Position numbers and translations under genes: made by a program
Assembly: GCF_004345675.1 (NCBI RefSeq)
Contig: NZ_SLWU01000015.1
Span: forward strand, 1 to 57,144
DNA length: 57,144 nt
Source: Caldanaerobacter subterraneus
Lineage (GTDB): Bacteria > Bacillota > Thermoanaerobacteria > Thermoanaerobacterales > Thermoanaerobacteraceae
Direction: 5' to 3'
The notes under the pieces: generated by a model
Told to the model about the DNA's origin: nothing
Seen by the model: only the letters and a program-made list of their open reading frames with translations
Database searches by the model: none
In this document: positions 1 to 57,144 of the stretch, piece by piece
Layout of the letters: each line of letters opens with the position of its first letter
Numbering within the stretch: position 1 is the stretch's first letter

Positions 1-51
1 AGCATGAGAAAGTAATGTAGTGACAAATTTCACGCCCATTTTTTGTCAATA
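1..51. other. Left-edge intergenic, possible tail of an upstream gene
   Basis: One frame reads a few codons to a TAA at 13-15, which could be the end of a gene lying left of the window, but this is too short to identify. Nothing else is recognisable before the structured stretch that begins at 52. Confidence 0.2.
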
Positions 52-101
52 CCTGTATTCCCAAGCCTTTTGGGTTTCAAACTGACAAAGTCAAGTACAG
101 G
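52..101 (+). ncRNA. Candidate structured RNA (three-way junction)
   Basis: CCTGTATT (52-59) can pair with AGTACAGG (94-101; one G-T wobble). It encloses two hairpins, CCCAA/TTGGG (60-64/70-74) and TGAC/GTCA with an AAA loop (83-86/90-93). Ten bases further on comes an intrinsic terminator, and murA starts at 261. The arrangement is compatible with the 3' part of a small RNA, or with a leader RNA and attenuator for murA. I recognise no Rfam family in it. This is inference from base pairing only; covariation in relatives would decide. Confidence 0.3.
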
Positions 102-110
102 CAATTTGGA

Positions 111-136
111 AAGAGGGGAATAATCCCCTTTTTTAT
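111..136 (+). terminator. Intrinsic terminator upstream of murA
   Basis: GGGGA (115-118 plus A119) pairs with TCCCC (124-128) around a 4-nt loop, the stem is extended by A/T and G-T pairs, and a run of six T follows. It would end the transcript arriving from the left, or act as an attenuator ahead of murA. Confidence 0.7.
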
Positions 137-260
137 TTTGAAGATTTTTCTATGGGCTTTTATCACACAAACACTTGTAAAATATTATGAATTGTATTAA
201 AGTATATAGTGTGGCAGTATCTGATTTTTAGATGATTTTTTGGTTGAAAGGAAGATGTGT

Positions 261-1514
261 ATGGAAAAGTTTGTTATAAGAGGAGGGAAGCCTCTTCGTG
301 GCACTGTCCAGATAAGCGGTGCTAAAAATTCTGCTGTTGCGGTTTTACCTGCGGCTCTACTGGCAGATAGTCCAAGTGTCATAGACAATCTGCCTGATAT
401 AAAGGACATAGAAACTTTGGCAGAAATAATAAAAAGATTAGGGGGCAAGGTAGAAAAAGGCAAACACGAAATAAAAATAGACCCCACAGGGCTTAATTCT
501 TTCCATCCTCCCAGGGAATTGGCGAGCAGAATGAGGGCCTCATATTATCTCATAGGTGCGCTTTTGAGTAAATTTAACGAAGCGATAATACCGATGCCGG
601 GAGGGTGTAACATAGGAGTAAGGCCAATTGACCAGCACATCAAAGGTTTTGAGGCATTAGGGGCTGAGACTACTATAGAGCACGGTTTTATAAGGATTAA
701 GGCAGAGAAATTAAGAGGAGCTCACATATATTTTGACGTTGTAAGTGTGGGGGCAACAATAAATTTGATGCTGGCAGCTGTCAAAGCAGAAGGGGTTACT
801 ATTTTAGAAAACTGTGCGAAAGAGCCTCATGTAGTTGATGTAGCAAACTTTTTAAATGCAATGGGAGCAAATATAAAAGGTGCTGGGACTGACACTATAA
901 AGATTACAGGAGTGGACAAACTAGAGGGCTGCCATTACACAATCATCCCTGACCAGATTGAGGCTGGAACCTATATGGTGGCAGCGGCGGCAACGGGAGG
1001 AGACGTATATGTAAAAGGCGTAATTCCGACCCACTTAGAGTCGATAATTGCAAAGCTTGTGGAAATGGGAGTAATTGTGGAAGAGTATGACGATGTCATA
1101 AGAGTTAGAAGAGAAGGGCCTTTAAAAAGGGTTGATATAAAGACTTTGCCGTATCCAGGCTTCCCGACGGACATGCAGCAGCCTTTTGCGGTGCTTTTAG
1201 CCTTAGCTGATGGGATAAGTGTCATTACAGAAAATATATATGAGAACAGGTTTAGATATTTAGAAGAATTAAAGAAAATGGGAATGAAAGTGAGAGTGGA
1301 GGGAAGAAGCGCTATCATAGAAGGAGTGGGCAAACTGACAGGTGCTCCAGTTTACGCGACAGATCTAAGAGGTGGAGCTGCAATGGTGATAGCAGGACTT
1401 GCAGCAGAGGGCATTACAGAAGTTTTGGACATTTACCACATTGACAGGGGATACGAAGCAATGGAAGTAAAGCTTCAGGCTTTAGGAGCTGACATAATAA
1501 GAATAAGAGAATGA
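261..1514 (+). CDS. murA: UDP-N-acetylglucosamine 1-carboxyvinyltransferase (MurA)
   Basis: Cytosolic enzyme that transfers enolpyruvate from PEP to UDP-GlcNAc, the first committed step of peptidoglycan synthesis and the fosfomycin target. The protein is 417 aa, the normal family length, and has the two-lobed EPSP-synthase-like fold. Visible signatures are SGAKN with Lys22, and [12 protein letters not shown] with the catalytic Cys116 (Cys115 in E. coli numbering), so it should be fosfomycin-sensitive in principle. The frame is open from a TTG at 240, but the ATG at 261 is chosen because AAAGGAAG lies about 8 nt upstream and family members begin MEKFVIRGG. It is monocistronic in appearance: a terminator lies upstream, and the next gene has its own -10-like TATAAT. 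Confidence 0.95.
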
Positions 1515-1538
1515 GAGTAAAAATTCGTGTATAATGAA

Positions 1539-1580
1539 CTGCATAACATCTAATCCTATTAATGGGGTGATGTTATGCAG
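1539..1580 (+). promoter_or_regulatory. Inverted repeat covering the htrA start codon
   Basis: CTGCATAACATC (1539-1550) and GATGTTATGCAG (1569-1580) are a perfect 12-bp inverted repeat with an 18-nt loop. The ATG at 1575 is inside the right arm, and the GGGGTGAT ribosome-binding site spans the loop and arm. A TATAAT lies at 1530-1535, so a transcript from it would start within the left arm. It could be an RNA structure that hides the start codon (translational or thermal control) or a DNA operator. The repeat itself is seen directly; the role is inferred. Confidence 0.55.
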
Positions 1581-2678
1581 TATAATTTTAATAAGTTAGT
1601 TGCTACTGCAATAATTTCGTCTTTTATCACTTCTTTAATTTTTATATACATTGCACCTAATTTTTTATGGGGAAAAATTATTCCTATACCATATCCCCCT
1701 GAGTCAAATTTGAAAAAAGAAATAATCATTCCAAAAAGAGAGCCTCCTACTGTAGCAGAAGCGGTGGCAAAAAAAGCGACACCGGCTGTAGTTGGCATAA
1801 CAACGCTGGAATTTGAGAGAAAGTATTATTTTTTAGAAAGGGCTGTTGAAGGAGTCGGTTCGGGATTTATAGTGCACCCCGACGGTTACATAATAACAAA
1901 TAATCATGTGGTTAACGAAAATTCCAGAAATATAAAGGTTTATTTGAGCAATGGAAATATATTGCCGGGGAAAGTAATGTGGACTGACCCGGTTTTAGAC
2001 CTCACTATACTTAAGGTAGATGCGAAGAATCTGCCAGTGATTGAGCTGGGGGACTCTGATAGGCTTTCTGTAGGTCAAACGGCTATCGCTATAGGAAATC
2101 CTTTGGGGTTAAGATTTCAGAGAACGGTGACTTTAGGAATAATAAGTGCACTCAACAGAAGCCTTCCCATAACTGAAGACAGTAAGCCCAAAATCATGGA
2201 AGACCTCATACAGACAGACGCTTCTATAAATCCGGGTAATAGCGGCGGACCTCTGATGGACTCTCAAGGGTACGCCATTGGGATAAATACTGCTAAAGTC
2301 ACTACTGCAGAGGGTTTAGGCTTTGCAATTCCTATAAACATTGTAAAGCCTATTCTTAAAAAGGTCATTGAAACAGGGACTTTCAAACCGCCTTACTTAG
2401 GAATAGTGGCGTATGACAGAGAGATTGCGAGTTACATAACTGCAGATGTGTATATTTACGAAGGGATATACGTGGCGGATATAGACCCTACAGGGCCCGC
2501 CTATAAAGCTGGAATAAGGAAAGGTTATATCATACTGGAGGTAGATGGGAAACCAGTAAATACGATGACAGGTCTAAAGTGCATCATATACGAAAAAAAG
2601 CCGGGAGAAAGCATAAAAGTTAAGTATAAGACGTTGACTGGGAAGGAAGGTTATGTTACTATTGTCCTTGGAAAGTAA
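1575..2678 (+). CDS. HtrA/DegP-type serine protease, membrane-anchored, with PDZ
   Basis: Extracytoplasmic quality-control protease of the S1C family, 367 aa. Order: a short basic N-terminus; one membrane segment at about residues 8-28; a trypsin-like domain with catalytic His111 (NNHVV), Asp142 (LDLTIL) and Ser223 (GNSGGPL); and one C-terminal PDZ domain (about 270-365) that binds exposed C-termini of misfolded proteins. This is the usual Gram-positive HtrA layout with the protease outside the membrane. The chosen ATG follows GGGGTGATG. Its start codon is embedded in a 12-bp inverted repeat (1539-1580). The next two genes, a CxxH/CxxC protein and an RlmH homologue, are its common companions in Firmicutes. 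Confidence 0.93.
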   Translation: MQYNFNKLVATAIISSFITSLIFIYIAPNFLWGKIIPIPYPPESNLKKEIIIPKREPPTVAEAVAKKATPAVVGITTLEFERKYYFLERAVEGVGSGFIVHPDGYIITNNHVVNENSRNIKVYLSNGNILPGKVMWTDPVLDLTILKVDAKNLPVIELGDSDRLSVGQTAIAIGNPLGLRFQRTVTLGIISALNRSLPITEDSKPKIMEDLIQTDASINPGNSGGPLMDSQGYAIGINTAKVTTAEGLGFAIPINIVKPILKKVIETGTFKPPYLGIVAYDREIASYITADVYIYEGIYVADIDPTGPAYKAGIRKGYIILEVDGKPVNTMTGLKCIIYEKKPGESIKVKYKTLTGKEGYVTIVLGK

Positions 2679-2744
2679 AAAGCTTCTTGTAATCTTAAGG
2701 TCAAAGTTGGCGCTACCATGTTTTTTGGAACAGGAGAGAGTTTG

Positions 2745-2912
2745 ATGTATGTAGTGTGTGAAAAGCATTTGGAGGACGCTATTGAGGAGTTTGTGGAAGT
2801 GTACGAGCAGCCTCCTGACATCTACAAACTAGATGAGGTTTCTTTTACCGATTGGCTTGCTCCCCACAAATGTGATTTTTGCGATGAACCTCCTAAATAT
2901 CTGGTGGTCTAA
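2745..2912 (+). CDS. CxxH/CxxC small metal-binding-type protein (BA_5709 family-like)
   Basis: A 55-aa protein with CEKH near the N-terminus and CDFC near the C-terminus, four probable ligands for one zinc ion. This matches the small CxxH/CxxC family encoded between htrA and rlmH in many Firmicutes; its biochemical role is unknown. The frame is open from 2718, but the ATG at 2745 is preferred because AGGAGAG lies just upstream and the family begins MYVVCEKH. It sits 66 nt after htrA and 14 nt before the RlmH-like gene, so co-transcription is likely. Confidence 0.8.
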   Translation: MYVVCEKHLEDAIEEFVEVYEQPPDIYKLDEVSFTDWLAPHKCDFCDEPPKYLVV

Positions 2913-2926
2913 AGTGGGGCAAGAGG

Positions 2927-3373
2927 ATGAAAATACAAATAATAGCTGTTGGAACTATTAAAGAAAATTATATAAAAGAGGGGATAAAATTTTATCTGGA
3001 CAAGCTGAAGAAAATATATGATATTGAAATTGTTGAAGTAAAAGAAGAAGAGGACCCTGGTACTCCAGCAAGTAGAGAAAAGGTGCTAAAGACAGAAGGA
3101 GAAAGGATTTTATACAAAATTGACAGGGAAAGCTTTGTGATAGCTCTTGCCATAGAAGGGAAAGAAGTTTCAACCGAAGAATTTGCAAGCCTTATAAAGA
3201 AGGCTTTTGGTATGGGATACAAAAAAGTAGTCTTTGTAATAGGCGGTTCACTGGGCATATGGGGAAAAGTCAAAGAAAGGGCTGATGTAAACATCTCTTT
3301 TTCTAAGATGACTTTTCCTCATCAGCTCACAAGGCTTTTGCTTTTAGAGCAAATTTATTATGCTCTTTTGTAG
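2927..3373 (+). CDS. RlmH-like SPOUT methyltransferase lacking the C-terminal tail
   Basis: RlmH methylates N3 of pseudouridine 1915 in helix 69 of 23S rRNA on assembled ribosomes, using SAM. This 148-aa protein keeps the knot and SAM-site region (FVIGGSLG, then MTFPHQLTRLLLLEQIY), but it stops at YYALL. Normal RlmH continues about 11 more residues to a conserved PYHK/PYHR tail that contributes to the rRNA or active site. No other frame past the stop restores the tail, so this is truncation and not a simple frameshift. A second RlmH-like gene, convergent and 1 nt away, has the tail but a damaged SAM loop. RlmH is a homodimer with a composite active site, so the two may act together. Start ATG follows AGAGG. 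Confidence 0.85.
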   Translation: MKIQIIAVGTIKENYIKEGIKFYLDKLKKIYDIEIVEVKEEEDPGTPASREKVLKTEGERILYKIDRESFVIALAIEGKEVSTEEFASLIKKAFGMGYKKVVFVIGGSLGIWGKVKERADVNISFSKMTFPHQLTRLLLLEQIYYALL

Positions 3374-3374
3374 T

Positions 3375-3776
3375 TTATTTGTGGTATGGTTCATTCCTCA
3401 ATATTTTATAAGCGCGGTAGAGCTGTTCTGCGAGGAGCGTAGCAGTTAATCCCTTTGACATTTTCATTTGCGAAATTGTAAGTATTTCATCAAAAATCTC
3501 GATTCCTTCTCCTATTAAAAAAGTTATATCTGTTATGGATTTCATTTCTAGGTCCTTTATCTTTAAAGCAAATTTTTCAGAAGAGATGGTTTTCCCTTGA
3601 GGTGTAATCAATATTTTATAAGATTTTTCCAAATCTTTTACAGGAAGTTTTTTTGAATTTTTACAGATTGAAAGAGAAATGCTGCAAAACCTCTGCAATC
3701 TCTTAAAATATTCCTCTATGGCTTCTTGGAAAAAGGGTTCTATTTTTTTGGCTATGATAAAAAACTTGTAGTTCAT
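3375..3776 (-). CDS. Second RlmH-like protein, tail kept, SAM loop shortened
   Basis: The 133-aa protein aligns by eye with RlmH along its length: N-terminal [13 protein letters not shown], a central ISSEKFA (RlmH: LSSEEFA-like), a knot strand FLIGEG, and the canonical end [20 protein letters not shown]. The usual IGG-x-G loop and the MTLPHQL segment are replaced by [12 protein letters not shown] and [10 protein letters not shown], so SAM binding is doubtful. It is transcribed from its own region divergent from tyrS; AGGTGA precedes the ATG, and TATAAT-like motifs lie 20-40 nt upstream. It converges on the tail-less RlmH homologue with a 1-nt gap. It may be a partner subunit of that protein or a decaying paralogue. 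Confidence 0.75.
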
Positions 3777-3823
3777 TTTTTCACCTGCTTTTTCATTATA
3801 TCCTTATTATATCAAAAAAACAT

Positions 3824-3852
3824 TTGAAAATATTTTTTCACTTTGATACAAT
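3824..3852 (+). promoter_or_regulatory. Sigma-A-type promoter for tyrS
   Basis: TTGAAA at 3824-3829 and TACAAT at 3847-3852 are separated by 17 nt, which would place the transcript start near 3859. The resulting leader is only about 25 nt, so there is no T-box here. Confidence 0.6.
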
Positions 3853-3883
3853 AATACAAAAACCAACTGATGGGGGTATAAAC

Positions 3884-5104
3884 GTGTCGGTGCTAGAGGT
3901 TTTAAAAGAAAGAGGATATATCGCTCAAATGACCCATGAAGAAGAGATAGAGAAGCTTTTAGAAAAAGAAAAGATAACTTTTTACATAGGTTTTGACCCC
4001 ACTGCTGACAGCTTACACGTAGGGCATTTGATTCAGATAATGACAATGGCTCACATGCAGAGAGCCGGCCACAGGCCAATTGTGCTTTTGGGAGGCGGGA
4101 CTGCCCTTATAGGAGACCCGAGCGGTAGAACTGACATGAGAAAAATGCTCACTAAAGAGGAAATAGATAGAAATGCTGAAGCCTTCAAAAAGCAGATGGA
4201 GAGATTCATCGATTTTTCTGAGGGCAAAGCTATAATGGAAAACAATGCTAAATGGCTCCTTGGCTTGAATTACATAGAATTTTTGAGAGATATAGGTGTT
4301 CACTTTACTGTAAATCGCATGCTTGAGGCGGAAGCTTTTAAGACTCGCATGGAAAGAGGCCTTACTTTCCTTGAGTTTAATTACATGCTAATGCAGGCTT
4401 ATGACTTTTTAGAGCTTTACAGGCGCTACGGCTGTGTAATGCAGATGGGAGGAAATGACCAGTGGTCTAATATAATCGCTGGAGTAGAGCTTATACGCAA
4501 AAAAGAAGGCAAGCAGGCCTATGGAATGACTTTTGTGCTCCTTACAACAAGCGAAGGAAAGAAGATGGGCAAAACTGAAAAAGGCGCTATATGGCTGGAT
4601 CCTAAAAAGACTTCTCCTTATGAATTTTATCAGTACTGGAGAAATATAGGAGATAATGATGTGGAAAAGGCTTTGGCCCTTTTGACTTTCCTTCCTATGG
4701 ACGAAGTGAGAAGGCTTGGGAGACTAAGGGATAAGGAGATAAACGAAGCTAAAAAGGTGCTGGCTTTTGAGGTTACAAAGCTTGTACACGGTGAAGAAGA
4801 AGCCCTAAAGGCTCAGAAGGCGGCCGAAGCTCTGTTTGAAGGCGGCGGTGAAATAGAACACGTGCCCAGCATTGAAGTCTCTCAGGACATAATCGGAAGG
4901 AAAATAGTTGATGTGCTTTTTGAAGCTAAAGTCATACCTTCAAAGAGCGAGGGAAGAAGGCTTATTCAGCAGGGAGGCCTTTACATCAACGACAAGAGGG
5001 TAGAAAACGTGGATGAATGCATAAAAGAAGAGATGATAAAAGAAAATGCCATTCTTGTGAGAAAAGGGAAAAAGGAATATCACAGGTTATTGGTAAAGGA
5101 ATGA
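3884..5104 (+). CDS. tyrS: Tyrosyl-tRNA synthetase
   Basis: Class I aminoacyl-tRNA synthetase that charges tRNA-Tyr, cytosolic homodimer, 406 aa. The HIGH-type motif is HVGH (His45), within [13 protein letters not shown]. The KMSKS-type motif is KMGKT, beginning at Lys227. The C-terminal 70 residues form an S4-like RNA-binding domain ([20 protein letters not shown]). The frame is open from 3824, but the GTG at 3884 is chosen: GGGGG lies 8-12 nt upstream, and homologues begin [12 protein letters not shown]. The gene has its own promoter and is followed after 7 nt by the nucleosidase gene, which probably shares its transcript. Confidence 0.94.
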
Positions 5105-5111
5105 ATGCAAT

Positions 5112-5927
5112 ATGATTTTCCTTTTTACTGCTCTTTATGCTGAAGCTTACCCTTTTATAAACTATTTTAAACTAAAAAGAGACCTTCAAAACAATTATTT
5201 TCAAGTTTTTTCAAATGACGAGGCCCTGCTAACTGTGACAGGAGTTGGCAAGATAAATAGTGCTATAGCAGTAGCCTACACTTTAGGAAGATATGGGATT
5301 TACAGGGATAGCTTTGCATTAAATTTTGGAATTGCCGGATCGAAGTTTCCACAAATGAAAGGGCATCTTTATTTAATCAACAAAGTGATAGACAGTGAAA
5401 CTAAAAAGGTTTTTGTACCTGATGTTTTAGTTGACCATTCCTTTGAGGAAAGCGACCTTGAGACTTTTAACCATCCTGTAAAGGATGCTTATAGAATGGA
5501 AGCAAATTTGTGTGATATGGAAGGAAGCGGTTTTTACCAAGCCGCTTCAAAGTTTTTTGATGCCCATCAGATTTACCTTTTGAAGCTGGTGTCTGATTCC
5601 TTGGATTTTGAAGGGATTTCTCGAGACTTTGTGATTCAGCTTGTTGAAGAGAAATTAAAAGAAATAGATGAATTCATCAAAATGATAAAAGAAAGTTTTA
5701 AAACCGAGGAAGTTTTTTCAGAAGAAGAAAAGAATATTATTAAGACTTTGTCAGACAAGTTGAAGTTGACAGCAAGTCAGAGGCAGATTTTATACAAAGC
5801 TTGCCTTCACTATAAAGTGCGGGAAAATAAAGGCGTTGATTTTTTAAAAGGTTTTTTTGGGATGGAGGTTACAAACAAAAAAGAGAGGGAGAAGGCCTTT
5901 GAAGAAGTTCTCTCACATTTACGTTGA
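5112..5927 (+). CDS. Nucleosidase/nucleoside phosphorylase-like protein with C-terminal extension
   Basis: Residues 1-200 follow the MTA/SAH nucleosidase (PNP/UDP phosphorylase) fold: the GVGKINSAIA strand-turn, FALNFGIAGSK (cf. NxGxAG), CDMEGSGFYQAA (cf. the DMESAA ribose-binding motif), and LVSDSLD (the catalytic Asp motif). The last 70 residues are a helical extension not typical of the family. The gene overlaps the following radical-SAM gene by 29 bp, so the two are probably translationally coupled. MTAN-type enzymes also cleave 5'-deoxyadenosine, a by-product that inhibits radical-SAM enzymes, so a clean-up role for the neighbour is plausible but inferred. The exact substrate cannot be read from sequence. 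Confidence 0.75.
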   Translation: MIFLFTALYAEAYPFINYFKLKRDLQNNYFQVFSNDEALLTVTGVGKINSAIAVAYTLGRYGIYRDSFALNFGIAGSKFPQMKGHLYLINKVIDSETKKVFVPDVLVDHSFEESDLETFNHPVKDAYRMEANLCDMEGSGFYQAASKFFDAHQIYLLKLVSDSLDFEGISRDFVIQLVEEKLKEIDEFIKMIKESFKTEEVFSEEEKNIIKTLSDKLKLTASQRQILYKACLHYKVRENKGVDFLKGFFGMEVTNKKEREKAFEEVLSHLR

Positions 5928-6903
5928 AGAGGATGTAAAAAACCATCCTTTGACGATAAAAATATTGAGTAAGTTTCCTAAGAGCAAAATTGTATATATT
6001 AACAGATACAGTGAAGTTTTTAACAGGCCCAATCAAAATTATTTGGTTCAGAAAAAGGGGCAGAACCTGATAATTGCTAAGAAAAGGCATGATTTTCTGT
6101 ATAAAGGGTCAGAACTTTGTGAAGATTTTGGAAATATACATTTTTTCCATACATCGAATATATACAATTGCGTCTATGAGTGTGAATACTGCTATCTGCA
6201 AGGGTTGTACCCTTCTGCTCACTTGGTGATATTTGTAAATATGGAAGATTATTTCAGAGAAATAGACAAGCTCATAGAAAGAAAAAAGATATATTTGAGC
6301 ATTTCCTATGAGACGGATTTGCTGGCATTAGAATATTTAACGGGTTTTACCAGAGAGTGGATTGAATACGCTTCTTCTAGGGACCTCCTTTTGGAGATTA
6401 AGACGAAGAGCGCTAACTTTCCTGCTTTGGAAGATTTGGAGATTCCACCAAATGTCATTTTTGCTTGGACTTTGTTGCCGCAACCTGTAATTGATAGATA
6501 TGAGAAATTTACTCCTTCTCTTGAGATGAGATTAAAAAGCATCAAAAAAGCCATTTCAAGAGGGCTTAGAATCAGAATATCTATTGAGCCTGTAATGTAC
6601 TTGGAAAACTTTGAAGAAGTGTACAGCCAATTTGTTAAAGAAGTTTTCTCCTGCATTCCTGAAAAGAGCGTAAGAGATGTGAATATTGGCGCTTTTAGGC
6701 TGCCAAAAGAACAGGCAAAAAGGATAGAAAAGTTAAACGAGGCCTCCCTTATATTTTGCTATGACACTGTTGTGAAAGATGAGGTTTTTACGTACAGGAA
6801 CGCTTCAGATTATGAGAATTTTGTTGCAGAAGAAGTAAAGAAATATGTCCCTTCAGAGAAAGTGTATGTATTCAATAAAAAAGAAAAAAGCTCCCTTTTT
6901 TGA
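5899..6903 (+). CDS. Spore photoproduct lyase-family radical SAM protein
   Basis: A 334-aa SplB-like protein. SPL repairs the spore photoproduct thymine dimer using a 4Fe-4S cluster and SAM. The cluster motif CVYECEYC gives Cys91, Cys95 and Cys98, which I recall as the B. subtilis SplB positions, and the N-terminal YSEVFNRPNQNYLVQKK region also matches SPL. By eye, the hydrogen-donor cysteine of B. subtilis SPL (Cys141, in a CTSD context) aligns with a Tyr in SYETD, so classical SPL chemistry is uncertain. The start is set at TTG 5899, because GGGAGAAGG precedes it and the upstream frame lies inside the nucleosidase gene, which it overlaps by 29 bp. It could be a divergent SPL or a related repair enzyme. 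Confidence 0.8.
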   Translation: MKKFSHIYVEEDVKNHPLTIKILSKFPKSKIVYINRYSEVFNRPNQNYLVQKKGQNLIIAKKRHDFLYKGSELCEDFGNIHFFHTSNIYNCVYECEYCYLQGLYPSAHLVIFVNMEDYFREIDKLIERKKIYLSISYETDLLALEYLTGFTREWIEYASSRDLLLEIKTKSANFPALEDLEIPPNVIFAWTLLPQPVIDRYEKFTPSLEMRLKSIKKAISRGLRIRISIEPVMYLENFEEVYSQFVKEVFSCIPEKSVRDVNIGAFRLPKEQAKRIEKLNEASLIFCYDTVVKDEVFTYRNASDYENFVAEEVKKYVPSEKVYVFNKKEKSSLF

Positions 6904-7072
6904 GGTTTTCCTTTACATCAATAAACCAAGTGCCTCCTTCGCTTTTTTCCATCTTTATTTCCTGCTTTTTATTATCTTTTAAGAGGCACAAATACACTTT
7001 CTCTGCGGAGGGGGCCCAGAGACGGAATTTTGAAGAAGAAAAGGTTCTTGTATGGGCAATTGGGGAAGATTG
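6875..7072 (-). pseudogene. Remnant of a pullulanase-type CBM48 region
   Basis: On the minus strand one frame reads SSKFRLWAPSAEKVYL, then KKQEIKMEKSEGGTWFIDVK. This resembles the CBM48 module that precedes the catalytic domain of type I pullulanases and glycogen-branching-type GH13 enzymes (the FRLWAPTA motif). The frame opens just after a TAA at about 7072, has no start codon or ribosome-binding site, and ends at a stop inside the 3' end of the SPL-like gene. The GH13 catalytic domain is absent. It is best read as a decayed fragment left by a deletion or rearrangement. No other gene occupies 6904-7134. Confidence 0.5.
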
Positions 7073-7084
7073 TTAAAAAATATC

Positions 7085-7113
7085 TTGATTTCTGCCCTTC
7101 TTTTACTTATAAT
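7085..7113 (+). promoter_or_regulatory. Promoter for the thioredoxin-glutaredoxin gene
   Basis: TTGATT at 7085-7090 and TATAAT at 7108-7113 are separated by 17 nt. The same TTGATT/TATAAT pairing recurs ahead of sufC and in the CRISPR leader. Confidence 0.65.
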
Positions 7114-7163
7114 ATAAATCGGACCCAATACTTATGGGGGGTAGGAGTAAGAGAGGTGATTCG

Positions 7164-7751
7164 ATGCTGGAATATGTAAAAAGTTTGGAGCATTTCGAGG
7201 AAATAAGAAGTAAAGAAGATGACATTTTTATGCTTATGTTTTACTCAAATTCTTCTCAGAAAAGTTTGGAAGCTTTAGAAGTGATGAAGAAGTTTAGTGA
7301 GGACAATCCCAAAGTACCAGTGTACGTTGTCAATGCTTCAGAAGTAAAGGACATTCACCCGCAGTTTGGTATAAAAGTGGTGCCTTCTGTGATTTTGTTT
7401 AAAGAAAAAGAGCCGTGGCAGTTTGTGTTTGGACTTCAGAGCAAGGAATATTACGAAAAATTATTGGTAGTATCTCCAACAAAGTCATCAGATGGGAAAG
7501 AGCGAAAGCCCCTTAGAGTGACGGTTTATGTAAGTCCTTCTTGCCCGTGGTGCAATGCCACAAAGGCTTACTTGAGGCAGCACAATATACCTTTCAGAGA
7601 AATAGACGTGACCAAAAATCCGGCTGCAGCCGCTGAACTGGTAAGGCGAACAGGTCAGAGAGGTGTGCCCCAGACGGATATCAACGGTACCATAGTGGTA
7701 GGTTTTGACAAAGCAAAATTAAATCAATTGTTGGGAATTACAGAGCAATAA
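7164..7751 (+). CDS. Thioredoxin-like/glutaredoxin fusion protein
   Basis: A 195-aa protein with two thioredoxin-fold domains. The N-terminal domain (about 1-105) looks like thioredoxin (VPVYVVNASEV, the FGIKVVPSVILF cis-Pro region), but the active-site CxxC is replaced by SNSSQK. It is therefore probably a structural or substrate-binding domain. The C-terminal domain (about 115-195) is a NrdH/glutaredoxin type with CPWC (Cys127-Cys130), GVPQTDINGTIVVGFD and a helix end. It probably reduces disulfides or takes electrons from a thioredoxin-reductase-like partner. The ATG at 7164 is chosen over 7134 because GAGAGGTGA lies just upstream. It has its own promoter; groES follows after 54 nt with its own -10. 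Confidence 0.75.
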   Translation: MLEYVKSLEHFEEIRSKEDDIFMLMFYSNSSQKSLEALEVMKKFSEDNPKVPVYVVNASEVKDIHPQFGIKVVPSVILFKEKEPWQFVFGLQSKEYYEKLLVVSPTKSSDGKERKPLRVTVYVSPSCPWCNATKAYLRQHNIPFREIDVTKNPAAAAELVRRTGQRGVPQTDINGTIVVGFDKAKLNQLLGITEQ

Positions 7752-7755
7752 ATTT

Positions 7756-7764
7756 TGGTATAAT
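7756..7764 (+). promoter_or_regulatory. Extended -10 promoter for groES
   Basis: TGG followed by TATAAT (7759-7764) fits the extended -10 pattern; no good -35 is present. It lies 42 nt before the groES start. There is no CIRCE element (TTAGCACTC-N9-GAGTGCTAA) here. Confidence 0.45.
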
Positions 7765-7805
7765 AAATATGGCGTTTCAAAAAATATATAGAAAGGGGAA
7801 GGTGT

Positions 7806-8087
7806 ATGACAAAGATACAGCCGGTAAACGGGCATGCTCTCATCAAACTTGAAAAAGAGCCGGAGAAAAAAGTGGGCGGAGTTATAATACCCAAGTCTGC
7901 AGAAGAAAAATTGAATCAAGGGGTAATTGAAGCTATTGCAGCCGGCGCAACTGAAGAGCTGGCAGTGGGAGACAGAGTGATTTACAAGGAATTTTCTGGG
8001 ACAAAGATAAAGCATGAGGGAGAGGAATATCTCATAATTCCTGTGGACGATATATTGGCAAAGTTTGTAGAGGTGGATGAGATATAA
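7806..8087 (+). CDS. Orphan GroES-family co-chaperonin
   Basis: A 93-aa protein with the GroES beta-barrel pattern: an N-terminal NGHALIKLEKEPEKKVGGVIIP including a mobile-loop-like segment, then GDRVIYKEFSGTKIKHEGEEYLIIPVDDILA near the C-terminus. GroES caps GroEL and closes the folding chamber. No groEL follows: the gene ends in a strong terminator and has its own extended -10 without CIRCE. This suggests a stand-alone second copy, with the main groESL elsewhere. The mobile loop is shorter and lacks the clear GGI/GGL-plus-flank pattern, so GroEL binding may be altered. The start ATG follows GAAAGGGGAAGG. Confidence 0.85.
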   Translation: MTKIQPVNGHALIKLEKEPEKKVGGVIIPKSAEEKLNQGVIEAIAAGATEELAVGDRVIYKEFSGTKIKHEGEEYLIIPVDDILAKFVEVDEI

Positions 8088-8125
8088 GAAGTCGGGGAAA
8101 TTCGTTCCCGGCTTCTTATATTTTT
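8086..8125 (+). terminator. Strong intrinsic terminator after groES
   Basis: AAGAAGTCGGG (8086-8096) pairs with CCCGGCTTCTT (8107-8117), with one G-T pair, around a 10-nt loop. It is followed by TATATTTTT. It isolates groES from the suf operon. Confidence 0.85.
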
Positions 8126-8188
8126 ACGTACAGTTTTTGACATATGTTTATTAAAAGAAAATAATTATCAACTTTATCCCTTCTTTTA

Positions 8189-8217
8189 TTGATTTAAGAA
8201 TTTTTGTGGTGTATAAT
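8189..8217 (+). promoter_or_regulatory. suf operon promoter
   Basis: TTGATT at 8189-8194 and TATAAT at 8212-8217 with 17-nt spacing. The predicted start near 8224 gives a leader of about 50 nt before sufC. Confidence 0.7.
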
Positions 8218-8230
8218 AATATTGTTCAAG

Positions 8231-8255
8231 TATTCCTATAAAAATAGTCGGAATT
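8231..8255 (+). promoter_or_regulatory. Candidate Rrf2/IscR-type operator
   Basis: An imperfect inverted repeat pairs ATTCC-TAT on the left with ATAGTCGGAAT on the right (8243-8254). It lies about 7-30 nt after the predicted suf transcript start, where a bound repressor would block elongation. The right half resembles the GTCGG-type half site of IscR-like Rrf2 regulators that sense Fe-S status. No regulator gene is in the window, so the assignment is inference. Confidence 0.35.
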
Positions 8256-8273
8256 AAAAAGGAGTTGTAAGAG

Positions 8274-9020
8274 ATGAGAGAGGCTTTGCTTGAAATAAAG
8301 GATTTACATGTAGAAGTAGAGGATAAGCACATTTTAAAAGGGCTTAATTTGACCATAAAAAAGGGAGAGATACATGCAATCATGGGGCCTAATGGCAGTG
8401 GCAAGAGCACATTGTGCCATGCCATAATGGGCAACCCTAAATATAGAATCACTGGCGGAGAAATTTTGTTTGAAGGAGAAAATATTACAAATTTAAAAGT
8501 AAATGAAAGGGCAAAGAAAGGTATATTTTTATCTTTTCAGTCGCCAGAAGAGATTCCCGGTATTACGGTTGATAACTTTATAAGGACTTCTTCAACTATT
8601 GTCACAGGACAGAACATGACAATGCTTCAGTTTGCGAAGGAAATGCAAAAAATGCTGGAACTTTTGGATATGAGTGCTGAATACAGGACGAGATATCTCA
8701 ATGTAGGATTTTCTGGCGGGGAAAAGAAAAAGACAGAAGTGCTTCAGATGGCTTTTTTAAAGCCAAAGCTTGTGATGCTGGATGAAATAGATTCAGGGCT
8801 TGATATAGATGCGCTGAAAGTTGTTGCTGAAACTATAAAAAAATTAAAAACCGAGGATATGGCGATTCTGGTAGTCACTCACTATAACAGAATATTAAAT
8901 TATTTAGAACCTGATGTTATATCTGTCTTGATGGATGGAAAGATTGTCAAAGAGGGAGATAAAGAGCTTGCTAGAGTATTAGAAGAAAAGGGCTATGACT
9001 TTGTGAGAAATGGCGCATAG
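8274..9020 (+). CDS. sufC: Fe-S cluster assembly ATPase SufC
   Basis: ABC-type ATPase of the SufBCD scaffold complex, 248 aa, cytosolic. ATP-driven SufC dimerisation reshapes SufB-SufD so that clusters can be built. Walker A is GPNGSGKST at 38-46, the signature is FSGGEKKK, and Walker B is LVMLDEIDSGLD. The signature with KKK and the DEIDSGLD string are characteristic of SufC and not of transport ABC proteins. It is the first gene of sufCBDSU, and sufB follows after 19 nt. Start ATG follows AAGGAGTTG. Confidence 0.95.
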   Translation: MREALLEIKDLHVEVEDKHILKGLNLTIKKGEIHAIMGPNGSGKSTLCHAIMGNPKYRITGGEILFEGENITNLKVNERAKKGIFLSFQSPEEIPGITVDNFIRTSSTIVTGQNMTMLQFAKEMQKMLELLDMSAEYRTRYLNVGFSGGEKKKTEVLQMAFLKPKLVMLDEIDSGLDIDALKVVAETIKKLKTEDMAILVVTHYNRILNYLEPDVISVLMDGKIVKEGDKELARVLEEKGYDFVRNGA

Positions 9021-9039
9021 CCCTTGAGGAGGTATAAAC

Positions 9040-10443
9040 ATGAGAAAGGAAGAGATTAGGGAGATAGATTTTAGCATATACAATATAAAGGACGAGGTTG
9101 AATACGAGTTTCAGACAGGTAAAGGGCTTTCCAAAGAAGTAGTGCTGGAGATATCTGAACAAAAGGGCGAACCTTCATGGATGAGAGAATTTAGGCTTAA
9201 AGCCTTAGAAATATATGAAAAAATGCCAATGCCTACATGGGGTGTAGATTTGAGTCAATTGGATATAAATTCTATTGTAGCTTATATAAGGCCAAGTGCA
9301 AGGAAAAAGACCTCATGGGAGGAAGTACCGGAAGAGATAAGGCGAACTTTTGAAAGATTGGGTATTCCTGAGGCAGAAAAAAAAGCTCTGGCTGGAGTAG
9401 GGGCCCAATACGATTCTGAAGTGATATACCACAACATGAAGGAAAGCCTTGCAAGACAGGGCGTAATCTTTGAAGATATGGACACAGCCTTAAAAAAATA
9501 CCCTGACATCATAAGGGAATATTTTATGACAAAAAATGTACTTCCGACAGACCACAAATTTGCCGCTCTTCATGCGGCAGTGTGGAGCGGCGGAACATTT
9601 GTGTATGTGCCTGAAGGTGTAAAAGTGGAAGTTCCTTTGCAGGCGTATTTCAGGATGAATGCACCTGGTAGCGGCCAGTTTGAACACACCCTAATAATTG
9701 CCGACAGAGGAAGCGAAGTTCACTTCATAGAAGGTTGTTCAGCACCTCTTTACTCTGTCTCTAATTTGCATGCCGGATGTGTAGAGCTTTTTATAAAAGA
9801 AGGTGCTAGGATTATATACTCCACCATAGAAAACTGGAGTAAAAACACTTATAATTTAAACACAAAAAGAGCAATAGTAGAAAAAGACGGAATGGTAGAG
9901 TGGATTTCCGGTTCTTTTGGCAGTAAAAAGACAATGTTATATCCTGCTTCTGTCCTTGTGGGGAAAGGAGCAAAAGCGGAGTATACCAGTATCACTTTTG
10001 CAGCAAAAGGCCAGCATTTGGATACAGGGGCAAAAATGATACATTTAGCTCCTTATACTTCCTCAAAAATTTTGGCCAAGAGCATTTCAAAGGATGGAGG
10101 AATATCAACCTATAGGGGACTTTTAAAGGTAGGACCTGAGGCAGAAGGGGTAAAAGCTGCTGTCACCTGTGAAGGATTGATGCTGGACGACATTTCTAAA
10201 TCTGATACTATACCGGTCATTGATATAGAAAATGACAATGTAGACATCGGCCACGAGGCAAAAGTTGGGAGAATAAGCGAAGAGCAGATATACTATCTCA
10301 TGTCAAGGGGCCTTAATGAGGAAGACGCAAGGGCTATGATTGTGAGAGGTTTTGTAGAGCCCATCGCTAAAGCTCTGCCTTTAGAGTACGCAGTGGAAAT
10401 GAACAGGTTGATAAAACTTGAGCTGGAAGGTGCAATTGGATAG
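9040..10443 (+). CDS. sufB: Fe-S cluster assembly scaffold SufB
   Basis: A 467-aa right-handed beta-helix scaffold on which nascent Fe-S clusters form together with SufD and SufC. The C-terminal half carries the diagnostic TCEGLMLDD with Cys377 (corresponding to the sulfur-accepting Cys405 of E. coli), then DNVDIGHEAKVGRISEEQ and the helix YYLMSRGLNEEDARAMIVRGF used to bind SufC. The N-terminus lacks extra cysteines. Start ATG is preceded by TTGAGGAGG. The stop overlaps the ribosome-binding site of sufD. Confidence 0.95.
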   Translation: MRKEEIREIDFSIYNIKDEVEYEFQTGKGLSKEVVLEISEQKGEPSWMREFRLKALEIYEKMPMPTWGVDLSQLDINSIVAYIRPSARKKTSWEEVPEEIRRTFERLGIPEAEKKALAGVGAQYDSEVIYHNMKESLARQGVIFEDMDTALKKYPDIIREYFMTKNVLPTDHKFAALHAAVWSGGTFVYVPEGVKVEVPLQAYFRMNAPGSGQFEHTLIIADRGSEVHFIEGCSAPLYSVSNLHAGCVELFIKEGARIIYSTIENWSKNTYNLNTKRAIVEKDGMVEWISGSFGSKKTMLYPASVLVGKGAKAEYTSITFAAKGQHLDTGAKMIHLAPYTSSKILAKSISKDGGISTYRGLLKVGPEAEGVKAAVTCEGLMLDDISKSDTIPVIDIENDNVDIGHEAKVGRISEEQIYYLMSRGLNEEDARAMIVRGFVEPIAKALPLEYAVEMNRLIKLELEGAIG

Positions 10444-10454
10444 GAGTGAAGCAA

Positions 10455-11492
10455 ATGTTAAAAAGAATACCATGGGAGGAAATACAAAAACCAGCATACA
10501 AAGAGTACAATGCTGTTGAGATAAAAGATGTAGAACAGGAAGGAATATCTGTAGAGAGAATAGATGCGAATATTTTAAAAAATTTTACGACGGATAAAGC
10601 TTATGGGATAGATCCAAAGCTTACAGAAGAGGTGGAAAAGCATTATAATGCTGGATTTTACATTAAAATTTCCTCTGGCAAAGAAATTAAAAAGCCAGTG
10701 GTCTTTGATTACATTGCAAATTTACAAAATGACCTTTTGCTTGATTACAATGTAATTGAAGTTGAGCCATACTCTAAAGTTACGGTTGTCTTTGATTACA
10801 ATTCAGGGGAGAAAGGTTTTAAAAATGGCATAACCAGGTTGATTGCAAAAGAGGGTTCAACTGTAAATATTGTAAAGATACAGAGATTGGGAGATGACTT
10901 TAGCGATTTTGATAACTGCTTGGTAGAGGTTGGGGAAAAAGCTACAGTCAACTGGTCAAATGTGGTCATAGGAGCTCATATTAGCGCTTTTGACGTATCA
11001 GTTTACCTCAGTGAAGAAGGCGGAAGTTTCACGGCAAAGTCTGTTTTTTTGGGTGTGGACAGTCAGAAGTACGACATGTCTTATAAAGTGTATCACTATG
11101 CTCCTAAGACTACTAGCAGTGTGGATTTAAAAGGTGCTTTAAAGGGGAGTGCAAAAGCTACTTTTATAGGAAATATTGATATTAAAAAAGGCGCTAAGAA
11201 AGCAAAAGCTGAAGAAAATGAGACAGTGCTCTTGCTTGACAAAACTGTCAGGTCAATTGCTATTCCTGCTCTTTACTGTGCAGAAGAGGATGTACAGGCA
11301 AATCACTCTGCCAGTGCAGGTCAGCTGGATGAAAACAAGCTCTATTATGTGATGAGCAGAGGTTTTAGCCTTGAAGAAGCAAGACTTTTGATGGTACAGG
11401 CAGTGTTAAATCCTGTCATAGATTTGATTCCGTATGACCCCATAAGAGAGATAATATTAAGGGGTCATATAGGGAGGAGGATTATAAAATAA
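10455..11492 (+). CDS. sufD: Fe-S cluster assembly protein SufD
   Basis: A 345-aa beta-helix partner of SufB. The C-terminal part has the family pattern CAEEDVQANHSASAGQLD with the conserved His284 (His360 of E. coli SufD), implicated with SufB Cys405 in cluster formation at the interface, followed by LYYVMSRGFSLEEARLLMV for SufC contact. The frame is open from GTG 10446, but the ATG at 10455 is preferred because TAGGAGTG provides a site 8 nt upstream. Its stop overlaps the sufS start by 1 nt. Confidence 0.92.
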   Translation: MLKRIPWEEIQKPAYKEYNAVEIKDVEQEGISVERIDANILKNFTTDKAYGIDPKLTEEVEKHYNAGFYIKISSGKEIKKPVVFDYIANLQNDLLLDYNVIEVEPYSKVTVVFDYNSGEKGFKNGITRLIAKEGSTVNIVKIQRLGDDFSDFDNCLVEVGEKATVNWSNVVIGAHISAFDVSVYLSEEGGSFTAKSVFLGVDSQKYDMSYKVYHYAPKTTSSVDLKGALKGSAKATFIGNIDIKKGAKKAKAEENETVLLLDKTVRSIAIPALYCAEEDVQANHSASAGQLDENKLYYVMSRGFSLEEARLLMVQAVLNPVIDLIPYDPIREIILRGHIGRRIIK

Positions 11493-12715
11493 TGATGGAT
11501 GTGAAGAAAATAAGAGAAGATTTTCCGATATTTAATGTAAAGCCTCATGGAAAGAGGCTTGTATACCTTGATAATGCTGCTACCACCCAGAAGCCTGAGT
11601 CGGTTATAAAAGCCATGGAAGAATATTATGAGAAACTAAATGCAAATGTGTACAGAAGCCCTCATTATTTAAGCGTTCTATCTACAGAGGCTTATGAAAA
11701 GGCGAGAGACAAAGTGAAAAAGTTTGTAAATGCAAAGAGTGAGGAGTCCATTATTTTTACAAGAAATACTACAGAATCAATAAATTTTATCGCCTACACA
11801 TGGGGAATGAAGCACATAAAAGAGGGGGACGAGATAGTTCTGACAATAGCGGAACATCACAGCAACATTCTTCCATGGCAGATGGTAGCAGAAGCAAAAG
11901 GAGCAAAATTAAAATATGTGTATCTTGATGAAAATTTCAGACTTTCAATGAAAGATTTTGAAGAAAAAATGTCTGATAGAGTAAAATTGGTGGCTGTACA
12001 GCACATGTCAAATGTCTTAGGGATAATAAATCCTGTGGAAGAAATTACACAAATTGCTCATAAGTATGGGGCAAAAGTGCTGGTGGATGGGGCTCAGAGC
12101 GTACCTCATATGAAAGTGGACCTTAAGAAAATAAATTGCGACTTTTTTGCTTTTTCTGGCCACAAGATGTTGGGCCCTATGGGAATTGGAGTTTTGTATA
12201 TAAAAGAAGACTTATTAGATGAAGTGCCTCCTTTTTTGAGGGGAGGAGAAATGATAGACGAAGTTTATGAAGAATATTCCACCTTTGCACCTCCTCCTTT
12301 AAAATTTGAAGCAGGGACTCCCAATGTAGAGGGAGCTTATGTGCTAATTTCTGCGATAGATTATCTTGAAAGGATTGGACTTGAGAATATATATGAACAT
12401 GAAGCTAAACTTTTGGAGTATGGACTTGAAAAAATTAATACCCTCGAATATGTAAAAACTTATGGGCCTATGGATTCAAAAGACAGAGGAGGGATAATTT
12501 CTTTCAATGTGGAAGGAGTTCACCCACACGATGTTGCGACAATACTGGATGAAGAAGGAATTGCAGTAAGAAGCGGTCACCACTGCTGTCAGCCTCTGAT
12601 GAGATATTTAGGGGTTCCTGCTACCGTGAGAGCCAGCTTTTACCTTTACAATGACTTTGATGACATAGATGCCCTTGTGGAAGCACTTAAAAAAGTCAGG
12701 AAGTGGTTTAAATGA
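11492..12715 (+). CDS. sufS: Cysteine desulfurase SufS
   Basis: PLP-dependent class V aminotransferase-fold enzyme, 407 aa, which removes sulfur from L-cysteine as a persulfide for Fe-S assembly. Visible features are AEHHSNILPWQ, DGAQSVPHM (the PLP Asp), SGHKMLGPMGIG with the Schiff-base Lys225, and RSGHHCCQPLM with the persulfide Cys365, in the short-loop group II context. It is followed by sufU with an ATGA overlap, the usual SufS-SufU pairing of Firmicutes, where SufU takes the persulfide sulfur. The ATG used overlaps the sufD stop; a second ATG follows immediately. Confidence 0.95.
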   Translation: MMDVKKIREDFPIFNVKPHGKRLVYLDNAATTQKPESVIKAMEEYYEKLNANVYRSPHYLSVLSTEAYEKARDKVKKFVNAKSEESIIFTRNTTESINFIAYTWGMKHIKEGDEIVLTIAEHHSNILPWQMVAEAKGAKLKYVYLDENFRLSMKDFEEKMSDRVKLVAVQHMSNVLGIINPVEEITQIAHKYGAKVLVDGAQSVPHMKVDLKKINCDFFAFSGHKMLGPMGIGVLYIKEDLLDEVPPFLRGGEMIDEVYEEYSTFAPPPLKFEAGTPNVEGAYVLISAIDYLERIGLENIYEHEAKLLEYGLEKINTLEYVKTYGPMDSKDRGGIISFNVEGVHPHDVATILDEEGIAVRSGHHCCQPLMRYLGVPATVRASFYLYNDFDDIDALVEALKKVRKWFK

Positions 12716-13128
12716 GCGATTTAAATCAACTTTATTCAGAGATAATAATGGAACATTATGAAAATTCTCCTCACAGAAGAGAGTTGAAGGAAGCAACCCT
12801 CAAGGAAAGGGGACACAATCCCCTTTGTGGAGATGATATTACAATATACCTTAAAATAAATGGGGATGTAATAGAAGATGCCTCTTTTACAGGTCACGGC
12901 TGTGCCATAAGTCAGGCTTCTACTTCCATGATGATTGACCTCATAAAAGGGAAGGATAAAAAGGAGGCTTTAAGGCTTGTACAGAAATTTATAGACATGA
13001 TACACAAAAAAGACGTGGATTTAGAAGAATTGGGAGATGCTCAAGTACTGCAGGGTGTTTCAGACTTTCCTGCCCGTGTAAAATGCGCTTTACTGGCATG
13101 GAAAACTCTTCAAGACACACTTAAGTAA
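12712..13128 (+). CDS. sufU: Zinc-dependent sulfurtransferase SufU
   Basis: A 138-aa IscU-like protein that accepts persulfide sulfur from SufS. The zinc ligands expected for SufU are present: Cys39 and Asp41 (NPLCGDD), Cys64 (GHGCAISQAS) and Cys125 (RVKCALL). The longer spacing and the lack of the IscU LPPVK motif favour SufU over IscU. It overlaps sufS by ATGA and is the last gene of the operon; a large hairpin element follows. Confidence 0.93.
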   Translation: MSDLNQLYSEIIMEHYENSPHRRELKEATLKERGHNPLCGDDITIYLKINGDVIEDASFTGHGCAISQASTSMMIDLIKGKDKKEALRLVQKFIDMIHKKDVDLEELGDAQVLQGVSDFPARVKCALLAWKTLQDTLK

Positions 13129-13133
13129 ACATT

Positions 13134-13197
13134 CAGACAGAGGGGACGGTTCCTTTTGTCCGGATTTTCAGACACAGGGAACCGTCCCTTTTGTCTG
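13134..13197. repeat. REP-like inverted repeat between convergent genes (bidirectional terminator)
   Basis: CAGACA (13134-13139)/TGTCTG (13192-13197) and GGGACGGTTCC (13143-13153)/GGAACCGTCCC (13178-13188) form a long interrupted stem. It lies exactly between the ends of sufU (+) and the GH18 gene (-). From memory, GGGGACGGTTCC-type hairpins are dispersed in Firmicute genomes and associated with RAYT/IS200-like transposases. No transposase is here, so this is a solo element that can serve as a terminator in both directions. Confidence 0.65.
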
Positions 13198-13200
13198 GTT

Positions 13201-14472
13201 TTATGTTTTTGCTGGAATAATCGAAGTTTTCAGTACTTCCCACATCTCGTCATTTATCAAACCCAGTCTCCAGAGCGCTATTCCATTTAAGCCGTATCTT
13301 TTCGCAAGACCTACCTTTATTGCAAAACTTTCAGGAGTTTCGCTGGGTATAGAAATTCCTAAAATCACTTTTTCTTTTGGTACTTCCTTTAAAGTTTCTT
13401 CAATTGCCTGTATCACTAGTTTTTCAGGTTCGGGTTTTTGACCGTAATCATAAGCCATCACAATGATTTTATCAGCTACCTGCCCCAGCAGTTTATAGTC
13501 ATACCCTTTGTAAGCGCTATTTGGAGCATGAAGAGTTAAAGTAATTGTCTTAGATGAGCCTATTTTTTCACGGAGTAGTTCCACAAACTCTGTAAATTTT
13601 TCTTTTATTTTAGCTATATCTTCTTCTTTTTCGGTAAGTCCCAGACCTTCAAAGTCTAGATTTATTCCATCGTATAGCTTTGCCTCTTCAGAAATGGCAG
13701 AAATAGCTTTCCTTACGGCTTCATCTGAAAAAAGTAAATTAGAAAGAGTGCCGTCCCCATCTGTTACATGTAGTACCATTTCTGATTTTAATTTGTACTT
13801 TGATAAAGCTTCTAAAACTTTTTCCCACCCCTCTGGCCTTTGCCATCCTGTAGAACTTTTTGTCAAGAGATTGCCCGAACTGTCTAAGCTGTACCATCCA
13901 AGAGCTATGGAGGTAAAATACTGCGTATTGCCAGTATCGTATTCGGGATATTTCTTCCCAAATAAATTTGTCCAGCTGCTGGTTTTTTCATCGCCTAAGG
14001 CGTAAAAGCCTATTACTGACATTTCTCTAGCTGGAGAATTTATTTTTACTGTATAAGTTTCCTGTTCCCACTTAACGTCAAAACCGAAAGCTTCACTGAA
14101 AAAGCGAAGAGGTATGAGAACTCTATTGTTCACAATTTTAGGTGCTACAAGGAGTTTAAAAGGAGTGTTGTTTTTATAGGCAATTTTATTCCCTACCTGA
14201 AGTTTGACGATGGAGTTTTTATAGGTAGCTGTTACTGTCTGTGAAGCCTCATTCCAGTCTACGTTTACATTTAAAGCTTCAGCAATAGCGCGGAAAGGAA
14301 CTAATGTGGTTCCTTCTTCTAATACAGGCTTTGTGTCAAATTCTATTGGGTATCCATCTAGGATTACAGTTATTTCTTTTTCCTGACCATACCCTTCAAT
14401 AGGGGGTGTAAGTAGAACAAAGAGGATAAAAGAAAAGAAAAATATGAAAAACCTTTTTACATTTTCCATCAT
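13201..14472 (-). CDS. Secreted or anchored copper-amine-oxidase-N plus GH18-fold protein
   Basis: A 423-aa protein. Order: signal or anchor segment (RFFIFFFSFILFVLL, about 6-24); a copper amine oxidase N-terminal-like domain (about 32-145) built of two repeats (LVPFRAIAEALNVNVDWNE and LIPLRFFSEAFGFDVKWEQ), a cell-envelope module common in Firmicutes; and a glycoside hydrolase 18 barrel (about 155-420) with DGINLDFEGL, where the final Glu of DxxDxDxE-type motifs is catalytic. This architecture is typical of spore or cell-wall hydrolases (SleL/YaaH-like), so peptidoglycan remodelling is likely and chitin less so. GGGAGGG precedes two ATGs at 14472 and 14469; either may be used. Confidence 0.82.
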   Translation of the reverse strand: MMENVKRFFIFFFSFILFVLLTPPIEGYGQEKEITVILDGYPIEFDTKPVLEEGTTLVPFRAIAEALNVNVDWNEASQTVTATYKNSIVKLQVGNKIAYKNNTPFKLLVAPKIVNNRVLIPLRFFSEAFGFDVKWEQETYTVKINSPAREMSVIGFYALGDEKTSSWTNLFGKKYPEYDTGNTQYFTSIALGWYSLDSSGNLLTKSSTGWQRPEGWEKVLEALSKYKLKSEMVLHVTDGDGTLSNLLFSDEAVRKAISAISEEAKLYDGINLDFEGLGLTEKEEDIAKIKEKFTEFVELLREKIGSSKTITLTLHAPNSAYKGYDYKLLGQVADKIIVMAYDYGQKPEPEKLVIQAIEETLKEVPKEKVILGISIPSETPESFAIKVGLAKRYGLNGIALWRLGLINDEMWEVLKTSIIPAKT

Positions 14473-14491
14473 TTTCCCTCCCTTAATACTG

Positions 14492-14520
14492 ATTATACGA
14501 CAAAAAGGATTTAGAGACAA
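14492..14520 (-). promoter_or_regulatory. Promoter of the GH18 gene
   Basis: On the minus strand TTGTCT (14515-14520) and TATAAT (14492-14497) are 17 nt apart, about 20 nt before the start. The same 14.47-14.63 kb interval must also hold the promoter for cas6, but I see no convincing -35/-10 pair on the plus strand. Confidence 0.65.
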
Positions 14521-14631
14521 ATAAAAAATTTTTAAAAATTAAGAAGGAAAATGGAAATTGGTGTAGAATATTATACATACAAAACCAATACAACCATATC
14601 TTCACTGGAAATATTACATGAGGTGTTGAAG

Positions 14632-15387
14632 ATGAGAATAACTTTAGAATTTACAGGAGAAAAAAATTTAATACTGCCCATTCATTACAATTACATAGTA
14701 CAAGGACTTTTGTACGATTTGATGGGCGATACAGATTTTGCTGCTTTTCTCCACGATGTAGGTTTTCAATATGAGAAAAGAAAGTTTAAATTGTTTACAT
14801 TTTCTAGAATTGAAGGGGAATTTCAAATTGTGGAGAAGCCAAAGGGTTATAAAAAGATAATAATAAAACCGCCTTTTAAATTCACAGTAGCTTCGCCTCT
14901 GGAGGAGGTAATAATTGATATTTCGAAAAACGTTTTAAAGAGAGAATACTGCCATTTTAACGGTCAAAAGTTTACTTTAAATTCTTTGAACATAGAAAAC
15001 CCTCCGGTTTTCAAGGAGAAAGCCCGAATAAAATTTATTTCGCCGGTGGTAATGTATACCACTCTGAGGGATGGAGACAAAAAATATACGTATTATTATT
15101 CTCCCTGGGACGAAAAATTTTCTACATTGCTTTTGAACAACCTCATAAAAAAGTATGAGCTGGTATACAAGATAAGGCCACAAAATCCCCATTTTAAGCT
15201 CATACCCCTTGTAGAAAAAGAAGACAGAAGGTATTCTAAGATGATTAAATACAAAAATGTCTATGTAAAAGGCTGGATGGGCATATACGATGTAGAAACA
15301 ACACCTGAACTTCTGGAACTTGCCTATTACACGGGATTAGGAGCTAAAAATTCCCAAGGGTTCGGGTGTTTTGAGATAATAGGGTGA
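14632..15387 (+). CDS. cas6: Cas6 pre-crRNA endoribonuclease
   Basis: A 251-aa RAMP-fold RNase that cuts within each repeat to release crRNAs with the 8-nt 5' handle AUUGAAAC. The glycine-rich C-terminal signature is GLGAKNSQGFGCFEI. The N-terminal PIHYNYIVQGLLY segment supplies a candidate catalytic His18, near the family position. The frame extends back to 14551, but the ATG at 14632 follows GAGGTG at the right distance and matches the normal N-terminus (MRITLEF). It is the only cas6 in the locus, so it must process crRNA for both the III-B and I-B effectors. Confidence 0.92.
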   Translation: MRITLEFTGEKNLILPIHYNYIVQGLLYDLMGDTDFAAFLHDVGFQYEKRKFKLFTFSRIEGEFQIVEKPKGYKKIIIKPPFKFTVASPLEEVIIDISKNVLKREYCHFNGQKFTLNSLNIENPPVFKEKARIKFISPVVMYTTLRDGDKKYTYYYSPWDEKFSTLLLNNLIKKYELVYKIRPQNPHFKLIPLVEKEDRRYSKMIKYKNVYVKGWMGIYDVETTPELLELAYYTGLGAKNSQGFGCFEIIG

Positions 15388-15392
15388 AGTAA

Positions 15393-15411
15393 TTACTATT
15401 TAAAATAGTAA
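15393..15411. promoter_or_regulatory. Perfect palindrome upstream of the CARF-HTH gene
   Basis: TTACTATT (15393-15400) and AATAGTAA (15404-15411) form a perfect 8-bp inverted repeat with a 3-nt centre. It lies just after the cas6 stop and 70 nt before the CARF-HTH start. The size fits a dimeric LuxR-type helix-turn-helix site. A half-site AATAGTAA recurs ahead of cas1, near 31356. Operator function is inferred; it has no T-run, so it is not a typical terminator. Confidence 0.45.
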
Positions 15412-15480
15412 CACATTACATAGAAAAATTTGAGCAATTTGGATAAAATAATTGACAAGGTGGAAGAGGGCGGAATTATC

Positions 15481-16377
15481 ATGAAAAATCCAAACAAAAA
15501 GGAAAGGCTAAAAAAACAAAAAGAAGTTTTAATAGCGACTTTAGGAACTGAACCGCAAGTAATAACCATTGCTTTAGATGAATTGTTAAAAAAAGGGTAT
15601 TCGGTTAGCAAGGTGGTTGCAATACATACCAATAATCCTAAAGTACTTGATGCATTAAAAATTTTAGATGACGAGTTTTTGAAAGGCTCCTACAACACAG
15701 AATTTATTAAAGTACCTGTAAAGGGTTATTCCCATGATGAGGTGATAGAGGATTTTCTTACAGAAGGAAGTGTAAAAGCTTTGCTAAGCACTATTTATAA
15801 AGAGATTCGAGAACTTAAGGAAAATGGTTTCACAATCCATTTTCTTATTTCAGGCGGACGAAAAATAATGGGCGTAATAGGGATGCTGGTAGCTCAGCTT
15901 TTATTTGGGGATGAAGATCGTTTATGGTATCTTATTACAGAAGGTTGGGAACCGGGGAATGAGCGCAAACTTCATCTTTCAAGTGAGGAAAAAGTCTGGT
16001 TAGTGCAAATACCTGTAATACGTTGGTCAGAAGCTTCTACTTTAATGCGTACAGTAGCGGAGATAGGGGATCCTAGTGAAGTTGAGGCTTGGTATAAAAA
16101 ATTGACTAAAAAAGCGGAGTTTAAGAGAAAAAAGGAATTTTTAAATCATTGGCTTACTCTAGCAGAAAGAGAGATTGTTGAGCTTGTATGTAAAGGTTAC
16201 GACAATGCATCTATATCTAAGATTCTTCATAAAAAAGAGCAGACTATAGCTAATCAATTGCAAGTCATTTATGAAAAATTAAAGGAGTGGAAGGATTATC
16301 CTTCTATGAAAGTAGACCGCAATCTTCTCATTGCAGAATTTGCACCCTATTTTGCCTTAAAAGATCTAGAAGAATAA
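15481..16377 (+). CDS. CARF domain (Cas_NE0113-type) fused to LuxR-type HTH
   Basis: A 298-aa predicted cyclic-oligoadenylate-responsive DNA-binding protein. The N-terminal CARF domain (about 15-180) has VLIATLGTEPQVITIALD and SGGRKIMGVIGMLVAQLL, the two ligand-site motifs of the Cas_NE0113 family, some relatives of which are ring nucleases. The C-terminal part (about 225-270) reads LTLAEREIVELVCKGYDNAS then ISKILHKKEQTIANQLQ, a textbook GerE/LuxR helix-turn-helix. There is no HEPN RxxxxH, so it is not a Csm6-type RNase. The ATG at 15481 is chosen over an upstream TTG (15430). It probably senses Cmr2-made cOA and adjusts transcription of this locus, perhaps through the palindrome at 15393. 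Whether it cleaves cOA is open. Confidence 0.85.
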   Translation: MKNPNKKERLKKQKEVLIATLGTEPQVITIALDELLKKGYSVSKVVAIHTNNPKVLDALKILDDEFLKGSYNTEFIKVPVKGYSHDEVIEDFLTEGSVKALLSTIYKEIRELKENGFTIHFLISGGRKIMGVIGMLVAQLLFGDEDRLWYLITEGWEPGNERKLHLSSEEKVWLVQIPVIRWSEASTLMRTVAEIGDPSEVEAWYKKLTKKAEFKRKKEFLNHWLTLAEREIVELVCKGYDNASISKILHKKEQTIANQLQVIYEKLKEWKDYPSMKVDRNLLIAEFAPYFALKDLEE

Positions 16378-16399
16378 CTACATATGGAGGGTTTTTGCA

Positions 16400-16786
16400 A
16401 TGTTTCTCATAAATTTTTCACATCCTCTAACAGAGGACCAAATTCAAAAACTAGAAGAAAAATTGGGGCAAAAAATAGAACGCGTTATGGAAATAGATGC
16501 TTATATAGACCAGCAGAAACCCTTAATTCCTCAAATTGCTGAATTAGTAGATAGAGTAGGGTTTACATCTCATGAATGGCAAACAGTACCTTTTATACTA
16601 AATCCACCATCTCTCAGCATAAGCGCAGTAACTCTTTTAGCAGAAGTACATGGAAGATGTGGCTATTTCCCTCCTGTATTGCGTCTTCGACCAATAGAAG
16701 GAAGCCTTCCCCTCCAGTTTGAAGTAGCAGAGATTATTAGCTTACACCAAGTGAGGGAGGAGGCGAGGAGAAAAAGAGGAAGTTAA
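16400..16786 (+). CDS. Csx15-like small type III accessory protein
   Basis: A 128-aa protein beginning MFLINFSHPLTEDQIQKLEE. The NFSHPLT start, small size and position beside a CARF protein and Csx1 match my recollection of Csx15, a small type III-associated family proposed to bind or degrade cyclic oligoadenylate. There is a mid-protein segment LSISAVTLLAEVHGRCGYFP and a basic, charged tail. No nuclease motif can be named with certainty. It lies 22 nt after the CARF-HTH gene, with AUGGAGGG before the start, and 31 nt before csx1. The family call is from memory and not from a search. Confidence 0.6.
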   Translation: MFLINFSHPLTEDQIQKLEEKLGQKIERVMEIDAYIDQQKPLIPQIAELVDRVGFTSHEWQTVPFILNPPSLSISAVTLLAEVHGRCGYFPPVLRLRPIEGSLPLQFEVAEIISLHQVREEARRKRGS

Positions 16787-16817
16787 GAAAAAAGTTAAAT
16801 TTGAAAGGGGATAAGTG

Positions 16818-18095
16818 ATGAAAAAAGCAATAAGTTTTCTAGGCAAAGGACAATATAAAGAAGTTATTTATGTCTGGAAAGATAAACAAATAAAAACCTA
16901 TCTTTTTCCAGAAGCAGTTGCTGAAATTTTTCAACCTGAGGAAGTTATAGTATTACTGACTCCATCGGCTAAAAATTATAGACCTCCCAAAGGAGAGCAG
17001 TGCCCCGAATGCAACCAAGCGCTTCCAGAACCTTTAGAAGAAGAGACTTATTGGGAAACTTTACAAAAACGGTTAAAAAATAAAGTTAAATTAGAGGAAA
17101 GAGAAATTCCGGAAGGAAAATCAGAAGAGGAACTTTGGGAAATCTTTGATATATGTACTCAAGTTGTAGAAAAAGGAGACGAAGTTATTCTGGATATTAC
17201 CCATGCTTTTCGCTCTTTGCCTTTAATAGTATTTGCGGCAGCTGTCTACTTAAAAAGGGTCAAAGGAGTAAAAATTGAAGCTATTTTATACGGCGCTTAT
17301 GAAGCAAAAGAGGAAGATAGGGTTCCTATTTTTGACTTAACAAAATTGATAGATTTGTTTGATTGGATGATTGGAGTAGAGTTTTTGCGACAAAGAAGTG
17401 ATGCTGCTTTTTTGGCAGAGCAAATTGCTGAAACACAAAATAGGCTTTGGAAAGAAAATCAGCAAGGGGAGAGACCAACTAAATTAAAGAAATTAGGAGA
17501 AGGGCTCAAAAAAATATCACAGGCTTTGCAGTTGCTCCGTCCTTTAAAAGTTATGGAATTTTCTCAAGAATTATTGCCTTTGTTTGAACAGGCTTCAGAC
17601 GAAGTAAAGACTTGGGCTAAACCTTTTGGGGTAGTTTTAGACGAAATAAAAAGGGAAATAAAGGAATTGGCTTATGAATGCGATTCACAGAAGTTAACTG
17701 GGGAGAATCTACGACGCCAATTAGCGATTATTCGACATTATATAGATAAGGGACGATACACAGAGGGAATTTTATTAACTAGAGAATGGATAGTGGATTT
17801 GGTAGCTTACAAAAATCTGAAAGAAGAATGGTTGGATAGGGATTACAGGACGAATACAATAGAGTTAGCCCTAAACAGTAGTTTGAAAAAGAAAAAAGGG
17901 GAGGAAGCTTTAGTACCAGAATGGTTTGAGCAATTGGCTGAGAGCGAAAAATTAGTTAAACTGTGGGGACAAATCAGAGATTTACGGAATAGCATTGCCC
18001 ACTGCGGTAAAACAAAGGGCGCTCAAGAAATACCAACCAGCATTGAAAAACAATTAAAAGAAATTTATTCAATGTTGGAAAAACTTTTAGATTAG
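16818..18095 (+). CDS. csx1: Csx1-type CARF-HEPN ribonuclease (TM1812/Csx2 family)
   Basis: A 425-aa ancillary RNase of type III systems, expected to be activated by cyclic oligoadenylate and to degrade RNA broadly. The N-terminal CARF part (about 1-190) starts KAISFLGKGQYKEVIYVWKD and contains DEVILDITHAFRSLPLIVF, as in the TM1812 family. The C-terminal HEPN domain carries Arg390-N-S-I-A-His395, the RxxxxH catalytic motif. A CPEC pair at about residue 64 is unusual and may be half of a metal site across a dimer. ATG 16818 is chosen (AAAGGGGAT upstream) over the in-frame GTG 3 nt before. A 112-nt gap separates it from cmr1. Confidence 0.88.
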   Translation: MKKAISFLGKGQYKEVIYVWKDKQIKTYLFPEAVAEIFQPEEVIVLLTPSAKNYRPPKGEQCPECNQALPEPLEEETYWETLQKRLKNKVKLEEREIPEGKSEEELWEIFDICTQVVEKGDEVILDITHAFRSLPLIVFAAAVYLKRVKGVKIEAILYGAYEAKEEDRVPIFDLTKLIDLFDWMIGVEFLRQRSDAAFLAEQIAETQNRLWKENQQGERPTKLKKLGEGLKKISQALQLLRPLKVMEFSQELLPLFEQASDEVKTWAKPFGVVLDEIKREIKELAYECDSQKLTGENLRRQLAIIRHYIDKGRYTEGILLTREWIVDLVAYKNLKEEWLDRDYRTNTIELALNSSLKKKKGEEALVPEWFEQLAESEKLVKLWGQIRDLRNSIAHCGKTKGAQEIPTSIEKQLKEIYSMLEKLLD

Positions 18096-18207
18096 GGAAA
18101 GAACTAAAAAGTAAAAATTTGTTTTAGCAAATACAGACAATAAAGTAAGGGCGAGAAAGCGGGGGTAAATTTATTTTTAAGATTGGCAAAAGAAAAGGGG
18201 TGGGAAA

Positions 18208-19350
18208 GTGCGAATTGAAGCTACATATCATATAAGCACACCTATGTTCATGGGTGGGGCTGATAATAGAACTGATACAGAGCTTAGGCCTTCCAGCCTG
18301 AAAGGGCTCTTGCGATTTTGGTTCCGGGCTGTTGCCTGGCCCCAGCTGGGTTCTCTAAAAAAAGTTTTTGAGGTAGAAAATAGTATTTTTGGCAGTACTG
18401 AGGGGCAAGCTAAGTTTCTTATAAAAATTGATGATAATACGCTTATGCCTAATAAGAAACAGATTTTCAATAAATATACTTATGGATTAAATTACTTAGG
18501 GTATGGTTTGACAGAAAAAGGAGAATTAATTAGGTCATATATTGAAAACGGCAGGAGTTTTACTCTCACTTTATTCTTAAAAAAATCTGTATCAGAAGAA
18601 GAATTAAAATTTGTGAAACAATCTTTACAGGCTCTGGGGCTTTTTGGCGGAGCAGGAGCCAGGTCCAGGAGAGGCTTTGGCTCTCTTTCTCTGGTTTCTC
18701 TGCGAATTGAAAATAATGAAGAGTGGAATGAGCCTTGTAATGTAGAAGAGTTACAAAATATCATCCGAGAATTTCTAAACATAGTAAGCAAAAGCAGTGA
18801 TCTGCCTCCATATACAGCTTTTAGTACTAAAACTCAAATATTTATAAAAAAGGGAAATAGTGATCCCATTGCACTTTTAAATGAGATCGGTATGGAATTA
18901 CTGAGATATCGGAGTTACGGTCGAGCTTCAAAAGATAAACATATGTTACCTTGGAATGAGAAGGCGGAGCAAAATTTTACTGATGACCATGACTTAATGC
19001 TGGATTTCTTAAATGGAAAGAAAATTAACAGAATTCCACGGCGAGTGGTTTTTGGTTTACCTCATAATTACTTTTTTAGCGGTAAAGGAAAAGTTTCTAT
19101 AGAACCACATTCAAAAGGACAAAAGAGAAGAGCGAGCCCTTTGTTTATTCACATTCATAAATTATCCGACGGTAGTTATGTAGCAGTGCTAAGCTTGATT
19201 CCATCTCAATTTTTACCTTCTAATGTAAATGTGGAAATCAAAACAGGAAGACAAACGACGATTATACCTCCTCAAGTAGACTACAATGTGATTTCTATCT
19301 TTCTTGAGCGCCCTACTTTAAAAGCCGAGGTGGTGTGGCCAAATGAGTAA
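18208..19350 (+). CDS. cmr1: Cmr1, type III-B effector RAMP subunit
   Basis: A 380-aa RAMP (Cas7-like) protein that caps the 3' end of the crRNA-bound Cmr backbone. It has the Cmr1 opening with STPMFMGGADNR and LRPSSLKGLLRFWFRA, then GGAGARSRRGFGSL, the glycine-rich RAMP loop. It starts with GTG after AAAGGGGTGGG; no earlier plausible start exists. It overlaps cmr2 by 8 nt, opening the tightly packed cmr1-6 run. Confidence 0.92.
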   Translation: MRIEATYHISTPMFMGGADNRTDTELRPSSLKGLLRFWFRAVAWPQLGSLKKVFEVENSIFGSTEGQAKFLIKIDDNTLMPNKKQIFNKYTYGLNYLGYGLTEKGELIRSYIENGRSFTLTLFLKKSVSEEELKFVKQSLQALGLFGGAGARSRRGFGSLSLVSLRIENNEEWNEPCNVEELQNIIREFLNIVSKSSDLPPYTAFSTKTQIFIKKGNSDPIALLNEIGMELLRYRSYGRASKDKHMLPWNEKAEQNFTDDHDLMLDFLNGKKINRIPRRVVFGLPHNYFFSGKGKVSIEPHSKGQKRRASPLFIHIHKLSDGSYVAVLSLIPSQFLPSNVNVEIKTGRQTTIIPPQVDYNVISIFLERPTLKAEVVWPNE

Positions 19351-21286
19351 AGTGAGTTTACATTTTTCAATAGGTCCTGTTCAAGAGTTTGTTGCTCAAG
19401 CCAGAAAAACCAGGGACTTCTGGGTTGGCTCTTTCCTCCTTTCATATCTTTCGGGCCTTGCAATTATAGAAGTTCTAGAGGGTAATGGAGAAATTGTATT
19501 TCCTGCAGTAACTGATCAGGGTAAAATAGTTGATCCGCTACTAAAAACTATAGAGGCGCTAAAAAAAGGAGTAAAAATCCAAAAAGGACCCAGTATTGCT
19601 ACTCTGCCCAATCGCTTTATGGCAATAGTACCAGAAGATTTTGAGCCTCAAAGATGCGCAGATGCTGTAAGAAGCGGATGGGGAAAGATAGCTCAAGCTG
19701 TTTGGGAGAGGTTTGTAAAACCCATAGCTCATGAGGGGAAAGATACGGAAAACATATGGAGGCGTCAGGTCGAAAATTTTTGGGAGATAAACTGGGCTTT
19801 GGGGGATGAAAAAGAAATAGATCTTTTAGATCGAAAGAAAAACTGGAGAAGACGTATCTTGCCACCTGAACCTGGTGATAAATGCACCCTGATGGGACAT
19901 TTTCAGGAACTTTCAGGGTATTTGCGCATAAGAGAAAGAGAAAAACAGGATGCTTTTTGGGAATCTTTAAGAAAACAAGTAGGCGGGTACGAGCTGGATG
20001 AAAGGGAGAGACTTTCTGCTATAGGGTTAATCAAAAGGCTTTTTCCTTTGGTAGCTCGTGAATCTATAGGATGGGATCCTGAGCAGAAAAATTATCCTTC
20101 TACTCCGTATTTGTCAGCTTTGCCGTGGATAATAAAGGCAGTAAAAAATCTTCCAGAAATAGTGAGACAATACGCAGAATGTGCTTCTTCTCTTCCTGGA
20201 GCTACATATAAGGAAGATTTAGAGCTTTTCCCTTCGCTGAGAGAAATCGCAAACCGCGATACCCAGACGAGAGAATTTCTCTCTCTGAATGGCAATTGTT
20301 TTCACCAAGCTGCTTTGAGTAATCCCAATCTCTGGGTGCAAGAAGGTGGGGAAGATCCCAAAGATGAGAGAGAAAAATGTCAAAAAGCTTTAAAGGAGCT
20401 TACGGGCAAGGTAGGAGAAAAGCCTTCTTCCTTCTATGCTCTTCTTTTGATGGATGGAGATAGAATGGGTGCTCTTTTGCGAAGGTACAATGCCAAAAAG
20501 ATTAGTTCTGCCTTGAATAGTTTTTCTAAAAACGTAAAAGATGTTGTACAACTTCATAATGGAGTTTTGGTCTATGCCGGAGGAGATGACGTCTTAGCAA
20601 TGGTTTCTCTGGAAAAAGCGCTATCTCTGGCTCTTAAGTTGCGGGAAGCATACGTCAATGCTTTTAGGGAAACCTTTGGAGATGATTACAAAGTTTTGGA
20701 GGAAGATGGTGAAGGCACTATTTCAGCAGCTTTAGTATATGCCCACTACAATGTTCCATTAACAGGAGTTATAAAGGAGGCTCATGACATACTGGATAGA
20801 GTAGCTAAAGATGAAACTGGAAGAGATAGCTTAGCTGTAACTGTTTGGAAAGGATCGGGGCGAGTTTTAACTTGGTCTGCTCCTTGGGAGTTCATCAAAA
20901 CCCATAACAGCAATATCTTTGATGAGTTTTTAAATGCTTTGTCCAAAGGAGACAAGCCTAAAGAATACAATTTTGCTTTCTTTTACAATTTGCGGGAGAG
21001 AATAGAACCTTTGTTTTCTCAGGAGGGGAAGCTACCGGAACAATGGATATCTGAAGAGCATTTAGTAGACCTTTTGGCTGCAGAATACAGGAAAAATAGG
21101 GAGCGCCAAGTGGACTGGCCTACAGCAAGAGAAAAAGCAAAGAATATTTTAAAGCTTTGCCAGAGGGTTAAAAGAAAAGAAAAGGAAGATGGGAAGGGGT
21201 ACTTGATGGATGTAGACAAAGCCAGTTTTCAGACCGATGGTCTTATGCTGGTGAAATTTCTAAGCCAGAAAGGGGTGGGGGTATGA
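19343..21286 (+). CDS. cmr2: Cmr2 (Cas10) cyclic-oligoadenylate synthase, HD-less
   Basis: The large 647-aa subunit of type III-B. The protein begins directly with the SIGPVQEFVAQARKTRDFW cyclase-like region, so the N-terminal HD nuclease found in many Cas10 proteins is missing. The second Palm domain has LLLMDGDRMG and YAGGDDVLAM, with GGDD at residues 413-416, the metal site for making cyclic oligoadenylate from ATP on target-RNA binding. The expected output is therefore signalling to Csx1 and the CARF proteins, without ssDNA cleavage by this subunit. It overlaps cmr1 and cmr3 (ATGA). Confidence 0.93.
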   Translation: MSKVSLHFSIGPVQEFVAQARKTRDFWVGSFLLSYLSGLAIIEVLEGNGEIVFPAVTDQGKIVDPLLKTIEALKKGVKIQKGPSIATLPNRFMAIVPEDFEPQRCADAVRSGWGKIAQAVWERFVKPIAHEGKDTENIWRRQVENFWEINWALGDEKEIDLLDRKKNWRRRILPPEPGDKCTLMGHFQELSGYLRIREREKQDAFWESLRKQVGGYELDERERLSAIGLIKRLFPLVARESIGWDPEQKNYPSTPYLSALPWIIKAVKNLPEIVRQYAECASSLPGATYKEDLELFPSLREIANRDTQTREFLSLNGNCFHQAALSNPNLWVQEGGEDPKDEREKCQKALKELTGKVGEKPSSFYALLLMDGDRMGALLRRYNAKKISSALNSFSKNVKDVVQLHNGVLVYAGGDDVLAMVSLEKALSLALKLREAYVNAFRETFGDDYKVLEEDGEGTISAALVYAHYNVPLTGVIKEAHDILDRVAKDETGRDSLAVTVWKGSGRVLTWSAPWEFIKTHNSNIFDEFLNALSKGDKPKEYNFAFFYNLRERIEPLFSQEGKLPEQWISEEHLVDLLAAEYRKNRERQVDWPTAREKAKNILKLCQRVKRKEKEDGKGYLMDVDKASFQTDGLMLVKFLSQKGVGV

Positions 21287-22395
21287 ACTGGAGCAGGTGG
21301 TCCTTTGAAGCTTTGGACACTTTCTTTTTCCGGGGCGGAGTCTCATTTCATGCGGGCGAAGGAGGATACAGTAGCGTACAGAGCCTTTTTCCACCCTTTA
21401 TAACCACCCTACAGGGGGCAGTAAGATATAGTTTAGCCATAAAGAGAGGGTGGTCTCCTGAAAAGCCTAATTTATGGCCTAAAGAGCTGGGCGATTCAGA
21501 TAATTTAGGTGAAATTCAGTTTAGAGGTCCTCATCTCTTGTACAAAAATCAGCCTTATTTTCCTGCACCTCTTTTACTTCTGAAAAAAGGCAAGGATTTT
21601 TTGAGGTTGGTGCCCGGTTCCAGGGTTCGTTGCGATTTAGGGGAAGTTCGCCTTCCTGTTATAGCAGGTGAAGGTGGAGAAAGGTATAAGGTAATAGAAG
21701 GGGAGTATATATCTCGAGAAGGTCTTCAGAAGGTGATACAAGGCGGCCTTCCCAATGAGGAAGATATATTGCCCAGGGACAAGATATATTTGAATGAAGC
21801 CCGCATAGGTTTGGAGCGGTCCGATAAAACCCGCACCGCCAAGGAGGGCCATCTTTACTATGTAGTTCATGTAAGACCTCAAAAAGAAACATCTTTGGCC
21901 ATATATGTAGGAGGCATTCCTGATGATTGGGACATTTCTGGCATCAAAGCAATACCTTTAGGTGGAGAAGGGCGCCTGGCCAGGGTTGAGATAAACGAAG
22001 AACTGCCTGAAAAAGTTTTACCTTCATTTCCAGAAATTCATCCTGATAAAGATGGCAAATTGCGCTTTTTTGCTTTACTTATTACGCCTGGATGGTTTGA
22101 AAAATTAGATACCGTTATACTTCAAGGTCCTCCAGAGATTACTAATGAAATCCCTAGCAAAGTGGTATCGGCATGCATAGGTAAAACTCTATATATAGGA
22201 GGATGGGACTTAAAAAAACAGGAACCTAGGCCTTTAGTACCTGTTCTTCCTCCTGGTAGCCTATGGTTTTATGAAGCGGAAAATAGAGAGGGCATAAAAG
22301 AGAAACTGAGACAACTTCATGGGCAATGCTTAGGAGAAAAAAGAAATTATGGCTTTAGCCAGATAATTATAGGTAGATGGGAGGAGATAAGATGA
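21283..22395 (+). CDS. cmr3: Cmr3, crRNA 5'-handle-binding subunit
   Basis: A 370-aa RAMP of the Cas5 type that pairs with Cmr2 and holds the crRNA 5' handle. The recognisable start is WSRWSFEALDTFFFRGG and SLFPPFITTLQGAVRYSLA; the C-terminus ends in a glycine-rich KRNYGFSQIIIGRW. It overlaps cmr2 by ATGA and shares ATGA with the start of cmr4. Confidence 0.92.
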   Translation: MNWSRWSFEALDTFFFRGGVSFHAGEGGYSSVQSLFPPFITTLQGAVRYSLAIKRGWSPEKPNLWPKELGDSDNLGEIQFRGPHLLYKNQPYFPAPLLLLKKGKDFLRLVPGSRVRCDLGEVRLPVIAGEGGERYKVIEGEYISREGLQKVIQGGLPNEEDILPRDKIYLNEARIGLERSDKTRTAKEGHLYYVVHVRPQKETSLAIYVGGIPDDWDISGIKAIPLGGEGRLARVEINEELPEKVLPSFPEIHPDKDGKLRFFALLITPGWFEKLDTVILQGPPEITNEIPSKVVSACIGKTLYIGGWDLKKQEPRPLVPVLPPGSLWFYEAENREGIKEKLRQLHGQCLGEKRNYGFSQIIIGRWEEIR

Positions 22396-23222
22396 AGGGT
22401 AGTATTTTATCTCTTTTTGCGGAGACCAGTTTGCATCCTGGGGTGGGACAAGTGGTAGGAGCAGTGGACTTACCTGTAGCTCGGGAAAAAACCACAGGTT
22501 ATCCAGTTATAGTGGGTTCTAGCTTAAAAGGTGCTTTGAGAGATAAGGCAGAGCAGGTATGGGGAGAAAAAGAAGAAAAATTAAAGCGGATTTTTGGCGA
22601 ATCAAACCAAGCGGGATCTTTGCTTATAACCGATGCTCGTCTTCTTCTTTTACCTGTGAGGTCTCTACCAGGCCCCTTTAAGTGGGTTACTTGCCCCTAT
22701 ATTTTAGAGCGTCTAAAAAGAGATGGAGAGCTGATGGGGCTGTCTTGGGATTTCGATATACCTGACCCGGGGGATAAAGCCTTAGTTCAAGAAGAAATGG
22801 GAGAACTTTTTCTGGAAGAAATAGTTTTTTCCACAAGCAAAGGTAAAGATCTCAATAAAATAGTAGAAACTTTAAAAGAGTTCATTCCCCATGATTCAGT
22901 AAAAAAGCGTCTAGAAACTCAGTTAGTGATCATCGATGATAAAGAATTTCAATATTTCGCTCAGTACGGACTACCTGTTAATGCCCGGAATGTACTGAAT
23001 AAAAACAAGACCAGTGACAACCTATGGTATGAAGAAGTAATTCCCCCTGATACATTATTCTATTCTCTTATTTTTGAAAGAAAACTTACAGAGGATCAAA
23101 ATGACTTATATGAGGTTGAGTCTTTGTTTAAAGATAGTCCATATCTCCAAGTGGGAGGAAACGAAACCATAGGTCAGGGTTGGTGCAGGATACAGTGGTT
23201 TTCTGGAGGTGAATCCAGATGA
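22392..23222 (+). CDS. cmr4: Cmr4, backbone RNase subunit
   Basis: A 276-aa Cas7-like repeated backbone subunit that cuts target RNA at 6-nt steps. Starting at ATG 22392 (GGGAGGAG upstream), Asp26 falls in GAVDLPVARE, the position of the catalytic Asp26 known in Pyrococcus Cmr4, so slicing should be active. The VIVGSSLKGALRDKAE loop is the RAMP signature. An in-frame ATG 15 nt earlier lies inside cmr3 and lacks support. Confidence 0.93.
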   Translation: MKGSILSLFAETSLHPGVGQVVGAVDLPVAREKTTGYPVIVGSSLKGALRDKAEQVWGEKEEKLKRIFGESNQAGSLLITDARLLLLPVRSLPGPFKWVTCPYILERLKRDGELMGLSWDFDIPDPGDKALVQEEMGELFLEEIVFSTSKGKDLNKIVETLKEFIPHDSVKKRLETQLVIIDDKEFQYFAQYGLPVNARNVLNKNKTSDNLWYEEVIPPDTLFYSLIFERKLTEDQNDLYEVESLFKDSPYLQVGGNETIGQGWCRIQWFSGGESR

Positions 23223-23647
23223 GGCCCTCTATTGCTCAAGAAAGGGCTAAACATGCCTTGAACGAAATTAGAAAAATAAATAACGACAATGGTAGGTACT
23301 CTTCTGATGATAAGAATAAATACGCTTCATATGTAGAAAGTTTGCCTGCAGCAATTTTGGCAAATGGCTTAGGACAAGCCATGGCTACTCTTTTAGCCCA
23401 GGCCAAAGGTGATAAGGAAGACCTCCACTATGTCCTGTACAATTCCATACAGAGCTGGCTCTGCAGAGATCATTCCCAAGCTCCTTATCGCAATGCAGAA
23501 GATTTGATGGAGGCCATTGTCAACAGTAACAGGGAGACATATATTCAAGCCCAAATGGAAGTTTTAGCTTATCTGGAGTGGCTTAAAAAATTTGCTGTGG
23601 CTTTTTTTAAGAAAGAGACTGTTGTTGAGAAGGAGGAAACATCATGA
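23219..23647 (+). CDS. cmr5: Cmr5, small helical subunit
   Basis: A 142-aa all-helical small subunit forming the inner filament of the Cmr complex. The family pattern is seen in SIAQERAKHALNEI, YASYVESLPAAILANGLGQA and an end rich in helix (EVLAYLEWLKKFAVAFF). It overlaps cmr4 and cmr6 through ATGA junctions, so it is made in step with them. Confidence 0.9.
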   Translation: MRPSIAQERAKHALNEIRKINNDNGRYSSDDKNKYASYVESLPAAILANGLGQAMATLLAQAKGDKEDLHYVLYNSIQSWLCRDHSQAPYRNAEDLMEAIVNSNRETYIQAQMEVLAYLEWLKKFAVAFFKKETVVEKEETS

Positions 23648-24468
23648 TTCCTCTTTATCAAGAAGTGCACAACATTAAGCTGTGGGGAAAATATCAAAAA
23701 AATTTCAACACTGGCCTCTGGTATGATAAATTTTTCCATCAATGGAAAGACGGTTGGACTATAGCGGAAGATGGGAAAAAAGCATGGATTCAATCGGTGA
23801 CTAATGGTGACATAGGCGACCCATCACTTATACAAGAAGCTCTTACTCGCCTTTTATCTCTTGTAACGACTTTGGGTGGAAGTTATATGTGTTACAAAAC
23901 CCAGTGGCGGTTTGTTACCGGCTTGGGAAGAAAACACCCCATAGAAAATGGTTTTGTTTGGCACCATACTTTGGGAGTGCCTTATCTTCCGGGAAGTTCT
24001 TTCAAAGGATTAATCCGTTCTTGGGCAGATGAATGGGGAGAGATAGATTCGGAAGAAATAGAGAAAATCTTTGGACCCAAAGGCAAGGGCAAATCCGATA
24101 AAGTAGGGAGTATTATTTTCTTTGATGTGTTACCAATAAAAGCTATTAAATTAGAAGCTGATGTAATGACACCCCATTACAGCCCCTATTATTTGCAAGA
24201 GAAAAGTAAAATCGAAAAAACGCCGGGAGATTGGTATGACCCTGTGCCCATACCTTTTTTAACAGTAGCTTCAGACCAAACTTTTGTTTTTGCCATAGCT
24301 CCTCGTGGTAAAGAAGGGAAAGAAGATATAGTCAAATTGCAGGAATGGATAAAAGAAGCTCTTAGCTGGGCTGGAGCCGGAGCTAAAACTGCTGTAGGTT
24401 ATGGTCGATTTGAGCCAGACGAAAGAGCTCAGAGAGAATTGATACAATCATTAAAGAGAGAGGGATAA
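23644..24468 (+). CDS. cmr6: Cmr6, type III-B RAMP subunit
   Basis: A 274-aa Cas7-like subunit next to Cmr1 at the 3' side of the crRNA. Motifs are THE RAMP substrate loop YLPGSSFKGLIRSWADEW, the central VGSIIFFDVLPI, and the C-terminal SWAGAGAKTAVGYGRFE. It is the last of the cmr genes; cas8b begins 2 nt after its stop, so the III-B and I-B modules are joined in one transcript. Confidence 0.92.
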   Translation: MIPLYQEVHNIKLWGKYQKNFNTGLWYDKFFHQWKDGWTIAEDGKKAWIQSVTNGDIGDPSLIQEALTRLLSLVTTLGGSYMCYKTQWRFVTGLGRKHPIENGFVWHHTLGVPYLPGSSFKGLIRSWADEWGEIDSEEIEKIFGPKGKGKSDKVGSIIFFDVLPIKAIKLEADVMTPHYSPYYLQEKSKIEKTPGDWYDPVPIPFLTVASDQTFVFAIAPRGKEGKEDIVKLQEWIKEALSWAGAGAKTAVGYGRFEPDERAQRELIQSLKREG

Positions 24469-24470
24469 AA

Positions 24471-26585
24471 ATGTTAGAGGCAGTAACTTTTATTGGCAAA
24501 AACTTAGGCGTTGATGAAGAAATGCTTCTCTACCTTATAGAAGATTTGACTTCACCTAAGAAGGATGAAAAACAATATTTAGTCAAACTTCAATTCTTTG
24601 AAAAAGGGGGAAAATTAGAATTTAATTTTGATTTTGAGGAGATTCCAGAGGAAGATAAATCTAGAAAAGATTTTTTGCTTCGCTGGCGCTTTGTAGGCAA
24701 TGCCAAAGGGAATATACCTCAGATATTCCTTACGGTGACTAATTTAAATTATCTTGTGGGCTCTACACTCTATAACCTTTATCAGACACTTTTACGCCGG
24801 GGCAGGCAAAATTCAGAATTGGCCCTTTCAATAGATAAAGTATTAAAAGAATATTTTGTTTTGCTGCCAAATGGTGAGAGCTTGTTTAATATTAGAAAAA
24901 TTGGTTTTCCTCTAAAGAATGAAAAGCTGAAAGAAGGTCTTAGTGAACTGGATAAACTTTTATATCAGTTAAAACAGTATCAGCAAAGAGGGCAAACTGA
25001 TAAAGAGGCGCAAAAAGAAGTTAAAGATATTATTAAAAAAGCTAAAGAGCTAATTAAGAAAAAAGATTTAGCCAAATTAGTAGCGCAAGAGTTGTCAGAA
25101 GAGATTGCTAGAAAAACTGGAGTAAAAAAGAGGCAAATAGTTCTGTGGACAATAGTTTTAAATGATAGACCATTAGTAGATTTGTCACCTTATGACAAAG
25201 TAATCATCGAGCATCGCACAGAAGGATTTGAAGAAGAGGTGCTGGAAGGATATTGCTCCATTTGTGGAGAGAAGAAGGAAAGAGTTAGTCCTACTGCTTT
25301 TAAAAGACTCCAATTTTTTAAGCCTTATATAACTGATAAAATTGGTTTTGCTTCTGAATTAGATATGAAAGGTTTTTCTCGCAATTTTCTCATTTGTGAG
25401 GAGTGTTTTAATTCCCTTTTGGTAGCTGAAAGATATATGCTCAGCAATTTGGGATTTAGAATAGGAAATATAAATTTCTTGCTTTTGCCTTCATTCCTTT
25501 TAACACATGATTTAGAAGAATGGAGGGTAGATTTCTCAGCCATAGTAGAAAAATTAAAAAGAAAAACACAAAATATTGTAGACTTTACCGGTCAGGTAAG
25601 AAGTATAACGGATGAAACAGAATTTGAAAGAAAGCTTAGAGAAATGCTTCAAGAAATGGGAGAAGGAGGGATAGAAGATAAGGCTCTTTTAACTTTCCTT
25701 TTTTATCAAAAAGCGCAAAGTGAATTTAGAGTCTTAGGTTTAATTGAAGATGTAGCCCCAAGCAGATTATACCAAATCTTTAGAAAAAGTAACCAACTCT
25801 CAAATACAGCTGTTGAATTATTAGGTGGTGTTTCAAAAAGAGATTGGTGGCTTGACCTTACAAAACTATATTATCTTTTGCCTTTGAAAGAGGGTGATAA
25901 AACAGAGCATAAGAAGTTACTTTATCTTTATAACGGCCTACTTAAAAGGAATCCTTTAGACTATAATTTTCTTATAACTCAATTTGTAATATTGGCGCGT
26001 ATCTATTTAACAGATTCATTAGCTGGTACTAATCAAGAGAGGAGAAGAATTACTCAAGAAAATAGGGATTGGGTTTTAAGCCAGGAAATTTTAAGGGCTG
26101 GACTATTAATAAAACTTTTGAAGGAAGAAAATTTATTGAAAGGAGTGAGGAACTTGCCAGAAATATCAGAAATGCCGGATTTAAAGCCGGAGATAAAGAG
26201 CTATTTATTAGAGATGAAATATAATGAACCTCAGGCTGCTCTCTTTTTGATGGGCTATCTCATAAGCGAAGTAGGTAAGGGACAATACTCTTCAGGGCAT
26301 AAGAGCAAACCTATTTTAGACAAAATCAACTATCAAGGTATGAGCTGGCAAAAAGTTCAGCAATTGTCCAACTTGATTTTTGAAAAACTAAGACAGTATG
26401 ATAAACTTCGCTTCAATGAGCAGGTTTACAGTGAGATGAAAAAGCTCATGGACAAATACCGCGGTGAAAAAGATTGGCCTTTGACATCTGAGGAAAACGT
26501 CTTTTATATACTGTCAGGGTATGCTTTTGGTTCCAGAATGTCAGGTAAAAAAGAAAATTTAGAAGAAAAAGAAGAGGAGGAATGA
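24471..26585 (+). CDS. cas8b: Cas8b, type I-B Cascade large subunit (TM1802 family)
   Basis: A 704-aa large subunit of the I-B surveillance complex, responsible for PAM reading and Cas3 recruitment. The central zinc-ribbon-like pair is CSICGEKKERVSPTAFK and, about 55 residues on, CEECFNSLL, typical of the TM1802 type of Cas8b. Lysine-rich coiled stretches occur at about 180-210, and the C-terminus is acidic (KKENLEEKEEEE). No small-subunit gene is present, as usual in I-B, where it can come from an internal start in cas8. It starts 2 nt after cmr6 with GAGAGGG upstream. Confidence 0.88.
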   Translation: MLEAVTFIGKNLGVDEEMLLYLIEDLTSPKKDEKQYLVKLQFFEKGGKLEFNFDFEEIPEEDKSRKDFLLRWRFVGNAKGNIPQIFLTVTNLNYLVGSTLYNLYQTLLRRGRQNSELALSIDKVLKEYFVLLPNGESLFNIRKIGFPLKNEKLKEGLSELDKLLYQLKQYQQRGQTDKEAQKEVKDIIKKAKELIKKKDLAKLVAQELSEEIARKTGVKKRQIVLWTIVLNDRPLVDLSPYDKVIIEHRTEGFEEEVLEGYCSICGEKKERVSPTAFKRLQFFKPYITDKIGFASELDMKGFSRNFLICEECFNSLLVAERYMLSNLGFRIGNINFLLLPSFLLTHDLEEWRVDFSAIVEKLKRKTQNIVDFTGQVRSITDETEFERKLREMLQEMGEGGIEDKALLTFLFYQKAQSEFRVLGLIEDVAPSRLYQIFRKSNQLSNTAVELLGGVSKRDWWLDLTKLYYLLPLKEGDKTEHKKLLYLYNGLLKRNPLDYNFLITQFVILARIYLTDSLAGTNQERRRITQENRDWVLSQEILRAGLLIKLLKEENLLKGVRNLPEISEMPDLKPEIKSYLLEMKYNEPQAALFLMGYLISEVGKGQYSSGHKSKPILDKINYQGMSWQKVQQLSNLIFEKLRQYDKLRFNEQVYSEMKKLMDKYRGEKDWPLTSEENVFYILSGYAFGSRMSGKKENLEEKEEEE

Positions 26586-26589
26586 TTTT

Positions 26590-27582
26590 ATGAGGAATCT
26601 TGTTGATAAAAATGGTGAAATATTGTTTATTTACGATGCGACAATGTGCAATCCCAACGGAGACCCCGATGACGAAAATAGACCAAGAATGGATTTAGAA
26701 CAAGAGCGTAATTTAGTTTCCGATGTGAGGCTTAAACGCTACATAAGAGACTATTTGTACGATTATTTCCAAGCCAAGGGAGAGGACCAGACTATTTATG
26801 TGACTAAAGCTGAAGGTGTAGTGCAAGCCGAGGATAGGATAAAAAAGGTCCTGGGTAGGGATAGTGAAGATAGCGTTAGTAGTGCCGATCTGCCAATTTT
26901 ACTTACAAAACTAATTGATGTACGCCTTTTCGGAGCTACCATGCCTATAAAAGGTGGGAAAAAAGGAGAAGGAGAAGGGATAACTCTTACTGGGCCAGTA
27001 CAGTTTAATTGGGGATATTCTCTCAATAGAGTTCAATTAGTAGAATCTAATACTATTTCTTCCCAATTTTCTTCAAGGCAGCAGGCTGGGCAAGGCACTT
27101 TTGGAAAAGATTATAGACTTTATTATTCTTTGATTGCCTTCCACGGGATTATCAGTGCACGCCGGGTAAGGGAGATGTACAAAAAAGCGGGAGAAAATCC
27201 ATTGGGGGCTACTACTTATGAGGATTTAGAACTTTTAGATCAAGCTATGCTTAAAGCTATTCCTTTATTGGCTACTCGTTCCAAAATTGGGCAATATCCT
27301 CGACTCTATGTCCGATTTGAATATATAGATGATGAGACCTTCATAGGAGATTTAAGACAATATCTCCGACTTTCTGAAGAGGAAGGATTGCGCTCTATTC
27401 AAGATGTAAAATTAGAAATTGGAGGAATTACAAGATATTTGGAAGGTATGAAAGAAAAGATTAACAGGGTATTCGTATGGCAAGATCTAGATTTGAGGAC
27501 ACTTGTAAATGGAGAAGAACGAACTTTTTCTGAGATGTTGGAAAATATATTAGGATCTTCGAAAGTAATATCTCTGGTTTAA
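26590..27582 (+). CDS. cas7: Cas7 (Csh2-type), type I-B Cascade backbone
   Basis: A 330-aa backbone subunit that coats the crRNA spacer. The start is diagnostic: GEILFIYDATMCNPNGDPDDENRPRMD split around the CNPNGDPD motif. It is followed by SDVRLKRYIRDYL, VRLFGATMPI and LTGPVQFNWGYSLN, as in Csh2/TM1801 proteins. GAGGAGGAATG precedes it in the end of cas8b. It is followed after 16 nt by cas5. Confidence 0.94.
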   Translation: MRNLVDKNGEILFIYDATMCNPNGDPDDENRPRMDLEQERNLVSDVRLKRYIRDYLYDYFQAKGEDQTIYVTKAEGVVQAEDRIKKVLGRDSEDSVSSADLPILLTKLIDVRLFGATMPIKGGKKGEGEGITLTGPVQFNWGYSLNRVQLVESNTISSQFSSRQQAGQGTFGKDYRLYYSLIAFHGIISARRVREMYKKAGENPLGATTYEDLELLDQAMLKAIPLLATRSKIGQYPRLYVRFEYIDDETFIGDLRQYLRLSEEEGLRSIQDVKLEIGGITRYLEGMKEKINRVFVWQDLDLRTLVNGEERTFSEMLENILGSSKVISLV

Positions 27583-27598
27583 GAAGGGAGAAGAAGAT

Positions 27599-28399
27599 AT
27601 GAAGATAGCTGTATTTGATTTGCGGGGGCCTTTCGCCCATTTCCGCAAATATTATACTAATACTTCTTCTTTGTCTTATCCTTTTCCTCCGAGAACAGTA
27701 TTGATGGGGATAATAGCAGCTATTTTGGGGTGGGAAAGGGATAGTTATTATGAAAAATTAAATCCCGACAACGCGAGATTTGGAGTAGTTATAAAAGTTC
27801 CAGTGCGGAGTCTTTTTCAGACGGTAAATTATATTAGAACTAAGGAAGAGGATTTAAATGTGATGAAAAAATTAGGTTTCATGAAAGGAACCCAGGTACC
27901 TCTGGAGCTTCTCCTCCCCGGGGGAGGAGCTCCTATGCTGAATTACCGCATTTATTTTGGACATCGAGAAGAAAAAATAACAGAGGAAGTTGCCAAAAGG
28001 CTAAAGCAAAATAAACCGTATTTTCCTCTTTACCTGGGTTTGACAGAATTTATTGCCCAAGCTCAATTAGTATATTTTGGTGAACCTTCAAAAGTAATTT
28101 CTGCAGGAAAAGAGGTCATGCTTCATTCTATTTTAACGGTTGATTTTCTGAAACAGCCTTTTCTAACTAATGGAATTACATTAAACAGAGAAAAAGCTCC
28201 TGAAGCTTTTTCTGAGGGGAGAAATCTTTTGCCCCCTAAAAGTTATATCTACGAAACTCAGGGGCGACCTTGGAAAGCTATACTCTCAGTTGATGCGTAT
28301 AGTTTTGCTCTGCCTTCAGGGGAAGAAAATGTAGCTTTTATGGAGGGAGAATTATGGTTTACTATGCCCACAGAGAACAAAAAGCCCTCTATCGCTTAG
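27599..28399 (+). CDS. cas5: Cas5, type I-B Cascade subunit
   Basis: A 266-aa RAMP that holds the crRNA 5' handle in I-B Cascade. It has the N-terminal Cas5 signature VFDLRGPFAHFRKYYTNTSS, SYPFPPRTVLMGIIAAILGW, and a mid-protein glycine run (LLPGGGAPMLNYR). GAAGGGAG precedes the ATG. The last 46 nt overlap the start of cas3, so the two are probably translationally coupled. Confidence 0.92.
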   Translation: MKIAVFDLRGPFAHFRKYYTNTSSLSYPFPPRTVLMGIIAAILGWERDSYYEKLNPDNARFGVVIKVPVRSLFQTVNYIRTKEEDLNVMKKLGFMKGTQVPLELLLPGGGAPMLNYRIYFGHREEKITEEVAKRLKQNKPYFPLYLGLTEFIAQAQLVYFGEPSKVISAGKEVMLHSILTVDFLKQPFLTNGITLNREKAPEAFSEGRNLLPPKSYIYETQGRPWKAILSVDAYSFALPSGEENVAFMEGELWFTMPTENKKPSIA

Positions 28400-30822
28400 G
28401 TGCTCATTTAGTTTTCGTTGCACTCAAATCTGCAGAAGACATAATCAAACTACCCAATGAGAAGGAACTGCTTTTTCCTGGTATTATTGCTGGGTTTGGT
28501 CATGATTTTGGTAAATATACTACTTATTTTCAAGATTATTTACTTAAAGAGCAAACTAATCCCTATAAAGATCATGCTTTTATTTCAGCCATATGGAGTG
28601 CATTTTTAACAGGCAAAGAAGGATTAAAAGATTGGGATGAATTAATGGTTTTTATGTCAGTTCTCTGGCATCACAGAGATTTGGGAAATATAGAAGAATA
28701 CCTAATATCTCCTTTAGAGATGGAAGATTATTATGAAAAAGCTCTGGATCCCAATAAAGCCAGACGGTTAGAAATTATAGAACAGCAAATAAAAGACTTA
28801 AAAAAACATGCAAAAGCTGTTTCTTTTTCTTTAAATAAAGCCAGGCAGTGGTTAATAAAAATGTTAAGTGCGAAAGACCTTCCTGTCCCTTCTGTTTTGA
28901 AGCAAAACTGGGAAGAGCTTTTAAATGAATTTTTTCACGATTGGAAGGATGTTTATCTTTCACTTTATAAAAAATGGAGAAAATTTTATCGAGAAAAAAC
29001 CACAAAAAACCAGGAGTTAAATGAATATTTCAAAATGGTTTCTCTCTTTTCTGTACTAATAAATAATGATAAACTTCACAGCGGACGGGTCAGAGAAGTT
29101 AAACCAGTAGATTTTCCTTCTAATTTGGTAGTCATATATAAAGAAAAACATTTTACTCCTAGTGGAGAACCTAAAATTGTTAACATACGGGAAAAAGTCT
29201 TTGAACAAGCAGCTGAACGAATAAGAAACGCACCTCTTGATCATCGCTTTTTTACTCTTACGGCTCCTACTGGCAGTGGCAAGACTCTGGCTGTTATAAA
29301 TGCAGCATTCATTTTAAGAGAGCGCTTAAAAGAAATCTATGGCACGGCTCCTAAAATTATATATGCACTGCCTTTTACAAGCATAATAGATCAAACTTAT
29401 GAAGTAATGCATCAGATTTTTTCTAAAACTGTAGATCAGTTTTCCTCCACTCCTTCGCCTTATTTACTTAAACACCATCACTTGAGTGAAATTTTTTATC
29501 AAGATAGAGAGGAAGAAGATATGCGAGCTTTTGACGAAGCTATGCTCCTTATAGAAAGCTGGAAAAGTGAGGTGGTAGTTACTACTTTTGTACAGTTACT
29601 TCATACTTTGATAGGGAATAGAAATAGAATGCTTAAAAAATTTTCCCAGCTTAACCGTTCCATTTTAATAATGGACGAGGTACAAAATATACCAGTTGAG
29701 TATTGGCCTCTTGTGATAAAAGTATTGAAAGAAGCAGCAGAATATTTTGATTTAAGGTTGATTCTTATGACTGCTACCAGACCAGAGTGGTTTGGTCCTG
29801 GGGAAGCTATAGAGTTAGCAGGGGAAGCCCAAGATATTATCGGATACTTTAATGAACTTTCTCGAGTTCGATTAAAAATTGAAGGTGGAGAAAAAAGTAT
29901 AGAAGATGCGGTTAAAATTTTTGTCAATAATTATAAGAAAGACAAGTCTTATCTCGTGATATCTAATACTATCAGAAGTTCAATAGAATTTTATGAAAAA
30001 CTAACTAAGCTTATGCCTGAAGCTGATGTTTATTATTTATCTACTAATATAATACCTTTGCAAAGAGAGGAGAGGATAAAGAAAATCAAGGAGATACTGA
30101 GAAAAGGAGAGAAACCCATTGTAATATCTACCCAAGTGGTAGAAGCAGGAGTAGACTTGGATTTTGATGAGGTTTGGAGAGATATTGGACCTATCGATTC
30201 GGTCATACAGGCAGCGGGAAGATGTAATCGTAATTTTAAACATGATAAGGGTACAGTAAAACTTATTGAATTGATAAATGAAAAAGGCGAAATTATGGCT
30301 CCATCAGTTTATGGAGGAGTTCATATTCATTGCGCCAAGCAAGTTTTTTCAGAAAGGCGAGAATTTGATGAAAAAGAATTCCCTGTTTTAGTGGAACAAT
30401 TTTTTGAAATGGTCAGGGAGAAAAAAGACCAGAGTAAAAGTATGGGGCTATTGGAGGCTATGTCTTACTGCCGGTTTACTAAAGCACAGAATGATACTTA
30501 TGGTGTTAACGATTTTCAATTAATAAAAAATCGGTGGGACCTTGTAAGTATCTATGTAGCTTTAGATGATAAAGCAGAGGAAGTTTGGGATTTTTATCAA
30601 AGAGAAGTAATTAAAGCCTCTAATCGGAAAGCGCGATGGGAAGCCTTTTACAAAATAAAAAAGGATTTTGGACGATACATTATTTCTGTACCAGCTAAAG
30701 TCTTGATAAACAAAGTAGATATAGGCAAAACCATACCCTATCTTTCCAGAGATTTAGTAGATGAATTTTATGACCCCAATACTGGATTTAAGCTTAAGGA
30801 GGAAGGGGCGTGGATCTATTGA
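28354..30822 (+). CDS. cas3: Cas3 helicase-nuclease
   Basis: An 822-aa single polypeptide with an N-terminal HD nuclease and an SF2 helicase, recruited by Cascade to unwind and shred target DNA. The HD motif is GFGHDFGKYTTYFQDYL (His50-Asp51), with His6 and His18 upstream and WHHRDLGN at about residue 109. Helicase motifs are APTGSGKT (motif I), MDEVQNIP (motif II, DEVQ in place of DEAH), MTATRPEW, STQVVEAGVDLDFD and QAAGRCNRN (motif VI). All expected motifs are intact. It starts at ATG 28354 inside the end of cas5 with GGAGGGAG upstream. Confidence 0.95.
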   Translation: MVYYAHREQKALYRLGAHLVFVALKSAEDIIKLPNEKELLFPGIIAGFGHDFGKYTTYFQDYLLKEQTNPYKDHAFISAIWSAFLTGKEGLKDWDELMVFMSVLWHHRDLGNIEEYLISPLEMEDYYEKALDPNKARRLEIIEQQIKDLKKHAKAVSFSLNKARQWLIKMLSAKDLPVPSVLKQNWEELLNEFFHDWKDVYLSLYKKWRKFYREKTTKNQELNEYFKMVSLFSVLINNDKLHSGRVREVKPVDFPSNLVVIYKEKHFTPSGEPKIVNIREKVFEQAAERIRNAPLDHRFFTLTAPTGSGKTLAVINAAFILRERLKEIYGTAPKIIYALPFTSIIDQTYEVMHQIFSKTVDQFSSTPSPYLLKHHHLSEIFYQDREEEDMRAFDEAMLLIESWKSEVVVTTFVQLLHTLIGNRNRMLKKFSQLNRSILIMDEVQNIPVEYWPLVIKVLKEAAEYFDLRLILMTATRPEWFGPGEAIELAGEAQDIIGYFNELSRVRLKIEGGEKSIEDAVKIFVNNYKKDKSYLVISNTIRSSIEFYEKLTKLMPEADVYYLSTNIIPLQREERIKKIKEILRKGEKPIVISTQVVEAGVDLDFDEVWRDIGPIDSVIQAAGRCNRNFKHDKGTVKLIELINEKGEIMAPSVYGGVHIHCAKQVFSERREFDEKEFPVLVEQFFEMVREKKDQSKSMGLLEAMSYCRFTKAQNDTYGVNDFQLIKNRWDLVSIYVALDDKAEEVWDFYQREVIKASNRKARWEAFYKIKKDFGRYIISVPAKVLINKVDIGKTIPYLSRDLVDEFYDPNTGFKLKEEGAWIY

Positions 30823-31343
30823 GTACTTTATTTCCTTTGGAAGAAGAACTATTTAAGGTTATAGGCAGTTATGTACAGGCCTTTTTTATATGTCCACGTC
30901 AGGTATGGTTTATGTCTCGACAGGTATGTCCAGACGAAGATAATATATTTTTACAGATAGGTAGATTAATTCAAAAACAAGCCTATAGTAGGGAAAGAAA
31001 AGAAGTGCACATAGAACATTTGGCTTTAGACATGATTAAAAGGGGCGAAAAAACTTTAGTGATAGCTGAAGTTAAGAAAACTTCTAAAGCTATAGAGGCT
31101 GCACGAATGCAGTTAGCTTTTTATCTTTATGAATTAAAAAATATGGGGATAGAGGCTGAAGGAGAACTTTTATTTCCAGAGGAGAGAAAAAAAGAGATTT
31201 TGATTTTAACCCCAGAATGGGAAGGAAAAGTAGAAAAGGTAAAGCAGGAAATTTTAGAATTGGTAAACCAACCGCTTCCTCCATCTCCTCACAGAGGACG
31301 TTATTGTTCCAAATGTGCCTATGCCGAATTTTGCTGGGCATAG
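30810..31343 (+). CDS. cas4: Cas4 Fe-S nuclease of adaptation
   Basis: A 177-aa RecB-like nuclease that helps choose and trim PAM-containing prespacers with Cas1-Cas2. The 4Fe-4S ligands are Cys28 (FICPRQVW) and Cys166, Cys169 and Cys175 (YCSKCAYAEFCW). The nuclease motifs VIAEVKKTSKA and QLAFYLYEL are present. It starts at GTG 30810 with AAGGAGG 7 nt upstream, overlapping cas3 by 13 nt. Its presence fits the fixed 5' spacer ends seen in re-acquired spacers. Confidence 0.92.
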   Translation: MDLLSTLFPLEEELFKVIGSYVQAFFICPRQVWFMSRQVCPDEDNIFLQIGRLIQKQAYSRERKEVHIEHLALDMIKRGEKTLVIAEVKKTSKAIEAARMQLAFYLYELKNMGIEAEGELLFPEERKKEILILTPEWEGKVEKVKQEILELVNQPLPPSPHRGRYCSKCAYAEFCWA

Positions 31344-31385
31344 GTATGATTAATGAAATAGTAATAAAAGTGAGGTGAAAAGTAT

Positions 31386-32378
31386 TTGCAGAAAACACTT
31401 TACCTTTTTGCCAATGGCAGATTGTATAGAAAAGATAATACCATTTGCGTGGAAGGTGAAAAGGAGAAAAAATATTTTCCCGTAGAAAGTGTAAGGGATA
31501 TATATGTTTTTGGAGAAGTTGATTTGAACAAAAAGTTTATAGAATTCGCCGAAGATAAAGAAATAATTTTGCATTTTTTTGGTTACTATGGTAACTATGT
31601 AGGAACTTTTTATCCTAGGGAACATTACAATTCAGGCTATATAATTTTGAAGCAAGCAGAACATTACTTAGACTCTACTAAACGTTTAGACTTAGCAAAA
31701 AGATTTGTTCAAGGTGCAGTAGCCAATATTGTACAGGTATTAAAGTATTATCAGAATCGTGGTAAAGATTTAGAAAGCTATTTGTATGCCATTTCCTCAT
31801 TAGAAGAGAGTTTATCTTCGGTTTCTTCAGTGGAAGAACTAATGGCTTTAGAAGGAAATATTCGACGTTATTACTATGAAAGTTTTAACACAATACTTGA
31901 TGACACCCCTTTTATTTTGAAAAACAGAAATAAGCGTCCACCTACTGATCCTCTGAATGCCCTTATTAGCTTTGGAAATTCACTGGTTTATACTAAAATT
32001 TTGACAGAAATTTATAAGACACATTTAGATCCAAGGATTGGTTATCTCCACACTACTAATTTCAGGCGTTTTACACTGAATTTAGATGTAGCAGAAATTT
32101 TTAAACCTATTTATGCCGATAGAGTACTTTTTACCCTCTTAAATAAGAATGTCATAAAAGAAGACGATTTTGAAAATCAAGGAGAAGTGTTTTTACTAAA
32201 AGAAAGAGGCAGGCGTCTTTATGTGCAAGAATTTGAAGATAAACTACAAACCACATTTTATCATCGCCGTCTTAAACGCAATGTAAGTTATCAGACTTTG
32301 ATTCGATTGGAACTATATAAGATAGAAAAACATCTTATTGGAGAAGAATTATATGAACCTTTTGTGAGTAGATGGTGA
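31386..32378 (+). CDS. cas1: Cas1 integrase (type I-B)
   Basis: A 330-aa metal-dependent integrase that inserts new spacers at the leader end. The active-site residues are visible: Glu156 (ALEGNIRRYYY), His222 (GYLHTTNFRRF) and Glu237 (DVAEIFKP). YIFGEVDLNKK-like N-terminal beta-domain text (residues 1-80) is normal. It starts with TTG at 31386 after GAGGTGA; no ATG or GTG fits. A 42-nt gap from cas4 contains an AATAGTAA half-site. Confidence 0.94.
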   Translation: MQKTLYLFANGRLYRKDNTICVEGEKEKKYFPVESVRDIYVFGEVDLNKKFIEFAEDKEIILHFFGYYGNYVGTFYPREHYNSGYIILKQAEHYLDSTKRLDLAKRFVQGAVANIVQVLKYYQNRGKDLESYLYAISSLEESLSSVSSVEELMALEGNIRRYYYESFNTILDDTPFILKNRNKRPPTDPLNALISFGNSLVYTKILTEIYKTHLDPRIGYLHTTNFRRFTLNLDVAEIFKPIYADRVLFTLLNKNVIKEDDFENQGEVFLLKERGRRLYVQEFEDKLQTTFYHRRLKRNVSYQTLIRLELYKIEKHLIGEELYEPFVSRW

Positions 32379-32413
32379 GATTAAACTATTTTTTCTGCAG
32401 GAGTGGAGAAGTT

Positions 32414-32677
32414 ATGTATGTGATTTTGGTATATGATGTAAATGTAAATAGAGTAAATAAAGTTCTAAAAACCGCTCGGCGTTATCTCACTTGGGTGCAG
32501 AATTCTGTATTGGAAGGAGAACTCACAGAAGCTACCTATCGAGCTTTAAGAAATGACCTTACTCGCATTATTGACCCTGAAGAAGATTCTGTTCTATTTT
32601 ATATTTTAGGCAATACTAAATATACTAAAAGAGAACTTTTAGGGATAAAAAAAGGAGGAGAGGAATGGATATATTAA
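32414..32677 (+). CDS. cas2: Cas2 adaptation protein
   Basis: An 87-aa ferredoxin-fold protein that bridges two Cas1 dimers. It starts MYVILVYDVNVNRVNKV with the conserved Asp8, and has VQNSVLEGELTEA and SVLFYILGN. The frame is open back to 32372, but the ATG at 32414 follows AGGAGTGGAG and matches the family start. It is the last cas gene; the leader and array follow directly. Confidence 0.93.
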   Translation: MYVILVYDVNVNRVNKVLKTARRYLTWVQNSVLEGELTEATYRALRNDLTRIIDPEEDSVLFYILGNTKYTKRELLGIKKGGEEWIY

Positions 32678-32992
32678 ACCCTTCAAGTTTTTTTGATAAA
32701 CTATGAAGAATTCTGAGACGAACGGTAATTTCAAATTTGTGATTTTCTCTTGGAGTTGTTTTTACAAAAGTTTAGGAGTTTCATCAGGAATATTTTCCAA
32801 AAATGAATTCTAAAAGTTTTTAGAAATTCACTATTATCAATAAATTCTGGTACTTTCCCATAGTCATTTTTAAACAATTCTATTTTTTCATAGGGGTAAC
32901 TTTGATTTGAGTGATTTTTCTATTTTACTGTGTTTTTTGTAAATAATTTGTTGATACCAATTTTATTAAACGTATTTGAATAACAAAATATT

Positions 32993-33050
32993 TGTCGTCG
33001 ATCCCTAATAATGCAAAAATCACTGGAGATCGACGACATTTTTATTTTTT
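32993..33050 (+). terminator. 11-bp-stem hairpin with T-run in the leader
   Basis: TGTCGTCGATC (32993-33003) and GATCGACGACA (33028-33038) are a perfect inverted repeat with a 24-nt loop, followed by TTTTTATTTTTT. It may end the cas operon transcript, so that the array is read only from its own promoter at 33067, or it may be a leader element for adaptation or regulation. Confidence 0.6.
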
Positions 33051-33066
33051 GTTTTCATCAAGGTAA

Positions 33067-33094
33067 TTGATTTTATTTAATAATGTGATATAAT
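33067..33094 (+). promoter_or_regulatory. Pre-crRNA promoter in the leader
   Basis: TTGATT (33067-33072), 16 nt, TATAAT (33089-33094). The predicted start near 33101 is about 65 nt before the first repeat, and the direction is into the array. Confidence 0.7.
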
Positions 33095-36000
33095 AAAAGC
33101 AAGATACTTGACAAAGTCATTATTAGAGACAAAATTTTCATCCGCTTTTTATGAGGCCTTGAACGTGTTTTTAGCCTACCTAAGAGGGATTGAAACTGAA
33201 TGGTTACGTACGTATTGATTACACAGACCCTGAGTTTTTAGCCTACCTAAGAGGGATTGAAACAAGCATAAAAGCAAAACAAGATATAGCACAAAGACGT
33301 TTTTAGCCTACCTAAGAGGGATTGAAACAAAAAACGATGCTTCAAAGCCTTGATACAACTGCATTGTTTTTAGCCTACCTAAGAGGGATTGAAACCAGGG
33401 TTTGGGAGGGAGAGAAGATGGGCAGCCCTTAAGTTTTTAGCCTACCTAAGAGGGATTGAAACTATGCGACCCCAATGGCGTCCTCGTCGCCCTTATACGT
33501 TTTTAGCCTACCTAAGAGGGATTGAAACATTTAGAAGGTTTAGAAAGCTTTGTTGCTCCTTCAACGTTTTTAGCCTACCTAAGAGGGATTGAAACTAATC
33601 ACATTCTAAAAGCATAGAGAGGTCTTCAGATAGTTTTTAGCCTACCTAAGAGGGATTGAAACTCTAATTATATCGCATTAAAGCGTAAAAGCAAAACAAG
33701 TTTTTAGCCTACCTAAGAGGGATTGAAACTATGACGTCCCTTGTATGGGGATTGAAAATGGCTCCGTTTTTAGCCTACCTAAGAGGGATTGAAACCAAAA
33801 GCGGGGTACCAGTTCGGAGAGTTTGGTATCCCGGTTTTTAGCCTACCTAAGAGGGATTGAAACCTTATCCACAGACTTATCCACAGTTTATGTGTACTTG
33901 TTTTTAGCCTACCTAAGAGGGATTGAAACAAAATAGGTATAAGCATTCTACCACCTCTAAAAAGGTTTTTAGCCTACCTAAGAGGGATTGAAACGGAGGA
34001 GGAGGACTAATCCTCCTGCCCCCTTTCCTGGTTTTTAGCCTACCTAAGAGGGATTGAAACTCTGTTTATATCCATAGCCATTGTATTAGCCATACCTGTT
34101 TTTAGCCTACCTAAGAGGGATTGAAACTTTTTCGGCACGTGCCAACCTTTCGCTGATGATTCTGTGTTTTTAGCCTACCTAAGAGGGATTGAAACCATTT
34201 CTACAGTACTTACGCTTTCTTGGCAGTGATGTTTTTAGCCTACCTAAGAGGGATTGAAACGGACGATTTCACCATTTGGTTTAAACACTTTTGGTGGTTT
34301 TTAGCCTACCTAAGAGGGATTGAAACCAAATATAACACTACATTAAATCCTGTTTCTAAATAGTTTTTAGCCTACCTAAGAGGGATTGAAACCTTCCCAC
34401 AAAAGGGAGGCAAGGTCTGGAGCAACCTTGTTTTTAGCCTACCTAAGAGGGATTGAAACTCCATATGGTACATATGGCAAGCATGAACAAAAAGAAGTTT
34501 TTAGCCTACCTAAGAGGGATTGAAACATATGGTTGTACAAGGGTTGAATCCAGCTAAAAAGCAGTTTTTAGCCTACCTAAGAGGGATTGAAACCTTCGAG
34601 CCCATACAAAAAACTCTGTCTCTTCTGCGGTTTTTAGCCTACCTAAGAGGGATTGAAACTAAGCACCTACTACCTCGTCCTTCCAATCCTCCTCTTGTTT
34701 TTAGCCTACCTAAGAGGGATTGAAACGAACCACCAAAAGATAAATGAATACAGGGGCGATGAGGTTTTTAGCCTACCTAAGAGGGATTGAAACTCCAATC
34801 CTAATGCGTGGAGATATAACTGTACTTGTGTGTTTTTAGCCTACCTAAGAGGGATTGAAACTGGAGGTGGAGATATGACAGCAATTCCTGAAAAATGCCG
34901 TTTTTAGCCTACCTAAGAGGGATTGAAACACAGTGGAGTATGGACTAATACTGGCAAGTCTATTAGTTTTTAGCCTACCTAAGAGGGATTGAAACTCTTC
35001 AAAGCAGCTTCTACAGCTGCTTCGAAGGCGTGTTTTTAGCCTACCTAAGAGGGATTGAAACTCGCCAGACAGCCCAAAAGCGTTCAGAGCCTGCCCGTTT
35101 TTAGCCTACCTAAGAGGGATTGAAACTGCTCCACCTGCTTTGTTGACGGCTTGGCTCATTTGAGTTTTTAGCCTACCTAAGAGGGATTGAAACAAATATT
35201 TTTCTAAAACTTCCATCCCTTTCATTCCTGTTTTTAGCCTACCTAAGAGGGATTGAAACATGAGAGAGCTAAAGGACAGCTTCATACATGTGAAAAGTTT
35301 TTAGCCTACCTAAGAGGGATTGAAACTATAGATGTACATGATAGAGCAAATGCATACTTTTTGTGTTTTTAGCCTACCTAAGAGGGATTGAAACAAAAAA
35401 CGTTACAAATCTAGCTTTATCCCATCCAAGTTTTTAGCCTACCTAAGAGGGATTGAAACCAGGGGAGGAGGAGTAATGATATGAATGCATATCTTTAGTT
35501 TTTAGCCTACCTAAGAGGGATTGAAACACGACTGGTGACGCCTCCAGCAATAGAGCCAGTGACGTTTTTAGCCTACCTAAGAGGGATTGAAACTCTCTCT
35601 TTTCTTCCTATGCCATCTATATGTCCAACCGTTTTTAGCCTACCTAAGAGGGATTGAAACCTAGCCCTCACAATCCCAAAACATCTACTTGCCTAGTTTT
35701 TAGCCTACCTAAGAGGGATTGAAACAAATATTTTTAGCAGCAAACAATGAGTGATACTAATGTTTTTAGCCTACCTAAGAGGGATTGAAACAGTACCAAG
35801 AATTGCGGAATGCCGTTAGAGACCACGTTTTTAGCCTACCTAAGAGGGATTGAAACAGTATCAGGCTTATGTGCAGGAATTTCCCTTCCTGGTTTTTAGC
35901 CTACCTAAGAGGGATTGAAACCAAGATGGTCAGTATTTACAATAGTTTCTTCATCAGTGTTTTTAGCCTACCTAAGAGGGATTGAAACCGCCCCACCTGC

Positions 36001-39000
36001 TTTATTAACTGCTTCGCTCATTTGTTTTTAGCCTACCTAAGAGGGATTGAAACTACATTTCTACCACTTTCCCTGCAACGTATTCTTCATATGTTTTTAG
36101 CCTACCTAAGAGGGATTGAAACAAAAGCTATAGAAGATTTTACAGCCGAGATGAAGAAGTTTTTAGCCTACCTAAGAGGGATTGAAACAGGAAACCGAAG
36201 AAGACTACTCTCTTGTTGCGGAAGTTTTTAGCCTACCTAAGAGGGATTGAAACTTTGTAACATTGTGGGTTTTAGCAATATGTTCTGCGGTTTTTAGCCT
36301 ACCTAAGAGGGATTGAAACTCACCGGTGCTCGGTATGTTAGGTTAAAATCCAGTGGTTTTTAGCCTACCTAAGAGGGATTGAAACTAGATTGGATATCCT
36401 GCAAATGTTGCTGGAGTACCTGGTTTTTAGCCTACCTAAGAGGGATTGAAACATAACCGCTTCTATTTCGAACGTTCTGCCTTTGTATGTTTTTAGCCTA
36501 CCTAAGAGGGATTGAAACAACATTCAATCACCGCCCTTATAAAGCTCTAATCCGGTTTTTAGCCTACCTAAGAGGGATTGAAACGACTACAGTAGCAGGG
36601 CAGCGAAATGCTACTCTAAATGTTTTTAGCCTACCTAAGAGGGATTGAAACATTTCAACTAAAGGAAATCCCTTTTCAGTATCCCTGGTTTTTAGCCTAC
36701 CTAAGAGGGATTGAAACCTACTAGCCAGCTCTCTCTATTTTTCCGCCAAAACACGTTTTTAGCCTACCTAAGAGGGATTGAAACCCGTTTTAGAGGATGC
36801 TGGTCTAAAGCCGGAAGAGTGTTTTTAGCCTACCTAAGAGGGATTGAAACGGCGTCTTGGAAATATACAGTCCAGACGCCAATATGGGTTTTTAGCCTAC
36901 CTAAGAGGGATTGAAACGCCTACCTATTTCCCTCTGAAGAAGCAGAAAAGAAAAGTTTTTAGCCTACCTAAGAGGGATTGAAACACTTTTTGCCAGGTGC
37001 TATTTTGCCGTCCATTGTTGTTTTTAGCCTACCTAAGAGGGATTGAAACAACTGATGAAGAAAACATTTTGAACGCCTTCGAAGCGTTTTTAGCCTACCT
37101 AAGAGGGATTGAAACTTGAATTGATAGAGGTATTAGAGTATGTGATAGCAGGTTTTTAGCCTACCTAAGAGGGATTGAAACCTACACTACTATATCTTGT
37201 CTTGCCAGCCTGAAAGAAGTTTTTAGCCTACCTAAGAGGGATTGAAACTTTATGAAATGGATAGCGCCTCTCTAAAGGATAGGCGTTTTTAGCCTACCTA
37301 AGAGGGATTGAAACTGCCTCTGCAGAGGCTTTGAGAGTAGACTCTGGCGGTTTTTAGCCTACCTAAGAGGGATTGAAACCCCATTTTCGTTTTTCAAACA
37401 CTTTTGGCATTTTTGTTTTTAGCCTACCTAAGAGGGATTGAAACCTTTTAACAATGCTTTTTTTAGTTCCTCGTTTTCTGCGTTTTTAGCCTACCTAAGA
37501 GGGATTGAAACCTGCTCCAGGTCTGCGATTTCAAGCTGGATGCGCTGTGTTTTTAGCCTACCTAAGAGGGATTGAAACGAAAGATTCCGTGGAGGTGAAG
37601 AAAGATGGAAGGATTGTTTTTAGCCTACCTAAGAGGGATTGAAACAATTCTAGTGTTCTTTCCATTGCTTTAATCTCATTTGTTTTTAGCCTACCTAAGA
37701 GGGATTGAAACTGTATTCCTTTAAAATTTCTAAGCTTCAGTTTTAAGTTTTTAGCCTACCTAAGAGGGATTGAAACCACAAATGACATTCTTCCTCTAAG
37801 CCTTCTTCAATGTTTTTAGCCTACCTAAGAGGGATTGAAACAACAAAGCGAATACAAAGCGTATATAAACGAACTTATAGTTTTTAGCCTACCTAAGAGG
37901 GATTGAAACAGTTCTTCTATTCTTGCTTTTGCTCTCTCATTATGTGTTTTTAGCCTACCTAAGAGGGATTGAAACGCCTTGTGTCCATACGGCCATAGTC
38001 ATCACAAACCAGTTTTTAGCCTACCTAAGAGGGATTGAAACGAGGTATAAAACTATTACTTCACACTTTAGAAACGATGTTTTTAGCCTACCTAAGAGGG
38101 ATTGAAACTGCAAGGACAAAATAAAAACACAATATATTGTGTTGGTTTTTAGCCTACCTAAGAGGGATTGAAACTACCTCCGAGAAAAATAAAACGCTTT
38201 TAGAGGCGATTGTTTTTAGCCTACCTAAGAGGGATTGAAACATAGTGAAAAGAAGGAGGATAGTTAATATGAATGAAGTTTTTAGCCTACCTAAGAGGGA
38301 TTGAAACTGATTGATTTTGAGCACAAAAGCAAAAAATAAAAAAGGGTTTTTAGCCTACCTAAGAGGGATTGAAACGCCTCTTTTGCCTTTTTTATTTTTT
38401 GCTTTTGTGCGTTTTTAGCCTACCTAAGAGGGATTGAAACAAAACTACTTGGCATCATAAAATTATGATGTTATAATGTTTTTAGCCTACCTAAGAGGGA
38501 TTGAAACACCATAACAATTTAGGAAGCAAAAGGCAAATTTAAGTTTTTAGCCTACCTAAGAGGGATTGAAACTTTTTAAAACACAAGGCATAGAAATATA
38601 TCTCTGCACGTTTTTAGCCTACCTAAGAGGGATTGAAACGGATAAAAAGAAAAAACAAATGTATATGCCTAATGGGTTTTTAGCCTACCTAAGAGGGATT
38701 GAAACTTTTTAAAACACAAGGCATAGAAATATATCTCTGCGTTTTTAGCCTACCTAAGAGGGATTGAAACTGCCTCTTTTGCCTTTTTTATTTTTTGCTT
38801 TTGTGCTGTTTTTAGCCTACCTAAGAGGGATTGAAACTGTAGGTGACAAGGCATAAAAATACACACGCAAAAGGTTTTTAGCCTACCTAAGAGGGATTGA
38901 AACTAGTTTCCCCAATAAATATCCGGGTCTTCGGAGAGGTGTTTTTAGCCTACCTAAGAGGGATTGAAACTGGTCAAAGCATAACAATTGTCTTGGTACG

Positions 39001-42000
39001 GGTATAAGTTTTTAGCCTACCTAAGAGGGATTGAAACTTTCTACACATCGCATTTGTTTATTTTTCTTCAAAGTTTTTAGCCTACCTAAGAGGGATTGAA
39101 ACCAAAAGCGGGGTACCAGTTCGGAGAGTTTGGTATCCCGGTTTTTAGCCTACCTAAGAGGGATTGAAACGCAGGGATATGAGCTCCTTTGTGATAGACA
39201 ATTTTCGTTTTTAGCCTACCTAAGAGGGATTGAAACGGTTTTGGTCGTCCGGGACTTGGCGGGTCTATAACTGGTTTTTAGCCTACCTAAGAGGGATTGA
39301 AACAGGAGGTGAAATAAATGCTTAAGTTAGAACTTGAACTGTTTTTAGCCTACCTAAGAGGGATTGAAACATTTTAACAACCGCATTTTCATGCTTCTCT
39401 GCCTCCTGTTTTTAGCCTACCTAAGAGGGATTGAAACAAAATTTTAAGGGTATAAAAGAATTTGTATTAGACAGTTTTTAGCCTACCTAAGAGGGATTGA
39501 AACACCTTATCTCCAACTTTAAACATTATTTATCCCTCCGTTTTTAGCCTACCTAAGAGGGATTGAAACCCTCCTGCTTCATGTGTGCTTTTGTGAGCAA
39601 AATCTGGTTTTTAGCCTACCTAAGAGGGATTGAAACTACTTCTGATAATGCTGCTAATGTTGCAACTTGATGTTTTTAGCCTACCTAAGAGGGATTGAAA
39701 CATTTCTCAGATGGTGATGTTATTATCACAATTGGTTTGTTTTTAGCCTACCTAAGAGGGATTGAAACTTTACAGATTTTAACGAGGCAAAACAATTTAT
39801 AAAGTTTTTAGCCTACCTAAGAGGGATTGAAACAAGAGTACCCTGAATGATATAGAAACTGGGAAAAGGTTTTTAGCCTACCTAAGAGGGATTGAAACCT
39901 GGCGGGTATAAAGAAACATGAAATACGTTTTGGGTTTTTAGCCTACCTAAGAGGGATTGAAACAAACAATATACGCCGTGGTAGAAAAAATAGACTACTA
40001 CTAGTTTTTAGCCTACCTAAGAGGGATTGAAACAGCAATTTATAACAAATATAAAACCACAGCATAAAGTTTTTAGCCTACCTAAGAGGGATTGAAACAT
40101 ATTTTGAAACGCAAAAGTGAGAGTGAGATAAATGGTTTTTAGCCTACCTAAGAGGGATTGAAACTATGATGTATAGTCGCTTATGTAAATTTTTCTTACC
40201 GTTTTTAGCCTACCTAAGAGGGATTGAAACAAAACTTCATTTTCATTTCCCTCCATTAATTTTTTGTGTTTTTAGCCTACCTAAGAGGGATTGAAACGTT
40301 CCTGTCGTTGCTTGGTGTAGGGGTTGGTCTGCGGTTTTTAGCCTACCTAAGAGGGATTGAAACTCGCTTACAGGAGAACAGCCTGTAACCGGGTTCCATG
40401 GTTTTTAGCCTACCTAAGAGGGATTGAAACGGAGCTATCCGAGGAACTTATCAAGGTAGCTCGTGCCTTGTTTTTAGCCTACCTAAGAGGGATTGAAACA
40501 ATAGAGGTAGGAGGAAATGCAAGAGTTAAAGATAAGGGTTTTTAGCCTACCTAAGAGGGATTGAAACGCAATACCGGTTCCATCTACGCCACCTCCTTTA
40601 TAAGGTTTTTAGCCTACCTAAGAGGGATTGAAACTCCTTTTCACCTTCCATTTTGTCTAGTTCTTTAATGTGTTTTTAGCCTACCTAAGAGGGATTGAAA
40701 CAGTTGAACTACTTCCCGATAGTTATGCGGAATGGCAAGAGTTTTTAGCCTACCTAAGAGGGATTGAAACGGGGCAGCTTCTAAAAGACATAAACGAAAT
40801 AGAAATAGTTTTTAGCCTACCTAAGAGGGATTGAAACTCTCGCGGTGGCGATTGGGACAGTGGGTCCTTCGCTGTTTTTAGCCTACCTAAGAGGGATTGA
40901 AACCGTTTCAGGAAGCACATAAACTATAACTTTTCGTGGGTTTTTAGCCTACCTAAGAGGGATTGAAACTTTTTACTATTCCTTCATCGCCATTTACAAT
41001 GACGACGTTTTTAGCCTACCTAAGAGGGATTGAAACGGTATGAAGCTGGTGATATAGATGCTTAAAGTTGTAGGTTTTTAGCCTACCTAAGAGGGATTGA
41101 AACCCATCGAGAAGTTCTGCTTCCGTCATAAGTGGCACAGTTTTTAGCCTACCTAAGAGGGATTGAAACTATTGATATGTTTTATTGGTTGTTGCATCAA
41201 TAAATCTAGTTTTTAGCCTACCTAAGAGGGATTGAAACATTCGTTTCTGGATTGAATGGTGGGTCTATTTCTTCGTTTTTAGCCTACCTAAGAGGGATTG
41301 AAACCCTATAATAATGCTTCCCTCGCATCACGGGGGAGCGGCGTTTTTAGCCTACCTAAGAGGGATTGAAACGGGAATGGGTGGAAAGTAGGATATTCTT
41401 CCCCTATAGTTGTTTTTAGCCTACCTAAGAGGGATTGAAACCTTCCCATCCTGCCAGCAGCCCCTTGGGCAATAATGCGTTTTTAGCCTACCTAAGAGGG
41501 ATTGAAACCGAGACCCCTCCGTTGCAGGCTATATATTATAGCCTTGTTTTTAGCCTACCTAAGAGGGATTGAAACTTCTATATAAAACGCTGCTTTTCCC
41601 TCATCATAATAAGTTTTTAGCCTACCTAAGAGGGATTGAAACGATGCATTCATAAAGATGACTGAGGCTGCTGTTTAGTAGTTTTTAGCCTACCTAAGAG
41701 GGATTGAAACTTACCGAGAGCTGAACAGGAGGCGGATGCAATTGCCAGTTTTTAGCCTACCTAAGAGGGATTGAAACTAGTATACTTAATACCTAGTCTT
41801 GCACTGGTATCAATGCGTTTTTAGCCTACCTAAGAGGGATTGAAACCCACTTATAGAACTCCTAGGATCTATTTCAAGAAAAGTTTTTAGCCTACCTAAG
41901 AGGGATTGAAACTTCTACTAACAGACACGAGAGTATAACGAGTTGTGATGTTTTTAGCCTACCTAAGAGGGATTGAAACTCTTCATCAAATATCAACCCT

Positions 42001-42650
42001 TCTGCTGTGCTTGAGTTGTTTTTAGCCTACCTAAGAGGGATTGAAACCAAAGCATGATAGCTTTTACCACTACCAACAGCACCAGGTTTTTAGCCTACCT
42101 AAGAGGGATTGAAACAGTCCGACTCCTTCTCCTTTACCTACTCCTACTTTGCCTGTTTTTAGCCTACCTAAGAGGGATTGAAACTCTGATAGGATAGATT
42201 TTAATCCTCTGAAGAAGGTTGTTTTTAGCCTACCTAAGAGGGATTGAAACGTAGGTGTGTCAGCGGTGCTTTCGGTCTTTTGTATAGGGTTTTTAGCCTA
42301 CCTAAGAGGGATTGAAACCGTCAATTCTCTTTTTTGTTGTGATTATATCCATTACGTTTTTAGCCTACCTAAGAGGGATTGAAACGCGGGGGTGACCGGG
42401 CTAAACAGATAAAATTTTATAGTTTTTAGCCTACCTAAGAGGGATTGAAACTATTGTAATCTTCTTGTATCTTCTGGGTCACGAGAGTTTTTAGCCTACC
42501 TAAGAGGGATTGAAACTTCAAAGCGTCTGCAATAATCTTTATAATGTTATCCGTTTTTAGCCTACCTAAGAGGGATTGAAACACTGTTGAAAGTCTTTCT
42601 GCTCAAGCTCGCTTGCTTCCGTTTTTAGCCTACCTAAGAGGGATTGAAAC

Positions 42651-42752
42651 CGCCCCATGCCTCTAATTGAATCCTGCGAGGGCAACGTTTTTAGCCTACC
42701 TAAGAGGGATTGAAACCGCCCCATGCCTCTAATTGAATCCTGCGAGGGCAAC
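42651..42752 (+). repeat. Tandem duplication of one repeat-spacer unit
   Basis: Two adjacent spacers (42651-42686 and 42717-42752) are identical over all 36 nt, as expected for a 66-bp unit duplicated by recombination or slippage between repeats. Confidence 0.95.
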
Positions 42753-45700
42753 GTTTTTAGCCTACCTAAGAGGGATTGAAACAGGCCGAATTTGAGGAAT
42801 TCGAAGCAAAAATAAACGTTTTTAGCCTACCTAAGAGGGATTGAAACACATTAGCTGTAATTGGTGAACGTGGGCCTGAAGTAGGTTTTTAGCCTACCTA
42901 AGAGGGATTGAAACCCGTTCTTTTTTACCAACGCTTCCAGTTATAAATTTTTGTTTTTAGCCTACCTAAGAGGGATTGAAACTGTATTTGCCTTTTGTGC
43001 TCTGTCAGATAAGTCCAGGTTTTTAGCCTACCTAAGAGGGATTGAAACACTTAACAACATTTGCTATTTCGATGGATGGTACATCGTTTTTAGCCTACCT
43101 AAGAGGGATTGAAACTATAATTTTGCTGCTAATAATTTTTTGTTGTGCCTGTTTTTAGCCTACCTAAGAGGGATTGAAACTATCCAGCCAAATACGGTTG
43201 TTTGAAGGATTCACCACGTTTTTAGCCTACCTAAGAGGGATTGAAACGTCTACATCTTTCCTATTCTGCTCTGGATTGTCTTTGTTTTTAGCCTACCTAA
43301 GAGGGATTGAAACTGTTCACTATTATGGCACTCTACACACAGCAGCATTGTTTTTAGCCTACCTAAGAGGGATTGAAACTCTACAACAATGTATTTATCG
43401 TTTTGTTCATCATAGTTTTTAGCCTACCTAAGAGGGATTGAAACCTTACTAACTTACGATAAAAATCCCGTTTTATATCGAGTTTTTAGCCTACCTAAGA
43501 GGGATTGAAACGGAATTATGAGAGTTATTTTATTCATTCTGCCTTCAGTTTTTAGCCTACCTAAGAGGGATTGAAACCATTACAACACTGGTGGGACGAG
43601 CAACTACAGAAGTGTTTTTAGCCTACCTAAGAGGGATTGAAACGTTCTTTGAGCAGCTTTACAATTTCGTCTCTCTTCTGTTTTTAGCCTACCTAAGAGG
43701 GATTGAAACTCTATAATAAACCCTTCAAGCTCCTTACCTTCGAACGTTTTTAGCCTACCTAAGAGGGATTGAAACTTGTAAACACTGACAACATAATAAA
43801 AATAAAAATAATGTTTTTAGCCTACCTAAGAGGGATTGAAACGTTACATGTAAAACTTGTATCAATTTCGCACATACACGTTTTTAGCCTACCTAAGAGG
43901 GATTGAAACCCTAACATGTCTGATTTGACAAAGACGATAGAGGAAGTTTTTAGCCTACCTAAGAGGGATTGAAACAGTATAGCAGCTATAGCAGCCTCAA
44001 GGTCTGCTATGCGCGTTTTTAGCCTACCTAAGAGGGATTGAAACTTTATTTCTGTGTCTGTAAACTCCAAACCCAATTTTTGTTTTTAGCCTACCTAAGA
44101 GGGATTGAAACTGCAGGACGGCAGGTAAAAATCCTTGGATTCTTCACGTTTTTAGCCTACCTAAGAGGGATTGAAACTTATTTCGATTCTTTCTAAAATA
44201 TCAATTACATTGTGGTTTTTAGCCTACCTAAGAGGGATTGAAACTCTTAATATATCTGCTTCGTGTAAATTTCCCTCTGCAAAGTTTTTAGCCTACCTAA
44301 GAGGGATTGAAACCCCACCTTCTCCCGTTCCTCCGTCGCCTACAAAAGTGGTTTTTAGCCTACCTAAGAGGGATTGAAACTAAGTCCCGCTGCAATAACA
44401 GGCCCGATTCCTGGTAGTTTTTAGCCTACCTAAGAGGGATTGAAACATACCTGCTTCGTGACATCTAAAACAGGTGAAGGCAGTTTTTAGCCTACCTAAG
44501 AGGGATTGAAACCATTACACCTCCTTCCCATCAATTAAACAGAAATGGCGTTTTTAGCCTACCTAAGAGGGATTGAAACTTATATTCAACTTCAAACTCT
44601 TCTTTGCATATAGGAGTTTTTAGCCTACCTAAGAGGGATTGAAACCCATACCCGACACTCACAGTCACTCATTTTGCAAGGCCGTTTTTAGCCTACCTAA
44701 GAGGGATTGAAACAAGCTAACAACAATGCACAGTTGGTAACGACAGCTAGTTTTTAGCCTACCTAAGAGGGATTGAAACCAAAAAAAACACCTCCTTAGA
44801 AATTTGGAGCCCACATTGTTTTTAGCCTACCTAAGAGGGATTGAAACTATTGATTCCCCATAAAGTTTATTACTAATGCGAACAGTTTTTAGCCTACCTA
44901 AGAGGGATTGAAACATCAAATCAGCTTGCATATAATCTCTTATGTAATTCGTTTTTAGCCTACCTAAGAGGGATTGAAACTTTAGTATGTGATGTATTTC
45001 ATGCAAAAGCACTTTAACGTTTTTAGCCTACCTAAGAGGGATTGAAACTTGAGCCTTATGTCTATTTCATTCGCCGATATGTTCCCGTTTTTAGCCTACC
45101 TAAGAGGGATTGAAACTCGAGGAGATACCGCTTGATGATGACAGATACAATGGTTTTTAGCCTACCTAAGAGGGATTGAAACTTTTTGTAAAGTTTGCAT
45201 TTAACCTGATACTGGAAGGTTTTTAGCCTACCTAAGAGGGATTGAAACAGCGCAAGCTCATGAGCATGTCCTCTAAGGCGTTGAGAGTTTTTAGCCTACC
45301 TAAGAGGGATTGAAACCACTTCTATGTTTGCGTAGTTGTCTAAAAGATACTGCGTTTTTAGCCTACCTAAGAGGGATTGAAACATTGTTACGCTTGCAGC
45401 AGCTTATTTGGTAGCATTTGTTTTTAGCCTACCTAAGAGGGATTGAAACATTGGCCTTCTTGTGCTGTCATTTTAATACCTTGCGTTTTTAGCCTACCTA
45501 AGAGGGATTGAAACTACAACTGCTGTTGCTGCTGATTATATATATCAGCAGCGTTTTTAGCCTACCTAAGAGGGATTGAAACTGATATCTATATAATTCT
45601 TTGCAGTATATCCATTTCGTTTTTAGCCTACCTAAGAGGGATTGAAACTGCTGTATGTGCTCTTTCGCAAAAGCTCCAACCTGTTTTTAGCCTACCTAAG

Positions 45701-45947
45701 AGGGATTGAAACAAAAGTGTGACATAGTTTTACACCTCCTCAAATTCTGTTTTTAGCCTACCTAAGAGGGATTGAAACCTATTTTTTTCTGCCATCCTGC
45801 AAAAGATTTATCCTGGTTTTTAGCCTACCTAAGAGGGATTGAAACTGGCATACTCGGAATGGAGTGAGGTATTGGGAGAACGGTTTTTAGCCTACCTAAG
45901 AGGGATTGAAACGTACCTTTTCGGCACCGGTGATAGCAAGGGAAAAA

Positions 45948-45977
45948 GTTTTTAGCCTACCTAAGAGGGATTAAAAC
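45948..45977 (+). repeat. Variant CRISPR repeat (handle G to A)
   Basis: This repeat ends GGATTAAAAC in place of GGATTGAAAC; the changed base is at 45973. It alters position -5 of the 8-nt crRNA handle for the spacer that follows. The two flanking repeats are normal. Confidence 0.95.
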
Positions 45978-48900
45978 TTTTTCCTTCTTTTTTCGCCAGC
46001 GCTCTCTCATAGATGTTTTTAGCCTACCTAAGAGGGATTGAAACCAAACAGGGCAGTGGTACCACTCTTGTTCTTCCATGTTTTTAGCCTACCTAAGAGG
46101 GATTGAAACAAATATGTAGCTTCGTCAGGATAGCTTCGCAAATAGCGTTTTTAGCCTACCTAAGAGGGATTGAAACTGTCTTTTTCCCTGTAGCTTCTTC
46201 AAAACGTTTTACAGTTTTTAGCCTACCTAAGAGGGATTGAAACCTACTTCTTTAATTTCATCAGTTGTAACATACATTTCGTTTTTAGCCTACCTAAGAG
46301 GGATTGAAACGTATTCGTATATGCGGTACCAAGGACGGCTGTCTGGTTTTTAGCCTACCTAAGAGGGATTGAAACCCTTTTGCAGGCACTTTTTTATATT
46401 TCACCAAAAAAGTTTTTAGCCTACCTAAGAGGGATTGAAACTTGAGCCTTATGTCTATTTCATTCGCCGATATGTTCCGTTTTTAGCCTACCTAAGAGGG
46501 ATTGAAACAGTTGTTCTACGATAGTGGGGTCTTCTATTTTGACCGTTTTTAGCCTACCTAAGAGGGATTGAAACTACAAATACACTGACGAATGCAACGA
46601 CCCAGACGAGTTTTTAGCCTACCTAAGAGGGATTGAAACCACTACAGCCTCTAGCACATGGAATAACATCAAAAAGTTTTTAGCCTACCTAAGAGGGATT
46701 GAAACCAATTGAAAGCTAAGCTAATTAAATCAGCGTAAAGGTTTTTAGCCTACCTAAGAGGGATTGAAACGCTATTTCGAGAGCCCGCCGGGTATTGGCC
46801 TCCGAGTTTTTAGCCTACCTAAGAGGGATTGAAACGTCGTACTGCTGGTGCTGGAATGTATGTGCTTAGATGTTTTTAGCCTACCTAAGAGGGATTGAAA
46901 CCATATAGGACATTCTACTTCCAAAAGAAACATTATAAGTTTTTAGCCTACCTAAGAGGGATTGAAACTGAAGTAGCTCCGGATGTTACTTCGTATGCAA
47001 CAGTGTTTTTAGCCTACCTAAGAGGGATTGAAACACAGAAAATGGTTTTATTGACAATATAAACGATGTAAGTTTTTAGCCTACCTAAGAGGGATTGAAA
47101 CTGATATTACTAAACACTCTTTTTACAGCAGCTACTTTGGTTTTTAGCCTACCTAAGAGGGATTGAAACCCACTCCAAAACGTGCCCAAAGGAACCCATT
47201 CTTCGGTTTTTAGCCTACCTAAGAGGGATTGAAACGAATGTATGACGGCTGGATTAAATTATATAGAAAAGTTTTTAGCCTACCTAAGAGGGATTGAAAC
47301 CAGCTTTGCAGGCAGCTATAAAGCTGCCGGAAAACAGTTTTTAGCCTACCTAAGAGGGATTGAAACATAGTTGTTAGCTCTTTGTTAGCTCTTTGTTGAT
47401 TCGTTTTTAGCCTACCTAAGAGGGATTGAAACATATTTTTTTAAAAAATTTTTTTATAAAAAAGAGGGGTTTTTAGCCTACCTAAGAGGGATTGAAACAG
47501 AGTAATAGATTATATAAGATGTTATACCAAATCTGTTTTTAGCCTACCTAAGAGGGATTGAAACATAATGCCTTTTTCAGCTCTTCATTTTCTGCCCTAA
47601 GTTTTTAGCCTACCTAAGAGGGATTGAAACTTTTTTACACCTCCTCTATCCAGTCTTCTAATTCGGTTTTTAGCCTACCTAAGAGGGATTGAAACCCTGT
47701 ACCATAGCTTCCCACAAAAAGCAGTCCCAAGCCGTTTTTAGCCTACCTAAGAGGGATTGAAACAGCTGATTGGACACAGCTTACAAACGGCGGAAAGCGT
47801 TTTTAGCCTACCTAAGAGGGATTGAAACTTTTCTGCCCTAAAATTCTCAAATGTCCTCTTCATAGTTTTTAGCCTACCTAAGAGGGATTGAAACCTCAGA
47901 CTAGACACTGGTAGGCTTTTCGGTTCCCTTGTTTTTAGCCTACCTAAGAGGGATTGAAACTTAATTAAATTCATAACAATCCTCCTTTATAATATTTGTT
48001 TTTAGCCTACCTAAGAGGGATTGAAACCATGATGAATAGAAAAGAGAAACAAGCTGCCGAAATGTTTTTAGCCTACCTAAGAGGGATTGAAACGAAGCAT
48101 ATGCATATGCACATGCCATTTTCTATCATGTTTTTAGCCTACCTAAGAGGGATTGAAACTATATAGCTCCGATAAGCGTAGTATCATAATCTTGCAGTTT
48201 TTAGCCTACCTAAGAGGGATTGAAACAGTAGAAATAAACGACCTTGAAGCCTTGCGTGCAGGTTTTTAGCCTACCTAAGAGGGATTGAAACTTTTTCTTA
48301 TGCTGCGAATCTTTCCAATCCCGCAAGTTTTTAGCCTACCTAAGAGGGATTGAAACACTGGAGCTAAAAATATATATGCCCAAGTTGTTTACGTTTTTAG
48401 CCTACCTAAGAGGGATTGAAACTCTCTTTCGATTTCAAATACATGAAAGGCTTTATTGGTTTTTAGCCTACCTAAGAGGGATTGAAACAATTTTTAATAA
48501 TGAAGAATTTGGTAAATTAAGAGTGTTTTTAGCCTACCTAAGAGGGATTGAAACTTGAAGTTATCAAGTATATAACGAATATAGAAAAAGTGTTTTTAGC
48601 CTACCTAAGAGGGATTGAAACCGGCTTTCGTTGCTATAAAGCTTGGAATCAAAGTTTAGTTTTTAGCCTACCTAAGAGGGATTGAAACAGGAGTATGATG
48701 GCACTAAACCTTATATTTCTTTTGTGTTTTTAGCCTACCTAAGAGGGATTGAAACACGAAATATTTATTTTGCTTAATTAGATTTTTAATTTGTTTTTAG
48801 CCTACCTAAGAGGGATTGAAACTCCTGGTTGACCCTAGTCCAGGTTCTACTCCAGATCCTGGTTTTTAGCCTACCTAAGAGGGATTGAAACAATAGAATA

Positions 48901-51900
48901 CGTGTTCCTAGTCTGACGTGCGGAATGTTTTTAGCCTACCTAAGAGGGATTGAAACTAAGAAGACAACCAGATGTTGAAAATGGTGAAATTGCGTTTTTA
49001 GCCTACCTAAGAGGGATTGAAACTTCCAAGCGGTAAACATACCGCTGACGACGGCTTCTTGTTTTTAGCCTACCTAAGAGGGATTGAAACAAAATTCGAT
49101 GCAGGCAACAAGCAAAGCCCATTATAGTTTTTAGCCTACCTAAGAGGGATTGAAACAGCTCTAAAATATTACCTTCTATTCTATTTAAGTCCGGTTTTTA
49201 GCCTACCTAAGAGGGATTGAAACATATTGCAGGCATTTTTGAAAGTCGTAACACTGCAAAAGTTTTTAGCCTACCTAAGAGGGATTGAAACATATTCTTC
49301 AGGTGAAATTTCTTTAATAGTTTCGTGTTTTTAGCCTACCTAAGAGGGATTGAAACTTTTTTGCTGTGCTTGCTACTTTGCCTATCATGCTTGTTTTTAG
49401 CCTACCTAAGAGGGATTGAAACCCTCCTACCTGCAAAGCTGATATAGTTCTGCCAATGCAGTTTTTAGCCTACCTAAGAGGGATTGAAACGCTGTGGCCA
49501 CTACAAAGACTGGGGCCTTTTTTTCTGTTTTTAGCCTACCTAAGAGGGATTGAAACCCCACCCGGCACCACGTGGAGGTGGGAGCTCGCCGGGTTTTTAG
49601 CCTACCTAAGAGGGATTGAAACGGTCTTAGCGGCTGTGTCTCTACCTCGATATAGTTGTTTTTAGCCTACCTAAGAGGGATTGAAACCTGTTGGTTTAAA
49701 CCATATATCTATTTGCCAATTTCCTGTTTTTAGCCTACCTAAGAGGGATTGAAACCTAAACTTAATAGGAAAATTAGCCACAACAAACCTATGTTTTTAG
49801 CCTACCTAAGAGGGATTGAAACAACAAAATCCCACGTAAAAGGACTGTTAGGAAGAACGGTTTTTAGCCTACCTAAGAGGGATTGAAACATTTATGCTTA
49901 CTCCGCTTATGAATGATAGTATTAAGTTTTTAGCCTACCTAAGAGGGATTGAAACCTGATTATCCTGCTTTACTTTCTATAGTTCCTTTTGGTTTTTAGC
50001 CTACCTAAGAGGGATTGAAACACTAAAACAATAGTATCAGTATCGCTATCAACCTTAGTTTTTAGCCTACCTAAGAGGGATTGAAACATTAAGAGAGAGT
50101 GACAGAGTAGGCAGGGTTCCTCCGTTTTTAGCCTACCTAAGAGGGATTGAAACCTCTTTCCCATTATTTTCCCTATGCTCGAATATAAAGTTTTTAGCCT
50201 ACCTAAGAGGGATTGAAACGTTTATAAATCCTCGTCAGAGAGCTGAGTGGATAAAGTTTTTAGCCTACCTAAGAGGGATTGAAACTTAACATCTAAATTA
50301 GAAACTTCCAAAACCTTCTTTAGTTTTTAGCCTACCTAAGAGGGATTGAAACCTAGTTTTAGTAAACTGGAAAGTTATTTCATAAACGTTTTTAGCCTAC
50401 CTAAGAGGGATTGAAACATGAATATTTTAAGTTGAATTCTTGTGGTTATTTTGGTTTTTAGCCTACCTAAGAGGGATTGAAACTTGGTCGTGTTTTTAGC
50501 TTTTTTAGAGATTTGATTGTTTTTAGCCTACCTAAGAGGGATTGAAACATACTTCTTCAACATTTTTAATGCCGCTTGAGCTTGTTTTTAGCCTACCTAA
50601 GAGGGATTGAAACTCAAAAAATTTACCTGGCTATTTTGCCGGTATTGGGTTTTTAGCCTACCTAAGAGGGATTGAAACTCTTGATTCTCCATATAAGCCC
50701 CTCCCTTCAGACTTGTTTTTAGCCTACCTAAGAGGGATTGAAACATTTCTGGTAAACTCATTCTCCACTTCGCTGAGCAAGGTTTTTAGCCTACCTAAGA
50801 GGGATTGAAACTTTGGTCATACGCTCGGAGCACTGGCTTGGACTTCGAGTTTTTAGCCTACCTAAGAGGGATTGAAACCGGAACGGTTTAGTAAAGTATG
50901 ACGAAACCGCTCATGGTTTTTAGCCTACCTAAGAGGGATTGAAACCTTCATTTTCCCTTTGACTGCTAGCTGTTTCAATGCCTCGTTTTTAGCCTACCTA
51001 AGAGGGATTGAAACTAAAATTTCTCTGCCCAAGGTTTCATAGTATCACCCGTTTTTAGCCTACCTAAGAGGGATTGAAACTGCGGCAAAAGCCACTATTC
51101 ATCGCTATTAGAACAGTGTTTTTAGCCTACCTAAGAGGGATTGAAACTACAGATTTTAGGTGTATTAGGTGCTGCATACCCTAAGTTTTTAGCCTACCTA
51201 AGAGGGATTGAAACCTCATACTCGCAAGAGCTTCAGCTTCACGATAGTACGTTTTTAGCCTACCTAAGAGGGATTGAAACATGTTTTAGGCACTTGCTAC
51301 CACCTCGCTACATAGAAGTTTTTAGCCTACCTAAGAGGGATTGAAACAGTACAGTACATTTTCACCAATTTTCTCTCACAAAGTTTTTAGCCTACCTAAG
51401 AGGGATTGAAACACACTGCCAATGTTCTTCGGGGTCAAATGGTGGATGTTTTTAGCCTACCTAAGAGGGATTGAAACTTCGTGTGGAGGAACGAAGGCAA
51501 GAGAGGTTCGACACGTTTTTAGCCTACCTAAGAGGGATTGAAACTCTAATTCGTTTATGTCATCTACTGAATGCCAATTTAGTTTTTAGCCTACCTAAGA
51601 GGGATTGAAACTTTAGAGCGATTCTACCAGTGACATTAGGACAGCCAGTTTTTAGCCTACCTAAGAGGGATTGAAACAACATTATTTTTTCAACTATTAT
51701 CAGGTTTTATTCAAGTTTTTAGCCTACCTAAGAGGGATTGAAACTAAGAAATTTCCTCATAGTAGTGGTCCCATAAACGGGTGTTTTTAGCCTACCTAAG
51801 AGGGATTGAAACGCTCCAAAGTAAAATACTCATCATCATCTCCATCCGTTTTTAGCCTACCTAAGAGGGATTGAAACTCGATAAAGCCATTCTCTGTTAG

Positions 51901-54900
51901 TATAGCGGGCATGTTTTTAGCCTACCTAAGAGGGATTGAAACTCTAGAAGATATTGACGTATCATTCTAGAAATTTCTAGGTTTTTAGCCTACCTAAGAG
52001 GGATTGAAACGAACGATCAACTAACTAGAGGAGCATTTGTTGCGTTACGTTTTTAGCCTACCTAAGAGGGATTGAAACTTATCCATTTGCCTACTCCTAG
52101 TTTTTTTGCTTGCTCCGTTTTTAGCCTACCTAAGAGGGATTGAAACCGCAATATATCATTCGGTATTAGCGTAAAATTTCCTGTTTTTAGCCTACCTAAG
52201 AGGGATTGAAACCTCATTCAACTCGACTAATTCATAAGTCCTTTCAAGTTTTTAGCCTACCTAAGAGGGATTGAAACCTACCAAAATTATCTTTGCTGTA
52301 ATTACAATACCTAGTTTTTAGCCTACCTAAGAGGGATTGAAACAGTAATACAAATCCATGAAATTTAGGGGGTAAAACAGTTTTTAGCCTACCTAAGAGG
52401 GATTGAAACATTAGTATACTCCCGTTCTTGATAACAACAAATCTTTGGTGTTTTTAGCCTACCTAAGAGGGATTGAAACAGAAAGCCGAACAATTAGCAG
52501 TATCATTCCAACCGGTTTTTAGCCTACCTAAGAGGGATTGAAACTAATCAGGTGTTCCAAACCTTACATATGCCTGAAACGTTTTTAGCCTACCTAAGAG
52601 GGATTGAAACACCCATTTCTCGGGAGGCTATCATTTCGTCCTTTCCCGTTTTTAGCCTACCTAAGAGGGATTGAAACGAGTAAGTTCTGCAGTTAATCTG
52701 CTCCCTCTCTTCCGTTTTTAGCCTACCTAAGAGGGATTGAAACCCGTAGATGGAAGCGACATAGAGGAAAATTCCAATCGTTTTTAGCCTACCTAAGAGG
52801 GATTGAAACTATATGGGAAGGAGAACGAATGGAGTAAATATCCAGCACGTTTTTAGCCTACCTAAGAGGGATTGAAACTTTGTTTTCTGGAAGGTAGTTA
52901 TATCATCCGGTATGGTTTTTAGCCTACCTAAGAGGGATTGAAACCTTAATAAATTCTATATACTTTTGTATGTCTATTTCTAGTTTTTAGCCTACCTAAG
53001 AGGGATTGAAACACTAATCGGTACCATTCCTCTCTCTCTTTCTTACTCAGTTTTTAGCCTACCTAAGAGGGATTGAAACCGAATAAACGAGATAGTCGTT
53101 CGTGAAGGAGATTTCTGTTTTTAGCCTACCTAAGAGGGATTGAAACCTTCAAGACTACGGAATACCTTACGTAACAGAATCGTTTTTAGCCTACCTAAGA
53201 GGGATTGAAACAGCTCCGGGACGACCACGGACTTCATCAAGCTGAAAGTTTTTAGCCTACCTAAGAGGGATTGAAACACTCATCGTATGGTTTTTCCCTC
53301 TCAATGAAGTCAATCGTTTTTAGCCTACCTAAGAGGGATTGAAACTCCAAAATCCATCACAAGTTCTTCATCGTATACGAGTTTTTAGCCTACCTAAGAG
53401 GGATTGAAACGTTTGTTCTTCGTATGTTAAGTAGAAACCTCCATCCTCGTTTTTAGCCTACCTAAGAGGGATTGAAACATGGCATTCCGGTTACCTTGAC
53501 GCCCGTGGATGATAGTTTTTAGCCTACCTAAGAGGGATTGAAACTATTTGGCCAACACATAGGTTGGTTAGGAAGTCCAGGTTTTTAGCCTACCTAAGAG
53601 GGATTGAAACACGGCCTTCAACATCGTAGCCGGTTCCAACATGGCGAGTTTTTAGCCTACCTAAGAGGGATTGAAACCAGAAATGCTGGCTCAGAAACAC
53701 GGCCTGGTCCCGCAAGTTTTTAGCCTACCTAAGAGGGATTGAAACGTTATAGCAACACCGTTAGCTCCTTTACCCCGTAAAGTTTTTAGCCTACCTAAGA
53801 GGGATTGAAACCGTCCCAGGTGTTATGCTCCATGTTTAACCTCCGCAGTTTTTAGCCTACCTAAGAGGGATTGAAACGGTACATCCCTAAACACGCTGCC
53901 CATGGAAAGCACCTCGTTTTTAGCCTACCTAAGAGGGATTGAAACCTGGTGGAGGTTGCAGTATTTGGCCGCAAACTCTATTGTTTTTAGCCTACCTAAG
54001 AGGGATTGAAACTTTATCATGAGCTTCAAGCAGAAAAAGCGAGATTGGTTTTTAGCCTACCTAAGAGGGATTGAAACCCTCCTACAAGTTTAAAACCTTT
54101 TGCTGACTATTTAGCGTTTTTAGCCTACCTAAGAGGGATTGAAACTGTAGGTATTACCTCAGACCCAGCGTCATATATTTCAGTTTTTAGCCTACCTAAG
54201 AGGGATTGAAACTAATTACGACAGGTACTCCCCAATCTACAAGAATTTCAGTTTTTAGCCTACCTAAGAGGGATTGAAACATGTCCAGAACAAATTCTCG
54301 CTCCTGTACAGTGCTAGTTTTTAGCCTACCTAAGAGGGATTGAAACCTAGGCGCCTGCAACTATTCATGTCCGTGGTGCAAGCGTTTTTAGCCTACCTAA
54401 GAGGGATTGAAACGTGTTCTGTTATTTGCCTGTATAATTTAATCCAACCGGTTTTTAGCCTACCTAAGAGGGATTGAAACCCTTTCATACTTAGTAGCTT
54501 TTCTTTTGTGGGCAAGGTTTTTAGCCTACCTAAGAGGGATTGAAACGCAGTTGTAATCATAAATAGAATTGGTTGTTCTCTTGCGTTTTTAGCCTACCTA
54601 AGAGGGATTGAAACTCTATCCCCTTTTTAAAAGGGGAAATAACATACGTACAGTTTTTAGCCTACCTAAGAGGGATTGAAACACTTTTCAATATCGCTTC
54701 AATATAATTCATTGCTCTGTTTTTAGCCTACCTAAGAGGGATTGAAACCTGCATTTTCTAGTTGGGAAGATATGCTTAGCAAAGGTTTTTAGCCTACCTA
54801 AGAGGGATTGAAACTGATACAAGCGGGTTTGAGGGTGATAAAAATTTTTTAAGTTTTTAGCCTACCTAAGAGGGATTGAAACAGTTTCGCTACCATTGTT

Positions 54901-57010
54901 TTTCTCTTGTGTAGCCTTGTTTTTAGCCTACCTAAGAGGGATTGAAACTAGACTGGTAGCATTGGCTTTAAAGAAGGCAGGAGTGTTTTTAGCCTACCTA
55001 AGAGGGATTGAAACATCATCGGCACTGTCAGGGCAGGTAAAGACGGTACAAGTTTTTAGCCTACCTAAGAGGGATTGAAACCATTTTCTCCTACCACCCA
55101 GCGGTCTATGTTTGCTAAGTTTTTAGCCTACCTAAGAGGGATTGAAACCTTTTCACTTGTTCCAAAACCTGAGGCCCAAAGTTGTTTTTAGCCTACCTAA
55201 GAGGGATTGAAACTTTTGGGTATTGCTATTTTAGCTGCTTCATCAATTAAGTTTTTAGCCTACCTAAGAGGGATTGAAACCGTTCTCTTCATCTGTATAT
55301 CCGCTAAGCTTTTCGATGTTTTTAGCCTACCTAAGAGGGATTGAAACTACTCCTTCAAGTAATATTGACTATATTGAAAGAGTTGTTTTTAGCCTACCTA
55401 AGAGGGATTGAAACGTCTATAAACAGTGCTGGGTACAGGCTGTCCAATATGTTTTTAGCCTACCTAAGAGGGATTGAAACGAAGCTTGTCAATCTCGCCG
55501 GCAATCTGTTCTTTTGGTTTTTAGCCTACCTAAGAGGGATTGAAACGCATTTCGATATCGGACAATCGCTTCTCAACAGCTTGTTTTTAGCCTACCTAAG
55601 AGGGATTGAAACGAGCGTAATTTCTACTATACCAGTTTAATTATAACAGTTTTTAGCCTACCTAAGAGGGATTGAAACGTTTAATTATAACACCCTTTAA
55701 AATACCTGTCAAGGTTTTTAGCCTACCTAAGAGGGATTGAAACGTTCGGGTTCACTATCTGGATTGTCCTTCCACCGCTTCGTTTTTAGCCTACCTAAGA
55801 GGGATTGAAACGTTTAATTATAACACCCTTTAAAATACCTGTCAAGTGTTTTTAGCCTACCTAAGAGGGATTGAAACGCGGGGGTGACCGGGCTGAAATT
55901 AAAAGCTCTGGCAAAGTTTTTAGCCTACCTAAGAGGGATTGAAACCCATTCAATCCAGAAACGAATTGGCAATGTCGCAGAGTTTTTAGCCTACCTAAGA
56001 GGGATTGAAACGGTGAAATGAAGGTAGAAGATGTACCGCTTGCTCCTGTTTTTAGCCTACCTAAGAGGGATTGAAACATTTTTTCTTTAATTCATCTTTT
56101 TCGGTGTTTATATATGTTTTTAGCCTACCTAAGAGGGATTGAAACCCTGTTGATGCCTTGTAGTAACAAATTCTTCCCCACAGTTTTTAGCCTACCTAAG
56201 AGGGATTGAAACCTTATTTTGCAACATACCTTCATGCAGAGCTTCTTTTGGTTTTTAGCCTACCTAAGAGGGATTGAAACCAGCTACTAAATGCTTACAA
56301 AAAAGCTTATGAGTTTGTTTTTAGCCTACCTAAGAGGGATTGAAACATATTAAGAACAACAATTGTTTGGTTAGGAATAGGGTTTTTAGCCTACCTAAGA
56401 GGGATTGAAACTTCTTTTATTATCATCCTTATAAATCTGATACCCTGTGTTTTTAGCCTACCTAAGAGGGATTGAAACTTCAGGGCAAGTGATTAAGATG
56501 ATGAGGAAATTTTTAGTTTTTAGCCTACCTAAGAGGGATTGAAACTTTTGGTAGCTAATTGCCTATTTGGTAGGTTCAATCATAGTTTTTAGCCTACCTA
56601 AGAGGGATTGAAACACAATTGCAATGTCGCCTTTACGGCTTTGAATGTAGTTTTTAGCCTACCTAAGAGGGATTGAAACTACTTTCATTATTTCTTTCGT
56701 CCACTCTTCCGCATCTGTTTTTAGCCTACCTAAGAGGGATTGAAACCTATATAGAAACCGGGAAAAGAGGCATAAAAGCCGAGTTTTTAGCCTACCTAAG
56801 AGGGATTGAAACTCCTTTACACAGTCTCGGTTTGGCGTTCTTCATCACGTTTTTAGCCTACCTAAGAGGGATTGAAACTTGCTCAAATATTATTGAAATA
56901 GGAGGGATAGTATGGTTTTTAGCCTACCTAAGAGGGATTGAAACCTTTTTTAGTCATTCTGAATTCATCTCCTTCTCAAGGTTTTTAGCCTACCTAAGAG
57001 GGATTGAAAC

Positions 57011-57116
57011 TCGTTTAAATTCTTTAGCTTCTTGCTTTCTGCTACCTAGTTTTTAGCCTACCTAAGAGGGATTGAAACTCGTTTAAATTCTTTAGCTTCT
57101 TGCTTTCTGCTACCTA
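57011..57116 (+). repeat. Second tandem unit duplication at the window edge
   Basis: Spacers 57011-57048 and 57079-57116 are identical over 38 nt, a duplicated 68-bp unit. The array continues past it. Confidence 0.95.
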
Positions 57117-57144
57117 GTTTTTAGCCTACCTAAGAGGGATTGAA

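Follow-up and report, generated by a model that had tools for sequence, protein, structure and literature searches.

Complementary loss of RlmH active-site residues in two convergent genes of Thermoanaerobacter, a putative heterodimeric 23S rRNA methyltransferase

Two convergent RlmH homologues at one locus

The stretch of Caldanaerobacter subterraneus DNA analysed here (57,144 nucleotides, hereafter the window) contains two convergent open reading frames, alpha and beta, whose stop codons lie 1 nt apart. A preliminary description had reported tail-to-tail homologues of RlmH at this position: a plus-strand copy with the S-adenosylmethionine (SAM) loop but without the PYHK tail, and a minus-strand copy with the tail but without the loop. 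Both the coordinates and the matches to the family profile PF02590 (SPOUT_MTase) bear this out. The features of the locus are listed below; residues follow E. coli RlmH numbering, except for His132 of alpha.

2927..3373, plus strand: RlmH-alpha, 148 amino acids; putative SAM-binding subunit without a tail; PF02590 match in the ancestral htrA-yyzF-rlmH slot
3239..3256, plus strand: SAM loop of alpha, IGGSLG, glycine-rich (bight 2, E. coli 102–107)
3320..3322, plus strand: His132 of alpha (E. coli H129, SAM pocket)
3347..3373, plus strand: truncated C-terminus of alpha, EQIYYALL and stop; Y in place of R142, and no Y152, H153 or K154; fastest-evolving part of alpha
3375..3776, minus strand: RlmH-beta, 133 amino acids; putative tail donor without a SAM pocket; PF02590 match and fold model
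3378..3428, minus strand: end of the catalytic helix and tail of beta, 17 residues (including E138, R142, Y152, H153 and K154)
3498..3515, minus strand: degenerate SAM loop of beta, IGEGIE, in the place of IGGSLG
3699..3704, minus strand: Lys25-Arg26 of beta (E. coli R25 and R26, rRNA-binding in the tail-giving monomer)

Alpha and beta score 157.5 and 82.8 bits respectively against PF02590 (cut-off 27), values far enough above the cut-off to exclude a chance match; together with conservation across ten genomes (see below), they rule out that either is a chance or mis-called reading frame. Alpha aligns to profile positions 1–144 of 154 and ends in LLLEQIYYALL, and the alignment of beta extends to profile position 154, with LIGEGIE at the IGGSLG site and about 16 amino acids missing after strand 2. 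Against the NCBIfam RlmH equivalog model NF000985 (cut-off 172), alpha scored 192.5 and beta 69.8. A predicted structure of beta (pLDDT 88.8) matched Bacillus subtilis YydA (1to0; Z 18.5, rmsd 1.8 over 131 residues) and other RlmH structures (4fak, Z 18.0; 5twj, Z 17.4; rmsd 1.8–2.0 over 127–132 residues), the next SPOUT families giving Z values of about 10. By structural match, this model places beta in the trefoil-knot SPOUT fold, an assignment that covers the fold and not the knot topology itself. The model of alpha was of moderate quality (pLDDT 74). Neither a third PF02590 gene nor a hidden full-length rlmH is present in the genome of the window (2.58 Mb, 100% complete), a point on which the preliminary description had proposed a check.

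Partition of the composite active site

RlmH, the smallest SPOUT methyltransferase, is normally the product of one gene and a well-studied homodimer, in which two identical chains share an asymmetric active site. In E. coli the SAM-binding monomer contributes L72, I74, the G103–G107 loop and L122–V132, with K11, K42 and R43 facing the RNA; the second monomer supplies E138, R142, Y152, H153 and R154, with R25 and R26 facing the RNA (Koh et al., 2017; PMC5430550). Homodimers of the E. coli Y152F, H153F, R154A and E138A/Q variants are inactive while still dimeric and SAM-binding, and the second SAM site of the wild-type dimer is empty below about 500 uM SAM (PMC5430550).

These residues were mapped in 21 alphas, 24 betas and 15 full-length RlmH proteins. 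On the SAM side, G103, G107 and H129 are each present in all 21 alphas; among the betas H129 is never found (0/24), G104 occurs once (1/24) and the G107 column is deleted in 19/24. On the tail side, K25, R26, R142, Y152, H153 and K154 are each present in 24/24 betas and E138 in 23/24, and the alphas have neither Y152 nor K154 (0/21 each) and only rarely R142 (2/21). Positions 25 and 26 are relaxed in the alphas (Asp25-Lys26 in that of the window), seven of which have a histidine aligned near H153. The segment bearing K42, a monomer A residue, is retained in alpha and mostly deleted in beta. As read from these sequences, the residues kept by alpha and by beta correspond to the SAM side and the tail side, respectively, of the composite site described for E. 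coli, and the losses go beyond those first described in that the catalytic Arg142 is also gone from alpha. Of the features that mark each chain of a conventional RlmH, the SAM pocket (L72, IGGxxG, H129) was found in alpha and not in beta, and R142 with Y152-H153-R/K154 in beta and not in alpha; taken together, the two proteins have every RlmH feature once.

We therefore regard it as highly probable that alpha and beta constitute an obligate heterodimeric RlmH with one m3Ψ1915 active site, made up of the resident RlmH and an acquired tail donor. Alpha would bind SAM, as beta no longer could; beta would dock on alpha as in the antiparallel dimer typical of RlmH, and its tail (E138-R142-Y152-H153-K154) would insert beside the cofactor held by alpha to form a single composite active site that would N3-methylate pseudouridine 1915 (Ψ1915) in helix 69 of 23S rRNA. 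As an alpha2 dimer would be without a tail and a beta2 dimer without the cofactor, neither homodimer is expected to be active and only the mixed pair should work. An obligate heterodimer had already been suggested in the preliminary description, and the complementary losses support that reading, in which both pairing and methylation are predicted.

Alternatively, alpha may be active alone through a changed tail mechanism, with beta serving as a non-catalytic regulator or RNA-binding accessory, as could be argued from the seven alphas with a histidine near H153 and from the SPOUT enzyme Trm10, which functions as a monomer (PMC9508554). However, Y152 has been lost from 21/21 alphas and R142 from 19/21, and E. 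coli mutants at these positions abolish or cut activity; moreover, the C-terminus is the least constrained part of alpha (see below) and the catalytic residues are precisely those kept by beta. We consider this alternative improbable. It is also very unlikely that the two proteins form a heterodimer directed at a new RNA target in place of Ψ1915. Such a change would be in keeping with the absence of the RNA-facing K42 loop from beta, and the substrate is not readable from sequence; but the genome has no other RlmH, helix 69 of the genus is that of E. coli and the RNA-facing residues K25, R26 and K154 are invariant in beta. Helix 69 was identical to that of E. coli in the genus genomes with an assembled 23S rRNA (the draft genome of the window yielded no 23S), and RluA-type pseudouridine synthases are present. 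An intact helix 69 is compatible with methylation of Ψ1915 by the alpha–beta pair.

Conservation, ancestry and occurrence of the pair

Exactly one alpha and one beta, adjacent and convergent, were found in 10/10 genomes of the genus Thermoanaerobacter (T. wiegelii, T. thermocopriae and others), four of which are single-contig assemblies; genomes from other genera of the order had a single full-length RlmH in 14/14 cases. The 1-nt gap is peculiar to the genome of the window: in the nine remaining genomes of the genus, alpha and beta share 10 nt at their 3' ends. No stops or frameshifts were found in alpha or beta in the ten genomes, and pooled pN/pS, calculated over nine of them with the divergent window genome left out, was 0.21 for alpha and 0.21 for beta, which indicates that neither gene is decaying. 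Within the genes, pN was 0.012 over the last 13 codons of beta and 0.134 over the remnant C-terminus of alpha (codons 141–155), the highest value within alpha; as judged from these rates, the end of alpha is no longer strongly constrained. A survey of the Thermoanaerobacterales and an analysis of selection on both copies had been proposed in the preliminary description, and in both the pair emerged as intact and not relaxed.

Phylogenetic analysis placed all betas in one clade (support 99/98) and grouped the Thermoanaerobacter alphas with full-length RlmH proteins from sister genera (95/85). Constraining alpha and beta of Thermoanaerobacter to one clade was rejected (AU test, p 1.7e-9), and alpha occupies the same htrA-yyzF-rlmH slot as in the sister genera. 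Tree placement, slot and the rejected joint clade together identify alpha as the resident RlmH and beta as a protein of separate ancestry, and the AU test excludes beta as an in-genus duplicate of alpha. Beta is accordingly viewed as a tail subunit that has passed between bacteria by horizontal transfer. In the order of events that we favour, the resident RlmH would have dropped its tail after the separate tail-donor lineage had been acquired. Alphas are scattered over the tree; a clade uniting those of Thermoanaerobacter with the Lachnospiraceae-type alphas was rejected (p 0.005), and a single origin of all alphas was not formally rejected (AU p 0.087); the tail was more probably lost at least twice independently.

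A GTDB species scan combined with whole-genome searches identified beta in 14 genomes from outside the genus, all with exactly two PF02590 genes. In 11 of the 14, all Bacillota, the partner of beta ends at profile position 141–149 of 154 and has no tail, some of these genomes being incomplete MAGs in which a full-length rlmH might be hidden. The arrangement of the two genes in these genomes was as follows.

Convergent: L054/G427, G060 and G313; also G424, with 2.5 kb in between
Tandem, on one strand: L051/G426, L057/G428, L114/G429, G078 and G415
Unlinked, on different contigs: G423 and G425

Given this variety of layouts, the link between beta and a partner lacking the tail is not a position effect. 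In a phylum-wide sample of 398 genomes, PF02590 was found in 323 and beta in seven, all seven of which also had a truncated alpha. Among the approximately 155 matches listed for this sample, all extended to profile position 154; a repeat run on the eight single-copy genomes with the lowest scores gave alignments ending at 153–154.

These data bear on the alternative raised in the preliminary description, namely a decaying duplicate, in which rlmH was duplicated within the genus and both copies are degenerate or one is a pseudogene. Although conserved RlmH motifs are indeed missing from both proteins, the reading frames are uninterrupted in ten genomes, pN/pS is equally low in both genes, the joint clade is rejected, and the losses are complementary, not random, and recur in the 11 other Bacillota genomes. 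We reject this explanation as extremely unlikely.

Other genomes of the phylum sample with two PF02590 hits (G129, G146, G176, G183, G284 and G290) were considered as possible pairs; their hits proved to be due to gene fragments, to frameshifted, split or duplicated copies, or to weak and spurious matches. Among them, G129 carries, 2.5 kb away from an intact rlmH, a copy of the last 32 codons of the gene (C1:2792850–2792945), as an element integrating at this site would leave, and in G146 the intact rlmH is accompanied, at a distance of about 7 kb, by a second copy with a frameshift (C1:2442774–2443246), a true decaying duplicate for comparison. In a genome from another family of the class, about 2 kb separates the two parts of rlmH, which also has an internal TGA, an arrangement with the appearance of an insertion (G032:C1:1748688–1751202). 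A search of plasmids and phages found no beta and matched full-length rlmH copies only.

Beta behind rlmH in Bacillales and comparison with known systems

SCC elements, SCCmec among them, integrate at the 3' end of rlmH. In Brevibacillus massiliensis (G420), Cytobacillus gottheilii (G421) and Bacillus mediterraneensis (G422), beta follows, in convergent orientation, a full-length rlmH ending in RGDAYHTKP and a stop, with T in place of K/R154 and both Y152 and H153 kept; the junction DNA is nearly identical among the three. Beta can thus coexist with a nearly complete RlmH, a point against an obligate heterodimer. The DAYHTKP end was present in 2 of 398 Bacilli drawn and beta in the same two (chance 1 in 79,003), two genomes that had themselves helped to prompt the search. 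A third Bacilli match to beta (G713, E 2e-32) was in fact an ordinary full-length RlmH. The following features were identified in C. gottheilii.

G421:C1:238486–269910 (L196, L197): composite island of SCC-like type located at the 3' end of rlmH; beta is its first gene after rlmH
C1:260619–262223: large serine recombinase, 534 amino acids (PF07508 match at 261174–261500), about 22 kb downstream
C1:262187, 266490 and 269892: repeats of the rlmH end of the EPYHK-stop type, about 23, 27.5 and 31 kb downstream

With its insertion at the 3' end of rlmH, the displaced repeats of that end and a large serine recombinase, this region is classed as an SCC-like island; the same three elements make up the known anatomy of such islands (PMC10061031). 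No recombinase was found near beta in G420 or G422, and no island around the alpha–beta pair of Thermoanaerobacter. The arrangement suggests that islands which damage the RlmH tail upon integration carry a spare tail, namely beta. More tentatively, and with somewhat less than even confidence, we propose that SCC-like islands at the rlmH end swap the last tail codons (DAYHTKP) and bring beta as their first gene to provide a tail in trans. With beta present the host tail would be free to decay, until the heterodimer became obligate and the host addicted to a gene of a mobile element, a state that would have become fixed in Thermoanaerobacter and several Clostridia.

Further genes were observed around beta in these Bacillales. 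In B. mediterraneensis, genes for a large ATPase-like protein, a 106-amino-acid protein and an HNH-endonuclease-like protein lie between rlmH and beta (G422:C1:2994177–2997935, L200) and transposon-like genes follow on the opposite side; by eye the region has the look of a defence island. Behind beta in Brevibacillus and Cytobacillus there are paired small paralogous open reading frames of about 105–150 amino acids with an RFPWA/KFPWA motif (L040, L041), perhaps island cargo.

The need for both sites of the RlmH dimer had been open, and a lineage with a single composite site would indicate that one per dimer is enough in vivo. For structural work and for ribosome complexes, alpha and beta would also provide subunits that are already separate. 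As a case of the evolution of a homodimer into a heterodimer the pair would be a clean example, its second subunit having come from outside and not from local duplication, and one that would tie this process to the rlmH 3' end, the site of SCC integration.

No description of a heterodimeric RlmH was found in the literature searched, which was mostly without subscription papers, and no paper treating Thermoanaerobacter together with RlmH was found in a search with most subscription papers outside its reach. A 2022 review of SPOUT enzymes contains no heterodimer (PMC9508554). One competent SPOUT subunit does suffice for RNA methylation in an engineered heterodimer of the nosiheptide-resistance methyltransferase (wild type plus R135A; PMC4409310), although that dimer is man-made, belongs to another SPOUT family and is not a natural division of labour of the kind proposed for alpha and beta. 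The yeast proteins Ygr283c and Ymr310c (COG2106), the one pair for which a 2007 survey proposed a possible SPOUT heterodimer, resemble alpha and beta as a proposed pairing of active and inactive paralogues; they are, however, eukaryotic and of another family, and in the accessible part of that source they are not described as having lost pocket and tail in a complementary manner (PMC1829167). Like the beta island of C. gottheilii, SCC and SCC-like islands are inserted where rlmH ends, but a tail-donating RlmH subunit is not mentioned as cargo in the accessible part of PMC10061031. Also among the closest known systems is RlmH/YbeA/OrfX itself (COG1576, PF02590; E. coli 5TWJ, Staphylococcus aureus 4FAK, B. 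subtilis 1TO0), with which alpha and beta share the fold, the composite-site residues, the htrA-adjacent slot and, probably, the substrate; whereas each chain of a known RlmH carries both pocket and tail, in alpha and beta these roles are divided between separate genes.
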